A DNA stretch of 48,919 nt, taken from the NCBI GenBank assembly GCA_017474845.1, contig JAFVGS010000038.1, forward strand, positions 1 through 48,919, written 5' to 3'. Numbering within the stretch: the first letter of the stretch is position 1; each line of letters opens with the position of its first letter. Positions 1 through 48,919 of the stretch are shown one piece after another. The notes beneath the pieces are model-generated. The model did no database searches, was not told the DNA's origin, and saw nothing but the letters and a program-made list of their open reading frames with translations. The position numbers and the translations under genes were made by a program. This DNA comes from Prevotella sp. Its GTDB lineage: Bacteria; Bacteroidota; Bacteroidia; Bacteroidales; Bacteroidaceae.

Positions 1-225
1 AAGCATAGTGGATTTGCCAAGCCGAGATAACAATCCGACAAACAGAAAGACCGTCAGAATGGCCATTTTTGAAAATTTAACAGCACTGGTTCAAGGCGTT
101 TTAGGAAGTCTTAATCTTCAAATAAACTATCACATGATAGCCAAAGAACGCTAAAAACGTTTAATTTTATTACTATTAGAGAATGAGTCTTTGTTCCCTG
201 TTTGTTCCCGAAGCATATATAAAGG
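1..225. other. Window edge: ambiguous partial frames and a short direct repeat
   Basis: Two open frames run off the left edge and I cannot choose between them. On the plus strand a frame stays open from base 2 to a stop at 152-154 (50 codons, ending in MIAKER). On the minus strand an ATG at 66-64 starts a hydrophobic stretch (MAILTVFLFVGLLSRLGKST) that would be the N-terminus of a membrane protein. Both are too short to name. The 9-mer TTTGTTCCC occurs twice, at 190-198 and 201-209, close to the 3' side of the tRNA gene. Such a repeat could be an old integration footprint, but nothing else supports that. Confidence 0.3.
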
Positions 226-259
226 CAAAAAAATGAGAGTTACACTTTCGCGTAACTCT
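226..259 (-). terminator. Rho-independent terminator after tRNA-Met
   Basis: An 8-bp stem (AGAGTTAC at 236-243 with GTAACTCT at 252-259) is followed, reading the minus strand, by a short spacer and a run of T (the A tract at 227-233). It lies directly downstream of the minus-strand tRNA gene. Confidence 0.75.
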
Positions 260-283
260 CTGTGAATCTGCAACCTCCGCTTG

Positions 284-357
284 TGGACCAGCCAGGGCTT
301 GAACCTGGGACCTCCAGATTATGAGTCTGTTGCTCTGACCAACTGAGCTACAAGTCC
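284..357 (-). tRNA. tRNA-Met (anticodon CAT)
   Basis: The minus strand folds into a complete 74-nt cloverleaf. It has a 7-bp acceptor stem beginning GGACTTG (one mismatch), a D-arm with AGCTCAGTTGG, the anticodon loop CTCATAA, and a T-arm with TTCAAGC. The anticodon is CAT, so this is an elongator tRNA-Met or a tRNA-Ile whose wobble C is modified by TilS. The sequence resembles the elongator Met tRNA of Bacteroidales, so Met is preferred. CCA is not encoded. Confidence 0.88.
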
Positions 358-370
358 GAGTTTTGCGATG

Positions 371-378
371 CAAAGGTA
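371..378 (-). promoter_or_regulatory. Promoter -7 element for tRNA-Met
   Basis: TACCTTTG on the minus strand matches the Bacteroidota -7 consensus TAnnTTTG. It ends 13 bases before the 5' end of the tRNA, the expected distance for a short primary transcript. Confidence 0.7.
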
Positions 379-440
379 TAGGAAAATCTTTAAATATCCA
401 AATTTTTAGAGGGAAATCACAAAAAATAAGTGGAAAATAA

Positions 441-448
441 GTACCTTT
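441..448 (+). promoter_or_regulatory. Promoter -7 element for ribF; decides the start codon
   Basis: TACCTTTG matches TAnnTTTG. Transcription should begin about 6-8 bases downstream, only a few bases before the ATG at 457. An upstream in-frame GTG at 430 lies before this element and is therefore unlikely to be translated. The ribF mRNA would be almost leaderless. Confidence 0.65.
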
Positions 449-456
449 GCACTCCA

Positions 457-1437
457 ATGGAGATAATTCGTGACATAGAAAAGACGAGAATGGTGGTAAA
501 ATGTGCGGCCACCATCGGCGTGTTTGACGGTGTCCATGCTGGTCATCGGCAGGTCATCAAACATCTGGTTTCTACCGCCAAATTCCCTCATCTGGCGTCG
601 ATGGTCATCACTTTCGACCGTCAGCCCAGACAACTGTTCGACCCTCAGTTTCGTCCCCAGCTGCTGACGACGCAGGAGGAAAAGGAACGGGAGATCGAGC
701 AGTTGGGTGTCGATTTCTTAGTGGTGTTGCCTTTCACAAAGGAGATGGCGCAACTCTCAGCCCGTGACTTCATGGCGAAGATCCTCAAGGAGAAGCTGAA
801 TGTGAAAAGTCTCCAGATAGGCTACGACAACCGCTTTGGACATGACAGGACGGAGGGTTTCGATGATTACTGGCGCTACGGTCAGGAACTGGGCATCAAC
901 GTGTATCAAGGCATTAAGTTGTCATTTCAGGATTATCACTTTGCCATCTGCTCGTCAAACATTCGCAGCCTGTTGGCTGATGACGGTGACATCGAGACGG
1001 CTACCGTTATGCTACAACATCCCTACCAGATCTCCGGCAAAGTGATGCCAGGCGAGCATATCGGCCACCAGTTAGGTTTCCCCACGGCCAACATAGAGCC
1101 CGACAACCCCTTCAAACTGATTCCAGCCTGCGGCGTGTATGCAGTATGGGCTCAGATTATTAATGGAGGGGTAGCGATGCCTGCGATGATGAACATCGGC
1201 ACACGACCCACCTTCGACGGCAGAAACCGCACCTTAGAGGTGAACATCCTGGACTTTGACGGCGACCTCTACGGACAGACGGTACTCATCACGTTTGTGA
1301 CAAGACTGCGTGAGGAAAGGAAGTTCGAATCGCCCGAGGCTTTGGTGGCTCAGCTGAAGATAGACCGTGAAAGGGTGAAGAGAGCCACAGATTACACAGA
1401 TAATCACAGAAAGAAAGAGATTAACACAGAAAAGTGA
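457..1437 (+). CDS. ribF: Bifunctional riboflavin kinase/FMN adenylyltransferase
   Basis: This enzyme phosphorylates riboflavin to FMN and adenylates FMN to FAD in the cytoplasm. The N-terminal FAD synthetase domain (about residues 15-165) carries the nucleotidyltransferase motif GVFDGVHAGH at about residues 21-30. The C-terminal riboflavin kinase domain (about 185-310) has GFPTAN at about 207-212 and the downstream GTRPTF segment. The 326-residue length is typical plus a short tail. The start at 457 is chosen because the promoter -7 element overlaps the upstream GTG frame. The last 18 or so codons (RATDYTDNHRKKEINTEK) fall in a short-repeat DNA element and look like an add-on rather than domain sequence. 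The CPBP protease gene begins 7 bases after the stop, so the two are probably cotranscribed. Confidence 0.95.
   Translation: MEIIRDIEKTRMVVKCAATIGVFDGVHAGHRQVIKHLVSTAKFPHLASMVITFDRQPRQLFDPQFRPQLLTTQEEKEREIEQLGVDFLVVLPFTKEMAQLSARDFMAKILKEKLNVKSLQIGYDNRFGHDRTEGFDDYWRYGQELGINVYQGIKLSFQDYHFAICSSNIRSLLADDGDIETATVMLQHPYQISGKVMPGEHIGHQLGFPTANIEPDNPFKLIPACGVYAVWAQIINGGVAMPAMMNIGTRPTFDGRNRTLEVNILDFDGDLYGQTVLITFVTRLREERKFESPEALVAQLKIDRERVKRATDYTDNHRKKEINTEK
1383..1436 (+). repeat. CACAGATTA-type short repeat inside the ribF 3' end
   Basis: Near-copies of ACACAGATTA are strung together (CCACAGATTACACAGATAAT, then a further ATTAACACAG). They fill the last codons of ribF up to the stop. A related phrase (CACAGATTACGAAGATTACG) occurs in the intergenic sequence near 14290-14310. 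Confidence 0.6.
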
Positions 1438-1444
1438 ATCCTAT

Positions 1445-2203
1445 ATGAAGAATGCCATTATCTATACGTTTGTGTTCCTCGCCTTCCAGGTGATGGGTGG
1501 CTTTATCGTCGACGGCATCTGGCGATGGGCTTTCGGAAAGGGTGCCATGAGCGACGCAACAGGCATCATTGTCACGACGGCAGTGTTCACATTCATCACT
1601 GTGGCCGTATTTCTGCTGGCCAGATGGTGCGAAGTGTCACGGAACTGGATTCGGAAACGTCCCTGGGTGACGCTGATATGGTGTGCCGTCGCGGCCATCG
1701 GTGCCATCATCCCCTCCATCTGGTTCCAGGAACACATGCCCGAGCTGCCGAATATCGCCGAAGATACGTTCGACATGATCATGAAAGAACGCTGGGGATA
1801 TGTCACCATAGGACTGTTGGCGCCTTTGGGCGAGGAGTTGGTATTCCGCGGAGCTATTTTGCGGTCACTGTTGAACTGGTGCAGCAAAGCCTGGACAGCC
1901 ATTGCCATCTCGGCACTGCTCTTTGCCGCCGCCCACATGAACCCGGCCCAACTACCGCATGCCTTCGTGATAGGTCTTTTGTTAGGATGGCTGTATTACC
2001 GTACTAACAGTATCATTCCAGGAATGGTGTATCACTGGATCAACAACTCTGTGGCCTACGTGATGTATAACCTCTACCCCAATCCCGACCTCACGCTGAC
2101 GGATCTCTTCGGTTCTGAACGGACAGCGCTGATGGCAGTGGGCTTCTCGCTCTGCATCTTCCTGCCGGCTCTGTTCCAGCTGAACATGAGATTGAAAAGG
2201 TGA
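1445..2203 (+). CDS. CPBP (CAAX/Abi-type) intramembrane metalloprotease
   Basis: This is a polytopic inner-membrane protein of 252 residues with hydrophobic segments at about 3-22, 37-58, 75-92, 150-165, 172-186 and 222-245. The family's catalytic motifs are visible: E130-E131 with R135 (EELVFRG), H164 (AAAHMN) and H197 (YHWINN). Members related to eukaryotic Rce1 are glutamate-type intramembrane proteases. In bacteria they have been linked to peptide maturation, immunity or stress signalling, but the substrate here is unknown. The gene follows ribF by 7 bases, probably only a transcriptional association. The last bases of the gene run into a short GGTGAAAGG-like phrase. Confidence 0.88.
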   Translation: MKNAIIYTFVFLAFQVMGGFIVDGIWRWAFGKGAMSDATGIIVTTAVFTFITVAVFLLARWCEVSRNWIRKRPWVTLIWCAVAAIGAIIPSIWFQEHMPELPNIAEDTFDMIMKERWGYVTIGLLAPLGEELVFRGAILRSLLNWCSKAWTAIAISALLFAAAHMNPAQLPHAFVIGLLLGWLYYRTNSIIPGMVYHWINNSVAYVMYNLYPNPDLTLTDLFGSERTALMAVGFSLCIFLPALFQLNMRLKR

Positions 2204-2220
2204 AAGGGGAAGAAGCGAAG

Positions 2221-2247
2221 TGGGCTGCGACCTCTCGGTGCAGCCCA
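2221..2247 (+). terminator. Hairpin terminator after the CPBP protease
   Basis: TGGGCTGC (2221-2228) pairs with GCAGCCCA (2240-2247) around an 11-base loop. No clear U tract follows, so this could be a factor-dependent or weak terminator. It separates the plus-strand pair from the convergent sigma/partner pair. Confidence 0.5.
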
Positions 2248-2327
2248 TAACTTCATTTAGTACTTAATAAATTTGAGAGAATCGAAACTTCACAGTTTCA
2301 TAATAATATAGAAAGCATAGAAAAAAT

Positions 2328-2795
2328 TCATTCCAGATAGGTGGAGTTCTCCTTGGCGGGTGCCTGGATGGTGTCACTCACGTTCTCCGCCTGGATCGTA
2401 GTCAGTACATTGACCGTATCTGCCAGTTCCTGCTGGGCCTTCACATAAGCTCCCCGGGGATCTTCCCAGATGTCCCATGGTGCCTGAGCAGCATTGCCCA
2501 AGGTCAGGACAATGGCCACGATGGCGGCGGCCTTGAACAGAGGCATCAGGCGATCCTTCAGCGAGACGGTCTTGGCCACAGGAGCCTCTCCAATCTGCTC
2601 AAGGATACGGGCATCGAAGTCCTCGCCCAACGGTTCTTCCTTCTGCATCTCACAGACGAAGAGCGGCTGGAACTTCCGAAGATTCTCAGGAATATCCGGC
2701 TGGCTGAAGAACGTACGGAGAATCGACTCCTCCTGCAGAGTGGTCTCACCCTCCCAGTAACGTTCCAATAGCTGTTCGATGTACTTATAATCCAT
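2328..2795 (-). CDS. Single-pass membrane protein, probable anti-sigma partner of the ECF sigma factor
   Basis: The 155-residue product begins with a soluble, acidic helical region (about 1-80; it includes YWEGETTLQEESILRTFF). One transmembrane segment follows at about 86-103 (LFKAAAIVAIVLTLGN), then a short polar C-terminal tail. The topology, small size and overlap with the upstream ECF sigma gene (11 bases) fit an anti-sigma or sigma-modulating protein. The zinc-binding HxxxCxxC of classical ZAS anti-sigma factors is absent, and the N-terminal region resembles short Bacteroidales proteins encoded beside ECF sigmas. The role is inferred from context. No experimentally characterised homologue is recognised. 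Confidence 0.7.
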   Translation of the reverse strand: MDYKYIEQLLERYWEGETTLQEESILRTFFSQPDIPENLRKFQPLFVCEMQKEEPLGEDFDARILEQIGEAPVAKTVSLKDRLMPLFKAAAIVAIVLTLGNAAQAPWDIWEDPRGAYVKAQQELADTVNVLTTIQAENVSDTIQAPAKENSTYLE

Positions 2796-3300
2796 AATTC
2801 TCTGTCTTTATAAATTGCTGCTTGATCTGTTGTCGTGCCCTGAAGATATTGATTTTCACCTGCTCCTCAGTGACTTCCAGTATCTGCGCTATTTCCTTGT
2901 AACTCTTGCCCTCGAACTCCCGTAGCTGCATGCAACTGCGCTGTTTCTCAGGCAAGTTGTCGATGAGCTGCCTGACAAGTGCGATGCGGTCGCGCTGCAT
3001 GGCCTGTTCCTCAGGATTGGATGAATAGCTGTGGTCGGCTGTGTCGCTGCCCTCGTCCAGGCTTGGATTCTGGTTTTCCGCCTTCCTCGTCTTGTCAACG
3101 GCGATGTTCCGGCAGATGGTGAGACAGAAGGCTTCGATGGAGTCGAGCTCCTCCCAGCGGTCACGCCTGTTCCAGACCTTGATCATCGTCTCCTGAACCA
3201 CGTCCTCCGCCTCCGCCGGATTGAGAGTGATGCGGAGCGCGAGCCTGTAGAGCTCATTTTTCAGCGGAAGGATATCATTCCGGAAACTGATCTTTTTCAT
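2785..3300 (-). CDS. ECF-family RNA polymerase sigma factor
   Basis: The 171-residue product has the two-domain sigma-70 group 4 layout. Region 2 covers about residues 12-75 and includes AEDVVQETMIKVWNRR (the -10 recognition helix area). Region 4 covers about 112-162 with the helix-turn-helix SYKEIAQILEVTEEQVKINI. A charged linker joins them. The ATG at 3300 starts the conserved sequence (MKKISFRNDI). The open frame continues upstream to 3411 but has no family similarity and would overlap argB. The stop overlaps the start of the membrane partner by 11 bases, which implies translational coupling. No promoter of the TAnnTTTG type is clear upstream (only TAACTTTT), so it may be autoregulated. 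Confidence 0.9.
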   Translation of the reverse strand: MKKISFRNDILPLKNELYRLALRITLNPAEAEDVVQETMIKVWNRRDRWEELDSIEAFCLTICRNIAVDKTRKAENQNPSLDEGSDTADHSYSSNPEEQAMQRDRIALVRQLIDNLPEKQRSCMQLREFEGKSYKEIAQILEVTEEQVKINIFRARQQIKQQFIKTENYGL

Positions 3301-3344
3301 CCTCTCTAAATTAAATGACGATTGGGAAACGGAAAAGTTACAAT

Positions 3345-3368
3345 AAAAGGCGAAAATTTTCGCCTTTT
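3345..3368. terminator. Palindromic terminator overlapping the argB stop
   Basis: A perfect 24-base palindrome (AAAAGGCGAAAA and its complement) ends in T runs on both strands and abuts the argB stop codon. On the minus strand it can end the topA-aroK-speA-argB transcript before the sigma gene. Confidence 0.75.
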
Positions 3369-4141
3369 TATTGAATGACGGTGCCACTATGCCCGTCGAG
3401 GGCGGTGGCAAGGGTAATGATTACACGGGAGACACCGGCATCGATGGCGGCAAGGGCATTCTCGATCTTCGGCAACATGCCGCCGCTGATGGTGCCGTCT
3501 TCCTTATATTTAATAAAGTCCGCGCGCGTGATGGTAGGGATCACCGAGTCGTCATCGTCAGGATAGCGGAGAACACCTTTCTTTTCGAAACTGAATACCA
3601 GCGTCACGTCATAGTACGGAGCGAAGGCCTTGGCCGTCTCCGAGGCGATGGTGTCAGCATTGGTATTAAGAATAATTCCCTGACCATCGTGTGTCAGTGG
3701 TGCCATCACAGGAGTGACGCCTTCCTCGATGAGCCGGCTGAGCATCTTGCCGTCAGCACGGTCTACATCACCCACGAAACCGAAGTCGATGCCATCTTTC
3801 AGCGGACGCTTATGGCTTCGAATGACATCCATATCGGCTCCCGTCAATCCTAAGGCGTTCACACCGTTGGCCTGCAGACGGGCTACGAGGTTCTTGTTCA
3901 CCAGGCCGCCATAGACCATCGTCACCACACTGAGCATGTCGGCATCAGTGATGCGACGGCCACCCACCATCTTCGACTCGATGCCGAGGGCTTCGGCTAC
4001 CTTCGTGGCCTTTCGGCCGCCACCATGCACCAGCACCTTCCTTCCCTCAATAGCACTGAAGTCCTTGAGCAGCTGCGAGAGCTGGGCCTCGTCTTCCACG
4101 ACAGCCCCACCCACCTTTACAATCGTTAGCTTCTCTTTCAT
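3368..4141 (-). CDS. argB: Acetylglutamate kinase
   Basis: ArgB phosphorylates N-acyl-glutamate with ATP, the second step of arginine biosynthesis. In Bacteroidales the acyl group may be succinyl rather than acetyl, because that order uses N-succinylornithine transcarbamylase. The 257-residue amino-acid-kinase fold shows the N-terminal VKVGGAVVED phosphate-binding loop, LVHGGGRKAT, and the C-terminal nucleotide segment ISGGMLPKIENALAAIDAGV. The gene is last in the minus-strand run behind speA (29-base gap filled by an ATAACG repeat). This links arginine supply to arginine decarboxylation. Confidence 0.94.
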   Translation of the reverse strand: MKEKLTIVKVGGAVVEDEAQLSQLLKDFSAIEGRKVLVHGGGRKATKVAEALGIESKMVGGRRITDADMLSVVTMVYGGLVNKNLVARLQANGVNALGLTGADMDVIRSHKRPLKDGIDFGFVGDVDRADGKMLSRLIEEGVTPVMAPLTHDGQGIILNTNADTIASETAKAFAPYYDVTLVFSFEKKGVLRYPDDDDSVIPTITRADFIKYKEDGTISGGMLPKIENALAAIDAGVSRVIITLATALDGHSGTVIQ

Positions 4142-4145
4142 TTTT

Positions 4146-4175
4146 GTTATAACGCTATGTCGTTATGACGTTATT
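4146..4175 (-). repeat. ATAACG short tandem phrase between speA and argB
   Basis: On the minus strand the sequence reads as four imperfect copies of an 8-base ATAACGNN unit. It begins in the speA stop codon and fills almost the whole gap to argB. The same phrase occurs between rpsB and tsf (24054-24086). Confidence 0.6.
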
Positions 4176-6063
4176 CCAAATAAGTATATCCGTAGAGTCC
4201 AGAGCGGTAGTTGCTCAGGAACTCCTTGCCCTCTTCGAGTGAGATCTTACCCTGCTTCACACTCTTGGCCACCCAGACCTCCAACTGGCGGACAAGCTTC
4301 TTGGGATTATACTGCACATACTCAAGCACCTCCTCCACCGTCTCGCCGTCGATGATCTGGTCGATATGATAGGTACCGTCTTTCTCAGAAATATGCACGG
4401 CGTTCGTATCGCCAAAGAGATTGTGCATGTCGCCGAGAATTTCCTGATAGGCGCCCACGAGGAACACACCCAAGTAGTAAGGTTCGTTCTTTTTCAACGG
4501 ATGCACGGGCAGCGAGTGGGTGTTATGCCTATTGGTAGTGAAATTGGCGATCTTTCCGTCCGAGTCGCAGGTGATATCCTGGATGGTGGCATTCCGCGTG
4601 GGACGTTCGTCGAGTCTCTGGATAGGCATGATAGGAAAGACCTGGTCGATGGCCCACGAGTCGCTGAGACTCTGGAAAAGCGAGAAGTTACAAAAGTACT
4701 TGTCTGCTAATAGCTTGTCGATCTTCATCAGTTCCTCGGGGATATGCTTCAGACTCTTGGCGAGGGCGTGGATCTCATGACACACACTCCAGTACATTGC
4801 CTCCACCTCGGCACGCGTCTTCAGGTCGACGATGCCATGCGAGAAGAGGTCAAGCACTTCCTCACGGATCTGTTCAGCATCGTGCCAGTCCTCCAGCACA
4901 TTACGGGGCGAGAGGTTGTCCCAGATTTCATAGAGGTCCTTCACCAACTGATGGCTATTCTCGTCGGGTTCGAACTCCTCCGGCATCTCGGGCAATGAGG
5001 CCGTCTCCAGCACGTCGATGACGAGCACGGAGTGATGGGCTGCCAACGAACGGCCGCTCTCTGTGATGATATTCGGATGCGGCAGGTCGTTCTTATTGGC
5101 GGCATCAACGAAGGTATAGATACAGTCGTTGACATACTCCTGGATGGAGTAGTTGACTGACGACTCACTAGACGGCGAACGCGTTCCGTCGTAGTCGACG
5201 CCCAGACCGCCACCGCAGTCGACAAAGTCGACGTTATAACCCATCTTATGCAGCTGGATATAGAACTGTGAGGCCTCGCGGAGGGCCGTCTGGATGCGGC
5301 GGATCTTCGTGATCTGCGAACCTATATGGAAATGGATGAGCCTGAGACAATCGCGCATGTCCTTCTTGTCTAACAGTTCCAGTGCCTCTAAAAGCTCCGC
5401 ACTCGTCAGACCGAACTTCGAAGCGTCGCCGCCACTCTCCTCCCATTTACCGGAGCCGCTGGAAGCCAGTTTGATGCGGATACCGATGTTCGGACGGATA
5501 TTCATTTTCTTGGCTTCACGGGCGATAATCTCCAGCTCGTTCATCTTCTCCACGACGATGAAAATCTGCTTACCCATTTTCTGTGCCAACAGCGCCAGTT
5601 CGATGTAGCTCTGGTCTTTGTAGCCGTTGCAGACGATGATCGAGTCACTTTGGCACTGCATGGCGATGACGGCATGCAGCTCGGGCTTCGAGCCGGCCTC
5701 CAGACCGAGGTTGAACTTCCTTCCGTGCGAGATGATCTCCTCGACCACGGGCTGCATCTGGTTCACCTTGATGGGATAGACAACATAGTTCTCACCCTTG
5801 TAGTCATACTCCTCGGAGGCTTTTTTGAAACAGCTCCACGTCTTCTCGATCCGGTTGTCGAGGATATCGGGGAAACGGAGCAGCACGGGCGGCGTGACAT
5901 CACGCAGCGCCAGCTCGTCCATCACCTCACGCAGGTCGATCTGCGTATTGTTCTTGCATGGGGTGACATAGACATCACCCTTCTCGTTGATGCCGAAATA
6001 CGAGGTGCCCCAACCGTTGATGTTGTAGAGCTCCTTCGAGTCATCGATGGTCCATTTCTTCAT
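4171..6063 (-). CDS. speA: Biosynthetic arginine decarboxylase
   Basis: SpeA is a PLP enzyme that converts arginine to agmatine, the entry to polyamine synthesis. The 630-residue length matches the family. The PLP-binding lysine lies in YPIKVNQMQP (about residue 99). The barrel motif FHIGSQ, the glycine-rich phosphate loop DCGGGLGVDYDGT and the C-terminal beta domain (GVFLVGAYQEILGDMHNLFG) are all present. The ATG overlaps the aroK stop by four bases (ATGA at 6060-6063), so the genes are coupled. There is no signal peptide; the enzyme is cytoplasmic. Downstream argB belongs to arginine biosynthesis. Confidence 0.95.
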   Translation of the reverse strand: MKKWTIDDSKELYNINGWGTSYFGINEKGDVYVTPCKNNTQIDLREVMDELALRDVTPPVLLRFPDILDNRIEKTWSCFKKASEEYDYKGENYVVYPIKVNQMQPVVEEIISHGRKFNLGLEAGSKPELHAVIAMQCQSDSIIVCNGYKDQSYIELALLAQKMGKQIFIVVEKMNELEIIAREAKKMNIRPNIGIRIKLASSGSGKWEESGGDASKFGLTSAELLEALELLDKKDMRDCLRLIHFHIGSQITKIRRIQTALREASQFYIQLHKMGYNVDFVDCGGGLGVDYDGTRSPSSESSVNYSIQEYVNDCIYTFVDAANKNDLPHPNIITESGRSLAAHHSVLVIDVLETASLPEMPEEFEPDENSHQLVKDLYEIWDNLSPRNVLEDWHDAEQIREEVLDLFSHGIVDLKTRAEVEAMYWSVCHEIHALAKSLKHIPEELMKIDKLLADKYFCNFSLFQSLSDSWAIDQVFPIMPIQRLDERPTRNATIQDITCDSDGKIANFTTNRHNTHSLPVHPLKKNEPYYLGVFLVGAYQEILGDMHNLFGDTNAVHISEKDGTYHIDQIIDGETVEEVLEYVQYNPKKLVRQLEVWVAKSVKQGKISLEEGKEFLSNYRSGLYGYTYLE

Positions 6064-6587
6064 AAGTCTAACAGTTCTATTATTTTCGCGACACTGGTTT
6101 GTATTTTCTCGTAGTTGTCCATGAGGCTGACGTCGAGCGTATAGCGGGCCTTCGAATAGAAAGGCTCACGCTTCTCCAGCTGCTCACGGATAAAGGCCAA
6201 AAGCTCGTCGTGGCTCTTCCCCTTTATCAGCGGCCGCTCCACCTTCGCCATCATCAGGTGCTTGTACAGCACCTCGGGGTCTGCCTTCAGATAGACCACC
6301 TGTCCCTGCTGGTTCAGATAGTCCATGTTGTCGAAGAAGCAGGGTGTACCACCGCCGCAGCTGATGATTACATCCTCAAACTCGGCCACCTCATGCAGCA
6401 GATTGTACTCGATCTTGCGGAACCCTTCCTCTCCACGCTCGGCGAAGATCTGGGATACAGTCTTCCGCATCCGGCTCTCGATATACCAGTCGAGATCATA
6501 GAAGATAATGCCCAATTCCTTCGAGAGCGCCTTGCCGACAGTGGTCTTGCCGGCACCCATATAGCCTATGAGGATGATGCGCTTCAT
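6060..6587 (-). CDS. aroK: Shikimate kinase
   Basis: This enzyme phosphorylates shikimate to shikimate-3-phosphate in the chorismate pathway. The 175-residue product has the Walker A loop GYMGAGKTTVG at about 8-18, the substrate-binding DLDWYIE, FRKIE and GGGTPC motifs, and a lid segment around ERPLIKG. The start is taken at 6587, where ATGA overlaps the topA stop. An ATG 7 codons upstream lies inside topA and adds nothing conserved. The gene sits between topA and speA with 4-base overlaps on both sides. Confidence 0.94.
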   Translation of the reverse strand: MKRIILIGYMGAGKTTVGKALSKELGIIFYDLDWYIESRMRKTVSQIFAERGEEGFRKIEYNLLHEVAEFEDVIISCGGGTPCFFDNMDYLNQQGQVVYLKADPEVLYKHLMMAKVERPLIKGKSHDELLAFIREQLEKREPFYSKARYTLDVSLMDNYEKIQTSVAKIIELLDL

Positions 6588-8896
6588 CTGTTGATGATCT
6601 TCATACACTCCTCAAGGGTCAGCTCGGCAGCCTTCTCGTGCATGCTTTTCGGCAGACGGTAGTTCTTGCCGTCGTAGACCAGATAGGGGCCATAACGGCC
6701 GTCCAGCACCTCCAGTTTCGGATCCTCGGCAAAAGTCTTCAGGTGCTTGCGCTGCTCCTCCTGCTGCTTCTCCTGGATAAGGTCTATGGCCTCGTCGAGG
6801 GTGATGGACAGCGGGTCTATGCCCTTAGGCAGCGACGTATATTTGCGGTCGTGGAGGACGTACGGTCCGAAACGGCCGGCTCCGATAGTGACGGGCTTGC
6901 CCTGATAGTCACCAATCTCACGCGGCAGCTTGAACAGTTCCAGTGCCTCCTCGAGGGTGATGGTCTCGATGCTCTTGTCCTTCGGCATCTGGGCGAAGGT
7001 CGGCTTCTCGTTGTCGTCAGCGGTTCCAATCTGTACAACTGGTCCGAACCGTCCGATCTTCACGAACACGGGCTTGCCGCTCTTGGGATCCTTGCCCAGC
7101 ACACGCTCACCGGCCTTATGCAGGTCGCGGCTTTTGATGGTACGCTCCACCGTGGGTTCAAACTCTTTGAAGAATGCGTGCATCATGTCCTTCCACGCCT
7201 CGCCGCCCTCGGCGATCTTATCGAAGTCCTGCTCCACTTTGGCGGTGAAGTTGTAGTCCATGATCTCCTGGAAGTTCTTCATCAAGAAATCGTTGACCAC
7301 CGTACCGATGTCGGTAGGTATCAGCTTCCCCTTTTCCGAGCCCACGATCTCCTTGCGTGTGCGCTGGCCGATCTGCTTGCCTCTCAGGGTATACACATTA
7401 TAGGCTCGCTCCTCACCCTTCTTGTCGCCCTTCTGCACGTATTCACGTTGCTGGATGGTACTGATGGTCGGAGCATAGGTTGACGGACGGCCGATGCCCA
7501 GTTCCTCCATCTTATGCACCAGGCTGGCTTCTGTATAGCGCTGGGGGCCGGAAACGAAACGCTCCGTAGCGTTGATCTCCCGACGTGTCAGTCCCTGACC
7601 TTCCTTCAACGGAGGAAGGATGTGTCCAAACTCATCCTGTTGTTCCTCGTCGTCGATAGACTCACGATACACCTTGATGAAACCGTCGAACTTCACGACC
7701 TCACCCTGTGCAATGAACTCCTCCTGACTCCTGGCTCCCGTCTCCTGATTCCTGATCGCAATCGTCACCGTTGTCTTCTCTATTTCCGCGTCAGCCATCT
7801 GACTGGCCACCGTACGCTTCCATATCAGTTCATACAGACGCTTCTCCTGTGAGGAACCCTCAATCTCCACACGCTCCATATAAGTAGGACGAATGGCCTC
7901 GTGAGCCTCCTGGGCACCCTTCGAGCTGGTGTGGTACTGGCGTGTCTTGCTGTATTCCTTGCCATAGAGACGCACAATCTCCTCCTTGCTGGCACTCAGG
8001 CAGAGCTTCGACAGGTTGACAGAGTCGGTACGCATATAGGTGATCTGTCCGCTCTCATACAGGTGCTGGGCGATCATCATCGTCTGACTGACGGTGAGGC
8101 CAAGCTTACGGGCGGCCTCCTGCTGCAGGGTCGACGTGGTGAAAGGGGGCGCCGGTGTACGCTTCACGGGCTTCTTCACGATACTCTCCACCGTATAGTC
8201 GGAAGCTTTGCACTGCTCGAGGAAGGCAAGCACCTCTTCTTCCGTCTTGAAACGGCTGCCTAACTGTGCCTTCACCTCGGTGGCAGAGCCGTCGGGATTG
8301 GTGATGGCAAAAACACCGTTCACGACGTAATAGATCTCACTCTTGAAGTTCAGTATCTCACGCTCCCGCTCCACGATGAGCCTGACGGCCACACTCTGCA
8401 CGCGTCCGGCAGAAAGGGCTGGTTTCACCTTGCGCCACAAGACGGGCGAGATCTTGAAGCCTACGATACGATCCAGCACACGACGAGCCTGCTGGGCGTT
8501 CACCAAGTTCATATCCAAATGACGAGGATGTTCGATGGCCTCGAGGATGGCGGGTTTGGTGATCTCGTGGAACACAATACGGTTCGTCTTATGGCTGTCC
8601 AGACCCAGCACCTCACACAGGTGCCAGGAGATGGCCTCCCCCTCACGGTCTTCATCGGATGCCAGCCACACCTTCTCGGCCTTGTTGGCCTTGTCGCGGA
8701 GGTCTGCCACCAGCTTCGCCTTCTCTTCAGGAATTTCGTATTCCGGTTCGAGCGTCTTCTCGTCGACACTCAATTCTTTCTTCTTCAAGTCGCGGATGTG
8801 ACCATAGCTCGACATCACCTTGAAATCCTTTCCCAAGAACTTCTCTATCGTCTTCGCTTTGGCCGGAGACTCCACAATCACTAAATTCTTTTGCAT
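6584..8896 (-). CDS. topA: DNA topoisomerase I (type IA)
   Basis: TopA relaxes negative supercoils through a transient 5'-phosphotyrosine. The TOPRIM domain (about 1-130) begins NLVIVESPAKAKTIEKFLG and contains the acidic triad region ASDEDREGEAISWHL. The catalytic tyrosine is in SGQITYMRTDSVNLS (about residue 288). C-terminal glycine/phenylalanine repeats (KIGRFGPVVQIG, GAGRFGPYVLHD, LDGRYGPYLVYD) replace the zinc ribbons of enterobacterial TopA, as is usual in Bacteroidota. At 770 residues it is full length. It heads the minus-strand run topA-aroK-speA-argB. Confidence 0.95.
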   Translation of the reverse strand: MQKNLVIVESPAKAKTIEKFLGKDFKVMSSYGHIRDLKKKELSVDEKTLEPEYEIPEEKAKLVADLRDKANKAEKVWLASDEDREGEAISWHLCEVLGLDSHKTNRIVFHEITKPAILEAIEHPRHLDMNLVNAQQARRVLDRIVGFKISPVLWRKVKPALSAGRVQSVAVRLIVEREREILNFKSEIYYVVNGVFAITNPDGSATEVKAQLGSRFKTEEEVLAFLEQCKASDYTVESIVKKPVKRTPAPPFTTSTLQQEAARKLGLTVSQTMMIAQHLYESGQITYMRTDSVNLSKLCLSASKEEIVRLYGKEYSKTRQYHTSSKGAQEAHEAIRPTYMERVEIEGSSQEKRLYELIWKRTVASQMADAEIEKTTVTIAIRNQETGARSQEEFIAQGEVVKFDGFIKVYRESIDDEEQQDEFGHILPPLKEGQGLTRREINATERFVSGPQRYTEASLVHKMEELGIGRPSTYAPTISTIQQREYVQKGDKKGEERAYNVYTLRGKQIGQRTRKEIVGSEKGKLIPTDIGTVVNDFLMKNFQEIMDYNFTAKVEQDFDKIAEGGEAWKDMMHAFFKEFEPTVERTIKSRDLHKAGERVLGKDPKSGKPVFVKIGRFGPVVQIGTADDNEKPTFAQMPKDKSIETITLEEALELFKLPREIGDYQGKPVTIGAGRFGPYVLHDRKYTSLPKGIDPLSITLDEAIDLIQEKQQEEQRKHLKTFAEDPKLEVLDGRYGPYLVYDGKNYRLPKSMHEKAAELTLEECMKIINR

Positions 8897-8927
8897 ACTT
8901 TGTCTCGTTTTTATTTCTTTCGGGCTG

Positions 8928-8935
8928 CAAAAGTA
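8928..8935 (-). promoter_or_regulatory. Promoter -7 element for topA
   Basis: TACTTTTG on the minus strand matches TAnnTTTG, 31 bases upstream of the topA ATG. A clear -33 TTG is not seen at the usual spacing. Confidence 0.5.
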
Positions 8936-8986
8936 AGCAAAAAACGCAATTACACCTTATATATATATAGGATTTTTAGTTTTATT

Positions 8987-9019
8987 AACCTTTTCACCCC
9001 TTCACCTCTTCACCTTTTC
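8987..9019 (-). repeat. GGTGAA short tandem phrase at the NUDIX gene 3' end
   Basis: On the minus strand four near-copies of GGTGAAnnG follow one another. The run covers the last codons and the stop of the NUDIX gene, so the C-terminal residues (KEKVKR) are partly repeat-encoded. A related phrase occurs at 2196-2212 and at 22647-22660. Confidence 0.55.
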
Positions 9020-9541
9020 TTTCAGAAACCGGTGCACCGCCTCGCGGATTGAACGGAGTCCGAAGCGTTCCACATACACCTCCCTCAAGGGCAGCCACAT
9101 GAGTTCGGCGGCATCGTCGTCCGCCTTCACCTCGGCATCCCCATCCACATGACAGAGGAAGAAGAAGTCGAGCGTATGGATGTCCATACCCGAGTAATGG
9201 TAGACGTTTGGGATGGAAAACACATACCTGACGTCATCAGGGCAGACCACGAGTCCTGTCTCCTCATGTATCTCCCGCACCATTCCCTGCTCGGCGTTCT
9301 CGTTGTTGTCCACGAAGCCGCCGGGCAGGTCGAGCGTCCCCTTGGCAGGTTCCTTCCCCCTACGGGCCACCAACAGCTCTCCTTTCTCATTGAGAATGAA
9401 GGCGGCCGTCGAGGCACGTGGGTTCTGGTAGTACGTAAAACCGCAGTTAGCACAGTGCCTACTCAAGGCGTTATGGATCTTAAAATCGTTACTGCCACAC
9501 TTCGGACAGTACCTGAATATCTCTAATGGATGACCTTTCAT
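9002..9541 (-). CDS. Zinc-ribbon NUDIX hydrolase
   Basis: The 179-residue cytoplasmic protein has an N-terminal zinc ribbon (C12, C15, C30, C33: YCPKCG and HCANCG) followed by a NUDIX fold. The NUDIX box is complete: G75-x5-E81, then REIHEETGL at 89-97. This layout is seen in NADH pyrophosphatase-like and related housecleaning enzymes that cleave nucleoside diphosphate linkages; the exact substrate cannot be read. The start at 9541 is chosen because it lies just after the stop of the upstream esterase gene and directly begins the ribbon domain. The stop is inside a GGTGAA repeat. Confidence 0.9.
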   Translation of the reverse strand: MKGHPLEIFRYCPKCGSNDFKIHNALSRHCANCGFTYYQNPRASTAAFILNEKGELLVARRGKEPAKGTLDLPGGFVDNNENAEQGMVREIHEETGLVVCPDDVRYVFSIPNVYHYSGMDIHTLDFFFLCHVDGDAEVKADDDAAELMWLPLREVYVERFGLRSIREAVHRFLKEKVKR

Positions 9542-9542
9542 A

Positions 9543-10997
9543 TTACCAACTATCTGTGCGGAAGGGAAAGAGGGGCAGGTTGCCACCGTTCTTCACATTG
9601 CCAATCTGGAAGTTCTTGAAACAATAGCGCACGGCGACGGGCTGCTTCACCTCTGGAGCCGTCACGATGATCGCCTCATCCCAATAACCGCCGCCAGGCT
9701 GCCAGAAGTGTCGCGCCTGGGCCGGATAGAACACCTTGTCCTCACCAGCCACCTCGAAGCCCTCCATCTGCTCGAAGGGTGCGTCACACCAATAGTTGTC
9801 CTGCAGATGGATGAACACCGTGTCGCCCTTAACGGTCATATCCTTATACGACGAACTCTTATACTGCACTGTCTCATAGCCATAGTCTCGGTTCAGCGCA
9901 GTGAAGGCCAGCCGCTCACCCACCTGCTGCTTCTGCGCCGGGTGGATCTGCGTGGTCTCGTAGGGATACACAAGGTCGTTGATGCACACCAGCGAACTGT
10001 TGGGGATGATCTGTGCTGCCTTCCACTGCTGTTCGCGTAACAGTGCCCCGCTGATCGCATCGTCGTTGTCATCATACCTGTAAGGCGCTATCTGCACGAA
10101 ATAGAAGGGAATCTCACCCAGTCCGAACTGCGAGCGCCACTGCTCCACAAGCAGCTTCATCCGCTCCGAGTACTGGTCGCCAGGGTCTCCCACGTTCGAG
10201 CAGCCCTGATAGTAGAGGATGCCCTTCACCGTGTAGTTCAGGATGGGGTTGAACGTGCCGTTGCCCCAGAGCAGGCTCCGGTGGTAGTCCCACTGCGCCC
10301 AGCGCTTGCAGATCTCCACCGAGTCGGTAGGGTCGCTGGTGTATTTCTCCAGATTCTCCTTTGTCAGCCAACTCTCCACGCGCGAACCTCCTTTATTAGC
10401 TTCTATGATGCCTACGGGGATGTCGAGCGTACGGCTCAGCAGACGGGCGAAGAAATAGCCCGTAGCCGAGAAATCTCCGACGGTCTTCGGCGAGCACTGG
10501 CGCCACTCACACTGCGCATCGTCCTGCGGCACGGCCCTCATGATGCTGGGGATCTTCACGCTGCGCACACCCTTCGACTGGGCGGCATCCAGCACGTGAT
10601 GGTTATAGCCCTCCACGGGACACATGCCGAAGCCCTTTACCGGCATCTCCATGTTCGACTGTCCGGCACAGACCCACACCTCGCCGCTGACGACATTATT
10701 GACCGTCACAGCCTCACCATCGTCAAAGGTGATACTCAGCGGCTCGTAGCCCGCCTTTGGCGTTTTCACCTTCACCAACCACTTCCCGTCCTTGCCGGCC
10801 TTGGCCGTCATCTTCTGGTCACTCCATGATGTGCTCACCGTGATCGTCTTTCCAGGCTTAGCCCAGCCCCACAGCCGCGCATCTGTCTGCTGTTGTAACA
10901 CCATGTTGTCGCCAATAAGATGGGGCAACCTTACCTTGGCCTGAGCACAGCCTGCGACGACTGCCAGCACCGTGAAGAGAATCATCCGTCTGTTCAT
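9543..10997 (-). CDS. Exported sialate O-acetylesterase family (SASA) esterase
   Basis: The 484-residue protein has a Sec signal peptide (MNRRMILFTVLAVVAGCAQA, about 1-20), so it is periplasmic or outer-membrane associated; a lipoprotein reading at C17 is possible. It then has a beta-sandwich segment (about 25-105) and an SGNH-type hydrolase domain. The nucleophile motif is GQSNM (S114) and the catalytic His lies in IHPAQ (H352). The family removes O-acetyl groups from sialic acids or from xylan and other glycans. Since acetyl-xylan-type and feruloyl-type esterases lie nearby, plant polysaccharide deacetylation is as likely as sialate. The NUDIX gene starts next to its stop. Confidence 0.88.
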   Translation of the reverse strand: MNRRMILFTVLAVVAGCAQAKVRLPHLIGDNMVLQQQTDARLWGWAKPGKTITVSTSWSDQKMTAKAGKDGKWLVKVKTPKAGYEPLSITFDDGEAVTVNNVVSGEVWVCAGQSNMEMPVKGFGMCPVEGYNHHVLDAAQSKGVRSVKIPSIMRAVPQDDAQCEWRQCSPKTVGDFSATGYFFARLLSRTLDIPVGIIEANKGGSRVESWLTKENLEKYTSDPTDSVEICKRWAQWDYHRSLLWGNGTFNPILNYTVKGILYYQGCSNVGDPGDQYSERMKLLVEQWRSQFGLGEIPFYFVQIAPYRYDDNDDAISGALLREQQWKAAQIIPNSSLVCINDLVYPYETTQIHPAQKQQVGERLAFTALNRDYGYETVQYKSSSYKDMTVKGDTVFIHLQDNYWCDAPFEQMEGFEVAGEDKVFYPAQARHFWQPGGGYWDEAIIVTAPEVKQPVAVRYCFKNFQIGNVKNGGNLPLFPFRTDSW

Positions 10998-11025
10998 ATC
11001 CTTTCTTGTTTTTGATTTCTGCCTG

Positions 11026-11033
11026 CAAAGTTA
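11026..11033 (-). promoter_or_regulatory. Promoter -7 element for the SASA esterase
   Basis: TAACTTTG on the minus strand, with TTG 22 bases upstream (11058-11056), lies 28 bases before the ATG at 10997. Confidence 0.6.
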
Positions 11034-11081
11034 CGAAAAAGAATCGAAATTATATCAATTTTTAAAATATTTGCATAATTA

Positions 11082-11113
11082 TTTGGAAGTTTCAATAATT
11101 TGCCTTATCTTTG
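11082..11113 (+). promoter_or_regulatory. Promoter for the small outer-membrane barrel protein
   Basis: TTTG (11082-11085), a 20-base spacer and TATCTTTG (11106-11113) form a complete Bacteroidota promoter. The predicted leader is about 55 bases. Confidence 0.75.
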
Positions 11114-11173
11114 CGGTGAAATAACAATTTTACAAAACTATTTATTTATTAATAACCCTTTAAAAATTAGCTT

Positions 11174-11722
11174 ATGAAAAAGATTTTATTATTGGCAGTT
11201 GTATTGTTTGCAAGCCTTAACGCTAGTGCACAGTGGTATATCGGCGGATCCGTTGGATTCGGCAGTGTGAAACCTTCAGGCGGTGATTCCGAGGCCGTAT
11301 TCTCTATCCTTCCAGAATTGGGTTACCAGCTGAACGACAAGTGGTCTGTCGGTGCTAAAGTCGGCTATCACAAGGGAGACGGCATTGCAGCAGTCATCAA
11401 TTCAACAAACACCCGTGTCGATCTGACAGAGGAGTTCATCATCAGGCCCTATGCCAGATACTCGGCCTTCACATGGGATCCAGTGACCGTTTTCTTCGAC
11501 GGCGGTATTCGTTTTGCCAGCGTCGTTGATCAGGGAACCAGGTTCGGATTGGGTGTCGAGCCTGGTGTTGCCGTTACTCTGACAGACCATATCACGTTCG
11601 TAACGCACTTAGGATACGTTGGCTTCGATACCTTCAGTCCGAAGGGCGGTGGCGGCAGCTCTACCAGATTCGGTGTTGACTTCAGTAACAACTGTTCCTT
11701 CGGTGTGTACTACAACTTCTAA
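11174..11722 (+). CDS. Small outer-membrane beta-barrel protein (OmpX/opacity-like)
   Basis: The 182-residue product has a Sec signal (MKKILLLAVVLFASLNASAQ). Alternating amphipathic strands follow: WYIGGSVGFG, VGAKVGYHKG, FIIRPYARYSAF, VTVFFDGGIRF and ITFVTHLGYVGF. The C-terminus is FGVYYNF, whose terminal aromatic is the usual signal for the BAM machinery. The repeat pattern fits an 8-stranded barrel of the porin-family type that is very common in Bacteroidales. No function beyond envelope structure can be inferred. It has its own promoter and a strong terminator, so it is monocistronic. Confidence 0.85.
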   Translation: MKKILLLAVVLFASLNASAQWYIGGSVGFGSVKPSGGDSEAVFSILPELGYQLNDKWSVGAKVGYHKGDGIAAVINSTNTRVDLTEEFIIRPYARYSAFTWDPVTVFFDGGIRFASVVDQGTRFGLGVEPGVAVTLTDHITFVTHLGYVGFDTFSPKGGGGSSTRFGVDFSNNCSFGVYYNF

Positions 11723-11750
11723 GTCGCATCTAACAAACTTACAAACTAAA

Positions 11751-11784
11751 GGAAAGCCGGGCTAATGGCCCGGCTTTCCTTCAT
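11751..11784 (+). terminator. Strong terminator after the outer-membrane protein gene
   Basis: GGAAAGCCGGG (11751-11761) pairs perfectly with CCCGGCTTTCC (11769-11779) around a short loop, followed by TTCAT. Confidence 0.85.
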
Positions 11785-11865
11785 AGAAAGGCATTAAACT
11801 TACAACAATTGTATATTCAAAACAAAGGTTATTATGGCAGTAAACATTAGTTTCATCTTGGAAAA

Positions 11866-11897
11866 TTTGCAAGTTTGAAGAATAATGGCTACCTTTG
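11866..11897 (+). promoter_or_regulatory. Promoter for the acetyl-xylan-esterase-like gene; decides its start
   Basis: TTTG (11866-11869), 20 bases, then TACCTTTG (11890-11897). The in-frame ATG at 11885 lies upstream of the -7 element and cannot be the start. The ATGs at 11909 and 11921 are the candidates. Confidence 0.75.
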
Positions 11898-11920
11898 CGG
11901 CCGAAAAAATGCAAAGGACA

Positions 11921-12757
11921 ATGAGAAAAATTGCAATAATCATGCTGCTGATGATGGCAATGACTGCCGTACAGGCTCAGGAGAAGAAGGGAATGAAGAT
12001 GGATTTGTGGCCCAAGGGGGCGACGGTTGCCAGTAGGGACAAGGAGGATAGGGCGGAGATAACCGTCTACTTGCCCGACGCGAAGAAGGCGACTGGCAGA
12101 GCAGTGGTGTGCTGCCCAGGCGGCGGATATTCGCACTTGGCAATGAACCACGAGGGACACCAGTGGGCTCCGTTCTTCAACAACCAGGGTATCGCATTCA
12201 TCGTGCTGAAGTACCGCATGCCGCACGGAAAGCCGATGGTGCCGGTCTCGGACGCCGAACAGGCCATCAAGACGGTGCGCAGGAATGCCACGAACTGGCA
12301 TATCGACCGTACGCAGGTGGGTATCATGGGGTTCTCGGCCGGCGGACATTTGGCTTCAACCATTGCCACGCACGCCACTGGCGAGGCGGCACCGAACTTC
12401 CAGATATTATTCTATCCCGTGATTACGATGGATCCGGGGTTCACGCACAAGGGCTCGCACGATAACTTTTTAGGGACGGACCACTCGAAGAAAGAGTGGC
12501 GACAATTGGAAGCGGACTACAGCAGCGACCTACGGGTAAACCGTACAACACCCAGGGCCTTCCTCGCGCTGTCAGACGACGACAAGGTGGTGCTAGCGAC
12601 CAACGGGTTTTCTTATTACGAGCAGCTGTACAAGCACGATGTGCCTGCATCAATACATATCTATCCGACGGGAGGACACGGCTGGGGATACCGCGAGAGC
12701 TTCGAGTATCACTACCAGATGGTCTTCGAACTAAAAGGGTGGTTAGAGAGTTTTTAA
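11921..12757 (+). CDS. Exported alpha/beta hydrolase, acetyl-xylan-esterase-like
   Basis: The 278-residue product has a Sec signal (MRKIAIIMLLMMAMTAVQAQ). The alpha/beta hydrolase core shows an oxyanion region VVCCPGGGYSHLA (about 63-74), the nucleophile GFSAGG (S139), an acid region near LALSDDDKVV and the His motif GGHGWGYRE near the C-terminus. The layout matches small BD-FAE/Axe-type esterases that deacetylate xylan or xylo-oligosaccharides in Prevotella. An alternative start at 11909 would add MQRT. The gene has its own promoter and shares a bidirectional terminator with the convergent tRNA-Val. It probably works with the esterases and glycosidases at 25271-33028, though it is not in their operon. 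Confidence 0.88.
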   Translation: MRKIAIIMLLMMAMTAVQAQEKKGMKMDLWPKGATVASRDKEDRAEITVYLPDAKKATGRAVVCCPGGGYSHLAMNHEGHQWAPFFNNQGIAFIVLKYRMPHGKPMVPVSDAEQAIKTVRRNATNWHIDRTQVGIMGFSAGGHLASTIATHATGEAAPNFQILFYPVITMDPGFTHKGSHDNFLGTDHSKKEWRQLEADYSSDLRVNRTTPRAFLALSDDDKVVLATNGFSYYEQLYKHDVPASIHIYPTGGHGWGYRESFEYHYQMVFELKGWLESF

Positions 12758-12769
12758 TCCGTGCCAATA

Positions 12770-12799
12770 AAAGAGGCAACCATTTGGTTGCCCTTCTTT
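12770..12799. terminator. Bidirectional terminator between the esterase and tRNA-Val
   Basis: GGCAACC (12775-12781) pairs with GGTTGCC (12786-12792), flanked by A-rich sequence on the left and T-rich sequence on the right. It can serve the plus-strand esterase and the minus-strand tRNA. Confidence 0.75.
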
Positions 12800-12800
12800 G

Positions 12801-12874
12801 TGTCGACACTTGGATTCGGACCAAGGACCCCCACCATGTCAAGGTGATACTCTAACCAGCTGAGCTATGCCGAC
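12801..12874 (-). tRNA. tRNA-Val (anticodon GAC)
   Basis: The minus strand gives a 74-nt cloverleaf. The acceptor stem GTCGGCA pairs with TGTCGAC, the D-arm has AGCTCAGCTGG, the anticodon loop is TTGACAT, and the T-arm is CTTGG/CCAAG with TTCGGAT. The anticodon GAC reads GUC and GUU valine codons. CCA is not encoded. Confidence 0.9.
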
Positions 12875-12893
12875 AAATTTCGTTTTGCGGGTG

Positions 12894-12901
12894 CAAAGGT
12901 A
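12894..12901 (-). promoter_or_regulatory. Promoter -7 element for tRNA-Val
   Basis: TACCTTTG on the minus strand, 19 bases before the tRNA 5' end, similar to the arrangement at the tRNA-Met gene. Confidence 0.65.
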
Positions 12902-12910
12902 ATTCTTTTA

Positions 12911-12948
12911 ATTGAGACTTGAGAATTGAGAATTGAGAATTGAGAATT
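12911..12948 (+). repeat. TTGAGAA heptamer run
   Basis: About five near-perfect tandem copies of the 7-base unit TTGAGAA or TTGAGAC lie just upstream of the tRNA-Val promoter. The same phrase, degenerate, occurs between susC and susD (40281-40319). Confidence 0.75.
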
Positions 12949-12974
12949 TTTAACGTTTCCGCTAGATATTATTG

Positions 12975-13075
12975 GAAACGAACATGAATAATGTGAATAA
13001 TTTTATCCACGAATATGAAATTATTTATTCGTTATTATTCGTGAGTTGATTATTCATATTATTCACATTCGTTTC
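12975..13075. repeat. Nested inverted repeat 3' of the thioredoxin-fold gene
   Basis: A 27-base left arm (12975-13001) is nearly complementary to the right arm (13049-13075). Each arm contains two direct copies of a TGAATAAT-type unit and ends in GAAACGAA. Inside lies a second inverted pair, CACGAATA (13008-13015) and TATTCGTG (13036-13043). The element begins 6 bases after the stop of the minus-strand gene at 13082. It may act as a terminator or mRNA end, although it is AT-rich and lacks the usual form. Confidence 0.7.
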
Positions 13076-13081
13076 TAAATA

Positions 13082-14236
13082 CTACAACAATTTTTTGATT
13101 TCCTGTTCGAGATCCTTGATACTGGCGGCACGAGAGACAATGTTGTTGCCGCGGTCGATGAGGAAGAAGTCAGGAATGGTCATGACGTTGTAAAGCATCA
13201 CGCGCTGGGAGTTGACGCCATCGGCATCTCGTACACTGACCCAGGGCAGGGCCTCAGTCTGCTGCTTCCAGAAGTGCTCATCGGGGTCAAGGCTCACCTG
13301 ATAGATCTCCAAGCCCTGGGCGTGGTACTTGTTATAGAGCTCACGGAGGGAGAGGATGCGTGCGGGCGACTCCTCCATGGCGAAGACGTGGAAGTCGAGC
13401 AGTACCACCTGACCTTTCAGGTTGGTGAGATGGCGGATCTGACCCTTGTTGTCGGGCAAGGCGATATCGAGCACACCAGCCTCGTTAACCTTGCTGGCAT
13501 CGACCTCGAGATCCTGATTCTGGGCGGCGACGATGCGCTGGTTTTTCATGCCCTCGATAGCGATGTTATGCAGGTTCTGACCACGCTCGGCATGGGGGTA
13601 GTAGGTGTCCCAGCTGGTGGCGACGGCAGCGAAGGCCCTGATGTCATCCTTCTCGGTACGGGGATTGAAGATGAGCCACTGGCCGAGGGTCTGGAAGAGG
13701 GCGAAGTAGGCATAGGCCTTGTTCGGCTCCTTGTAGATGTAGTTCTTGGTCACATCGTCCTTATAGGCGCTGATCAGACTCTGGATACTGTCGCCGATGA
13801 CTTTCACACCAAGGGCGGTATGCTGTTGCAAGGCGATGACGCGCGCCTGGAGATCCATCTGCTTCAGCGTGAGCTCGCGGATCTTCTCGCAGTTGTCGGA
13901 GCCGCTGACGGTATAGTGGGAAGCCATGCCGGGGTATTCAGCCTTCACCTGTACGGTCTCGGTGGAGTCAATGCAGACGTTGATAATCTGGTCGACGATG
14001 CGGAGACGATAGAACTCTGGAGCCTCGGTGGGGTCACCGCTGAAGGCGAAGCTGCCGTCTGAACCGAGCTTCACGGAGTCGAGCACCTGGATGCCCTCCA
14101 GGCCGACATTCTCAAAATAGAGCACTGAGTCGCCGGCATTCGCTATCTGGCCCTCGACTTTAAACTTATTGTTGCTGCACGAGGCTGCTGTCATTGCGGC
14201 CAGCACGACAGCGGCCACCTTGAAAATATGATTCAT
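13082..14236 (-). CDS. Thioredoxin-fold lipoprotein (DUF4369 plus TlpA-like) lacking CxxC
   Basis: The 384-residue product begins with a lipoprotein signal (MNHIFKVAAVVLAAMTAASC). An N-terminal beta domain of the DUF4369 type follows (about 25-120), then a helical linker and a C-terminal AhpC/TSA or TlpA-like thioredoxin fold (about 245-384). Proteins of this layout are anchored in the envelope of Bacteroidales and usually reduce disulfides. Here the active-site region reads VVLLDFHVFAMEESPARI, where the family has a WCxxC-type motif. Both cysteines are missing, although the cis-Pro segment MTIPDFFLID is kept. A redox role is therefore unlikely; binding or chaperone activity is more plausible. 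The gene appears monocistronic. Confidence 0.82.
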   Translation of the reverse strand: MNHIFKVAAVVLAAMTAASCSNNKFKVEGQIANAGDSVLYFENVGLEGIQVLDSVKLGSDGSFAFSGDPTEAPEFYRLRIVDQIINVCIDSTETVQVKAEYPGMASHYTVSGSDNCEKIRELTLKQMDLQARVIALQQHTALGVKVIGDSIQSLISAYKDDVTKNYIYKEPNKAYAYFALFQTLGQWLIFNPRTEKDDIRAFAAVATSWDTYYPHAERGQNLHNIAIEGMKNQRIVAAQNQDLEVDASKVNEAGVLDIALPDNKGQIRHLTNLKGQVVLLDFHVFAMEESPARILSLRELYNKYHAQGLEIYQVSLDPDEHFWKQQTEALPWVSVRDADGVNSQRVMLYNVMTIPDFFLIDRGNNIVSRAASIKDLEQEIKKLL

Positions 14237-14272
14237 TATTTAACTACTATTTACGATTTACAATTTCGGGTG

Positions 14273-14280
14273 CAAAGGTA
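14273..14280 (-). promoter_or_regulatory. Promoter -7 element for the thioredoxin-fold lipoprotein
   Basis: TACCTTTG on the minus strand, 36 bases before the ATG at 14236. Confidence 0.6.
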
Positions 14281-14374
14281 GTAAAAAAAACACAGATTAC
14301 GAAGATTACGAAGAAAAATAAGAAAAAAAAACGTAAAATATGCCCCTTTCTTCGTTTATTTATAATATAATGTG

Positions 14375-14382
14375 TAACTTTG
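14375..14382 (+). promoter_or_regulatory. Promoter -7 element for pnp
   Basis: TAACTTTG matches TAnnTTTG, giving a leader of about 60 bases before the ATG at 14452. The leader contains GCGACCACGACGTTATGGTCGC, whose ends (GCGACCA/TGGTCGC, 14394-14400 with 14410-14416) form a hairpin. That could be an RNase III or autoregulatory site like the one known for pnp in enterobacteria. Confidence 0.55.
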
Positions 14383-14451
14383 CGCCGATTTTTAGCGACC
14401 ACGACGTTATGGTCGCACTTATTTTTATATTTTTTAGATGTTTTAAACAAG

Positions 14452-16821
14452 ATGAACGTAATTACAAAGACCATTCAACTGGCTGATGGAAGGACCATCA
14501 CCATTGAAACCGGGAAAGTGGCAAAACAGACCGACGGCGCCGTCATGCTGAAGATGAACAACACCGTGCTCCTGGCCACCGTTTGTGCCGCAAAAGATGC
14601 AGTTCCCGGAACAGATTTCATGCCGCTGCAGGTAGACTATCGCGAACAGTACAGTGCCGCAGGCCGTTTCCCCGGTGGATTCACCAAGCGCGAAGGCAAA
14701 GCCTCAGACAATGAAATCCTCACATCACGACTGGTGGACCGTGTGCTCCGTCCACTATTCCCAAGTAACTATCACGCAGAAGTATTCGTCAATGTCATGC
14801 TGCTCAGCGCCGACGGTGTTGACCAGCCCGATGCCCTTGCCGGATTTGCTGCCTCTGCAGCCCTGGCATGCTCGGATATTCCTTTCGAGTGTCCCATCTC
14901 GGAAGTGCGCGTTGCCCGTATCAACGGGGAGTATGTGATCGATCCTACCTTCGAGCAGATGAAGGAAGCCGACATGGACATCATGGTCGGTGCCTCGGCT
15001 GAGAACATCATGATGGTGGAAGGTGAGATGAAGGAGGTCAGCGAGCAGGATCTGCTGGGTGCCCTCAAGGCTGCCATGGACGCCATCAAGCCCATGTGTG
15101 AGCTGCAGGCCGAACTGAGCAAGGAGCTCGGCAAGGACGTGAAGCGCGAGTACGACCACGAGGTGAACGACGAGGCGCTGCGCGAGCAGATGAACAAGGA
15201 GTGCTACCAGCCCGCCTACGACGTGACAAAGCAGGCCCTGGAGAAGCAGGAGCGTGCTGAGGCATTCGAGAAGATCCTCGCCGACTTCAAGGAGAAGTTC
15301 TTTGCTGAGCATCCGGAGATCACCGACGACTCTGAGATCTCGAAGGACGAGTACGAGGCTATGATGGAGCGTTACTACCACGACGTGGAGCGCGATGCCA
15401 TGCGCCGTTGCATTCTCGATGAGGGTATCCGTCTCGACGGTCGTAAGACCACCGACATCCGTCCCATCTGGTGCGAGGTCAGCCCCCTGCCCATGCCTCA
15501 CGGATCAGCTATCTTCACCCGTGGCGAGACACAGTCGCTCTCGACCTGTACCCTCGGCACAAAGCTCGACGAGAAACTCGTCGACGACGTGCTGGAGCAT
15601 GGATACATGAAGTTCCTGTTGCACTATAACTTCCCCCCGTTCTGTACGGGTGAGGCTAAGGCCCAGCGCGGTGTAGGCCGTCGTGAGATTGGTCACGGAC
15701 ATCTGGCTTGGCGCGGTCTGAAGGGTCAGATTCCTGAGGACTTCCCTTACACAGTCCGTCTGGTAAGCCAGATCCTCGAGTCTAACGGTTCTTCTTCTAT
15801 GGCTACCGTATGTGCTGGTACCCTCGCCCTGATGGACGCTGGTGTACCCATGAAGAAGCCTGTTTCTGGTATCGCTATGGGTCTGATCAAGAACCCCGGT
15901 GAAGAAAAGTATGCTGTGCTCAGCGATATCCTCGGCGATGAGGACCACCTGGGAGATATGGACTTTAAGACCACCGGTACGAAGGACGGTCTGACAGCCA
16001 CCCAGATGGATATCAAGTGCGACGGCCTGTCGTTCGAGATTCTCGAGAAAGCTCTCATGCAGGCCAAGGCTGGCCGTGAGTATATCCTCTCAAAGCTGAC
16101 GGAAACCATCGCCGAGCCGCGTGCAGAGTTCAAGCCGCAGGTGCCCCGCATCGAAGCCTTCGACATTCCCAAGGAATTTATCGGTGCCGTCATTGGCCCG
16201 GGCGGAAAGATCATCCAGCAGATGCAGGAGGATACAGGTACCGTCATCACCATCGACGAGGCCGACGGTGTGGGTCATGTGCAGGTCAGTGCTCCCGATA
16301 AGGAGAGTATCGATGCCGCCATCGCGAAGATCAAGGCCATCGTGGCCATCCCCGAGGTGGGTGAGATCTATGAGGGTACCGTCCGCTCGATCATGCCTTA
16401 CGGCTGTTTCGTGGAGATCATGCCCGGCAAGGACGGTCTGCTGCACATCTCCGAGATCGACTGGAAGCGCCTCGAGACTGTCGAGGAGGCCGGTATCAAG
16501 GAGGGTGACAAGATCAAGGTGAAGCTGCTGGAGATCGACCCGAAGACTGGTAAATACAAGCTTTCTCACCGTGTGCTGATTGAGAAGCCAGAGGGCTATG
16601 TGGAGCGTCCTGCCCGTGAGCGCAGCGAGCGTCGTGAGCGTCCTGAGCGCGGAGAGCGTGGAGAGCGTGGAGAGCGCCGTGACCGTCGTCCGGACCGTGG
16701 CGACCGTCGCAATGGCGAACGTCATGGTGACCGCCGTCCCCGTCCCGAGCAGCAGGAGGCACCCGCTGAGCAGCCCGCCAAGAAGGACTTCAGCGACTCA
16801 CTCGACGACATGGACTTCTAA
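14452..16821 (+). CDS. pnp: Polyribonucleotide nucleotidyltransferase (PNPase)
   Basis: PNPase degrades RNA 3' to 5' by phosphorolysis and can add tails. The 789-residue product has two RNase PH domains: the first about 10-230, and the second about 320-545 with [15 protein letters not shown] and the catalytic [12 protein letters not shown] region. A KH domain follows ([12 protein letters not shown], about 575-600), then an S1 domain ([16 protein letters not shown]). Unlike the compact enterobacterial enzyme it ends in a basic Arg/Glu/Gly tail of about 75 residues ([18 protein letters not shown] and similar) closing with DSLDDMDF. Such a tail may bind RNA. The start at 14452 follows the promoter and leader hairpin; the open frame upstream to 14380 is not conserved. 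Confidence 0.96.
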
Positions 16822-16840
16822 TAGTCAATGATTCATATGA

Positions 16841-16872
16841 AGCGCCGGGATGGTCAGTCCCGGTGCTTTTTC
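16841..16872 (+). terminator. Terminator after pnp
   Basis: AGCGCCGGGA (16841-16850) pairs with TCCCGGTGCT (16858-16867) with one G-T wobble and is followed by a T run. Confidence 0.85.
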
Positions 16873-16890
16873 AAATAAAAACACTTCAGT

Positions 16891-18420
16891 ATGAAGATTA
16901 ATTTGCTACAACTGTTTGAGGAGACTGTCGGGAAGTTCCCGAAGAAAACGGCTGTGATTGATAAGGACAGGGAAATCAACTTTTCCGACCTTAACAAGAA
17001 GGCTCTGCTGACGGGTGAGAGGATAGCCCAGCTGGGTATTCCCCAGAACAGGCCCGTCGGTGTGTTCCTCGACAAGTCGATAGAGAGCGTTTATGCCGAC
17101 CTCGGTATTCTCTATGCGGGAGATTTCTACATGAACCTCGACATCAAGACCCCTGCCGAGCGCATCAGGAACATCATCCAGCTGGTAGAGCCTGCCGCCA
17201 TCATCTCCACACAGGTACAGATCAAGAGTATCGCCGCCGTCATCCCCGACAGCGTCAAGTTGATCCTGCTCGAGGAGACTGACGATGCCATGGCCGTCGA
17301 CGTACAGATGCTCTCCAAGCGCAGGGCCACCCTCATCGACACCGACCCCTCGTGCATCATCAACACATCAGGGTCGACAGGTACGCCCAAGGGTGTGGTG
17401 CTCAACCATAAGAGTTTCTTCGATTTCATCGACTGGAGTTTAGAAACATTCGGCTTCGGAGAAGATCTCGTGATGGGTTCACTCTCGCCGATCGTGTTCG
17501 ACATCTACAGCTTCGAGCTCTGCATGCTCATGGCAAAGGCCAGCACCCTCGTAGTGCTGCCAGCCCATCTCGCTGCCTTCCCCGCGAAGATCCTCGAGGT
17601 GCTGGAGAAGCATCAGGTGAACTTCCTTTTCTGGGTGCCCACCATCATGGTGAACATCGCCAACATGGATCTGCTCTCTGCCTTCAGGCTCGAGAGCCTC
17701 CGTACGGTGTGGTTCGCCGGCGAGGTATTCCCCACTAAACAGTTCAACTATTGGTATCACCATCTGCCGCAGGTGACATTCGCCAATCTCTACGGTCCCA
17801 TCGAGATTACCCTCGACTGCACCTATTATATTATTAATAAGGAGATTCCCGACGAAGAGCCGCTGCCTATTGGCTATCCCTGCCACAATACCGACATCCT
17901 GATCCTCGACGACGAGGACAAGGCCGTCAGTGAGCCGGGAGTTGAGGGAGAGCTCTGTGTCAGGGGCACGTCGCTGGCGATGGGTTACTATAACAACCCG
18001 GAGAAGACGGCTGCCGCCTTCGTGCAGAACCCGCTGAACAAGGCCTATCCCGAACTGATCTACCGCACAGGTGACATCGTCTGTCTGAACGACGAGGGAC
18101 TCATCATGTTCAAGGGCCGGAAGGACAACATCGTGAAGCACATGGGCTATCGTACCGATCTGGGCGAGATAGAGCACGTGATCATCAACACGCTGAAGCT
18201 CGTGAAGAACGGCTGTATCGTCTACAACCAGGCCGAGAAGCAGATCACCCTCTTCTACGAGGCTGCCGAGGAGATTCCCGTGCCGCAGTTCCGCATGGAG
18301 ATCGGCAAGGTGCTGCCCAAGTATATGATACCTACGGTCTACCACCGTCTGGAACAGCTGCAGCGCAACACCAACGGCAAGATCGACCGCCTCTTCTATA
18401 AGAAAGAGGTTAATTCGTGA
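16891..18420 (+). CDS. Amino-acid adenylation enzyme (DltA/NRPS A-domain-like)
   Basis: This free-standing 509-residue ANL enzyme should activate an amino acid as its AMP ester and load it on a carrier protein. The core motifs are visible: TSGSTGTPKG at 159-168 (A3), FDIYSFEL with D204 (A4; an Asp here binds the alpha-amino group in amino-acid-activating domains), LYGPIEITLDC (A5), YRTGDIV (A7), GRKDNIVKHMGYR (A8) and NGKIDR with K497 (A10). The neighbouring carrier protein and AAC(3)-like gene make a three-gene cassette. It resembles D-alanine ligases by layout, but DltB and DltD partners are absent and the amino acid cannot be read. The stop codon lies in an ATTCGTG repeat. No TAnnTTTG promoter was found in the short gap after the pnp terminator. 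Confidence 0.88.
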   Translation: MKINLLQLFEETVGKFPKKTAVIDKDREINFSDLNKKALLTGERIAQLGIPQNRPVGVFLDKSIESVYADLGILYAGDFYMNLDIKTPAERIRNIIQLVEPAAIISTQVQIKSIAAVIPDSVKLILLEETDDAMAVDVQMLSKRRATLIDTDPSCIINTSGSTGTPKGVVLNHKSFFDFIDWSLETFGFGEDLVMGSLSPIVFDIYSFELCMLMAKASTLVVLPAHLAAFPAKILEVLEKHQVNFLFWVPTIMVNIANMDLLSAFRLESLRTVWFAGEVFPTKQFNYWYHHLPQVTFANLYGPIEITLDCTYYIINKEIPDEEPLPIGYPCHNTDILILDDEDKAVSEPGVEGELCVRGTSLAMGYYNNPEKTAAAFVQNPLNKAYPELIYRTGDIVCLNDEGLIMFKGRKDNIVKHMGYRTDLGEIEHVIINTLKLVKNGCIVYNQAEKQITLFYEAAEEIPVPQFRMEIGKVLPKYMIPTVYHRLEQLQRNTNGKIDRLFYKKEVNS

Positions 18421-18438
18421 AATTCGTGTAATTCGTTG
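18411..18438 (+). repeat. AATTCGTG short tandem phrase across the adenylation gene stop
   Basis: Three copies of AATTCGTG or AATTCGTT follow one another and include the TGA stop at 18418-18420. The complementary phrase CACGAATT occurs at 26553-26578 and, in nested form, at 13008-13043. Confidence 0.65.
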
Positions 18439-18460
18439 TTTCATTATTATCTGTGGTTCA

Positions 18461-18691
18461 ATGAAAGAAAAAATAATTGAGATTCTGAAGACCATCCGTC
18501 CGGAGTATGACTTCAGCGGCGATGAGGACTTCATCGAGGCAGGCATGCTCGACTCGTACGACATCGTGACGCTCGTCACGAATATGGAGATCACCTTCAA
18601 CTTCCGCATCGACGGCACGGACGTCGTTCCTGAGAACTTCGGTTCCGTCGACAGCATAGTAGCCCTCTTGGAGAAGTATGGCGTACATTAG
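18461..18691 (+). CDS. Acyl/peptidyl carrier protein
   Basis: The 76-residue product has the four-helix carrier-protein pattern with the phosphopantetheine site GMLDSYDIV (S32) at the start of helix II. It is acidic and closer in size and motif to DltC/PCP-type carriers than to fatty-acid AcpP, which has DSLDTVE. It presumably receives the aminoacyl group from the adenylation enzyme encoded 40 bases upstream. Its 3' end overlaps the next gene by 14 bases, which implies coupled translation. A phosphopantetheinyl transferase is not encoded nearby and would come from elsewhere in the genome. Confidence 0.88.
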   Translation: MKEKIIEILKTIRPEYDFSGDEDFIEAGMLDSYDIVTLVTNMEITFNFRIDGTDVVPENFGSVDSIVALLEKYGVH

Positions 18692-19487
18692 TTATCTCGA
18701 ACTCCCCAAGCACTGGGGACTGGAGAAGGGCGACAGCGTGCTGCTCTCGTCTGACATCATGCAGCTCACCTTTACCAGTATGCGTAACGGTGAGCGCTTT
18801 GATCGTGACAAGTTCCTCGAGGCCATCCTCGACACCATCGGTCCCGACGGCACCCTGCTCATCCCGACCTTCAACTGGGATTTCTGTCACGGCGTCGCCT
18901 TCGACTATCACAAGACCCCCTGTAAGACGGGTACGTTGGGTACCGTGGCTCTGAATCATCCCGCTTTCCGCCGCACGCAGCATCCCCTCTATTCCTTCGC
19001 CGTCGCCGGCAAGGACCAGCAGCTGCTCTGCGACATGGAGAACGTCAGCTCCTTCGGCGACGACTCGCCCTTCGGCTACCTGGAGCACTGTCACGGCAAG
19101 AACGTGCTCATCAACCTGCACTACACTGACTGCTTCACCTTCGTCCACCACATGGAGGAAGTATGCGGCGTGAACACCTACCGGTTCCCCAAGACCTTCA
19201 CAGGCCAGTATATCGATGCCGAAGGCCGTGAATCCACCCGCAGCTACTCGATGCTCGTACGTTCCTACGAACTCTACGAGGAGACCGACCTCACGCTGAT
19301 CGGCGAGAAGCTGGAGAATCCGTGGCGCCCTGACGATGCATCGGAGATACAGGCTCCCGCTGCCCGTCTCCTTATCCTCAACGACCTGCCCTACCGCATC
19401 GTCGACCTCGCTGCCGCTGCGCCCGTCATCGCCGATGACATCCTCCACAACGCCAGCCGCGGCCTCTGCAAGCATAAGATGCAGTAA
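18678..19487 (+). CDS. AAC(3)-fold N-acyltransferase
   Basis: The 269-residue product belongs to the aminoglycoside 3-N-acetyltransferase/YokD/FrbF fold. Visible signatures are LDTIGPDGTLLIPTFNWDF (about 51-69), the core HPLYSFAVAGK (about 100-110) and DDSPFGYLEHCHGKNVLINL (about 127-146). Known members transfer an acyl group from CoA, a phosphopantetheine thioester, to an amine. Beside an adenylation enzyme and a carrier protein it is well placed to take an aminoacyl group from the carrier's phosphopantetheine arm and put it on an amino sugar or other amine. This is inference. Antibiotic resistance is less likely given the context. The start overlaps the carrier gene by 14 bases. Confidence 0.82.
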   Translation: MAYISYLELPKHWGLEKGDSVLLSSDIMQLTFTSMRNGERFDRDKFLEAILDTIGPDGTLLIPTFNWDFCHGVAFDYHKTPCKTGTLGTVALNHPAFRRTQHPLYSFAVAGKDQQLLCDMENVSSFGDDSPFGYLEHCHGKNVLINLHYTDCFTFVHHMEEVCGVNTYRFPKTFTGQYIDAEGRESTRSYSMLVRSYELYEETDLTLIGEKLENPWRPDDASEIQAPAARLLILNDLPYRIVDLAAAAPVIADDILHNASRGLCKHKMQ

Positions 19488-19513
19488 GAAAGAAAACAAA
19501 CATCCAACAGACT

Positions 19514-21871
19514 ATGATAAGAAAACCTTTATTGATGCTGCTGATGATGCTGGGCATCGTCGTGGCAAAGGCGGACACCAAGCGTGTGCTGTTCGACGCA
19601 GGATGGCAGTTCACGCAAAACGGCAAGACTGTCAAAGTAGACTTACCCCACGACTGGGATATCTATGCCGGTCCCGATGCCAAGACAGGAGCTACGGGCA
19701 CTGGCGGCGGCTGGTATCCCGGTGGCAAGGGCGAATACCGGAAGACGTTCAAGACACCTGAAGGTGAAGTCGTCAGACTGCACTTCGAGGGTGTCTATCA
19801 GAAGGCAGAGGTCTTCATCAACGGCCAGAAGGCCGGACAGCACGCCTACGGCTATACCCCCTTCACCGTCGACATCACACCTTATTTATATAAAGAAGGC
19901 GATAACGAGGTATTGGTCAAGGTGGACAACTCCGAACAGCCTAACTGCCGATGGTACAGCGGTTCCGGCATCTACCGCCACGTGTGGCTCGTCACGAGCC
20001 CTGCCCTCCACATCGCGGAGAACGGTGTCTATATCAACACCCCATTGGTGGACGACGAGGCGATGGTACGGGTGGAGGTGACCGTCGAGAATGCCTCCGA
20101 CGTCGAACGTACCGCCACTGTGATGGTAGGTGCGGAGACGATGCCGATCACAGTGCCTGCCAAGGGCTCTGAGACCGACACACTGGTCTTCTTCGTCCAG
20201 AATCCCAAGCTCTGGTCACCCGACACGCCCATTCTCTATGAGGTACGGGCCATGCTGCAGGAACAGGATAAGACGATCGATAGTCAGCTGGCCCGCTTCG
20301 GCCTCCTCAATTTTTCCTACGATTCACGGATGGGCTTTATGTTCAACGGCAAGATAACGCCACTCAACGGTGCCTGTGTGCATCACGACGACGGCATCCT
20401 CGGGGCGATGGCCTTCGATGCCGCCGAGATCCGCAAGGTCCGCCAGATGAAGGACGCCGGCTTCAACCTCATCCGCACCTCCCATAATCCGCCCTCACGA
20501 GCCTTCCTCGATGCCTGCGACTCGATAGGCATGCTCGTCATCGACGAGGCCTTCGACGGCTGGCGCCAGGCAAAGACACCCTACGACTACTCCACGCTCA
20601 TCGACTCCTGCTATCGTGAGGACATCCATGCGATGGTCAGGCGCGACAACAATCACCCCAGCGTCATCTGCTGGAGCATCGGCAACGAGGTGATGGAGCG
20701 CAAGGACATCCAGGTCGTCACCACCGCCCGGAAAATGAAGCAGGCCATAGAAGACTACTACTGCGAACGTCCCGTCACCGAGGCTCTCTGCTCATGGGAC
20801 AGCGACTGGGAGATCTACGACCCCCATGCCGAGGTACTCGACATCGTGGGTTACAACTATATGATCCACAAGCACGCCTCCGACCATGAGCGTACCCCTG
20901 AGCGCGTCATCCTCCAGACGGAGAGCTTCCCCCGTGATGCCTGGAAGAACTGGCAGATCGTCGACGAATATCCCTACGTCATCGGCGACATCGTATGGAC
21001 GGGTCTCGACTACCTCGGAGAGTCCGGCATCGGACGCTACTACTACGACGGCGACACCCCTGGCGAGCACTATGTCGAGGGAGGACAGCCCGAATGGCAC
21101 GGGGCCTACTGCGGCGATGTGGACATCACCGGCTGGCGCAAGCCCATCTCCCACTATCGCGAACTGCTTTGGAACCGTGAGACAGCCCCTGCGCTCTATA
21201 TGGCCGTGAAGGAGCCTAACGGCTACTACGGCACCATCCGTGAGACCGCCTGGAGCGTATGGCCCACCTGGGAGTCCTGGAACTGGAAAGGCGGTATCGG
21301 CCCGAAGGGCGAAACCGTTCCCAGTTGGGAAGGCAAGCCCATCGAGGTGGAAGTCTATACGAGCCTCCCCGCTGTCCGTCTGTATCTCAACGACCAGCTC
21401 GTCGGCGAGCAGCAGTCCGCTGAGTGCAAGGCCGTCTTCACCCTGCCCTATCAGCCCGGCACCCTCAGGGCCGAAGGAGTGACGGAAGAAGGCAAGACCG
21501 TATCCGTCAGCCTCTCTACGGCAGGAGAGCCTGCGCAGATCCGGCTGACAGCAGACAAAACCACGTTCCTCGCCGACGGTCAGGACCTTGCCTATGTCAC
21601 CGTGGAGATTCTCGACAGTGAGGGCCGTGTTTGTCCCGATGCCGCCATCCCGCTTACGGCCACCGTCAAGGGTGCTGGCAGCCTCCTCGCCTTCGCCAGC
21701 GCCGACCTCAAGGATACCGGTGTCTATACCGACCAGCGCTGCACCACCTGGAAGGGCCGTGCCCTCATGGCCGTCCGCTCCTCAGCCAAGTCCGGTAACA
21801 TCAGCATTCATGTTCAGGGCAAAGGTCTCAGCCAGGGAGAGCTAAAACTCAATACCATTAACAGACGATGA
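19514..21871 (+). CDS. Exported GH2 glycosidase (beta-galactosidase type)
   Basis: The 785-residue protein has a Sec signal (MIRKPLLMLLMMLGIVVAKA). The GH2 modules are in order: jelly roll (about 22-175, with the sugar-binding GEYRKTF and YSGSGIYRHVW), an Ig-like domain, the TIM barrel (about 275-560), and C-terminal DUF4982 and Ig-like domains. The acid/base is E392 in SIGNEVMERK and the nucleophile is E470 in LQTESFPRD. Galactosidase is the default guess; glucuronidase or mannosidase cannot be excluded. It begins 26 bases after the AAC(3)-like gene with no promoter in the gap, so it may be read through from the adenylation cassette. That would be an odd pairing. Confidence 0.88.
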   Translation: MIRKPLLMLLMMLGIVVAKADTKRVLFDAGWQFTQNGKTVKVDLPHDWDIYAGPDAKTGATGTGGGWYPGGKGEYRKTFKTPEGEVVRLHFEGVYQKAEVFINGQKAGQHAYGYTPFTVDITPYLYKEGDNEVLVKVDNSEQPNCRWYSGSGIYRHVWLVTSPALHIAENGVYINTPLVDDEAMVRVEVTVENASDVERTATVMVGAETMPITVPAKGSETDTLVFFVQNPKLWSPDTPILYEVRAMLQEQDKTIDSQLARFGLLNFSYDSRMGFMFNGKITPLNGACVHHDDGILGAMAFDAAEIRKVRQMKDAGFNLIRTSHNPPSRAFLDACDSIGMLVIDEAFDGWRQAKTPYDYSTLIDSCYREDIHAMVRRDNNHPSVICWSIGNEVMERKDIQVVTTARKMKQAIEDYYCERPVTEALCSWDSDWEIYDPHAEVLDIVGYNYMIHKHASDHERTPERVILQTESFPRDAWKNWQIVDEYPYVIGDIVWTGLDYLGESGIGRYYYDGDTPGEHYVEGGQPEWHGAYCGDVDITGWRKPISHYRELLWNRETAPALYMAVKEPNGYYGTIRETAWSVWPTWESWNWKGGIGPKGETVPSWEGKPIEVEVYTSLPAVRLYLNDQLVGEQQSAECKAVFTLPYQPGTLRAEGVTEEGKTVSVSLSTAGEPAQIRLTADKTTFLADGQDLAYVTVEILDSEGRVCPDAAIPLTATVKGAGSLLAFASADLKDTGVYTDQRCTTWKGRALMAVRSSAKSGNISIHVQGKGLSQGELKLNTINRR

Positions 21872-21926
21872 TGATGTTGTATGTTAAATAATCATAAAAC
21901 TTATATTCCTCCCATATATAAAAGAG

Positions 21927-21955
21927 GTGCGAACGGAAAAATGTTCGTACCTTTG
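21927..21955 (+). promoter_or_regulatory. Promoter with overlapping palindrome upstream of the uL13 leader
   Basis: The -7 element TACCTTTG (21948-21955) drives the leader and rplM. An inverted repeat, GTGCGAAC (21927-21934) and GTTCGTAC (21943-21950), separated by 8 bases, overlaps the -7 element. This is where a repressor dimer could block initiation. Confidence 0.6.
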
Positions 21956-21960
21956 CAGTC

Positions 21961-22140
21961 CGATTATTGGGGAGAGACTTAGAATCCCCGTGGATTGAAG
22001 TGTGAATAGCGGCGTCTTTGGCCGGGCGCAGTGGTTCGTGAATCGTCAGTCCAGAAAGCCTGGAGGGAGTAATCCCGAAGGGGACGTTCGTTAGACTTGC
22101 AGCCGGGTTTAGACTCTCGGATGTGGGTTTATGTGCGTAC
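21961..22140 (+). ncRNA. Structured 5' leader RNA of rplM, candidate uL13 autoregulatory leader
   Basis: Between the promoter and rplM lies about 180 bases of GC-richer, hairpin-rich sequence with no reading frame of note. Visible stems are GGGGA/TCCCC (21969-21989), GGGAGTAATCCC near 22065-22076 and CCGGGTTTAGACTCTCGG near 22103-22120. Ribosomal protein operons are commonly autoregulated through such leaders, and a leader of this kind has been proposed for uL13 in Bacteroidia (from memory, not checked). Whether this one belongs to that family needs a covariance search. Confidence 0.55.
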
Positions 22141-22184
22141 AATAATTAAGTAAAACTGTTTATTAGTAGTAAAATTAAGAAGAA

Positions 22185-22646
22185 ATGAACACTTTAAGTT
22201 ACAAGACTCTTTCCGTGAACAAGGAAACAGCAAAGAAGGAGTGGGTGGTGATCGATGCCACAGACCAGGTTGTCGGTCGTCTCGCTTCTAAGGTAGCCAA
22301 GCTCATTCGCGGAAAGTACAAGCCATCTTTCACGCCGCACGTTGACTGCGGTGACAACGTCATCCTTATCAATGCCGATAAGGTGGTATTCACTGGTAAG
22401 AAAGAGACCGACAAGGTCTACACCCGCTACACGGGCTATCCTGGTGGCCAGCGCTTCCAGACACCTGCCGAGCTTCGCAAGCGCAACGGTGGTGTGGATA
22501 AGTTCCTCCGCCATGCCGTGAAGGGTATGCTGCCGAAGGGTCCCCTCGGACGCAGCCTGCTGAACAACCTCTACATCTACGAGGGTACCGAGCATCCCCA
22601 TGCCGCTCAGCAGCCGAAGACGATTGACATCAACCAGTATAAGTAA
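22185..22646 (+). CDS. rplM: Large ribosomal subunit protein uL13
   Basis: This 153-residue 50S protein is recognised by WVVIDATDQVVGRLASKVA near the N-terminus, the basic RGKYKPSFTPHVDCGDNVI and the C-terminal LPKGPLGRSLLNNLYIYEG. Length and motifs are typical. It starts the rplM-rpsI pair, conserved in most bacteria, and is preceded by a long structured leader. The 34 bases to rpsI hold a GTAAAAAG-type short repeat. Confidence 0.97.
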   Translation: MNTLSYKTLSVNKETAKKEWVVIDATDQVVGRLASKVAKLIRGKYKPSFTPHVDCGDNVILINADKVVFTGKKETDKVYTRYTGYPGGQRFQTPAELRKRNGGVDKFLRHAVKGMLPKGPLGRSLLNNLYIYEGTEHPHAAQQPKTIDINQYK

Positions 22647-22680
22647 AGGTGAAAAGGTTAAAAAGTAAAAAAGTAAAAAG
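22647..22680 (+). repeat. GTAAAAAG short phrase between rplM and rpsI
   Basis: The whole 34-base gap is built from near-copies of GTGAAAAGG, TTAAAAAG and GTAAAAAG, ending at the rpsI ATG. A similar start (AGTAAAAAGGTAAAAAAG) follows susD. Confidence 0.5.
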
Positions 22681-23067
22681 ATGGAAGTAATCAACGCAAT
22701 AGGTCGTCGCAAGAGCTCTGTAGCCCGCGTATATGTTTCTGAAGGTACAGGCAAGATCACGATCAACAAGAAGGAATTAGAGACTTATTTCCCCTCAGCC
22801 ATCCTGCAGTATGTGGTGAAGCAGCCGCTGAACCTGCTGTCTGTCGCTGAGAAGTACGACATCAAGGTGAACCTCGACGGTGGCGGTTTCACAGGTCAGA
22901 GCCAGGCTCTGCGCCTCGCCATTGCCCGCGCCCTGGTGAAGATCAATGAGGAAGACAAGAAGCAGCTGAAGGACGCCGGATTCCTGACACGCGACAGCCG
23001 TGAGGTAGAGCGTAAGAAGCCGGGACAGCCCAAGGCACGTCGTCGCTTCCAGTTCAGTAAGCGTTAA
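22681..23067 (+). CDS. rpsI: Small ribosomal subunit protein uS9
   Basis: This 128-residue 30S protein begins INAIGRRKSSVARVYV, contains GGGFTGQSQALRLAIARAL, and ends with the basic tail KKPGQPKARRRFQFSKR. The C-terminal Lys-Arg reaches the P-site tRNA in the ribosome. It is cotranscribed with rplM. Confidence 0.97.
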   Translation: MEVINAIGRRKSSVARVYVSEGTGKITINKKELETYFPSAILQYVVKQPLNLLSVAEKYDIKVNLDGGGFTGQSQALRLAIARALVKINEEDKKQLKDAGFLTRDSREVERKKPGQPKARRRFQFSKR

Positions 23068-23199
23068 TCTTGACTATAGACAAAACGCTATTGGGCTACG
23101 TTTAGTATCTAAACCCGTTGGATTCCTTTGGACTACCATCGGGCTGATTCTGGACAAAAGAATTAAAAAGAAAGTAAACAACAAAAAAGAATTAAGAAA
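23068..23199 (+). promoter_or_regulatory. Intercistronic leader before rpsB with hairpins
   Basis: No gene fits in these 132 bases. The sequence contains a perfect hairpin GTTTAG-TAT-CTAAAC (23100-23114) and two related phrases, ATTGGGCTACG (23090-23100) and ATCGGGCTGA (23128-23137). No TAnnTTTG promoter is seen, so rpsB-tsf may be read through from rplM. A control site for uS2 is possible; this rests only on position and structure. Confidence 0.35.
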
Positions 23200-24051
23200 A
23201 TGTCAAGAACAAATTTTGATCAGTTGCTGCAGGCTGGCTGTCATTTCGGTCACCTGAAGCGTAAGTGGAACCCCGCCATGGCTCCCTACATCTACACCGA
23301 GCGCAATGGTATCCACATCATCGACCTGCACAAGACGGCTGCCAAGATCGACGAGGCTGCCGACGCCCTGAAGCAGATTGCCAAGAGTGGCAAGAAAGTG
23401 CTGTTCGTCGCTACTAAGAAACAGACCAAGGAAGTGATCGCCGAGAAGGCCACCAGCGTAGGCATGCCTTACGTCATCGAGCGCTGGCCCGGTGGTATGC
23501 TCACCAACTTCCCCACCATCCGCAAGGCCGTGAAGAAGATGGCCAACATCGACCGTCTGATGGCTGATGGTACATACTCAAACCTCTCTAAACGCGAGTT
23601 GCTGCAGATCACCCGTCAGCGCGCCAAGCTCGAGAAGAACCTCGGTTCTATCGCCGACCTGACCCGTCTTCCCAGCGCACTCTTCGTTGTCGACGTGCTG
23701 AAGGAGCAGATTGCCGTCCGTGAGGCTAACCGTCTGGGTATCCCCGTGTTCGGTATCGTTGACACCAACTCCGACCCCAACAACATCGACTTCGTGATTC
23801 CCGCCAACGACGACGCCAAGGACTCTGTTGAGATCATCCTCAACGCCTGCTGCGCCGCTATCGCCGAGGGTGTGGAGGAGCGCAAGGCTGAGAAGGCCGA
23901 CGAGAAGGCAGCCGACGCCCAGACTGATATTGAGAGCGCTGACGACGTGAAGCCCAAGCGCGCTGCCCGCAAGCCCCGCAAGGCTGCTGAGGCTCCCGCC
24001 GCTGAGGAGGCTGCTGCCCCCGCAGAGGAAGAGGCTCCCGCCGCAGAGTAA
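23200..24051 (+). CDS. rpsB: Small ribosomal subunit protein uS2
   Basis: This 30S protein shows FDQLLQAGCHFGHLKRKWNP at the start, then the family blocks WPGGMLTNFPTIRK and ADLTRLPSALFVVDVLKE, and VDTNSDP near residue 190. The conserved core ends near residue 228. A C-terminal extension of about 50 residues rich in Ala, Glu, Pro and Lys follows (KPKRAARKPRKAAEAPAAEE and similar) and is low complexity. Extensions like this are seen in other Bacteroidota and may be disordered. The gene precedes tsf, the classic arrangement. Confidence 0.96.
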   Translation: MSRTNFDQLLQAGCHFGHLKRKWNPAMAPYIYTERNGIHIIDLHKTAAKIDEAADALKQIAKSGKKVLFVATKKQTKEVIAEKATSVGMPYVIERWPGGMLTNFPTIRKAVKKMANIDRLMADGTYSNLSKRELLQITRQRAKLEKNLGSIADLTRLPSALFVVDVLKEQIAVREANRLGIPVFGIVDTNSDPNNIDFVIPANDDAKDSVEIILNACCAAIAEGVEERKAEKADEKAADAQTDIESADDVKPKRAARKPRKAAEAPAAEEAAAPAEEEAPAAE

Positions 24052-24053
24052 AA

Positions 24054-24086
24054 AATAACGTGATAACGAAATAACGTAATAACGAA
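24054..24086 (+). repeat. ATAACG short tandem phrase between rpsB and tsf
   Basis: Four copies of an 8-base ATAACGNN unit fill most of the 53-base gap. The same phrase in reverse orientation lies between speA and argB (4146-4175). Confidence 0.65.
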
Positions 24087-24104
24087 AAAAATTTTTAGAA
24101 AACA

Positions 24105-25100
24105 ATGGCAATTTCAATTGACGATATCAAGAAGCTTCGCGCTATGACCGGCGCTGGTCTGGCTGACGTGAAGAAGGCTCTGACAGAGGCCGAGGGCGAC
24201 TTCGACAAGGCCAAGGAACTGCTCCGTGAGCGTGGCCTGGCTATCGCTGCCAAGCGTAGCGACCGTGAGACTTCCAATGGTTGTGTGCTCGTAAAGGCTG
24301 TTGACGGCTTCGCCGCCACACTCGCCCTGAAGTGCGAGACAGACTTCGTGGCCAACGGTGCCGACTTCATCGCTCTGACTCAGACGATCCTCGACGCTGC
24401 CATCGCCGCCAAGGCTGCTGACCTCGAGGCTGTCAAGGCACTCCAGATCAACGGCATGACCGCTCAGGAGGCTGTCACACAGCGCAGTGGTATCACCGGT
24501 GAGAAGATGGAGCTCGACGGCTACCTCACACTCGAGGGTGCCAACATCGAGATCTACGACCACATGGGCAAGCACACCCTGTGCACCATGGTACAGACCA
24601 ACAAGCCCGCCGCAGAGCAGGGTCACCTCGTGGCCATGCAGGTGGCTGCCATGAAGCCCGTCGCACTCGATGCCCAGAGCGTCGACCAGAAGATCCTCGA
24701 CGAGGAGTACAAGACCTCTTTCGAGAAGACCAAGCTGGAGCAGGTGGAGAAGTTCGTGGAGATGAAGCTTAAGAAGGGTGGCATCAACCCCAACCTCGTT
24801 GACTCTGAGGATCACATCGAGAGCAACATGGCCAAGGGCTGGCTGACACAGGCTCAGGCTGACGAGGCCCGCAAGATCATTGCCGAGGCAAAGGTCGAGG
24901 GTGAGGCTCAGCTGAAGATGCCTATGATCGAGAACATCGCCAAGGGTCGTGTCCAGAAGTTCCTGAAGGAGAGCTGCCTGGTAGACCAGGAGTTCCAGTT
25001 CGGCGACGGCGACAAGGCTACTGTCACTCAGTGGCTCGCCAAGCAGGACAAAGATCTGAAGATCGTTGCCTTCAAGCGTTTCACGCTCGTAGCAGACTAA
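24105..25100 (+). CDS. tsf: Elongation factor Ts
   Basis: EF-Ts exchanges GDP for GTP on EF-Tu. The 331-residue product has the N-terminal UBA-like domain (LRAMTGAGLADVKKALTEAE), the signature CETDFVANG (about 87-95) that contacts EF-Tu, and two core subdomains. It is slightly longer than the E. coli protein. It follows rpsB with a 53-base gap and is followed by two terminators. Confidence 0.96.
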   Translation: MAISIDDIKKLRAMTGAGLADVKKALTEAEGDFDKAKELLRERGLAIAAKRSDRETSNGCVLVKAVDGFAATLALKCETDFVANGADFIALTQTILDAAIAAKAADLEAVKALQINGMTAQEAVTQRSGITGEKMELDGYLTLEGANIEIYDHMGKHTLCTMVQTNKPAAEQGHLVAMQVAAMKPVALDAQSVDQKILDEEYKTSFEKTKLEQVEKFVEMKLKKGGINPNLVDSEDHIESNMAKGWLTQAQADEARKIIAEAKVEGEAQLKMPMIENIAKGRVQKFLKESCLVDQEFQFGDGDKATVTQWLAKQDKDLKIVAFKRFTLVAD

Positions 25101-25125
25101 TCCCTTCGGATTATATCATACAGAA

Positions 25126-25159
25126 TCCCCCGCCTGACATTGTTCAGACGGGGGATTTT
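25126..25159 (+). terminator. Terminator after tsf
   Basis: TCCCCCGCCTGA (25126-25137) pairs with TCAGACGGGGGA (25144-25155) with one mismatch and is followed by TTTT. Confidence 0.9.
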
Positions 25160-25207
25160 CATACACCAGCAATCATTTCACTTCTCTGTGAAAATCGCTT
25201 CTGTACT

Positions 25208-25247
25208 AACCCCCGAGAGTTATTTTGCCTAACTTTCGGGGGTTATT
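25208..25247. terminator. Second hairpin between convergent tsf and esterase
   Basis: AACCCCCGA (25208-25216) pairs with TCGGGGGTT (25236-25244), and the stem extends inward (AGTTA/TAACT). It lies between the convergent tsf and esterase operons and could terminate in either direction. Confidence 0.75.
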
Positions 25248-25270
25248 TCAAATCGTCACACCATCTTGTA

Positions 25271-26518
<1,248 letters not shown>

Positions 26519-26552
26519 TTATTGATTGACAAATACTTTTTTCTTTTTCTAC

Positions 26553-26622
26553 CACGAATTTCACGAATTACACGAATTTTGGCTGCGCACAGATTAATTC
26601 GTGCAATTCGTTTTAATTCGTT
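26553..26622. repeat. CACGAATT-unit inverted repeat between the two esterases
   Basis: The left arm (26553-26578) holds three copies of CACGAATT or a close variant. The right arm (26596-26622) holds three copies of the complement, AATTCGTG or a close variant. A 17-base core separates them. The right arm ends three bases from the stop of the upstream esterase gene. As RNA the arms would form a long stem between cistrons. Confidence 0.75.
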
Positions 26623-26625
26623 GTC

Positions 26626-27732
26626 TTATTTAAATAATCTCTGTGCGAGCTGGTGGAGATTGTTACGCCAGGTGTACCAGGTATGGCCGCCGGGAGCAGA
26701 GTAGTACTCGTACTTGATACCCTCGGCATCGAAGAGCTTCAGGGTGGCGAGGCCGTTCTGGTAGGCGATGTCCTCAGGATCTCCCTGGGTGAAAACGAGT
26801 TGGCGCACGTTCTTCTTGATACCGTCGGCAGCCTTGGCGAGACGCTGACGATAGCCCTCGAACTGTTCTGCCTGTGCAGGGAACCAGCCGGCACTCAGCA
26901 CCCAGAAGTAGTCGAACTTATCGTTGTCGTTGAGGATGGTCTCCATCGTCTCCATACCTCCCATCGAGAGACCGGCCATCGCACGGTGGGCCTTGTCGGC
27001 CAGCACGCGGTAGTTGTCTTCGATAAAGGGGATGATGCTCGTGACAAGATCCTGCTCGAAGAGGGGCACCTCGTCCATGAGGTTCTTCGTGGCAATGGAG
27101 CCATTGGGCATCACGACGATCATCGGCTGCATCTTTCCCTCAGCCAGGAGGTTGTCGAGGATCGTGCCGGCACAGCCCACGCCAGGCCATGAGGCATCGT
27201 TGTCGCCGCCGCCGTGAATCAGATAGAGCACGGGCAGTTTATCGGCAGACTTCTCATAGCCTGCGGGCGTCCAGACATGCAGACGGCGCAGGGTGTTGAG
27301 TGTCTTACTGAAATAGTAGCGCTGGGCGATGGCACCGTGGGGAATCTCAGGACGCACATCGTAGAACTGCTTACCGTCGCTGATCACGGCGAGGGCAGAA
27401 GTCTCGGCAGAGAGGGGACCCTTTGGATCCTGCACCTTCACGCCGTCGACGGTGAAGTTATAACGATAGACACCGTCCTTCAGATCCGTGATGACGGCTG
27501 TCCATACACCGTTGTCGGCCTTCGTGAACTGGAGGGGTTTGCCCCAGGGCATCGCGTCACCGCCAAAGCCTACTTCCTTGGCATTAGGGGCATAGATACT
27601 GAACGCCACCTTACCACCGCCGAGATTCCGAACGGGCTGCAGCGTATCATTGAGCGTCGGCTGCATCTGCCACTGGGCACACATCGGCACAGCGACCAAA
27701 GCCAACAACAGGGAAGAAAGAATCTTTTTCAT
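26626..27732 (-). CDS. Exported CE1-like esterase, paralogue 2
   Basis: The 368-residue product has a Sec signal (MKKILSSLLLALVAVPMCAQ), an N-terminal early-set beta domain (about 30-125) and a CE1-type alpha/beta hydrolase. The nucleophile is S256 in AGLSMGGME, the oxyanion region is LIHGGGDNDASW, and the likely catalytic His is H350 in GGHTWYTWR. The alignment with the neighbouring esterase is clear along the whole length, so the pair arose by tandem duplication. They have diverged in the loop after VVMPNG, where paralogue 1 carries an insertion of about 30 residues, probably changing substrate access. It lies between GH3 and paralogue 1. Confidence 0.87.
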   Translation of the reverse strand: MKKILSSLLLALVAVPMCAQWQMQPTLNDTLQPVRNLGGGKVAFSIYAPNAKEVGFGGDAMPWGKPLQFTKADNGVWTAVITDLKDGVYRYNFTVDGVKVQDPKGPLSAETSALAVISDGKQFYDVRPEIPHGAIAQRYYFSKTLNTLRRLHVWTPAGYEKSADKLPVLYLIHGGGDNDASWPGVGCAGTILDNLLAEGKMQPMIVVMPNGSIATKNLMDEVPLFEQDLVTSIIPFIEDNYRVLADKAHRAMAGLSMGGMETMETILNDNDKFDYFWVLSAGWFPAQAEQFEGYRQRLAKAADGIKKNVRQLVFTQGDPEDIAYQNGLATLKLFDAEGIKYEYYSAPGGHTWYTWRNNLHQLAQRLFK

Positions 27733-27750
27733 ACAGTTATTTCTTTTTTT

Positions 27751-27886
27751 GAAGTTAAAGGGAAGTTAAAAGGAAGTTATCGCGGTCTGCGACCGCTTAG
27801 AAGTTAAAGGGACATTACCTCTGAGGGTGAGGGGAGTCGCAGGACTATTGTCCTTTTAACTTCCCTTTAACTTCCTTTTAACTTCC
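27751..27886. repeat. GAAGTTAAAG-unit inverted repeat with GC-rich core between GH3 and esterase
   Basis: The left arm (27751-27779) holds three GAAGTTAAA-type units. The right arm (27857-27886) holds three complementary units; 27 of 29 positions pair. The core between them contains a perfect hairpin GCGGTC-TGC-GACCGC (27782-27796), a fourth unit (27800-27809), and GGACATTACC...TTGTCC with a G-rich interior. It fills the 174-base gap between two genes of one operon. Confidence 0.8.
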
Positions 27887-27906
27887 ATTCCATTCCCATT
27901 TATTTT

Positions 27907-30255
27907 TTACCTTTTCAAAACGTTTAACTTCACGTTGGGCTTCATCACGTTGTGGACCTTCTGGGTCCAGGCCTTTACTTTGGCAGTAGCCTTGGCCTCC
28001 ACATCGTTGGCAGAAGAACAGATCATAAAGGTATAGACACCAGCGTCCGTCTTCCAGGCAGAGGCCTTCTCGTTGAACGAGGCGAGGTCGGAGGTCTTGA
28101 CGGTCATCGTGACGGTCTCTTCCTCACCGGGCTGCAGGAGCTTGGTCTTGGCGTAGTTGCGAAGTTCCTTCTCGGGCTTGTTCAGTTTCTTGCTGTTGGG
28201 AGCAGCCACGAAGAGTTCCACGACGTTGCGGCCAGCACGCTTACCCGTATTCTTCACATCCACCTTAATGGTATAGACACCATCCTCTTCCTCAACCTCC
28301 AGATCGTCGTATTCGAAGGTGGTATAAGAGAGACCGAAGCCGAAGGGATAGGCCACGGGCTTGCCGAAGCTGTCGAAGTAACGATAACCCACGTAGATGT
28401 CCTCCTCATAGTTGGTGAAGTCGATATCCTTCTGCGGCTGACGGTCCTTCGGAGCCTGATCCTTGTTGTAGCCCCACATGAACATCGCACCGAGCGTCTT
28501 GTCGTCTACGTTGGCGGGGAAGTTCTTGTCAGCGTAGGCATCACCGTAGTTGATCTGGAAAGTCATCGGCAGCTTGCCAGAGGGGTTCACCTTGCCGCTG
28601 AGCACATCAGCCACGGAGAAACCACTCTCCTGACCACCCTGCCAGGTGCAGACGAGGGCGTCAATCTGATCCTGCCATGAAGCAACGTCGATGGGACTGC
28701 AGATGTCGAGCAGCACCACGACCTTCTTGCCCTTGGCGTGATAAGCCTCGCTGACGGCCTTGATCAGCTCCTTCTCACCGTCTTTCAGGTAGAAGTCGGC
28801 CTCGCTGCGGTCTGCAGCCTCACCGCTCTTACGACCCAGTGAGATGATGGCCACGTCAGAGCCCTCGATGGCAGCACTCAGTTCCTCTGCGGTGAACTGC
28901 TTCTCGTCAGCACGTGCAGGAGGCATCAGCGAGAAGGGAGGACGGCCATTGGGGAAGAGTCTCTTCTCCTCGGCAGCGAGGTGCTGGGTGTAGATACCGA
29001 TCAACGGCTTGTAGACCTCGTAGCCTGCACTGCGCAGTCCCTCGATCAGAGAAACCGTATAGTGACCTACGCTCGTGCCTCCGAAGCCTGAACCGCCAGA
29101 GATCCAGTCGTATGATGTGCATCCGAACAATGCGACCTTCTTACCAGCCAAAGGCAGGATGCCGGAATTCTTCAACAGCACGATACCGTCGGCACCCACC
29201 TCGCGCACCACTTTAGCGTGAGCCTTCAGGTTGGGCTCGTTGCTATACTTATATCCCTTGAAGTTGTGCGTCTTGATGACATACTCCAGAATACGCTTTA
29301 CGTTGGCGTCGAGCACCTCCATCGGGAGCTTTCCGTCCTTGGCTGCAGCGAGGATGGCCTCATACTGCTTGTCCTGTCCGGGCTGCAGCATATCGTTACC
29401 GGCCAGCATGGCGGCCACGGCATCGTCGCCGGCATTCCAGTCAGACACGTACATACCCTTCCAGCCCCACTCGTCGCGGACGATGGTGGTCAGCAGCTCG
29501 TAGTTCTGCACGGCATACGGGCCGTTCAGTTTATTATAAGAGGTCATGATGGTCCAGGGATCGCTCTCCTTCACCATGATCTCAAACGCCTTCAGGTAGA
29601 TCTCACGCAGGGCACGCTGCGACACCTGTGATATATTGTTGTTTCGGTTGGTTTCCTGGTTGTTGGCCACGAAATGCTTCGGACAGGCAGCCGTACCCTC
29701 GCTCTGCACGCCAAGCACATAGCCTGCGCCGATGGTGCCGGAGAGGTAGGGATCCTCCGAATAGTACTCGTGGTTACGACCGCACAGCGGATTGCGGATG
29801 AGGTTCATCGCAGGCGAGAGGATCCAGTCGAGACCGAACTCGCGCACCTCGTTGCCGATGCCCTGACCCACCTTGAAGGCAGCCTCACGGTCCCACGTCG
29901 AGGCGAGTGTCATCGAAGCCACGAAGTCTGTGGGGTAATAATCGTTATGATCCCACGCACGGGTGGCGTTCATACGGAGTCCCTGCTGGGAATCGGCACA
30001 GTAGGTCTCGGGGATTCCCAGACGGGCGACGGAGAACGTGCTGCCTGCAGTACCCGGGAACTTGGCGTCGTCGTTGAAGTGCATACCGCGTCCGAGCACC
30101 ATGTGGCACTTCTCCTCTAGCGTCATCGCCTTCACGACCTCGTCAATGTTAGCCGCCGTCAGTGTCTGGGCGGACGTACGAAGGCTGTAGCCGCACAGAG
30201 CGGCCATAGCCATAACTACAACACAAAAATGATGAATCGAAAACTTTTTTGCCAT
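27907..30255 (-). CDS. Exported GH3 glycosidase (beta-glucosidase/xylosidase type)
   Basis: The 782-residue product has a Sec signal (about 1-29, ending RTSAQ). The GH3 N-terminal barrel has GLDWILSPAMNLIRNPLCGR and the substrate-binding KHFVANNQE, and the nucleophile Asp lies in MYVSDWNAG. A C-terminal alpha/beta sandwich follows, with the likely acid/base region SGEAADRSEADF, and then a fibronectin III-like domain (DVKNTGKRAGRNVVELFV). The substrate is probably a beta-linked gluco- or xylo-oligosaccharide. With two esterases downstream, arabinoxylan is the best guess, but sequence alone does not decide. It is first in a three-gene operon whose promoter faces that of the GH2 gene. Confidence 0.9.
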   Translation of the reverse strand: MAKKFSIHHFCVVVMAMAALCGYSLRTSAQTLTAANIDEVVKAMTLEEKCHMVLGRGMHFNDDAKFPGTAGSTFSVARLGIPETYCADSQQGLRMNATRAWDHNDYYPTDFVASMTLASTWDREAAFKVGQGIGNEVREFGLDWILSPAMNLIRNPLCGRNHEYYSEDPYLSGTIGAGYVLGVQSEGTAACPKHFVANNQETNRNNNISQVSQRALREIYLKAFEIMVKESDPWTIMTSYNKLNGPYAVQNYELLTTIVRDEWGWKGMYVSDWNAGDDAVAAMLAGNDMLQPGQDKQYEAILAAAKDGKLPMEVLDANVKRILEYVIKTHNFKGYKYSNEPNLKAHAKVVREVGADGIVLLKNSGILPLAGKKVALFGCTSYDWISGGSGFGGTSVGHYTVSLIEGLRSAGYEVYKPLIGIYTQHLAAEEKRLFPNGRPPFSLMPPARADEKQFTAEELSAAIEGSDVAIISLGRKSGEAADRSEADFYLKDGEKELIKAVSEAYHAKGKKVVVLLDICSPIDVASWQDQIDALVCTWQGGQESGFSVADVLSGKVNPSGKLPMTFQINYGDAYADKNFPANVDDKTLGAMFMWGYNKDQAPKDRQPQKDIDFTNYEEDIYVGYRYFDSFGKPVAYPFGFGLSYTTFEYDDLEVEEEDGVYTIKVDVKNTGKRAGRNVVELFVAAPNSKKLNKPEKELRNYAKTKLLQPGEEETVTMTVKTSDLASFNEKASAWKTDAGVYTFMICSSANDVEAKATAKVKAWTQKVHNVMKPNVKLNVLKR

Positions 30256-30283
30256 ATCTTACTGAATTAATTGTTAGTCGATG

Positions 30284-30291
30284 CAAATATA
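30284..30291 (-). promoter_or_regulatory. Promoter -7 element for the GH3-esterase operon
   Basis: TATATTTG on the minus strand matches TAnnTTTG and lies 29 bases upstream of the GH3 ATG. No -33 element at ideal spacing is seen, which would fit an activator-dependent promoter. Confidence 0.6.
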
Positions 30292-30376
30292 CGAAATCTT
30301 TTTCAAATTCCGGGTGCAAAGTTCGTTATTATTTCAAAAAATGGCTGTCTGAGGCGTTCTTTTGATTGTCCGACGT

Positions 30377-30433
30377 GTTCAAAAACGCCTTCGTGCATTC
30401 CAATTTGTTCAAATCCGTTCCGATTCGTTCAAA
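30377..30433 (+). promoter_or_regulatory. Three phased GTTCAAA repeats between divergent GH3 and GH2
   Basis: GTTCAAA occurs at 30377-30383, 30407-30413 and 30427-30433. The starts are 30 and 20 bases apart, so the copies lie on the same face of the helix. They sit midway in the 325-base region between the two divergent start codons. A short minus-strand frame covers the area but is not convincing as a gene. The repeats are candidate binding sites for a shared regulator. Confidence 0.45.
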
Positions 30434-30552
30434 ACAATCCGTCATGACACCTCTGGCTTCCAACAATTTGCGTTTTTCATCCATTATTGACACTTTTCTG
30501 TCAAACAGGCAAAAAAGTCTCAACGTTTTCTCGCAGGTTTGAAATTTTTGCC

Positions 30553-30560
30553 TACCTTTG
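30553..30560 (+). promoter_or_regulatory. Promoter -7 element for the second GH2 gene; decides its start
   Basis: TACCTTTG matches TAnnTTTG. The in-frame ATG at 30539 lies upstream of it, so translation should start at 30581 (or 30590). Confidence 0.65.
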
Positions 30561-30580
30561 CAACATCAAACAAAAAGACA

Positions 30581-33028
30581 ATGACTATTATGAGACTAAA
30601 GACAATGCTTATGGCGACCGTAGCCTGTCTGTTTTCTTTGACCCTGAGTGCACAATCCCAGCGCGAGACCGTCCGCCTCGACAAGGGCTGGAAGTTTGCC
30701 TTTGGCCACGCCGCCGACCCCCAAAAGGACTTCGGCTGCGGCACGGAGTACTTCAACTACCTGACGAAGGCCAATTCCATCCACAACGAGGGTCCCTACT
30801 CCCATAAATTTTGCGATTCCACCTGGCAGGATGTGCAAATTCCCCACGATTGGGTGCCTACCCTGCCCTACGCCGCTGAGGCGAGCCACTCCCACGGCTA
30901 CAAGACCGTCGGCTGGAAATACCCTGCCACCAGTGTGGGCTGGTATCGCAAGGTCTTCACCATCGGCGAGGAGGATTTCGGCAAGCGCCTCCAGCTGCGT
31001 TTCGACGGCATCTTCCGTAATGCCCAGGTATGGTTCAACGGCTTCTACATGGGTACGGAACCCAGCGGCTATGTCACACAGGTCTACGACATCACACCTT
31101 ATATTAACTATGGTGGCGACAACCTCATCTGCGTCCGTGCAGACGCCTCGCTCGAGGAAGGCTGGTTCTACGAGGGTGCAGGCATCTATCGCGACGTGTG
31201 GCTCGAGAAGTCCGCTCAGGTCAGCGTGGCACCCTTCGGCACATTCGTCCATGCCCAAATACAGGCACCCTATACGGAGGCAGTGCTTAGCATCGAGACA
31301 GAAGTACACAATAGTGGTCTGACGGCTCAGCAGTGTGAAATCTCTCAGCGCCTGCTTGATGCCGTCGGCCACGAAATTGCCAAGGCCTCCGCTGCCAGCC
31401 TCAGCCTGAAGGCGAAGCAGACCGCTGCCACACAGCAGACGCTCACAGTCAGCCAACCCCGTCTCTGGAGTCCCACAGACCCCTATCTCTATCAGGTGGA
31501 GACAACCGTCAGTCAAAACGGCAGGGTGGTCGATGTCTATCTGACCACCACGGGCATCCGCTCCATCGCCTTCGATACCCAGCGCGGCTTCCTCCTCAAT
31601 GGTGAGCCGCTGAAGCTGAAGGGCGTCAACATGCATCAGGACCATGCCGGTGTGGGGGCAGCCATCCCTGATGCCCTGCAAGCCTGGCGCATCAAGCAAC
31701 TGAAACAGTTTGGCTGCAATGCCTACCGTGCCTCGCACAATCCCATGACGCCTGCCCTGCTCGACATCTGTGACCGTGAGGGCATCCTCGTCATCGACGA
31801 GAACCGTCTGATGGGTATCAACGAGGAACACCTGCGACTCTTGGAGCGGATGATCAAGCGCGACAGGAATCACCCATCAATCATCCTATGGAGCGACGGC
31901 AACGAGGAATGGGGACTGGAGAACACCATCCAGGGCACCCGTCTGGCCGAAGCCATGCGCGAATATACAAAGCTCTTCGACCCCACCCGTCCCAGCACGG
32001 TGGCCAATGCCGGAGGCACCGAACTCATCAAAGGCCTCGACGTCGTGGGCTTCAACTATATCGTACAGAACGATGTCGACAACCGTAAGAAGGCCCATCC
32101 TGACTGGAAGATCGTTGGCACGGAGGAGACCACAGGCTGTGGCACACGCGGCTGGTACTTTAACTTGCCCGACTATCCCGGACGGATGGTCTCCATGAAT
32201 CGCGACACCACCCATCACCATGTGGAGAACGTCATCGAGCGCGGCTGGCAGTTCTATGCCGATCGTCCCTGGGCTGCAGGACTCTTCTACTGGACGGGCT
32301 TCGACTATCGTGGCGAGGCCAATCCACTCGTCTTCCCTGCCCACGACTCCGAGTTCGGCATCCTCGACTACTGCGGTTTCTGGAAAGACGAGGCGTGGTA
32401 TCTAAAATCATGGTGGACTGACGAACCTACGCTCCATATCTTCCCCCACTGGAACCTGCAGGGTCACGAGGGCGAGACCATCGAACTCTGGGCATATAGT
32501 AACTGCGACGAGGTCGAGCTCATCGTCAACGGCCAGAAACTCGGTCGTCAGACGATGCCCAAGAACAGGCACCTGAAGTGGAACGCCACCTATCAGCCTG
32601 GCCGTGTGGTGGCTTACGGCTATAAGAACGGCAAGCGCATTCTCACGGAGACCATTGAGACCACGAAACCCGCTGTTAAGACCATGCTCAAGGCAGACCG
32701 CAACGAGATTACTGCCGACGGTCGCGACCTCGCCGTCATCACCATCGAAGTGCAGGATCAGAAAGGCCGCATCGTGCCAGATGCCTGTCCCGTACTCACC
32801 TTCACCCTCACGGGCAACGGCCGCATCCTCGGTGCCGGCAATGGCGATCCCTCCTACCCCGGTCTCGACCATCCTGACACTATGGACTGCCGACAGTTCA
32901 CTATACCCGCCTTCAACGGTCTCGCCCAACTGCTCATCCAGAGTACAGACACCGCCGGCACCCTGCAGCTTACCTGCACCTCCGATGGCCTCAGCACTTC
33001 GACACTACAAATTGCAAGTGTTAAATAA
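30581..33028 (+). CDS. Exported GH2 glycosidase with C-terminal DUF4982 domain
   Basis: From the ATG at 30581 the product is 815 residues with a Sec signal ending in LTLSAQ. It has a GH2 jelly roll (about 25-220, with VGWYRKVF and YEGAGIYRDVWLE), an Ig-like domain, the TIM barrel, and a C-terminal DUF4982 plus Ig-like region (ELIVNGQKLGRQ, then ADGRDLAVITIEV). The acid/base is E442 in SDGNEEWG and the nucleophile E515 in GTEETTGCGTRGWY. It is only distantly similar to the GH2 at 19514. Specificity is probably beta-galactoside but cannot be read. It is divergent from the GH3-esterase operon and probably coregulated through the shared upstream region. Confidence 0.88.
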   Translation: MTIMRLKTMLMATVACLFSLTLSAQSQRETVRLDKGWKFAFGHAADPQKDFGCGTEYFNYLTKANSIHNEGPYSHKFCDSTWQDVQIPHDWVPTLPYAAEASHSHGYKTVGWKYPATSVGWYRKVFTIGEEDFGKRLQLRFDGIFRNAQVWFNGFYMGTEPSGYVTQVYDITPYINYGGDNLICVRADASLEEGWFYEGAGIYRDVWLEKSAQVSVAPFGTFVHAQIQAPYTEAVLSIETEVHNSGLTAQQCEISQRLLDAVGHEIAKASAASLSLKAKQTAATQQTLTVSQPRLWSPTDPYLYQVETTVSQNGRVVDVYLTTTGIRSIAFDTQRGFLLNGEPLKLKGVNMHQDHAGVGAAIPDALQAWRIKQLKQFGCNAYRASHNPMTPALLDICDREGILVIDENRLMGINEEHLRLLERMIKRDRNHPSIILWSDGNEEWGLENTIQGTRLAEAMREYTKLFDPTRPSTVANAGGTELIKGLDVVGFNYIVQNDVDNRKKAHPDWKIVGTEETTGCGTRGWYFNLPDYPGRMVSMNRDTTHHHVENVIERGWQFYADRPWAAGLFYWTGFDYRGEANPLVFPAHDSEFGILDYCGFWKDEAWYLKSWWTDEPTLHIFPHWNLQGHEGETIELWAYSNCDEVELIVNGQKLGRQTMPKNRHLKWNATYQPGRVVAYGYKNGKRILTETIETTKPAVKTMLKADRNEITADGRDLAVITIEVQDQKGRIVPDACPVLTFTLTGNGRILGAGNGDPSYPGLDHPDTMDCRQFTIPAFNGLAQLLIQSTDTAGTLQLTCTSDGLSTSTLQIASVK

Positions 33029-33073
33029 TCGTAATTATAGGGAGCCTAATGGATAAAATGTGAAAATATGTAG

Positions 33074-33081
33074 TAACTTTG
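33074..33081 (+). promoter_or_regulatory. Promoter -7 element for the Cache gene pair
   Basis: TAACTTTG matches TAnnTTTG and lies 25 bases upstream of the ATG at 33107. Confidence 0.6.
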
Positions 33082-33106
33082 TAGTCCAAATATTGAATCA
33101 TAGACT

Positions 33107-34093
33107 ATGAAGCGTATTTTACTACTGACAATGACGACTGTGCTTCTTGTCATGCTGGTCGTTTCTTTCCTGGTTTGTCGCTATGTGATTCAAACCGAGA
33201 GTCATCTGTGTTATGTGGGTATCATGAACGTAGCGTCTGAGAAGATTGCCAAGACTGTCAGCGGTATGGAGATGAATGCCATGAACGTTTTCGACGAGGT
33301 CAGGAAACACATGGAGACCCCGGAGGCAGTAACAGCCGCCTTGCAGAGCAAGACCAGTCTGAATCCCGATGTCAGAGGTTATTTCGCGGCCTTCGAACCA
33401 GATTTCTTCCCCCAGAAGGGTCGTTGGTTCGAGCCCTATGTGCACCAGCCTGACGCCCAGAGCGGATTCGTGGTGAGGGACGTGGGTTCTGCCCGTCATG
33501 ACTATACCCGTTCCGACTGGTACATCCGTGCCAAGGAGTCGAACAAAAGCTTCTGGTCTGATCCTTACTATTATTATGACGGTACGAGCATCAGCGGCCG
33601 CTACTGCACGTTTGTGAAGCCCGTCTACGACGCCAAGGGCCGTCTGGCCTGTGTCTGCGGTGCAGATATGACCTTCGAGTGGCTGAGCAAGGAACTGCAG
33701 GAAATCGATGCCGGCATCAAGCAGAACAGCCTGCTGAATCAATTCCTCAGTTACTTCACGGCGCTTGATTTCTATACGGTTGTCATCAACAAGGACGGCA
33801 GCTGCATCGCCTATCCTGAAGGAAAGAGCATGCCTATCAAGGACGAGACCGTGCTGCGCGACCTGGCAGAGGAGCAGAGCGGCACCGTCGAGGTAGCTGT
33901 CAATGGTGTGCCGGCAACCGCCTATTACTGTCCGATCCAGTATGTCGACTGGTCTGTGGCTGTGATTGTCCCCCATCAGGCCACCTGGATGCCCATTTAC
34001 TTCGTAGGCCTGATACTGTTCTCCGTCGCCTTGCTGGGAGTCATTATCGTATGGTTGGTTTTACGTCGTATGAAGCATGAGAAAGTTTCTTAG
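33107..34093 (+). CDS. Membrane-anchored double-Cache sensor domain protein without output domain
   Basis: The 328-residue product has an N-terminal transmembrane helix (about 4-27) and a large periplasmic region of the dCache_1 type (about 35-290). The region carries the typical ligand-pocket signature RSDWYIRAKESNKSFWSDPY, later RYCTFVKPVYDAKGRLACVCGADM. A second transmembrane helix follows (about 297-321). The protein ends after about 10 cytoplasmic residues. Cache domains normally feed HAMP plus kinase, methyl-acceptor, cyclase or PP2C output modules, and none is present. It may signal through a partner or simply bind a ligand. Its 3' end overlaps the next gene by 17 bases. Confidence 0.82.
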   Translation: MKRILLLTMTTVLLVMLVVSFLVCRYVIQTESHLCYVGIMNVASEKIAKTVSGMEMNAMNVFDEVRKHMETPEAVTAALQSKTSLNPDVRGYFAAFEPDFFPQKGRWFEPYVHQPDAQSGFVVRDVGSARHDYTRSDWYIRAKESNKSFWSDPYYYYDGTSISGRYCTFVKPVYDAKGRLACVCGADMTFEWLSKELQEIDAGIKQNSLLNQFLSYFTALDFYTVVINKDGSCIAYPEGKSMPIKDETVLRDLAEEQSGTVEVAVNGVPATAYYCPIQYVDWSVAVIVPHQATWMPIYFVGLILFSVALLGVIIVWLVLRRMKHEKVS

Positions 34094-34742
34094 TCCGATC
34101 ATCATCCTTTGCCTTTGGCTGTCAGCATCTCTCCGGGCCTTCGCCCAGATACCCTATTATGCCGGAACGGTGGGCGACGGGAAGCTCTATGGCTATACCT
34201 CGCTGAAGGCGCGGCCAGGCATCAACCACCAGGAGACCTACACCACCTTCCAGTATGGTCTGGGCGACCATTTCGCCACAGGTATCGACCTCTACACAGG
34301 TCCTGACTGTGCCTATTGGGGCGCACTCGTCCGCTATGGCGTGAAGCCCAGCAAGTGGTTTAATGTCGGCGCAGAGGTCATATCGTCATTCAATCTCAAC
34401 GACAGTTTCAAGTTCTCCTACCTCACGTCGGGACTCTACCTGAACGGAGCCATCACAGGCGACGAACACCTGTTCTGGTGTACGAACACCTGGTGGGTCG
34501 TCAACGACGGTGCAGACGATGCCTATTTCAACTACGAGTATCTGGGTTACACCATCCCCCTGAAAGACGACCGGTCCATCACCCCCATGATAGGTGCCGT
34601 CCACTCCTGGCGGCTGAATCAGGATCCAGAACCTGCTGCCGGACTCTACTTCACCTTCAAGAACTGGAACATCTACCTATGGGGTCACGATTTCCTCCAT
34701 AGTCATCCAAGACTCGTCGTCGGCATTGATTTCGTGATGTAG
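34077..34742 (+). CDS. Predicted outer-membrane barrel protein coupled to the Cache protein
   Basis: The 221-residue product has a Sec signal (ending SLRAFAQ). Alternating amphipathic beta strands rich in Tyr, Trp and Gly follow (KLYGYTSLKARPG, YTTFQYGLGDHFATGIDLYT, AAGLYFTFKNWNIYLWGHDF), which suggests a small outer-membrane barrel. I do not recognise a named family. The ATG lies inside the Cache gene (17-base overlap), so production of the two is coupled and they probably work together in the envelope. A strong terminator begins at the stop codon. Confidence 0.75.
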   Translation: MRKFLSPIIILCLWLSASLRAFAQIPYYAGTVGDGKLYGYTSLKARPGINHQETYTTFQYGLGDHFATGIDLYTGPDCAYWGALVRYGVKPSKWFNVGAEVISSFNLNDSFKFSYLTSGLYLNGAITGDEHLFWCTNTWWVVNDGADDAYFNYEYLGYTIPLKDDRSITPMIGAVHSWRLNQDPEPAAGLYFTFKNWNIYLWGHDFLHSHPRLVVGIDFVM

Positions 34743-34768
34743 CAGTTGCCCGCGGGCAGCTGCTTTTT
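34741..34768 (+). terminator. Terminator after the Cache/outer-membrane pair
   Basis: AGCAGTTGCCC (34741-34751) pairs with GGGCAGCTGCT (34754-34764) with one G-T wobble and is followed by TTTT. The tight loop is CG. Confidence 0.8.
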
Positions 34769-34772
34769 AATT

Positions 34773-35693
34773 CTATTCACCGATATATGTCACTCCACCA
34801 CGACCGGCGCAGTATTTGATGGAGAACACACCATTGGTAATGGTATAAATGTCTGCCTCTTCTTCATCATCGTGACCAGTCTTTGTGCAGGTATATCCTT
34901 CTCCGATGTAATAGTCGATGATGGTTTGGTCGTCTTTTTCGTCGTTGTAGAGGATGGTGATTCTGCCAATAAAGCCATCCACGGGAACGAAGGCTATGCC
35001 GGACAACCATTCATTATTTTCAATGAAGCCCATATACACGCCTTCCGTCTGTGAAAACACGCCAGGATAGGCTTCTTCAATCTCTTCCAAGTCGACAAGC
35101 ATGAAAGTATTGGCAGCATCAATGGGCGTCATCGCCTCGAGAGAGGTTCTTTCAGGTATTACCGGTTCATTCTTAGGATTGTTGTAGGTGACGCTTTGAT
35201 TGCCACTCAGCTTAATAACTAGTGTGGCGTCCTCCTGCCTCTCCGTGTTACCATAAGTATAGACGTTGATTTTTCCAATGACTTTACCGCCACCGTCATA
35301 GGTATCTAACTTCTGGACACCGTAGAACTTGTATTTGCTCTTGAAATAGGTATCGATATCAGCCTCCGTATAGGCATTCACCTTCAGTGTTTCCAAGACC
35401 ATATAGACAGTCTGGGTATCAGAGTTGATGGCAATGGTGAGTTCTTCTACGTTTTTATTCACATTCTCGTAGATGTATTTGTCACCAAGCTGCATGGAAG
35501 GATTTGAGAACTGCTTGATTATGGCTGAGTAGCTCATGTCAATGAGGCTTGAGAAGTCGTCGAATGAGATAACGGTCGGAGTGTCGGGCGTATCAGGCGT
35601 ATTAGGCTTCTGGGGCTCGTCTTTGTCATCATCACCACAGGCTACAAACAGCATTGCTGCCAACATCAGGAGAAAATACATTTTCTGTTTCAT
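34773..35693 (-). CDS. Lipoprotein of unknown function with an apparent internal duplication
   Basis: The 306-residue product has a lipoprotein signal (MKQKMYFLLMLAAMLFVAC) and a Pro/Thr/Asp-rich linker (PNTPDTPDTPT), typical of surface or periplasmic Bacteroidales lipoproteins. The body seems to contain two related halves (about 45-185 and 190-306). Each starts with a helix, then an aromatic beta segment (YIYENVNKNVEELTIAIN; VYMGFIENNEWLSGIAFVPV), then a segment around a Tyr-Tyr or Tyr-Phe helix (DIDTYFKSKY; TIIDYYIGEGY). The similarity is weak and read by eye. No function is assigned. The gene is convergent to the Cache pair and has its own promoter. Confidence 0.75.
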   Translation of the reverse strand: MKQKMYFLLMLAAMLFVACGDDDKDEPQKPNTPDTPDTPTVISFDDFSSLIDMSYSAIIKQFSNPSMQLGDKYIYENVNKNVEELTIAINSDTQTVYMVLETLKVNAYTEADIDTYFKSKYKFYGVQKLDTYDGGGKVIGKINVYTYGNTERQEDATLVIKLSGNQSVTYNNPKNEPVIPERTSLEAMTPIDAANTFMLVDLEEIEEAYPGVFSQTEGVYMGFIENNEWLSGIAFVPVDGFIGRITILYNDEKDDQTIIDYYIGEGYTCTKTGHDDEEEADIYTITNGVFSIKYCAGRGGVTYIGE

Positions 35694-35785
35694 AATCGTT
35701 TTGTTTTTTGTTTGTTATTACTATATTAAATAAATTATCTCTATTTCACCACCATCAAATATGTCATTATCCGCAATCATCGCTG

Positions 35786-35816
35786 CAAAGGTACGAATAT
35801 GCGAGCACAAAGCAAA
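35786..35816 (-). promoter_or_regulatory. Promoter for the duplicated-domain lipoprotein
   Basis: On the minus strand TTTG (35816-35813), 19 bases, then TACCTTTG (35793-35786). The leader is about 85 bases. The rest of the divergent region, 35694-35785 and 35817-35923, is AT-rich with no further feature seen. Confidence 0.7.
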
Positions 35817-35923
35817 ACAAATAATATTTTTTATACATACCACCACTCAACCCATACCTTTGTCCCAAGGGGAAAAAGGTAAAATACCCAATATGTGGTA
35901 TACGGAATGACATATCGAGGGGA

Positions 35924-35954
35924 TTGTGGGAGTGCGGAAATCGCCGTACCTTTG
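35924..35954 (+). promoter_or_regulatory. Promoter of the SusCD/exported-enzyme operon
   Basis: TTG (35924-35926), 20 bases, then TACCTTTG (35947-35954) is an excellent match to the Bacteroidota consensus. The transcript would carry about 200 bases before the first large gene at 36160, including the Cys-rich upstream frame. Confidence 0.8.
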
Positions 35955-36038
35955 CACCGTCGAAAAGACATAATAACAACATAAAGATATAGTAACATAC
36001 GAACAGATTAAAAAATAACAATTAAAAAAGAGAGAATT

Positions 36039-36224
36039 ATGAAACGAATGTGTAATATGCGAATGCGTGAGTATTGTTGTTGCCGCCAGATGATGGCAAT
36101 GACGACCAATGAGAGTATAATATATATAATAGGTATAAATCAAGTAAAAAAGAAACAATATGAAAAGGATAGCATTAACAATAGCAGTATTACTGAGTAT
36201 CAATATCAGCACCGTTTGGGCTGA
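36039..36224 (+). CDS. Candidate Cys-Cys-Cys leader peptide (upstream ORF)
   Basis: This 61-codon frame starts at an ATG about 80 bases into the transcript and reads MKRMCNMRMREYCCCRQMMA at its start. Three consecutive Cys codons (TGT TGT TGC, 36075-36083) and a fourth Cys at position 5 stand out, since Cys is rare. The frame runs 65 bases into the binding-protein gene in a different register, so its translation would affect initiation at 36160. Weak hairpins (GCCA/TGGC at 36085-36097) follow the Cys codons. Polycysteine upstream frames act as cysteine-responsive attenuators in mycobacteria; a similar role here is inference. It may also be a chance frame. Confidence 0.4.
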   Translation: MKRMCNMRMREYCCCRQMMAMTTNESIIYIIGINQVKKKQYEKDSINNSSITEYQYQHRLG

Positions 36225-37074
36225 AGGGGCAGAGGCTGGCGAACTCAGTCCTGAGAGTAACGCAACCAATGCAAGCAGCGTGCGCTATGTAAAGGCACCG
36301 AGATTTGCCCGCCCACTGTTAGAGAGATGGATCACTGAATATGCAAAAACACAGCCTGGCGTAGAATTCCAGATCGCCAAGGGCAACCAGAACCAGGGCA
36401 ACGCAGACCTGAATGTTGTATTCGACAACCAATCCGCCAACACAAAAGTCTTTAGTCATAATGTTGTATTTTTCGGAGAGTTCGCCGTGCTTCCCATCAC
36501 AGCCAGCGGCAGTGAGGCTGCCAGAGTGCTGGAGGGCAAGCACTTGAACTCGAAGAAACTGAAGCAACTCTTCTTCCTCAACGACGACTTCGACGAAGAT
36601 GTGAAGAAGGTGAAGGCCTTTGAGAACCTTATTGTATATAGCGGCAGCAATGCCACGTCGGTAGCCGCCTCGTTCGCCCACAACTTCGGCGAAGAGAGCA
36701 GCAGTTTCCGCGGCAAGCGCATCTCTGGCGACGACCTCTTCCTGAATACCGCCCTGTCGAAGGACCCGCAGGGAGTATCGTTCAATGCCTTGCCGAATAT
36801 CTTCGATCTGCAGAGCCGTCACATCAAGAGCGACCTGACCATCATCGGCATCGACGTGAAGAAGGGTCTTGAGGAAACATTCTCAGACAAGGCCACTCTC
36901 GATGAGATGATCAACGCTTTGGAGAATGGCAAGGTGTCAGAAATCGCCGTCGAGAGGATTGGCGTGAGCTATAATGAGGGCGACGATGCCGTCAACCAGT
37001 TCCTGAAGTGGATACTCGAGAATGGTACGAAGTATAATCACGAATATGGATTGTTGAATCTGAGCAAAAAGTAA
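36160..37074 (+). CDS. Exported periplasmic-binding-protein-like protein (PstS-like fold)
   Basis: The 304-residue product has a Sec signal (MKRIALTIAVLLSINISTVWA). The body looks like a type 2 periplasmic binding protein of the PstS/ModA kind: RFARPLLERWITEYAKTQPGVEFQIAKG near the start, VFFGEFAVLPITASGSE as the first crossover, and VSEIAVERIGVSYNEGDDAVNQFLKWI towards the end. No ABC transporter genes are adjacent; instead susC follows 113 bases later. Binding-protein-like partners of TonB-dependent systems occur in Bacteroidales, but the ligand is unknown. An inverted repeat separates it from susC and could set different expression levels. Confidence 0.72.
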   Translation: MKRIALTIAVLLSINISTVWAEGAEAGELSPESNATNASSVRYVKAPRFARPLLERWITEYAKTQPGVEFQIAKGNQNQGNADLNVVFDNQSANTKVFSHNVVFFGEFAVLPITASGSEAARVLEGKHLNSKKLKQLFFLNDDFDEDVKKVKAFENLIVYSGSNATSVAASFAHNFGEESSSFRGKRISGDDLFLNTALSKDPQGVSFNALPNIFDLQSRHIKSDLTIIGIDVKKGLEETFSDKATLDEMINALENGKVSEIAVERIGVSYNEGDDAVNQFLKWILENGTKYNHEYGLLNLSKK

Positions 37075-37085
37075 TCCATCTATGT

Positions 37086-37169
37086 GTTTACGGTTTACAG
37101 TTTACAGTTGATATGACTAGAGGCTGTACTACCGCAGAGGTAATCATCTGTAAACCGTAAACTGTAAAC
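37086..37169. repeat. GTTTACAG-unit inverted repeat between the binding protein and susC
   Basis: The left arm (37086-37107) is three tandem units of GTTTACG, GTTTACA and GTTTACAG. The right arm (37148-37169) is the complement with the order of the G and A variants swapped, so 20 of 22 positions pair. A 40-base core holds GGCTGTACTACCGCAGAGG. It occupies most of the gap between two genes of one operon. Confidence 0.8.
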
Positions 37170-37187
37170 TAAATAACATTCAGACTT

Positions 37188-40100
37188 ATGGTAAAAAGAT
37201 TGTTTATTGCAACATTCGTTGCGATTAGCCCCCTGTTGGCTATAGCGCAAAACCTGATTACAGGTCATATCACAGATGTTCGCACTGGTGAACCCCTGAT
37301 TGGTGCATCCGTGATTGTAAAGAGTGAAAAGGGTCAGGGTGTCGTGACCGACTACGATGGTAACTTCTCCCTCCAGACGAAGGTGGAGGCTCCTTTGACC
37401 CTCCGTGTGGAATATGTAGGCTATCGCGCCCTCGATGTGGATGTCTATGACTTCGAGGAGCACGTGGAGATATCGTTGATTGATAACGCCAGCAAACTTG
37501 ACGAAGTGGTGGTTGTGGGATATGGTGCCCAGAAGCGCCTGGAGTTGACCAGTAGCATTTCGTCTGTAGGTGATGAAATCCTCCGTCAGCAGAATAATTC
37601 TGTTGAGAGTGCCCTGCAGGGTGCTGTGGCAGGTCTGAACGTCACACAGACCTCTGGTCAGCCTGGTGCTGCCAGCATCATCCGCATCCGTGGTGGTAAT
37701 AGTATCACTGGTGGTAACGAACCGCTCTACGTGATCGATGGCTTCATCGTGTATAACGATCCTGCCTCTACCCGTACAGGTGCCAAGACCAGTGATGCCA
37801 CACTTGACCCCCTGTCGTTCCTGAACCCCTCGGATATCGAGAGCATCGAAGTGCTGAAGGACGTTTCTGCTACCGCTATCTATGGTACACGTGGTGCCAA
37901 TGGTGTGATTATCATTACCACGAAGAAAGGCTCCCACGGCAAGAACAACATCAGCTATAATGCCACCTTCGGTTGGAGCAAGATCGCCAGAAAGCTTGAT
38001 TATCTGAATGCCACTCAGTGGGTTGACCTTTGGAACGAACTCTATCAGAATGGTGAAGTGGGTTATTCTATTGATACTCCTACAGAGAGCTACGACTGGC
38101 AGGATGCCGCTCTGCGTACCGGTTTCTCTCAGGAACATCAGCTCTCCTTTGTCGGAGGTGACGAGATTTCGCGCTACAATATCAGTGGTGGATTCAAGAG
38201 TCAGGATGGTATTCTAAAGGGAACAGGCCTGAAGCGTTATGTAGGTCGTATCAATTACGAACGCAATCTTTTCCCCAACCTGCTCGTAGGACTGAATGCC
38301 AATGGCGCCTATAATAAGGTTACTGGTGTAGCTGACAACAGCGGTAGCATGTTTGCGCCCAGCCCTTGGTTCGCTGCTATCTCTCACACACCTTATACTT
38401 CTATTTACAATGCTGACGGATCTTACAATAACGATCCAACACCTACCAGTGTAGATATCTATAATGGTAGGGTAGGTAATCCCATCAGTGATTTGGAGAA
38501 TACTAAGGCTGAGACAGAAAATACGCGTGTCATTGGTACTGGTTTTGCTGAGTGGACCGTCATTCCGCAGTTGAAGCTCAAGGCCAGCGTAGGTGCTGAT
38601 TTGTCGAACACCCGTCAGAGTTTCTATGCTCCCTCATACACCTCTTCCGGTCTTGCTTATAACGGCTATGCCTCTGTAGGTCAGACGAAGACCAACACCT
38701 GGCAGACGGAATATACCGCCACCTATAATAATGTGTTTAACCGTGTACATTCCGTCAACGTCCTGGCTGGTTATACAGCCCAATATACTGATCGCAGCAG
38801 TTTGGCCACGACGGCCTATGGCTTTAGCAACGATGCCACTGGTTACGATAACCTGGGAGCTGCCGCTACAACACTCCCGTCGGTTAGCAGTCATATCGTC
38901 TCAACACTGCAGTCGTGGATCGGACGTGTGAACTATAGTTTTGACTCACGCTATAACCTCTCGGCTACCCTGCGTGCCGACGGTAGTAGCCGTTTCGCTA
39001 AGGATCACCGCTGGGGTTGGTTCCCCTCACTGGGCGCTTCCTGGAACATCGACCGTGAGAAATGGCTGCATCTTAGCAAGAAAGTCGATTTCATCCAGTT
39101 GCGCGCTTCTATTGGTACAGTGGGTAATCAGGAGATTGGTGATTACCAGTTTGCCGCCAACGTCGTTCCTAAGACAGTTATTGTCAACAACCAAAAGGCC
39201 ACCAGTTATATTATCGACAACAAGTCGAACCCTGATCTGAAATGGGAGAAGACCACCTCGTATAATATCGGCCTGAGCACAGGCTTCTTCCACAATCGTC
39301 TGACGGTGACCCTCGATGGCTATTATAAGAAGACTAGCGACCTGCTGCTCAATGTGCCCATAGAGCAGGTAACAGGTTTCTCTACCGTCCTGCGTAATGT
39401 AGGTTCCGTCACCAACAAGGGTGTGGAACTCGAGGTTGGCGCCGTACTCATTGACAAGAAGGATCTGCGTTGGAACGTCAATGCTAATATTGCCCATAAC
39501 AAAAACGAAGTGACTGATCTGGGTAACTCAGAATACTTCTTGCCCGACTTCCAGTCTATCGGTACCCTTCAGTACATTAACCCGCTGATCGTGAAGGTTG
39601 GAGAGCCCCTCGGTACTTTCTATGGTTACCGTTTCAAAGGAATCATCCAGACTGGCGAGGATCTCAGTAGTCTGCCCACCCAGACGATTTCGGCTGTAGA
39701 ACCAGGTAATCCAAAATTTGAGGATGTCAACAACGACGGTGTGGTGAACGAGCAGGACCGTGTCATCCTCGGTAATATCCAGCCCAAGTTTACCTATGGA
39801 TTCAATACCAAGGTGGCTTATAAGAACTGGGATCTGTTCGTGAACATCAGCGGCAGCTATGGTAACAAACTCTTCAACGCCTTGGCTTGTCGATTGGATC
39901 GTGGTAATGGTTACTACTATAACCCATTGGCAGAGGTGGCAGACCGTTGGACGCCTACCAATCCAAGCAATACCATTCAGAAGGCAACCAGCGCTACATC
40001 GATTTATGCCGATGACCGTTTCGTAGAGGATGCCAGCTATCTGAAGTTCCGTAACATTCAGTTGGGTTACACCCTGCCTGTGCCACAGATTACCAAGGAC

Positions 40101-40280
40101 GCCAAGCTACGCCTTTATGTATCGCTGCAGAACTTCTTTACCATCACGGGCTATACTGGTTACGATCCAGAGGCCAACCGCAATGGTATTGACGAGACCA
40201 GTGCACTCTATCAGGGCGTCGATTATGGTGCATATCCTGCCGCCAAAACCGTTCTCGTAGGATTTAACGTAACACTGTAA
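37188..40280 (+). CDS. SusC-family TonB-dependent outer-membrane transporter
   Basis: The 1030-residue product has a Sec signal (MVKRLFIATFVAISPLLAIA) and an N-terminal carboxypeptidase-regulatory-like domain (about 25-100, GHITDVRTGEPLIGASVIV). The TonB box/plug start LDEVVVVGYGAQKR and the plug with VIDGFIVYND and GTRGANGVIIITTKKG follow, and then a 22-strand barrel ending in VLVGFNVTL. It imports a ligand captured by the adjacent SusD protein, using energy from TonB. The neighbours are not glycosidases but exported URO-D-like, ATC-hydrolase-like and M20 enzymes, so the ligand is probably a small molecule or peptide-like compound rather than a polysaccharide. Confidence 0.95.
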   Translation: MVKRLFIATFVAISPLLAIAQNLITGHITDVRTGEPLIGASVIVKSEKGQGVVTDYDGNFSLQTKVEAPLTLRVEYVGYRALDVDVYDFEEHVEISLIDNASKLDEVVVVGYGAQKRLELTSSISSVGDEILRQQNNSVESALQGAVAGLNVTQTSGQPGAASIIRIRGGNSITGGNEPLYVIDGFIVYNDPASTRTGAKTSDATLDPLSFLNPSDIESIEVLKDVSATAIYGTRGANGVIIITTKKGSHGKNNISYNATFGWSKIARKLDYLNATQWVDLWNELYQNGEVGYSIDTPTESYDWQDAALRTGFSQEHQLSFVGGDEISRYNISGGFKSQDGILKGTGLKRYVGRINYERNLFPNLLVGLNANGAYNKVTGVADNSGSMFAPSPWFAAISHTPYTSIYNADGSYNNDPTPTSVDIYNGRVGNPISDLENTKAETENTRVIGTGFAEWTVIPQLKLKASVGADLSNTRQSFYAPSYTSSGLAYNGYASVGQTKTNTWQTEYTATYNNVFNRVHSVNVLAGYTAQYTDRSSLATTAYGFSNDATGYDNLGAAATTLPSVSSHIVSTLQSWIGRVNYSFDSRYNLSATLRADGSSRFAKDHRWGWFPSLGASWNIDREKWLHLSKKVDFIQLRASIGTVGNQEIGDYQFAANVVPKTVIVNNQKATSYIIDNKSNPDLKWEKTTSYNIGLSTGFFHNRLTVTLDGYYKKTSDLLLNVPIEQVTGFSTVLRNVGSVTNKGVELEVGAVLIDKKDLRWNVNANIAHNKNEVTDLGNSEYFLPDFQSIGTLQYINPLIVKVGEPLGTFYGYRFKGIIQTGEDLSSLPTQTISAVEPGNPKFEDVNNDGVVNEQDRVILGNIQPKFTYGFNTKVAYKNWDLFVNISGSYGNKLFNALACRLDRGNGYYYNPLAEVADRWTPTNPSNTIQKATSATSIYADDRFVEDASYLKFRNIQLGYTLPVPQITKDAKLRLYVSLQNFFTITGYTGYDPEANRNGIDETSALYQGVDYGAYPAAKTVLVGFNVTL

Positions 40281-40319
40281 GAATTGAAAATTGAATATTG
40301 AGAATTGAAAATTGAAGAT
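40281..40319 (+). repeat. GAATTGAAAATT short phrase between susC and susD
   Basis: Near-copies of GAATTGAAAATTGA fill the gap. They resemble the TTGAGAA run at 12911-12948. Confidence 0.6.
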
Positions 40320-40320
40320 T

Positions 40321-41910
40321 ATGAAAAAGAACATATCTGCATATATCCTCTTGGCAAGCCTGTTGTTCACAGGTTGCGCTGACTTGGACCAGACTTCCAT
40401 CAGTTCTATCGACAAGGATAATTTCTATCAGAGCAAGGAAGATATTGAGACTGCCATTAATGGTATTTACCAGGCATTCACCATCGACGGCTTCTATGGT
40501 ATGTATAATAATCAGAGCATCTACTTTAATGATCTGCAGTCGGATTACGTCAAAGCGGGTGCACAGACCAACTCGGCCCATATCCGTGAATTGTCGAATT
40601 TCGCCATACAGCCAACCAACCTCTTTGTAGGCTATGCATGGAAAGAACACTATATGGCCATTAACCGCGCCAATGTGGTGATTGAGAAAGTCGCATCGGC
40701 CTCATTCCTCGACGATCAGCACCGTCAGGACTATACCAACGAGGCTCGTTTCTTAAGAGGTCTGATGTACTTTAACCTGGTACGTTATTTCGGAGGAGTG
40801 CCCATCGTACTTCATGATGGCGAAGGCGAAGGTGCTGCCAGAAACAGCGTTGATGAGGTCTATCGTCAGATCGTAGAAGATCTCACGGCTGCCGAGGGTC
40901 TGCCTTCTGACTATACAACGTTAGACGGTAAGGCATCGAGCCTGGCAGCATCGGCCCTTCTCTCAAAGGTTTATCTGGTATGGGCACAGACATCGAGCCC
41001 TGAAGGTAAGTCCAGTCAGCGTGATTTCTACCAGAGGTCCATCAGCTATGCTGATAAGGTTATCAATTCTGGTAAGTATAAGCTGCTCGACAAGTTTATT
41101 GACAACTGGTCTGTCGACAAGAAGAATGGTGCAGAACACATCTTTTCTATCGAACATGACCGCACGATTAATGCTAATGTAACGGGGCACTGCACCTTTG
41201 CTACCAACTGGAGCGACTCAGAACCAGTGCTGCTGGCCACCAGCGACAAGTACTACGAGCAGACCGACCCGAAAGATCAGCGTCGTGACGGATCCTGGGC
41301 CAAGCGCATCTATAATCCGAATACGGGTACCGACTTTGAGTTTACCATCCCTCGTTTCCGCAAGTATATCGATTCGCTCAACTTTGCCAATCCTGCTTCA
41401 AGTGGTAATGCGGCCGGGCAGTCAACCAACACCGTGATTATCCGCTATGCTGAGATCCTGCTCATCAAGGCTGAGGCAGAGAATGAGCTGAATGGTCCGA
41501 CGGATGCTGCTTACGATGCCATCAACCAGGTGCGCCGTCGTGCGTACTGGAGTCCGTATCTGAACATCCAGAATACACCGTCCGATGGTTCAGATTTGGA
41601 ACTCTCAGGACTGACTCAGGAGCAGTTCCGTGAGCGTCTGCGTGAAGAGCGACGTCTGGAGTTTGTACTTGAAGGACAACGCTGGTTCGATCTCATCCGT
41701 TGGCATATCTTAGTAAAATACGTGAAGTCTAACACCCCTACTGATGAAGAAACATTGGGTACAAAGACAACAAAGATTCAGAATGTTTCCAAGAAGAACT
41801 ATCTTCTGCCTCTGCCACAGGAGCAGATCATCCTGAATCCGAATCTCGAGCAGAACTGGGGTTACAGCGGCGAATCCGGTGACGGCCCTTACGGAGCAGA
41901 GTTTGAATAA
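40321..41910 (+). CDS. SusD/RagB-family outer-membrane lipoprotein
   Basis: The 529-residue product has a lipoprotein signal (MKKNISAYILLASLLFTGC) and the SusD tetratricopeptide-like architecture: SKEDIETAINGIYQAFTIDG near the start, EARFLRGLMYFNLVRYFGGVPIV (about 135-157), and the C-terminal LREERRLEFVLEGQRWFDLIRW. It forms the surface lid of the SusCD complex and determines ligand capture. The start is the ATG at 40321; an upstream in-frame TTG at 40312 lies in the repeat. Confidence 0.95.
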   Translation: MKKNISAYILLASLLFTGCADLDQTSISSIDKDNFYQSKEDIETAINGIYQAFTIDGFYGMYNNQSIYFNDLQSDYVKAGAQTNSAHIRELSNFAIQPTNLFVGYAWKEHYMAINRANVVIEKVASASFLDDQHRQDYTNEARFLRGLMYFNLVRYFGGVPIVLHDGEGEGAARNSVDEVYRQIVEDLTAAEGLPSDYTTLDGKASSLAASALLSKVYLVWAQTSSPEGKSSQRDFYQRSISYADKVINSGKYKLLDKFIDNWSVDKKNGAEHIFSIEHDRTINANVTGHCTFATNWSDSEPVLLATSDKYYEQTDPKDQRRDGSWAKRIYNPNTGTDFEFTIPRFRKYIDSLNFANPASSGNAAGQSTNTVIIRYAEILLIKAEAENELNGPTDAAYDAINQVRRRAYWSPYLNIQNTPSDGSDLELSGLTQEQFRERLREERRLEFVLEGQRWFDLIRWHILVKYVKSNTPTDEETLGTKTTKIQNVSKKNYLLPLPQEQIILNPNLEQNWGYSGESGDGPYGAEFE

Positions 41911-41964
41911 AGTAAAAAGGTAAAAAAGAAAATAGTTTAGAGTTTATAGTTTAAAGTTTATAGA
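41911..41964 (+). repeat. GTAAAAAG and AGTTTATAG short phrases after susD
   Basis: Two phrases follow one another: AGTAAAAAGGTAAAAAAG, then repeated TAGTTTA and AAGTTTATAG units up to the ATG of the next gene. Confidence 0.55.
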
Positions 41965-41965
41965 T

Positions 41966-43006
41966 ATGAAAAAGAGTTTTTCAAGAATCATCGCCATTGC
42001 ACTGCTTTTTGTAGCAGGCGTACAGACCATCAGCGCACAGTCGCAAGTAGCTAACAGCAAGCGTGAACGCATCCTTCAGGTGCTCGACCAGAGTCGTCCC
42101 AACGAGTATGTGCCCGCAGCCTTCTTCCTCCACTTCGAGAACAAGCTTGGACGTAAGGCCGTACAGGATCATCGTGATTTCTACCGTGCCACGAACATGG
42201 ACTTCGTGAAGGTGTTCTATGAGATCGTTGTGCCCCAGGTGGACATCCAGTCAGGCAAGGATTGGGAGAAAGTGCCCGTCTATGGTGAGGATTTCTTCGC
42301 ACCCCAGATAGCCGTCATCGAGGATCTGGCCCGTGAGTTCAAGGGCGAGGCCTTTATCCTGCCCACCGTCTATTCTCCGTTGGCACTGGCCTCTCAGACC
42401 CTTGGTCGTGGAAAGGACCTGAAGAAACTGGCCGAGGAGAACCCTGCAGCCTTCGGTAAGGCCATCAAGAACCTTTCGCTCTCCATCGAGAACTACCTGC
42501 GTGCTGCCCGTAAGCGTGGTGCCGACGGTTTCTATGTGTCCAGTCAGGGTGGCGATGGTAACTCCCTTTCGCCTGAGGTTTGGAATAAGTACGTTCGCCA
42601 GTGGGACAAGCATGTGTCTGAGGTGGCCAACGAGATTGGCGAGATCAATATCCTCCACATCTGCGACTACGGTACACCGTTCAAGAATGCTGAGGCCCTC
42701 TATGCCTTCGTCGATTATCCCGCCAGCATCATCAACGTACCCCTCAACTTCTCTGACGGCTCTACCCTTAACCTGAAGGAGGCCCAGAAACGTTTTGGCC
42801 GTCCCATCTTTGGTGGACTGGAGCGTCTGGGTGTCATTGCTATAGGTACTGTTGAAGAGGCCAAGGCCGCTGTCGATAAGGTGCTGGAGAATGCATCGCC
42901 CAACTTCATACTTGGTGCTGACTGCACCGTGCCTGGTGAGACCGACTGGGAAAAACTGCGTGCTGTTATTGACTACGCCCACACTTGGCGTCAGACACAT
43001 AAGTAA
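41966..43006 (+). CDS. Exported URO-D/methyltransferase-superfamily protein with HxC...C motif, paralogue 1
   Basis: The 346-residue product has a Sec signal (MKKSFSRIIAIALLFVAGVQTISA) and a barrel resembling uroporphyrinogen decarboxylase and the corrinoid-dependent MtaA/MtbA/CmuA methyltransferases. Visible blocks are VPAAFFLHFENKLG, FILPTVYSPLALASQ, RAARKRGADGFYVSSQGG, INILHICDYG and FILGADCTVPGETDWEKL. H231, C233 and C320 reproduce the HxC...C zinc-thiolate motif of the methyltransferase branch rather than the Arg/Asp residues of true HemE. HemE and MtaA are cytoplasmic, so export is unusual. A periplasmic thiol- or methyl-handling enzyme is inferred. The next gene is a paralogue. Confidence 0.8.
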   Translation: MKKSFSRIIAIALLFVAGVQTISAQSQVANSKRERILQVLDQSRPNEYVPAAFFLHFENKLGRKAVQDHRDFYRATNMDFVKVFYEIVVPQVDIQSGKDWEKVPVYGEDFFAPQIAVIEDLAREFKGEAFILPTVYSPLALASQTLGRGKDLKKLAEENPAAFGKAIKNLSLSIENYLRAARKRGADGFYVSSQGGDGNSLSPEVWNKYVRQWDKHVSEVANEIGEINILHICDYGTPFKNAEALYAFVDYPASIINVPLNFSDGSTLNLKEAQKRFGRPIFGGLERLGVIAIGTVEEAKAAVDKVLENASPNFILGADCTVPGETDWEKLRAVIDYAHTWRQTHK

Positions 43007-43033
43007 TTCTATGAAACAATAAAAAAGCGATTG

Positions 43034-44047
43034 ATGATGAACAAGCATTTCTTTGGTATTCTGGCGCTATCTTCGCTGGTTGTAGCGGCTTGCACAACAA
43101 GTAAGCAGGAAGATGCATTGCCCAATAAGCGTGAGCTAATAGAGCGGGTATTGGATCAGTCGAAGGCACCCGAGATTATTCCTGCTGCTTTTTTCCATCA
43201 TTTCCCTGATAAGTTCGGTCCCAAGGCCGTGGAAGAGCATATCGCCTTCTTCCATGAGACGGGTAATGATATCCTGAAAGTGCAATATGAGACTCTGCCT
43301 CCTCAATGGGAAATCAAAACGGCCAAGGATTTTGATAAGGTAACAGAGTTGTCTGCTCAATACTTTGAACCACAACTGGAAGTGATAGAAGCGTTGGCAA
43401 AGCAGTTGAAAGACTCTGCACTGATCATTCCCACCGTTTATTCTCCCCTGCTCATTTTGCATCAGGCAGCCGGAGATGAGGTCGATGAGGTGATTAAGAA
43501 GTATCCGGCTGCTGCCGAGCCTGCGTTTGAGAAACTGGCCAAGAGCATTGCAACCTATATTCGTGCTGCCCGTCAACGTGGTGCCGATGGTTTCTATGTC
43601 TCATCACATGGCGGTAACATCGAGTTTTTCGGACAGGACTCGGAGGTATGGACAAAGTATCTTCGTAAGTGGGATAAATATATTTCAGAGGTGGCTGATT
43701 CTGTAGCACCGCTCAATATCCTGCATATCTGTGGTGGTGAATATGAGAATCTCGACGCATGGGCAGATTATCCTGGTACCATCATTAACCTGCCTGAGTT
43801 TGATGTTGAGAAGTTACGCCACGCCCAAGAGGTGTTCAAGCGTCCTATTCTTGGCGGATTAGACCATCATGGCGTCCTTATTAACGGAAGTCTTGAGGAA
43901 GTCTATGCCCAGGTGGATAAGGTTCTCGCAGAAGGACCAACAAACATAATACTTGGAGCTAATTGCACAGTTCCTGACTCTACCGCCAGCGATCGTCTGC
44001 ATGCTATCGTTGATTATGTTCACAATTGGCGTCAGGCTCATAAATAA
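43034..44047 (+). CDS. URO-D/methyltransferase-superfamily lipoprotein with HxC...C motif, paralogue 2
   Basis: The 337-residue product is a lipoprotein (signal ending LSSLVVAAC) and aligns along its length with the preceding protein: PAAFFHHFPDKFG, LIIPTVYSPLLILHQ, RAARQRGADGFYVSSHGG, LNILHICGG and IILGANCTVP. The zinc-type residues H231, C233 and C311 are kept. The region around the first paralogue's FKGEAF and the loop after YVSS differ. Lipid anchoring of one copy and free export of the other suggests that they act at different places or as a complex. Start at the first of two tandem ATGs (43034 and 43037); a TTG at 43031 is less likely. Confidence 0.8.
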   Translation: MMNKHFFGILALSSLVVAACTTSKQEDALPNKRELIERVLDQSKAPEIIPAAFFHHFPDKFGPKAVEEHIAFFHETGNDILKVQYETLPPQWEIKTAKDFDKVTELSAQYFEPQLEVIEALAKQLKDSALIIPTVYSPLLILHQAAGDEVDEVIKKYPAAAEPAFEKLAKSIATYIRAARQRGADGFYVSSHGGNIEFFGQDSEVWTKYLRKWDKYISEVADSVAPLNILHICGGEYENLDAWADYPGTIINLPEFDVEKLRHAQEVFKRPILGGLDHHGVLINGSLEEVYAQVDKVLAEGPTNIILGANCTVPDSTASDRLHAIVDYVHNWRQAHK

Positions 44048-44053
44048 TGAAGT

Positions 44054-44899
44054 ATGAATAGGAGAGAGTTCTTTGTGAAATCTGCGAAGGCAGTCATACC
44101 CATTACAGGGGCTGCACTTCTCATCGCTAATCCCGCTATAGCCAAAGTGTTGGAGCAGGCAGGTGACGGGAGTAAACTCCCGCAAGGAACTTTACCCTAT
44201 TCCTTCAATGGCTTCAATGAACGCGTACAGGCCTATATTGTGGCCCGCTACTACGTCAGACTATCGACATCTTTTGGTCATCAGGGTCGCGAAACGTTTA
44301 AGTTGGCTACACGCATCTATGCAGAACAACGAGGACATCGTATGGCCCAGCGGGCATTGGCTGATGGTCAGGAACTGACAGTCGCAACCTATCACCAATA
44401 TGGAGAATGGGTGCCCACAGAAGAGAGCAAACAACGTGGAGAATCTCTTGATCAGGAGGTCTTATGGGATAGACCGTATTATGCTTTCAAGGTAAAACGC
44501 TGTCCTTGGGCCATTCAATTTAGGGAAATGGGACTGCCTGAAGCAGGACTGGCTTACTGCAAAGACTTGGATGCGTCCATATATAGGGGATTCAACCCTA
44601 CCATTAAATATGAGACGCGCCAAACGCTACACGATCATGATTGTTGTATCCAATGTTCCCCTGGGACAAGAATAACATCACAAGAACTATCATGTCCGAA
44701 GAAAAAATCAGGTCTGCGATCTTTTGAGTACCACTGTGCACACAGTTATTGGACATTCCGTCAGGTGCTGATATCTGTTCTGGGCAATAAAGGCAAAACG
44801 CTATCAGAAGAGGTCTTGGAAGATGTCCGACGAGATCTGGGACAAACATTTGTAGAGACGCTACAAAAGTATAAAGATACGGATTTTAATGTGGCTTAA
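44054..44899 (+). CDS. Tat-exported protein resembling L-2-amino-thiazoline-4-carboxylate hydrolase
   Basis: The 281-residue product starts MNRREFFVKSAKAVIPITGA, a twin-arginine signal (RREFFVK) with a hydrophobic stretch, so it is probably exported folded. Two-thirds in it has KDLDASIYRGFNP followed by THDHDCCIQC-type sequence (C197, C198, C201). That arrangement recalls the ATC hydrolase family, with its DxD...G and ...GDDCC... blocks. ATC hydrolase opens 2-amino-thiazoline-4-carboxylate on the way to L-cysteine. The match is by eye and partial; the family also contains members of unknown function. It starts 6 bases after the previous stop. The next gene encodes an M20 amidohydrolase, the class that completes the ATC-to-cysteine route. 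Confidence 0.6.
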   Translation: MNRREFFVKSAKAVIPITGAALLIANPAIAKVLEQAGDGSKLPQGTLPYSFNGFNERVQAYIVARYYVRLSTSFGHQGRETFKLATRIYAEQRGHRMAQRALADGQELTVATYHQYGEWVPTEESKQRGESLDQEVLWDRPYYAFKVKRCPWAIQFREMGLPEAGLAYCKDLDASIYRGFNPTIKYETRQTLHDHDCCIQCSPGTRITSQELSCPKKKSGLRSFEYHCAHSYWTFRQVLISVLGNKGKTLSEEVLEDVRRDLGQTFVETLQKYKDTDFNVA

Positions 44900-44910
44900 A
44901 AAGAAAGAAA

Positions 44911-46380
44911 ATGAAGAAGATTATAGGATTAATATTGTTGGCAGGATTAACATTCAGCAATAGTGCAATCGCAAAGAAAGACAAAAAGGGTAATGCCAAG
45001 GCAAAAGTGGCATTGGATTATCTCAATAGTAGCTTTTCTACGTACGATAAACTCCAGAAGACCATTTGGGCCAATCCGGAGTTAGGCTTTCTGGAAACTA
45101 ATAGCAGTGGACTTCTGAAACAACATCTGCGTGAATATGGTTTCACCATAGAAGAAGGCGTTGCAGGGATGCCAACGGCATTTGTTGCAACATATGGAAG
45201 TGGAAAGCCGGTCATCGGACTCTTAGCAGAATTCGATGCTCTGCCTGGGTTGTCACAAGATACGGTACCCTTTCGTAAGCCTCTCAAGGAAAACGGTGTA
45301 GGACATGGCTGCGGTCATAATACCTTCGGTGTTGCCTCTTCAGCCGCTGCGGTCTCACTGAGCAAATGGCTGGTAGCCAACAAACAAAGTGGCACTATTA
45401 AGGTCTATGGCTCTCCTGCCGAGGAAGGCGGAGCAGGAAAAGTGTACCTGGTGCGCGAAGAATTGTTTAATGGTGTTGACGTAGTGCTTGACTGGCATCC
45501 CTCCAGTGAGAATGCTGTTTCTACGAATGGGGGTACTGCTATGGTCATGGTCGATTATAAGTTTTATGGAAGACCTGCCCATGCAGCAGGAAACCCATGG
45601 AAAGGCCGTTCCGCACTTGATGCTGTGGAGGCACTCGACTATATGGTCAACCTCTTGCGCGAACATGTCCCCACCTCATCACGTATCCACTACGTGATAC
45701 CAGAAGGAGGAATTGCCCCCAATGTGGTGCCCGAATATGCGCGAGTATCCTATTACATCCGCAGTCCCAAGCGCGACATCCTCAACACGCTGACAGAGTG
45801 GATTGACTCAGCTGCTGTAGGTGCTGCCAAGGGTACACAGACACGTGTGGAGAAAGAACTTATAGCTGGCACTTACGAACGCCTACACAACAAAACACTC
45901 TCAAAGGTCATCCAGAAAAATCTGGAAACGGTGGGTGGTGTTATCTACGACGAACGTGAGCGTAAGTTCGCAGAACAACTGATTCGTGCGACTGGTAATC
46001 CTGACTCTATTATCAATTTTGCTGCAAAAGTGCAACCTCTGGCTGAATTCCCTGAAGAGGGTAGTGGTGGCAGTAGCGACGTTGGTGATGTGTCGTGGGT
46101 CGTGCCTTTGGCAAGTTTCGGAGCAGCGACCTTTATTCCTGGAAGCCCAGGCCATAGTTGGCAGAATGTGGCAGCTGATGGAACAACCATTGGTACGAAG
46201 GGTCTGCTCAATGCCAGTCGTGTCTTTGCCTTGACAGCCATCGACCTGCTGACAGATAGTAAGTTACTTCAAGCTGTAAAGGACGAGTTTAAACAGTCAA
46301 CAAGTCCTGATTTTAAATATATCCCTCTTTTGGGTGATCGCAAGCCTGCATTGGACTATCGTATTACAAAAAACGAATAA
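44911..46380 (+). CDS. Exported M20-family amidohydrolase (AbgB/N-carbamoyl or N-acyl amino acid hydrolase type)
   Basis: The 489-residue product has a Sec signal (MKKIIGLILLAGLTFSNSAIA) and a full M20 dizinc peptidase fold: WANPELGFLE, LLAEFDALPGL, GHGCGHNTFG (H132, H136), YGSPAEEGGAGK (catalytic E171, ligand E172), VDVVLDWHPS, the lid dimerisation domain (FYGRPAHAAGNPWKGRSALDA), SSDVGDVSWVVP and PGHSW. It is closest in pattern to p-aminobenzoyl-glutamate hydrolase subunit B. M20 relatives also include N-carbamoyl-L-amino acid and N-carbamoyl-cysteine hydrolases. It should cleave an amide in the periplasm. It lies 11 bases after the ATC-hydrolase-like gene. Confidence 0.87.
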   Translation: MKKIIGLILLAGLTFSNSAIAKKDKKGNAKAKVALDYLNSSFSTYDKLQKTIWANPELGFLETNSSGLLKQHLREYGFTIEEGVAGMPTAFVATYGSGKPVIGLLAEFDALPGLSQDTVPFRKPLKENGVGHGCGHNTFGVASSAAAVSLSKWLVANKQSGTIKVYGSPAEEGGAGKVYLVREELFNGVDVVLDWHPSSENAVSTNGGTAMVMVDYKFYGRPAHAAGNPWKGRSALDAVEALDYMVNLLREHVPTSSRIHYVIPEGGIAPNVVPEYARVSYYIRSPKRDILNTLTEWIDSAAVGAAKGTQTRVEKELIAGTYERLHNKTLSKVIQKNLETVGGVIYDERERKFAEQLIRATGNPDSIINFAAKVQPLAEFPEEGSGGSSDVGDVSWVVPLASFGAATFIPGSPGHSWQNVAADGTTIGTKGLLNASRVFALTAIDLLTDSKLLQAVKDEFKQSTSPDFKYIPLLGDRKPALDYRITKNE

Positions 46381-46386
46381 TGTCTC

Positions 46387-47304
46387 ATGAAAATGAATAA
46401 CAAGAATAACATTCTTCCATATCTGATAGCACTCCTCTTGGGGGTATTCCTCTCTGCTTGCAGCGGAAACGATGATCTCGTGCCTATTAACATTCCTACG
46501 GGCGACGATGAGGTATGCTGCACCCAGGACGACGAGAATAAGATCAGTCAGATCCTCGCTGGCTACAAGGAGGTGACAGGGCTATCACGACAGAGCGCTG
46601 GTGATTATACCATTAAGGTATATGGGCGCAGTGCCTGTCTTTCTGTAGGCTACAACGATCTCTATTTCGCTGTGGAGAAGACAGAGAGCGGCCGCCACTT
46701 GAAGGACATCGCGATCAGCGACCTGTCGCCCCTGATGGATATGGATAAGATGAAACATAGTACGCCTATCGCCAACAAGTTCGACCAGATAGAGAGTTTC
46801 CCCATCTATCATACCTGGGTGGCTCCGCTGATGGCTGGTGGATGGACGTTGTCGTTCAACTATCGCATCAAAGACGAGTTTGGCTCTCTCGCTGGTGACA
46901 CGATCACGGTAGTTGCAACGCCAGAGGGTCAGGCATGGATCAAATCCTTCAAATGGAACGATCAGACATATTACTTGACCTTGGCCAGTCCACAGAACCT
47001 GAAGACGGGCGTGAACACGATAAGCGCTTATGTCTCGGGAAAAGGGGATGACAGTACTCTGCCATATCTTCCTGCGAGTGAGGTGTTTACCATCGATATC
47101 TATCCTACCATGCCCGACATGGGTAACCATACCTCGCCCAACAACGAACCACTCCAACCACAAGATGATGGCAGTTATCAAGGGAAGTTGAATCTTACCA
47201 TGACAGGGGTGTGGGATATCCATCTTCATGTCAAGGATGCGTCAGGCAAGACTGTAGCGGGAGGAGAGGAATTAAGTGATCTTTATTGGACTATTTCAAT
47301 TTAA
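46387..47304 (+). CDS. YtkA/FixH-like lipoprotein with Met/His clusters, possible copper binder
   Basis: The 305-residue product has a lipoprotein signal (ending GVFLSAC) followed by DDEVCCTQDDE. The body has two Ig/YtkA-like beta domains. The first contains LMDMDKMKHSTPIANKF, and the second (about 220-305) has YPTMPDMGNHTSPNN followed by GSYQGKLNLTMTGVWDIHLHV, close to the YtkA/FixH pattern. Clustered Met and His suggest copper binding. The gene lies 6 bases after the M20 gene and 13 bases before a copper-type TonB receptor, which supports metal handling. The function is inferred. Confidence 0.72.
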   Translation: MKMNNKNNILPYLIALLLGVFLSACSGNDDLVPINIPTGDDEVCCTQDDENKISQILAGYKEVTGLSRQSAGDYTIKVYGRSACLSVGYNDLYFAVEKTESGRHLKDIAISDLSPLMDMDKMKHSTPIANKFDQIESFPIYHTWVAPLMAGGWTLSFNYRIKDEFGSLAGDTITVVATPEGQAWIKSFKWNDQTYYLTLASPQNLKTGVNTISAYVSGKGDDSTLPYLPASEVFTIDIYPTMPDMGNHTSPNNEPLQPQDDGSYQGKLNLTMTGVWDIHLHVKDASGKTVAGGEELSDLYWTISI

Positions 47305-47317
47305 TCTTTTTCTTTAG

Positions 47318-48790
47318 ATGTTAGTGTTAGTCAGTCTTATTAGTTTATTATGCCTGCAAGACACTGTATTCAAGGAGACGGCCATCGATGAGGTGGTCGT
47401 TTCCTCTACTATGGGCTCTGGGAAAAAGGCTGTCAGCAAAGGGCGTGTAGCCAGCATCGACGAGCATCTGGGTAAACTCTCGAAGGTGGAGATGGTACGC
47501 CGTGGTAACTATGCCTGGGAGCCCGTAGTCAATAACATGGCTACCGAACGTGTATCTACTACCATCGACGGCATGAAGATATTCTATGCCTGCACAGACA
47601 AGATGGATCCCGTGACCTCGTATGTGGAGAGCAGCAACCTGCAGCGTATCAGTCTCAACTCAGGGCTTGACGGCAACCCGCAGGCGACGGGTAACATCGG
47701 TGGCAGTATAGACTTGAAACTCCGTCGTGTGGGGTTCGATGCTAAGTCGTCTGAGTATAATGCTTCCGCTGGCTATGAGTCGAATGGTCATGTGCAGGTA
47801 TATGGTGCCGATGCCGCCTTCTCCTCACACCGTTTCTACACCAATTTCGGCGTGTTCTACCGTCATGCTGACAATTATAAGGCTGGCGGCAATGAGACGG
47901 TCAACTTCTCACAATTCCAGAAGACCAATGCCTTTGCCAATATCGGCTGGCAACCTGCGGACAATCATATCGTGGAGGCAACGGCTATCTACGACATCGC
48001 CACCGATATAGGTTATCCTGCTCTGGCGATGGATGTGAAGAGGGCCGAGGGCATCATCACCTCACTATCCTATCGTCGCGAGCATATTCAGGGCCTGTTC
48101 CATCGCTGGGAGACGAAGGCATACTACAATCATATCACTCATGACATGGATGACACCAAGCGTCCCGATGTCATCATCCACATGGACATGCCTGGGAGTA
48201 GCAGCACGACAGGACTTTACAGCCTGCTACATGGCACCAAAGGCAGTCATTATTTCCAAATGAACCTTGACGGTTATTACAACACGCTTTTTGCTGATAT
48301 GACGATGTATCCAGATAAAGGGAAACCTATGTACATGCTCACTTGGCCTGATGTCGGTACGTTCAATACCGGATTGGCCTTTACTGATGATATGGCCATT
48401 ACCAGTCACCACCACCTCCGTCTGTCGGCAAAAGGAGCCTGGCAGCACCGGCAGATCAACAATGACGAGGGCTATCAGGCTTTGAGCATCTATTTCCCTG
48501 GTATGGACAAAGGTAACTCACGGTTTATCAGCCGTCTGGCAGTCAGCTATGCCTATGAGCATAGTGGCTGGGCGATAGCTGTTGGCACTGGCTATGGCAC
48601 ACGCGCTCCAACAGTTACAGAGAGTTTTGGCTATTTCCTGAATAACACTTTCGACCAGTATGACTATATCGGTAATCCGTATCTTAAGAATGAGAAAGCC
48701 ATAGAAGCCAATGCGTCAATAGGCTACGAAAAAGGATTGGTTAGAGTGAAGGCCGAGACAAATGCCTTCTTCTTTCAGGACTACTACTGA
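47318..48790 (+). pseudogene. Copper-type TonB-dependent receptor, truncated by an insertion sequence
   Basis: The 490-codon frame begins with a short hydrophobic signal (MLVLVSLISLLCL). It has a TonB-box/plug start (IDEVVVSSTMGSG), plug sequence STTIDGMKIFYACTDKMDP and many barrel strands. C92 and M96 (CTDKM) form the CxxxM motif of OprC/NosA-type copper receptors. H288-M289-D290-M291 (IIHMDM) may correspond to that family's second His/Met site. The frame stops at FFFQDYY, well before the last barrel strands (full-length relatives are about 650-700 residues), where insertion-sequence-like DNA begins. The product would lack the C-terminal strand needed for outer-membrane assembly, so it is probably non-functional unless the ancestor is intact elsewhere. 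Confidence 0.8.
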
Positions 48791-48919
48791 TGCGATAAAA
48801 TCGCGTTAGGTATAAATATTCAAAATAGAGTGAGTTCTTTGACAGATTGATTGATATTGACAGAGTCACGTGGCTTGGTGATGAGTTCCCTGAGAGTGAT
48901 CTTCTCCAGCGCAGAGATT
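48787..48919 (-). mobile_element. Right-edge insertion sequence, one end only
   Basis: Receptor-like coding sequence ends near 48787. What follows has a small palindrome GCGATAAAATCGC (48792-48804) at the junction, then about 15 bases, then a minus-strand reading frame that enters from outside the window. This is the structure of an IS 3' end. The exact boundary, target duplication and family cannot be set from one end. Confidence 0.65.
48820..48918 (-). CDS. C-terminal fragment of a probable transposase (partial)
   Basis: On the minus strand a frame open at the window edge reads ISALEKITLRELITKPRD and ends KELTLF at the stop 48822-48820. The length inside the window is 32 codons. It stops about 30 bases before the junction with the disrupted receptor gene, which is the usual position of a transposase stop relative to an IS end. 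The family is not recognised. Confidence 0.55.
   Translation of the reverse strand: MSALEKITLRELITKPRDSVNINQSVKELTLF

Follow-up and report, generated by a model that had tools for sequence, protein, structure and literature searches.

The window analysed here, a stretch of 48,919 nucleotides from a Prevotella genome, carries an operon of nine co-oriented open reading frames, all of which were recovered by ORF listing where the original prediction had placed nine genes on one strand (Table 1). The operon is real and mostly as first described. Profile searches bore out the families named for SusC, SusD, two URO-D-superfamily proteins, an ATC hydrolase, an M20 amidohydrolase and a YtkA-like protein, the URO-D-like and ATC-like assignments among them, while the family match of the copper-type TonB receptor is present but weak. 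The intergenic gaps, said to be mostly 6-25 bases, are 113, 31, 55, 24, 6, 11, 6 and 13 bases, so five of the eight fit, and, judged by eye, the proteins other than the TonB receptor, whose N-terminus is ambiguous, seem to start with the claimed Sec, Tat or lipoprotein signals. As predicted, glycosidases are absent; indeed Pfam and NCBIfam assigned none of the nine proteins to a carbohydrate-active enzyme family, and the locus does not qualify as a polysaccharide utilization locus. SusC and SusD are co-oriented and 31 bases apart, as expected of a SusCD uptake locus. The product of the first gene had no Pfam family over cut-off; Foldseek with its AF2 model (pLDDT 69) gave phosphate binding proteins as best matches, then molybdate receptors and LysR-type domains, and we did not adopt its identification as a true phosphate receptor, since only the fold matches. 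The stretch between genes 1 and 2 (37075-37187), which holds the inverted repeat, folds at -33.3 kcal/mol (z -3.7).

Table 1. Features of the operon and their positions in the window
Feature	Position	Strand	Remarks
Bacteroidetes-type promoter	35923..35956	+	ATTGTGGGA (-33 region), TACCTTTGCA (-7 region)
Met/Cys-rich leader ORF, 61 codons	36039..36224	+	starts MKRMCNMRMREYCCCRQMMAM...; missed by the original prediction
Exported substrate-binding-protein-like protein, PstS/ModA-type fold	36160..37074	+	AF2 model and Foldseek
Inverted repeat (hairpin), 84 bases, between genes 1 and 2	37086..37169	.	missed by the original prediction
SusC/RagA-type TonB-dependent transporter	37188..40280	+	TIGR04056 872 bits, cut-off 368
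SusD-type lipoprotein	40312..41910	+	PF07980 140 bits
UroA, exported URO-D-superfamily protein, LHIC...GADC site	41966..43006	+	URO-D profile 68 bits, cut-off 24
UroB, URO-D-superfamily lipoprotein-like, LHIC...GANC site	43031..44047	+	PF01208 61 bits, cut-off 24
ATC_hydrolase-family protein, Tat-like signal (RREFF)	44054..44899	+	PF14196 63.5 bits, cut-off 28.1
Exported M20 amidohydrolase, HmrA-like	44911..46380	+	TIGR01891 233 bits, cut-off 154; PF01546 39 bits
YtkA-like Met/His/Cys lipoprotein	46387..47304	+	PF13115 39 bits
OprC/NosA-like TonB receptor gene, truncated	47318..48790	+	490 of about 655 codons; TIGR01778 86 bits
Possible IS4-family element end interrupting receptor gene, or contig-end artefact	48784..48919	-	weak match

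To compare the operon with its relatives, 45 loci were collected by similarity to UroA, the nearest of them from Prevotella MAGs of ruminant guts. A SusD match was present in 44 of the 45 and a SusC match in 41, though gathering the loci by UroA similarity biases this co-occurrence upward. Genes were counted by tblastn and URO types were assigned from ORFs; the gene caller keeps the longest ORF, and for this reason UroA is masked in L012, L016 and L030, SusD in L016 and the SLC1 symporter in L038. The gene set is conserved in its core, namely the PstS-fold binding protein, SusC, SusD and the exported URO-D/MtaA-fold proteins, but not as a whole, the full set of nine having turned up in the window and L006 only, among 46 loci.

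By fold and by profile UroA and UroB belong to the URO-D/MetE superfamily. The predicted His-x-Cys...Cys site is conserved and aligns with that of MtaA, its LHIC matching the LHIC in 4ay7 and its GADC cysteine a later Cys (E 0.0047); in the MtaA/CmuA family these residues are zinc ligands. In UroC the alignment puts Asp in place of the last Cys. By profile the two proteins fall outside the MtaA/CmuA family proper (TIGR01463, 44 and 47 bits against a cut-off of 235) and outside HemE (TIGR01464, cut-off 303; UroA 18 bits, UroB no listed score). Unlike MtaA, MtbA, CmuA and MetE, to which identity is 15%, the Uro proteins are exported and have neither a corrinoid protein nor a folate module in their operon, Pfam and NCBIfam finding no corrinoid-binding family among the nine proteins. 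A URO match at 1e-40 was found in 5 of 393 sampled genomes of the order, the window's included, and at 1e-60 in 11 of 301 genomes of the family. Distant exported URO-D homologues of other Bacteroidales lie near genes read as fucosidases and other glycan enzymes.

The predicted promoter ahead of the operon is supported by a box that recurs in the relatives. In the window TACCTTTGCA occupies 35947-35956; of the 32 loci with a leader, 30 have it at a distance of 44-143 nt before the leader's ATG, and the remaining two have TATCTTTGCA (L043) and TAATTTTGCA (L031); by chance 0.084 TAnnTTTG would be expected per 220 nt of one strand. The elements are named -33 and -7 as in Bacteroidetes-type promoters. 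Behind it, and unknown to the original prediction, lies a leader ORF that runs, in a different frame, into the beginning of the binding-protein gene and precedes that gene in 32 of 35 testable loci; L007, L022 and L040 lack it, two of them keeping the promoter box. Met makes up 26% and Cys 14% of its first 30 codons, a content matched by no shuffle, the shuffles preserving base composition only. The window's leader has at most three Cys in a row. In 27 of 32 loci the leader extends 49 (14 loci) or 64 (13 loci) bases beyond the binding-protein start codon before it stops; its Cys codons are found 70 to 142 nt ahead of the same codon. Two leader groups were recognised, unlike in length and order, and the binding proteins behind them are only about 40-45% identical between groups. 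The leader matched nothing in Pfam or NCBIfam.

Amino-acid attenuators are short ORFs at the 5' end of an operon, rich in the relevant codons, and the leader likewise is a short 5' ORF with runs of candidate regulatory codons. Unlike them, it is rich in both Met and Cys, runs into the first gene and heads a SusCD operon, and no terminator was found. A promoter and terminator scan returned nine sigma-70-like sites and no terminator, Rfam no riboswitch at the operon, and single-sequence folds of five leaders no shared switch; with neither a terminator nor a clear alternative RNA structure, a leader switch stays a proposal. For the phylum there are hints of such peptides: the excerpt of PMC7366714 calls sORFs in B. 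thetaiotaomicron 5' UTRs 'reminiscent of leader peptides', and that of PMC9723704 gives clues of leader attenuation in Flavobacterium amino-acid biosynthesis operons.

The ATC hydrolase-like and M20 genes are accessory: they were found in 4 of 46 loci, and always together. The original prediction had combined an ATC hydrolase with an N-carbamoyl-cysteine amidohydrolase; the former passes Pfam (a sequence search found no solved relative), but the M20 protein is HmrA-like and not of carbamoylase type by profile, the N-carbamyl and allantoate models giving 11-21 bits and only TIGR01891 exceeding its NCBIfam cut-off. Its closest solved chains are HmrA (3ram, the nearest), Xaa-Arg dipeptidase and aminobenzoyl-glutamate-type amidohydrolases. 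Inspection of flanks of up to about 1.5 kb at 20 further sites with PF14196 showed no M20 or URO neighbour.

In the YtkA-like lipoprotein C44, C45, M117, M119, H124, M242, M245, H248, M272 and H279 are kept in 15 of 15 sequences. The NosA-like TonB receptor bears the CxxxM-HxM site of OprC at C92/M96 and H275/M277; CxxxM is kept in 13 of 14 receptors and HxM in all 14 with a spacing of 183, compared with 180 for OprC in the excerpt of PMC8610252. Scores against TIGR01778 (cut-off 472) are 86 bits for the truncated receptor of the window and 120 bits for the intact one of L008. Similarity to the latter (93%) breaks off at 48783, and the reading frame closes after 490 aa; in relatives the receptor has 651-686 aa, except in L014, where the gene caller cut the gene. 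The contig ends at 48919 together with the window, and a 32-aa minus-strand frame there weakly resembles a Prevotella nigrescens IS4 family transposase (56%, E 0.2). A module of YtkA, this receptor and an SLC1 symporter was found in genomes that lack both these URO-D genes and the leader. Thus the receptor belongs to a separable module, and the predicted 'copper chelate', while possible and compatible with the OprC-type site, is not needed. Eight of 46 loci have a second kind of TonB receptor, which is never found with the OprC-like one and adjoins a small HMA-type gene in six of the eight (HMA profile-tested in L023 only). The SLC1 symporter gene, also unknown to the original prediction, is present in 35 of 46 loci and absent from the window; the window's genome, 58.9% complete, gave no match at E 1e-90. 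At a position where both GltP and TcyP carry Arg, the symporter carries Glu, and since SstT (Ser/Thr) shares this TM8 Glu, the residue points to a small neutral amino acid as substrate. Like TcyP it has an NGCA stretch, although it is only 21-27% identical to SstT and TcyP.

The operon probably scavenges a sulfur compound when Cys and Met run short, because it combines zinc methyltransferase-shaped exported enzymes with a Cys/Met-codon leader instead of sugar-cutting enzymes. The predicted link of envelope uptake and processing to sulfur gains from the leader, the MtaA-aligned site and the neutral-amino-acid-type symporter. We argue that one transcript would run from the promoter, beginning with the leader. 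With Cys- and Met-tRNA charged, ribosomes would traverse the leader and the binding-protein start codon and hinder initiation there; with these scarce, the ribosomes would stall on the leader's Cys and Met codons, leaving the start free and the operon expressed. SusCD would then import an organosulfur compound, perhaps an amino-acid thioether or thiol conjugate or something small and peptide-like, as far as the periplasm. There the putative zinc-thiolate MtaA/MetE-fold enzymes (UroA, with UroB or UroC in some strains) would cleave or transfer an S-C bond, with no cobalamin-protein or folate partner encoded in the operon. In a few strains the ATC hydrolase-like and M20 enzymes may open further cysteine precursors, and a released small neutral thiol amino acid would enter through the SLC1 symporter where there is one. 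What the analysis shows directly is the gene content and its conservation, the promoter box, the composition of the leader, the HxC...C alignment and the residues of the symporter; regulation by amino-acid supply, zinc, substrate, chemistry and direction of flux are what we infer here, and none of the solved enzymes predicts the substrate. We give an even chance to the reading that these ruminant-gut Prevotella use the operon, under Cys/Met control, to scavenge an organosulfur compound. The fuller version, a sulfur utilization locus in which SusCD uptake, periplasmic cleavage or transfer of S-C bonds by zinc-thiolate TIM barrels without cobalamin or folate, and an overlapping leader reading both Cys and Met feed a cysteine-type SLC1 symporter, is put forward tentatively. 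Against a Cys/Met reading stand the three loci without leader, the window without SLC1, the fact that Met/Cys runs would suit Cu(I) binding too, and the distant exported URO-D homologues, of whose 12 loci (L079-L083 and L198-L204) only one, L198, has a SusC match nearby.

The leader could sense copper instead. The operon would then acquire copper: copper or copper-thiolates would be moved by the symporter, whose signature stretches contain Cys and Met, together with the OprC-like receptor and the YtkA lipoprotein, SusCD and the URO-D-like proteins would handle a copper-thiol complex, and the Met/Cys-rich leader would be a nascent copper-sensing peptide like CruR/CutF in function. We consider this unlikely but worth keeping in mind, as the receptor site and the HMA-type neighbours of the second receptor agree with it, and the excerpt of PMC9426467 presents CruR as a uORF that senses copper and precedes a TonB transporter. 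CruR/CutF uORFs, as excerpts of PMC9426467 and PMC9973294 describe them, are Cys-bearing small ORFs upstream of transporter genes, as is the leader; unlike them, it gave no DUF2946 match in Pfam in the two leaders tested (W, L042), no signal sequence or proline-rich end was seen, and the leaders, with Leu at 0.4% and Phe at 0.2%, lack a hydrophobic stretch. Furthermore, the leader accompanies the binding protein, SusCD and URO genes also where both copper-type receptors are absent, and was found in none of 12 SLC1 loci of other genomes, nine of them with YtkA and/or the receptor; filter matches in four of the 12 were all inside larger ORFs.

An ordinary glycan or peptide SusCD locus, with an unrelated or structural role for the URO-D-like proteins and an incidental sulfur link, has a slim chance in our estimate: SusCD is described for glycans in the excerpt of PMC11658791 and the distant homologues keep company with glycan enzymes, but the lack of carbohydrate-active families, the leader composition and the symporter type argue otherwise. 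Slimmer still is the chance that the leader serves translation coupling or mRNA stability only, its Met/Cys richness being inherited and not used for sensing. The recurrent stop positions and the common descent of the loci suit such a role, yet both leader groups, different as they are, retain Cys runs and many Met.

The organosulfur reading matters since a SusCD locus is almost automatically taken for a glycan system. The operon resembles SusCD/RagAB-type (PUL-like) loci of Bacteroidota in its adjacent SusC and SusD, downstream exported enzymes and shared promoter region, and differs in having URO-D-superfamily enzymes, no glycoside hydrolases, and a Met/Cys leader and PstS-fold protein at its head. 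It suggests that the machinery also serves sulfur scavenging in ruminant gut bacteria, and gives exported MtaA/MetE-fold members a genetic context; a leader rich in both sulfur amino acids is a direct handle on a Cys, Met or copper response. For the nutrition of ruminants, the supply of methionine and cysteine is of consequence. In searches of the open-licence PMC literature we recognised no description of a SusCD-URO-D operon or of a Met/Cys leader in Bacteroidota.

No wider sulfur regulon was seen, since partial scans located no such leader elsewhere. A Cys-run pattern, which does not match the window's own leader with its three Cys, gave 17 matches in the window's genome, none a leader, and no clear leader among 30 of 68 matches scanned in the L005 and L026 genomes, which are those of the cultured Prevotella sp. 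tf2-5 and khp7; a stricter pattern gave three matches in 251 family genomes, all rejected. L069 and L070, with frames of 49 and 33 codons, do not resemble the leaders, and L071 falls within a 195-codon frame. A promoter-linked pattern applied to three genomes (30 of 34 matches) recovered this operon's leaders in the genomes of L005 and L026, and also gave one weak leader candidate, L115.

The nine genes on one strand, and the families which the original prediction had assigned to them, were borne out by ORF calls and by Pfam and NCBIfam profiles, with intergenic gaps of 113, 31, 55, 24, 6, 11, 6 and 13 bases in gene order; a strong inverted repeat lies in the first, between the binding protein and SusC (GTTTACGGTTTACAG...CTGTAAACCGTAAACTG, z -3.7). 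The window is the entire contig 1 (48,919 bases) of a 2.15 Mb genome, 59% complete, and the closest relatives of UroA are from Prevotella MAGs, many of whose titles name ruminant gut organs. By tblastn, 44 of the 45 relatives have SusD, 41 have SusC and 35 have the binding protein; several of these core-gene absences are contig ends. With the window counted, the ATC-hydrolase-like and M20 genes were each present in 4 of 46 loci, invariably as a pair, and YtkA and the copper-type receptor in 15 each. All nine genes occurred together only in the window and one relative (L006).

Coordinates of features in the window and in relatives' loci
Feature	Locus	Position	Remark
Leader ORF	window	36039 (start)	61 codons
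Inverted repeat	window	37086-37169
L13-Bacteroidia ribosomal protein leader	window	21969-22044	Rfam RF03127
End of receptor homology to relatives	window	48783
Unrelated to intact relatives	window	48784-48919	last 136 bases, at contig end
UroC paralogues, GADD	L015	7190-8260	third metal-ligand position Asp
	L026	8902-9978	same
	L028	11070-12134	same
	others

Starting 121 bases upstream of the binding-protein gene, the leader ORF extends into it in a different frame. Leaders were sought wherever the 5' end of that gene was complete (36 loci including the window, less the cut L016) and were found in 32 of 35, with 9 to 15 Cys and Met within the first 35 codons, a count which none of 200 base shuffles per upstream region matched. 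Over the first 30 codons of the 32 leaders Met makes up 26.1% and Cys, for which both codons are used, 14.2%, Leu and Phe being nearly absent. As a broader control, the 45 relatives (746 kb in total) were scanned in full on both strands; of the 41 ORFs that passed the filter, 30 were these leaders and 11 lay elsewhere. The leader stop lies at +49 relative to the binding-protein start in 14 loci, at +64 in 13 and at other values in five, including L031 (-76), the sole leader without overlap. Two leaders tested had no match in Pfam and NCBIfam. The promoter box TACCTTTGCA precedes the leader in 30 of the 32 loci, the remaining two having close variants, against a chance expectation of 0.084 for TAnnTTTG. 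Among the three leaderless loci, L007 and L040 retain the box near the gene; L022 lacks it. In the genome of L040, a TACCTTTGCA box is followed by a frame of 73 codons that includes several Cys and Met (L115), a weak candidate for a second leader.

For organosulfur scavenging, the likeliest reading of how the operon works, we infer regulation, substrate and reaction alike, and its main rival is the copper reading of the operon, on which the receptor bears. CxxxM was present in 13 of 14 receptors, the remaining one being cut by the gene caller, and HxM in all 14, at a spacing of 183 in the operon's receptor versus 180 in OprC. A second TonB receptor, never alongside the OprC-like one, was noticed in 8 of 46 loci (L004, L007, L013, L023, L027, L030, L032, L035), adjoined in six by a small HMA-type protein. 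When 12 SLC1 loci of other genomes were examined, from the 33 of 301 with a match, YtkA and/or the receptor adjoined the symporter in nine, with a SusD homologue also in four; none of the 12 had a leader, filter hits in four all lying within larger ORFs. YtkA, the receptor and SLC1 therefore form a module of their own, and the leader is part of PBP-SusCD-URO.

The symporter itself (PF00375) was found in 35 of 46 loci; the window has none, and its genome (59% complete) gave no match at 1e-90. Compared with E. coli sequences carrying RefSeq names, all 33 complete copies from the loci, and the aligned copies from other genomes, have Glu at the TM8 position where GltP and TcyP have Arg, and an NGCA stretch resembles that of TcyP. 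As SstT also has Glu there, the residue argues for a small neutral amino acid rather than an acidic substrate, and we infer cysteine.

ATC originates from cystine. As it is described as a cyanide metabolite in PMC11269370, recovery of cysteine from ATC is a conceivable role for the ATC-hydrolase-like and HmrA-like M20 proteins. The former assignment stands on its PF14196 match, a broad family with 20 further places in 15 of 247 genomes, none with an M20 or URO neighbour within about 1.5 kb.

From the motif in called ORFs (four loci untyped), UroB type was seen in 13 loci and UroC type in eight; the UroC Asp possibly reflects an altered metal site or reaction. In other Bacteroidales, distant URO-D homologues that are exported (L079, L081, L082, L083) have a different gene context, with presumed genes for fucosidases, other glycan enzymes or a Tat-signal flavoprotein nearby. 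In the last 136 bases of the window, a minus-strand frame has weak similarity to the C-terminal end of an IS4 family transposase; an assembly artefact or the end of an IS4-type element could account for this stretch.
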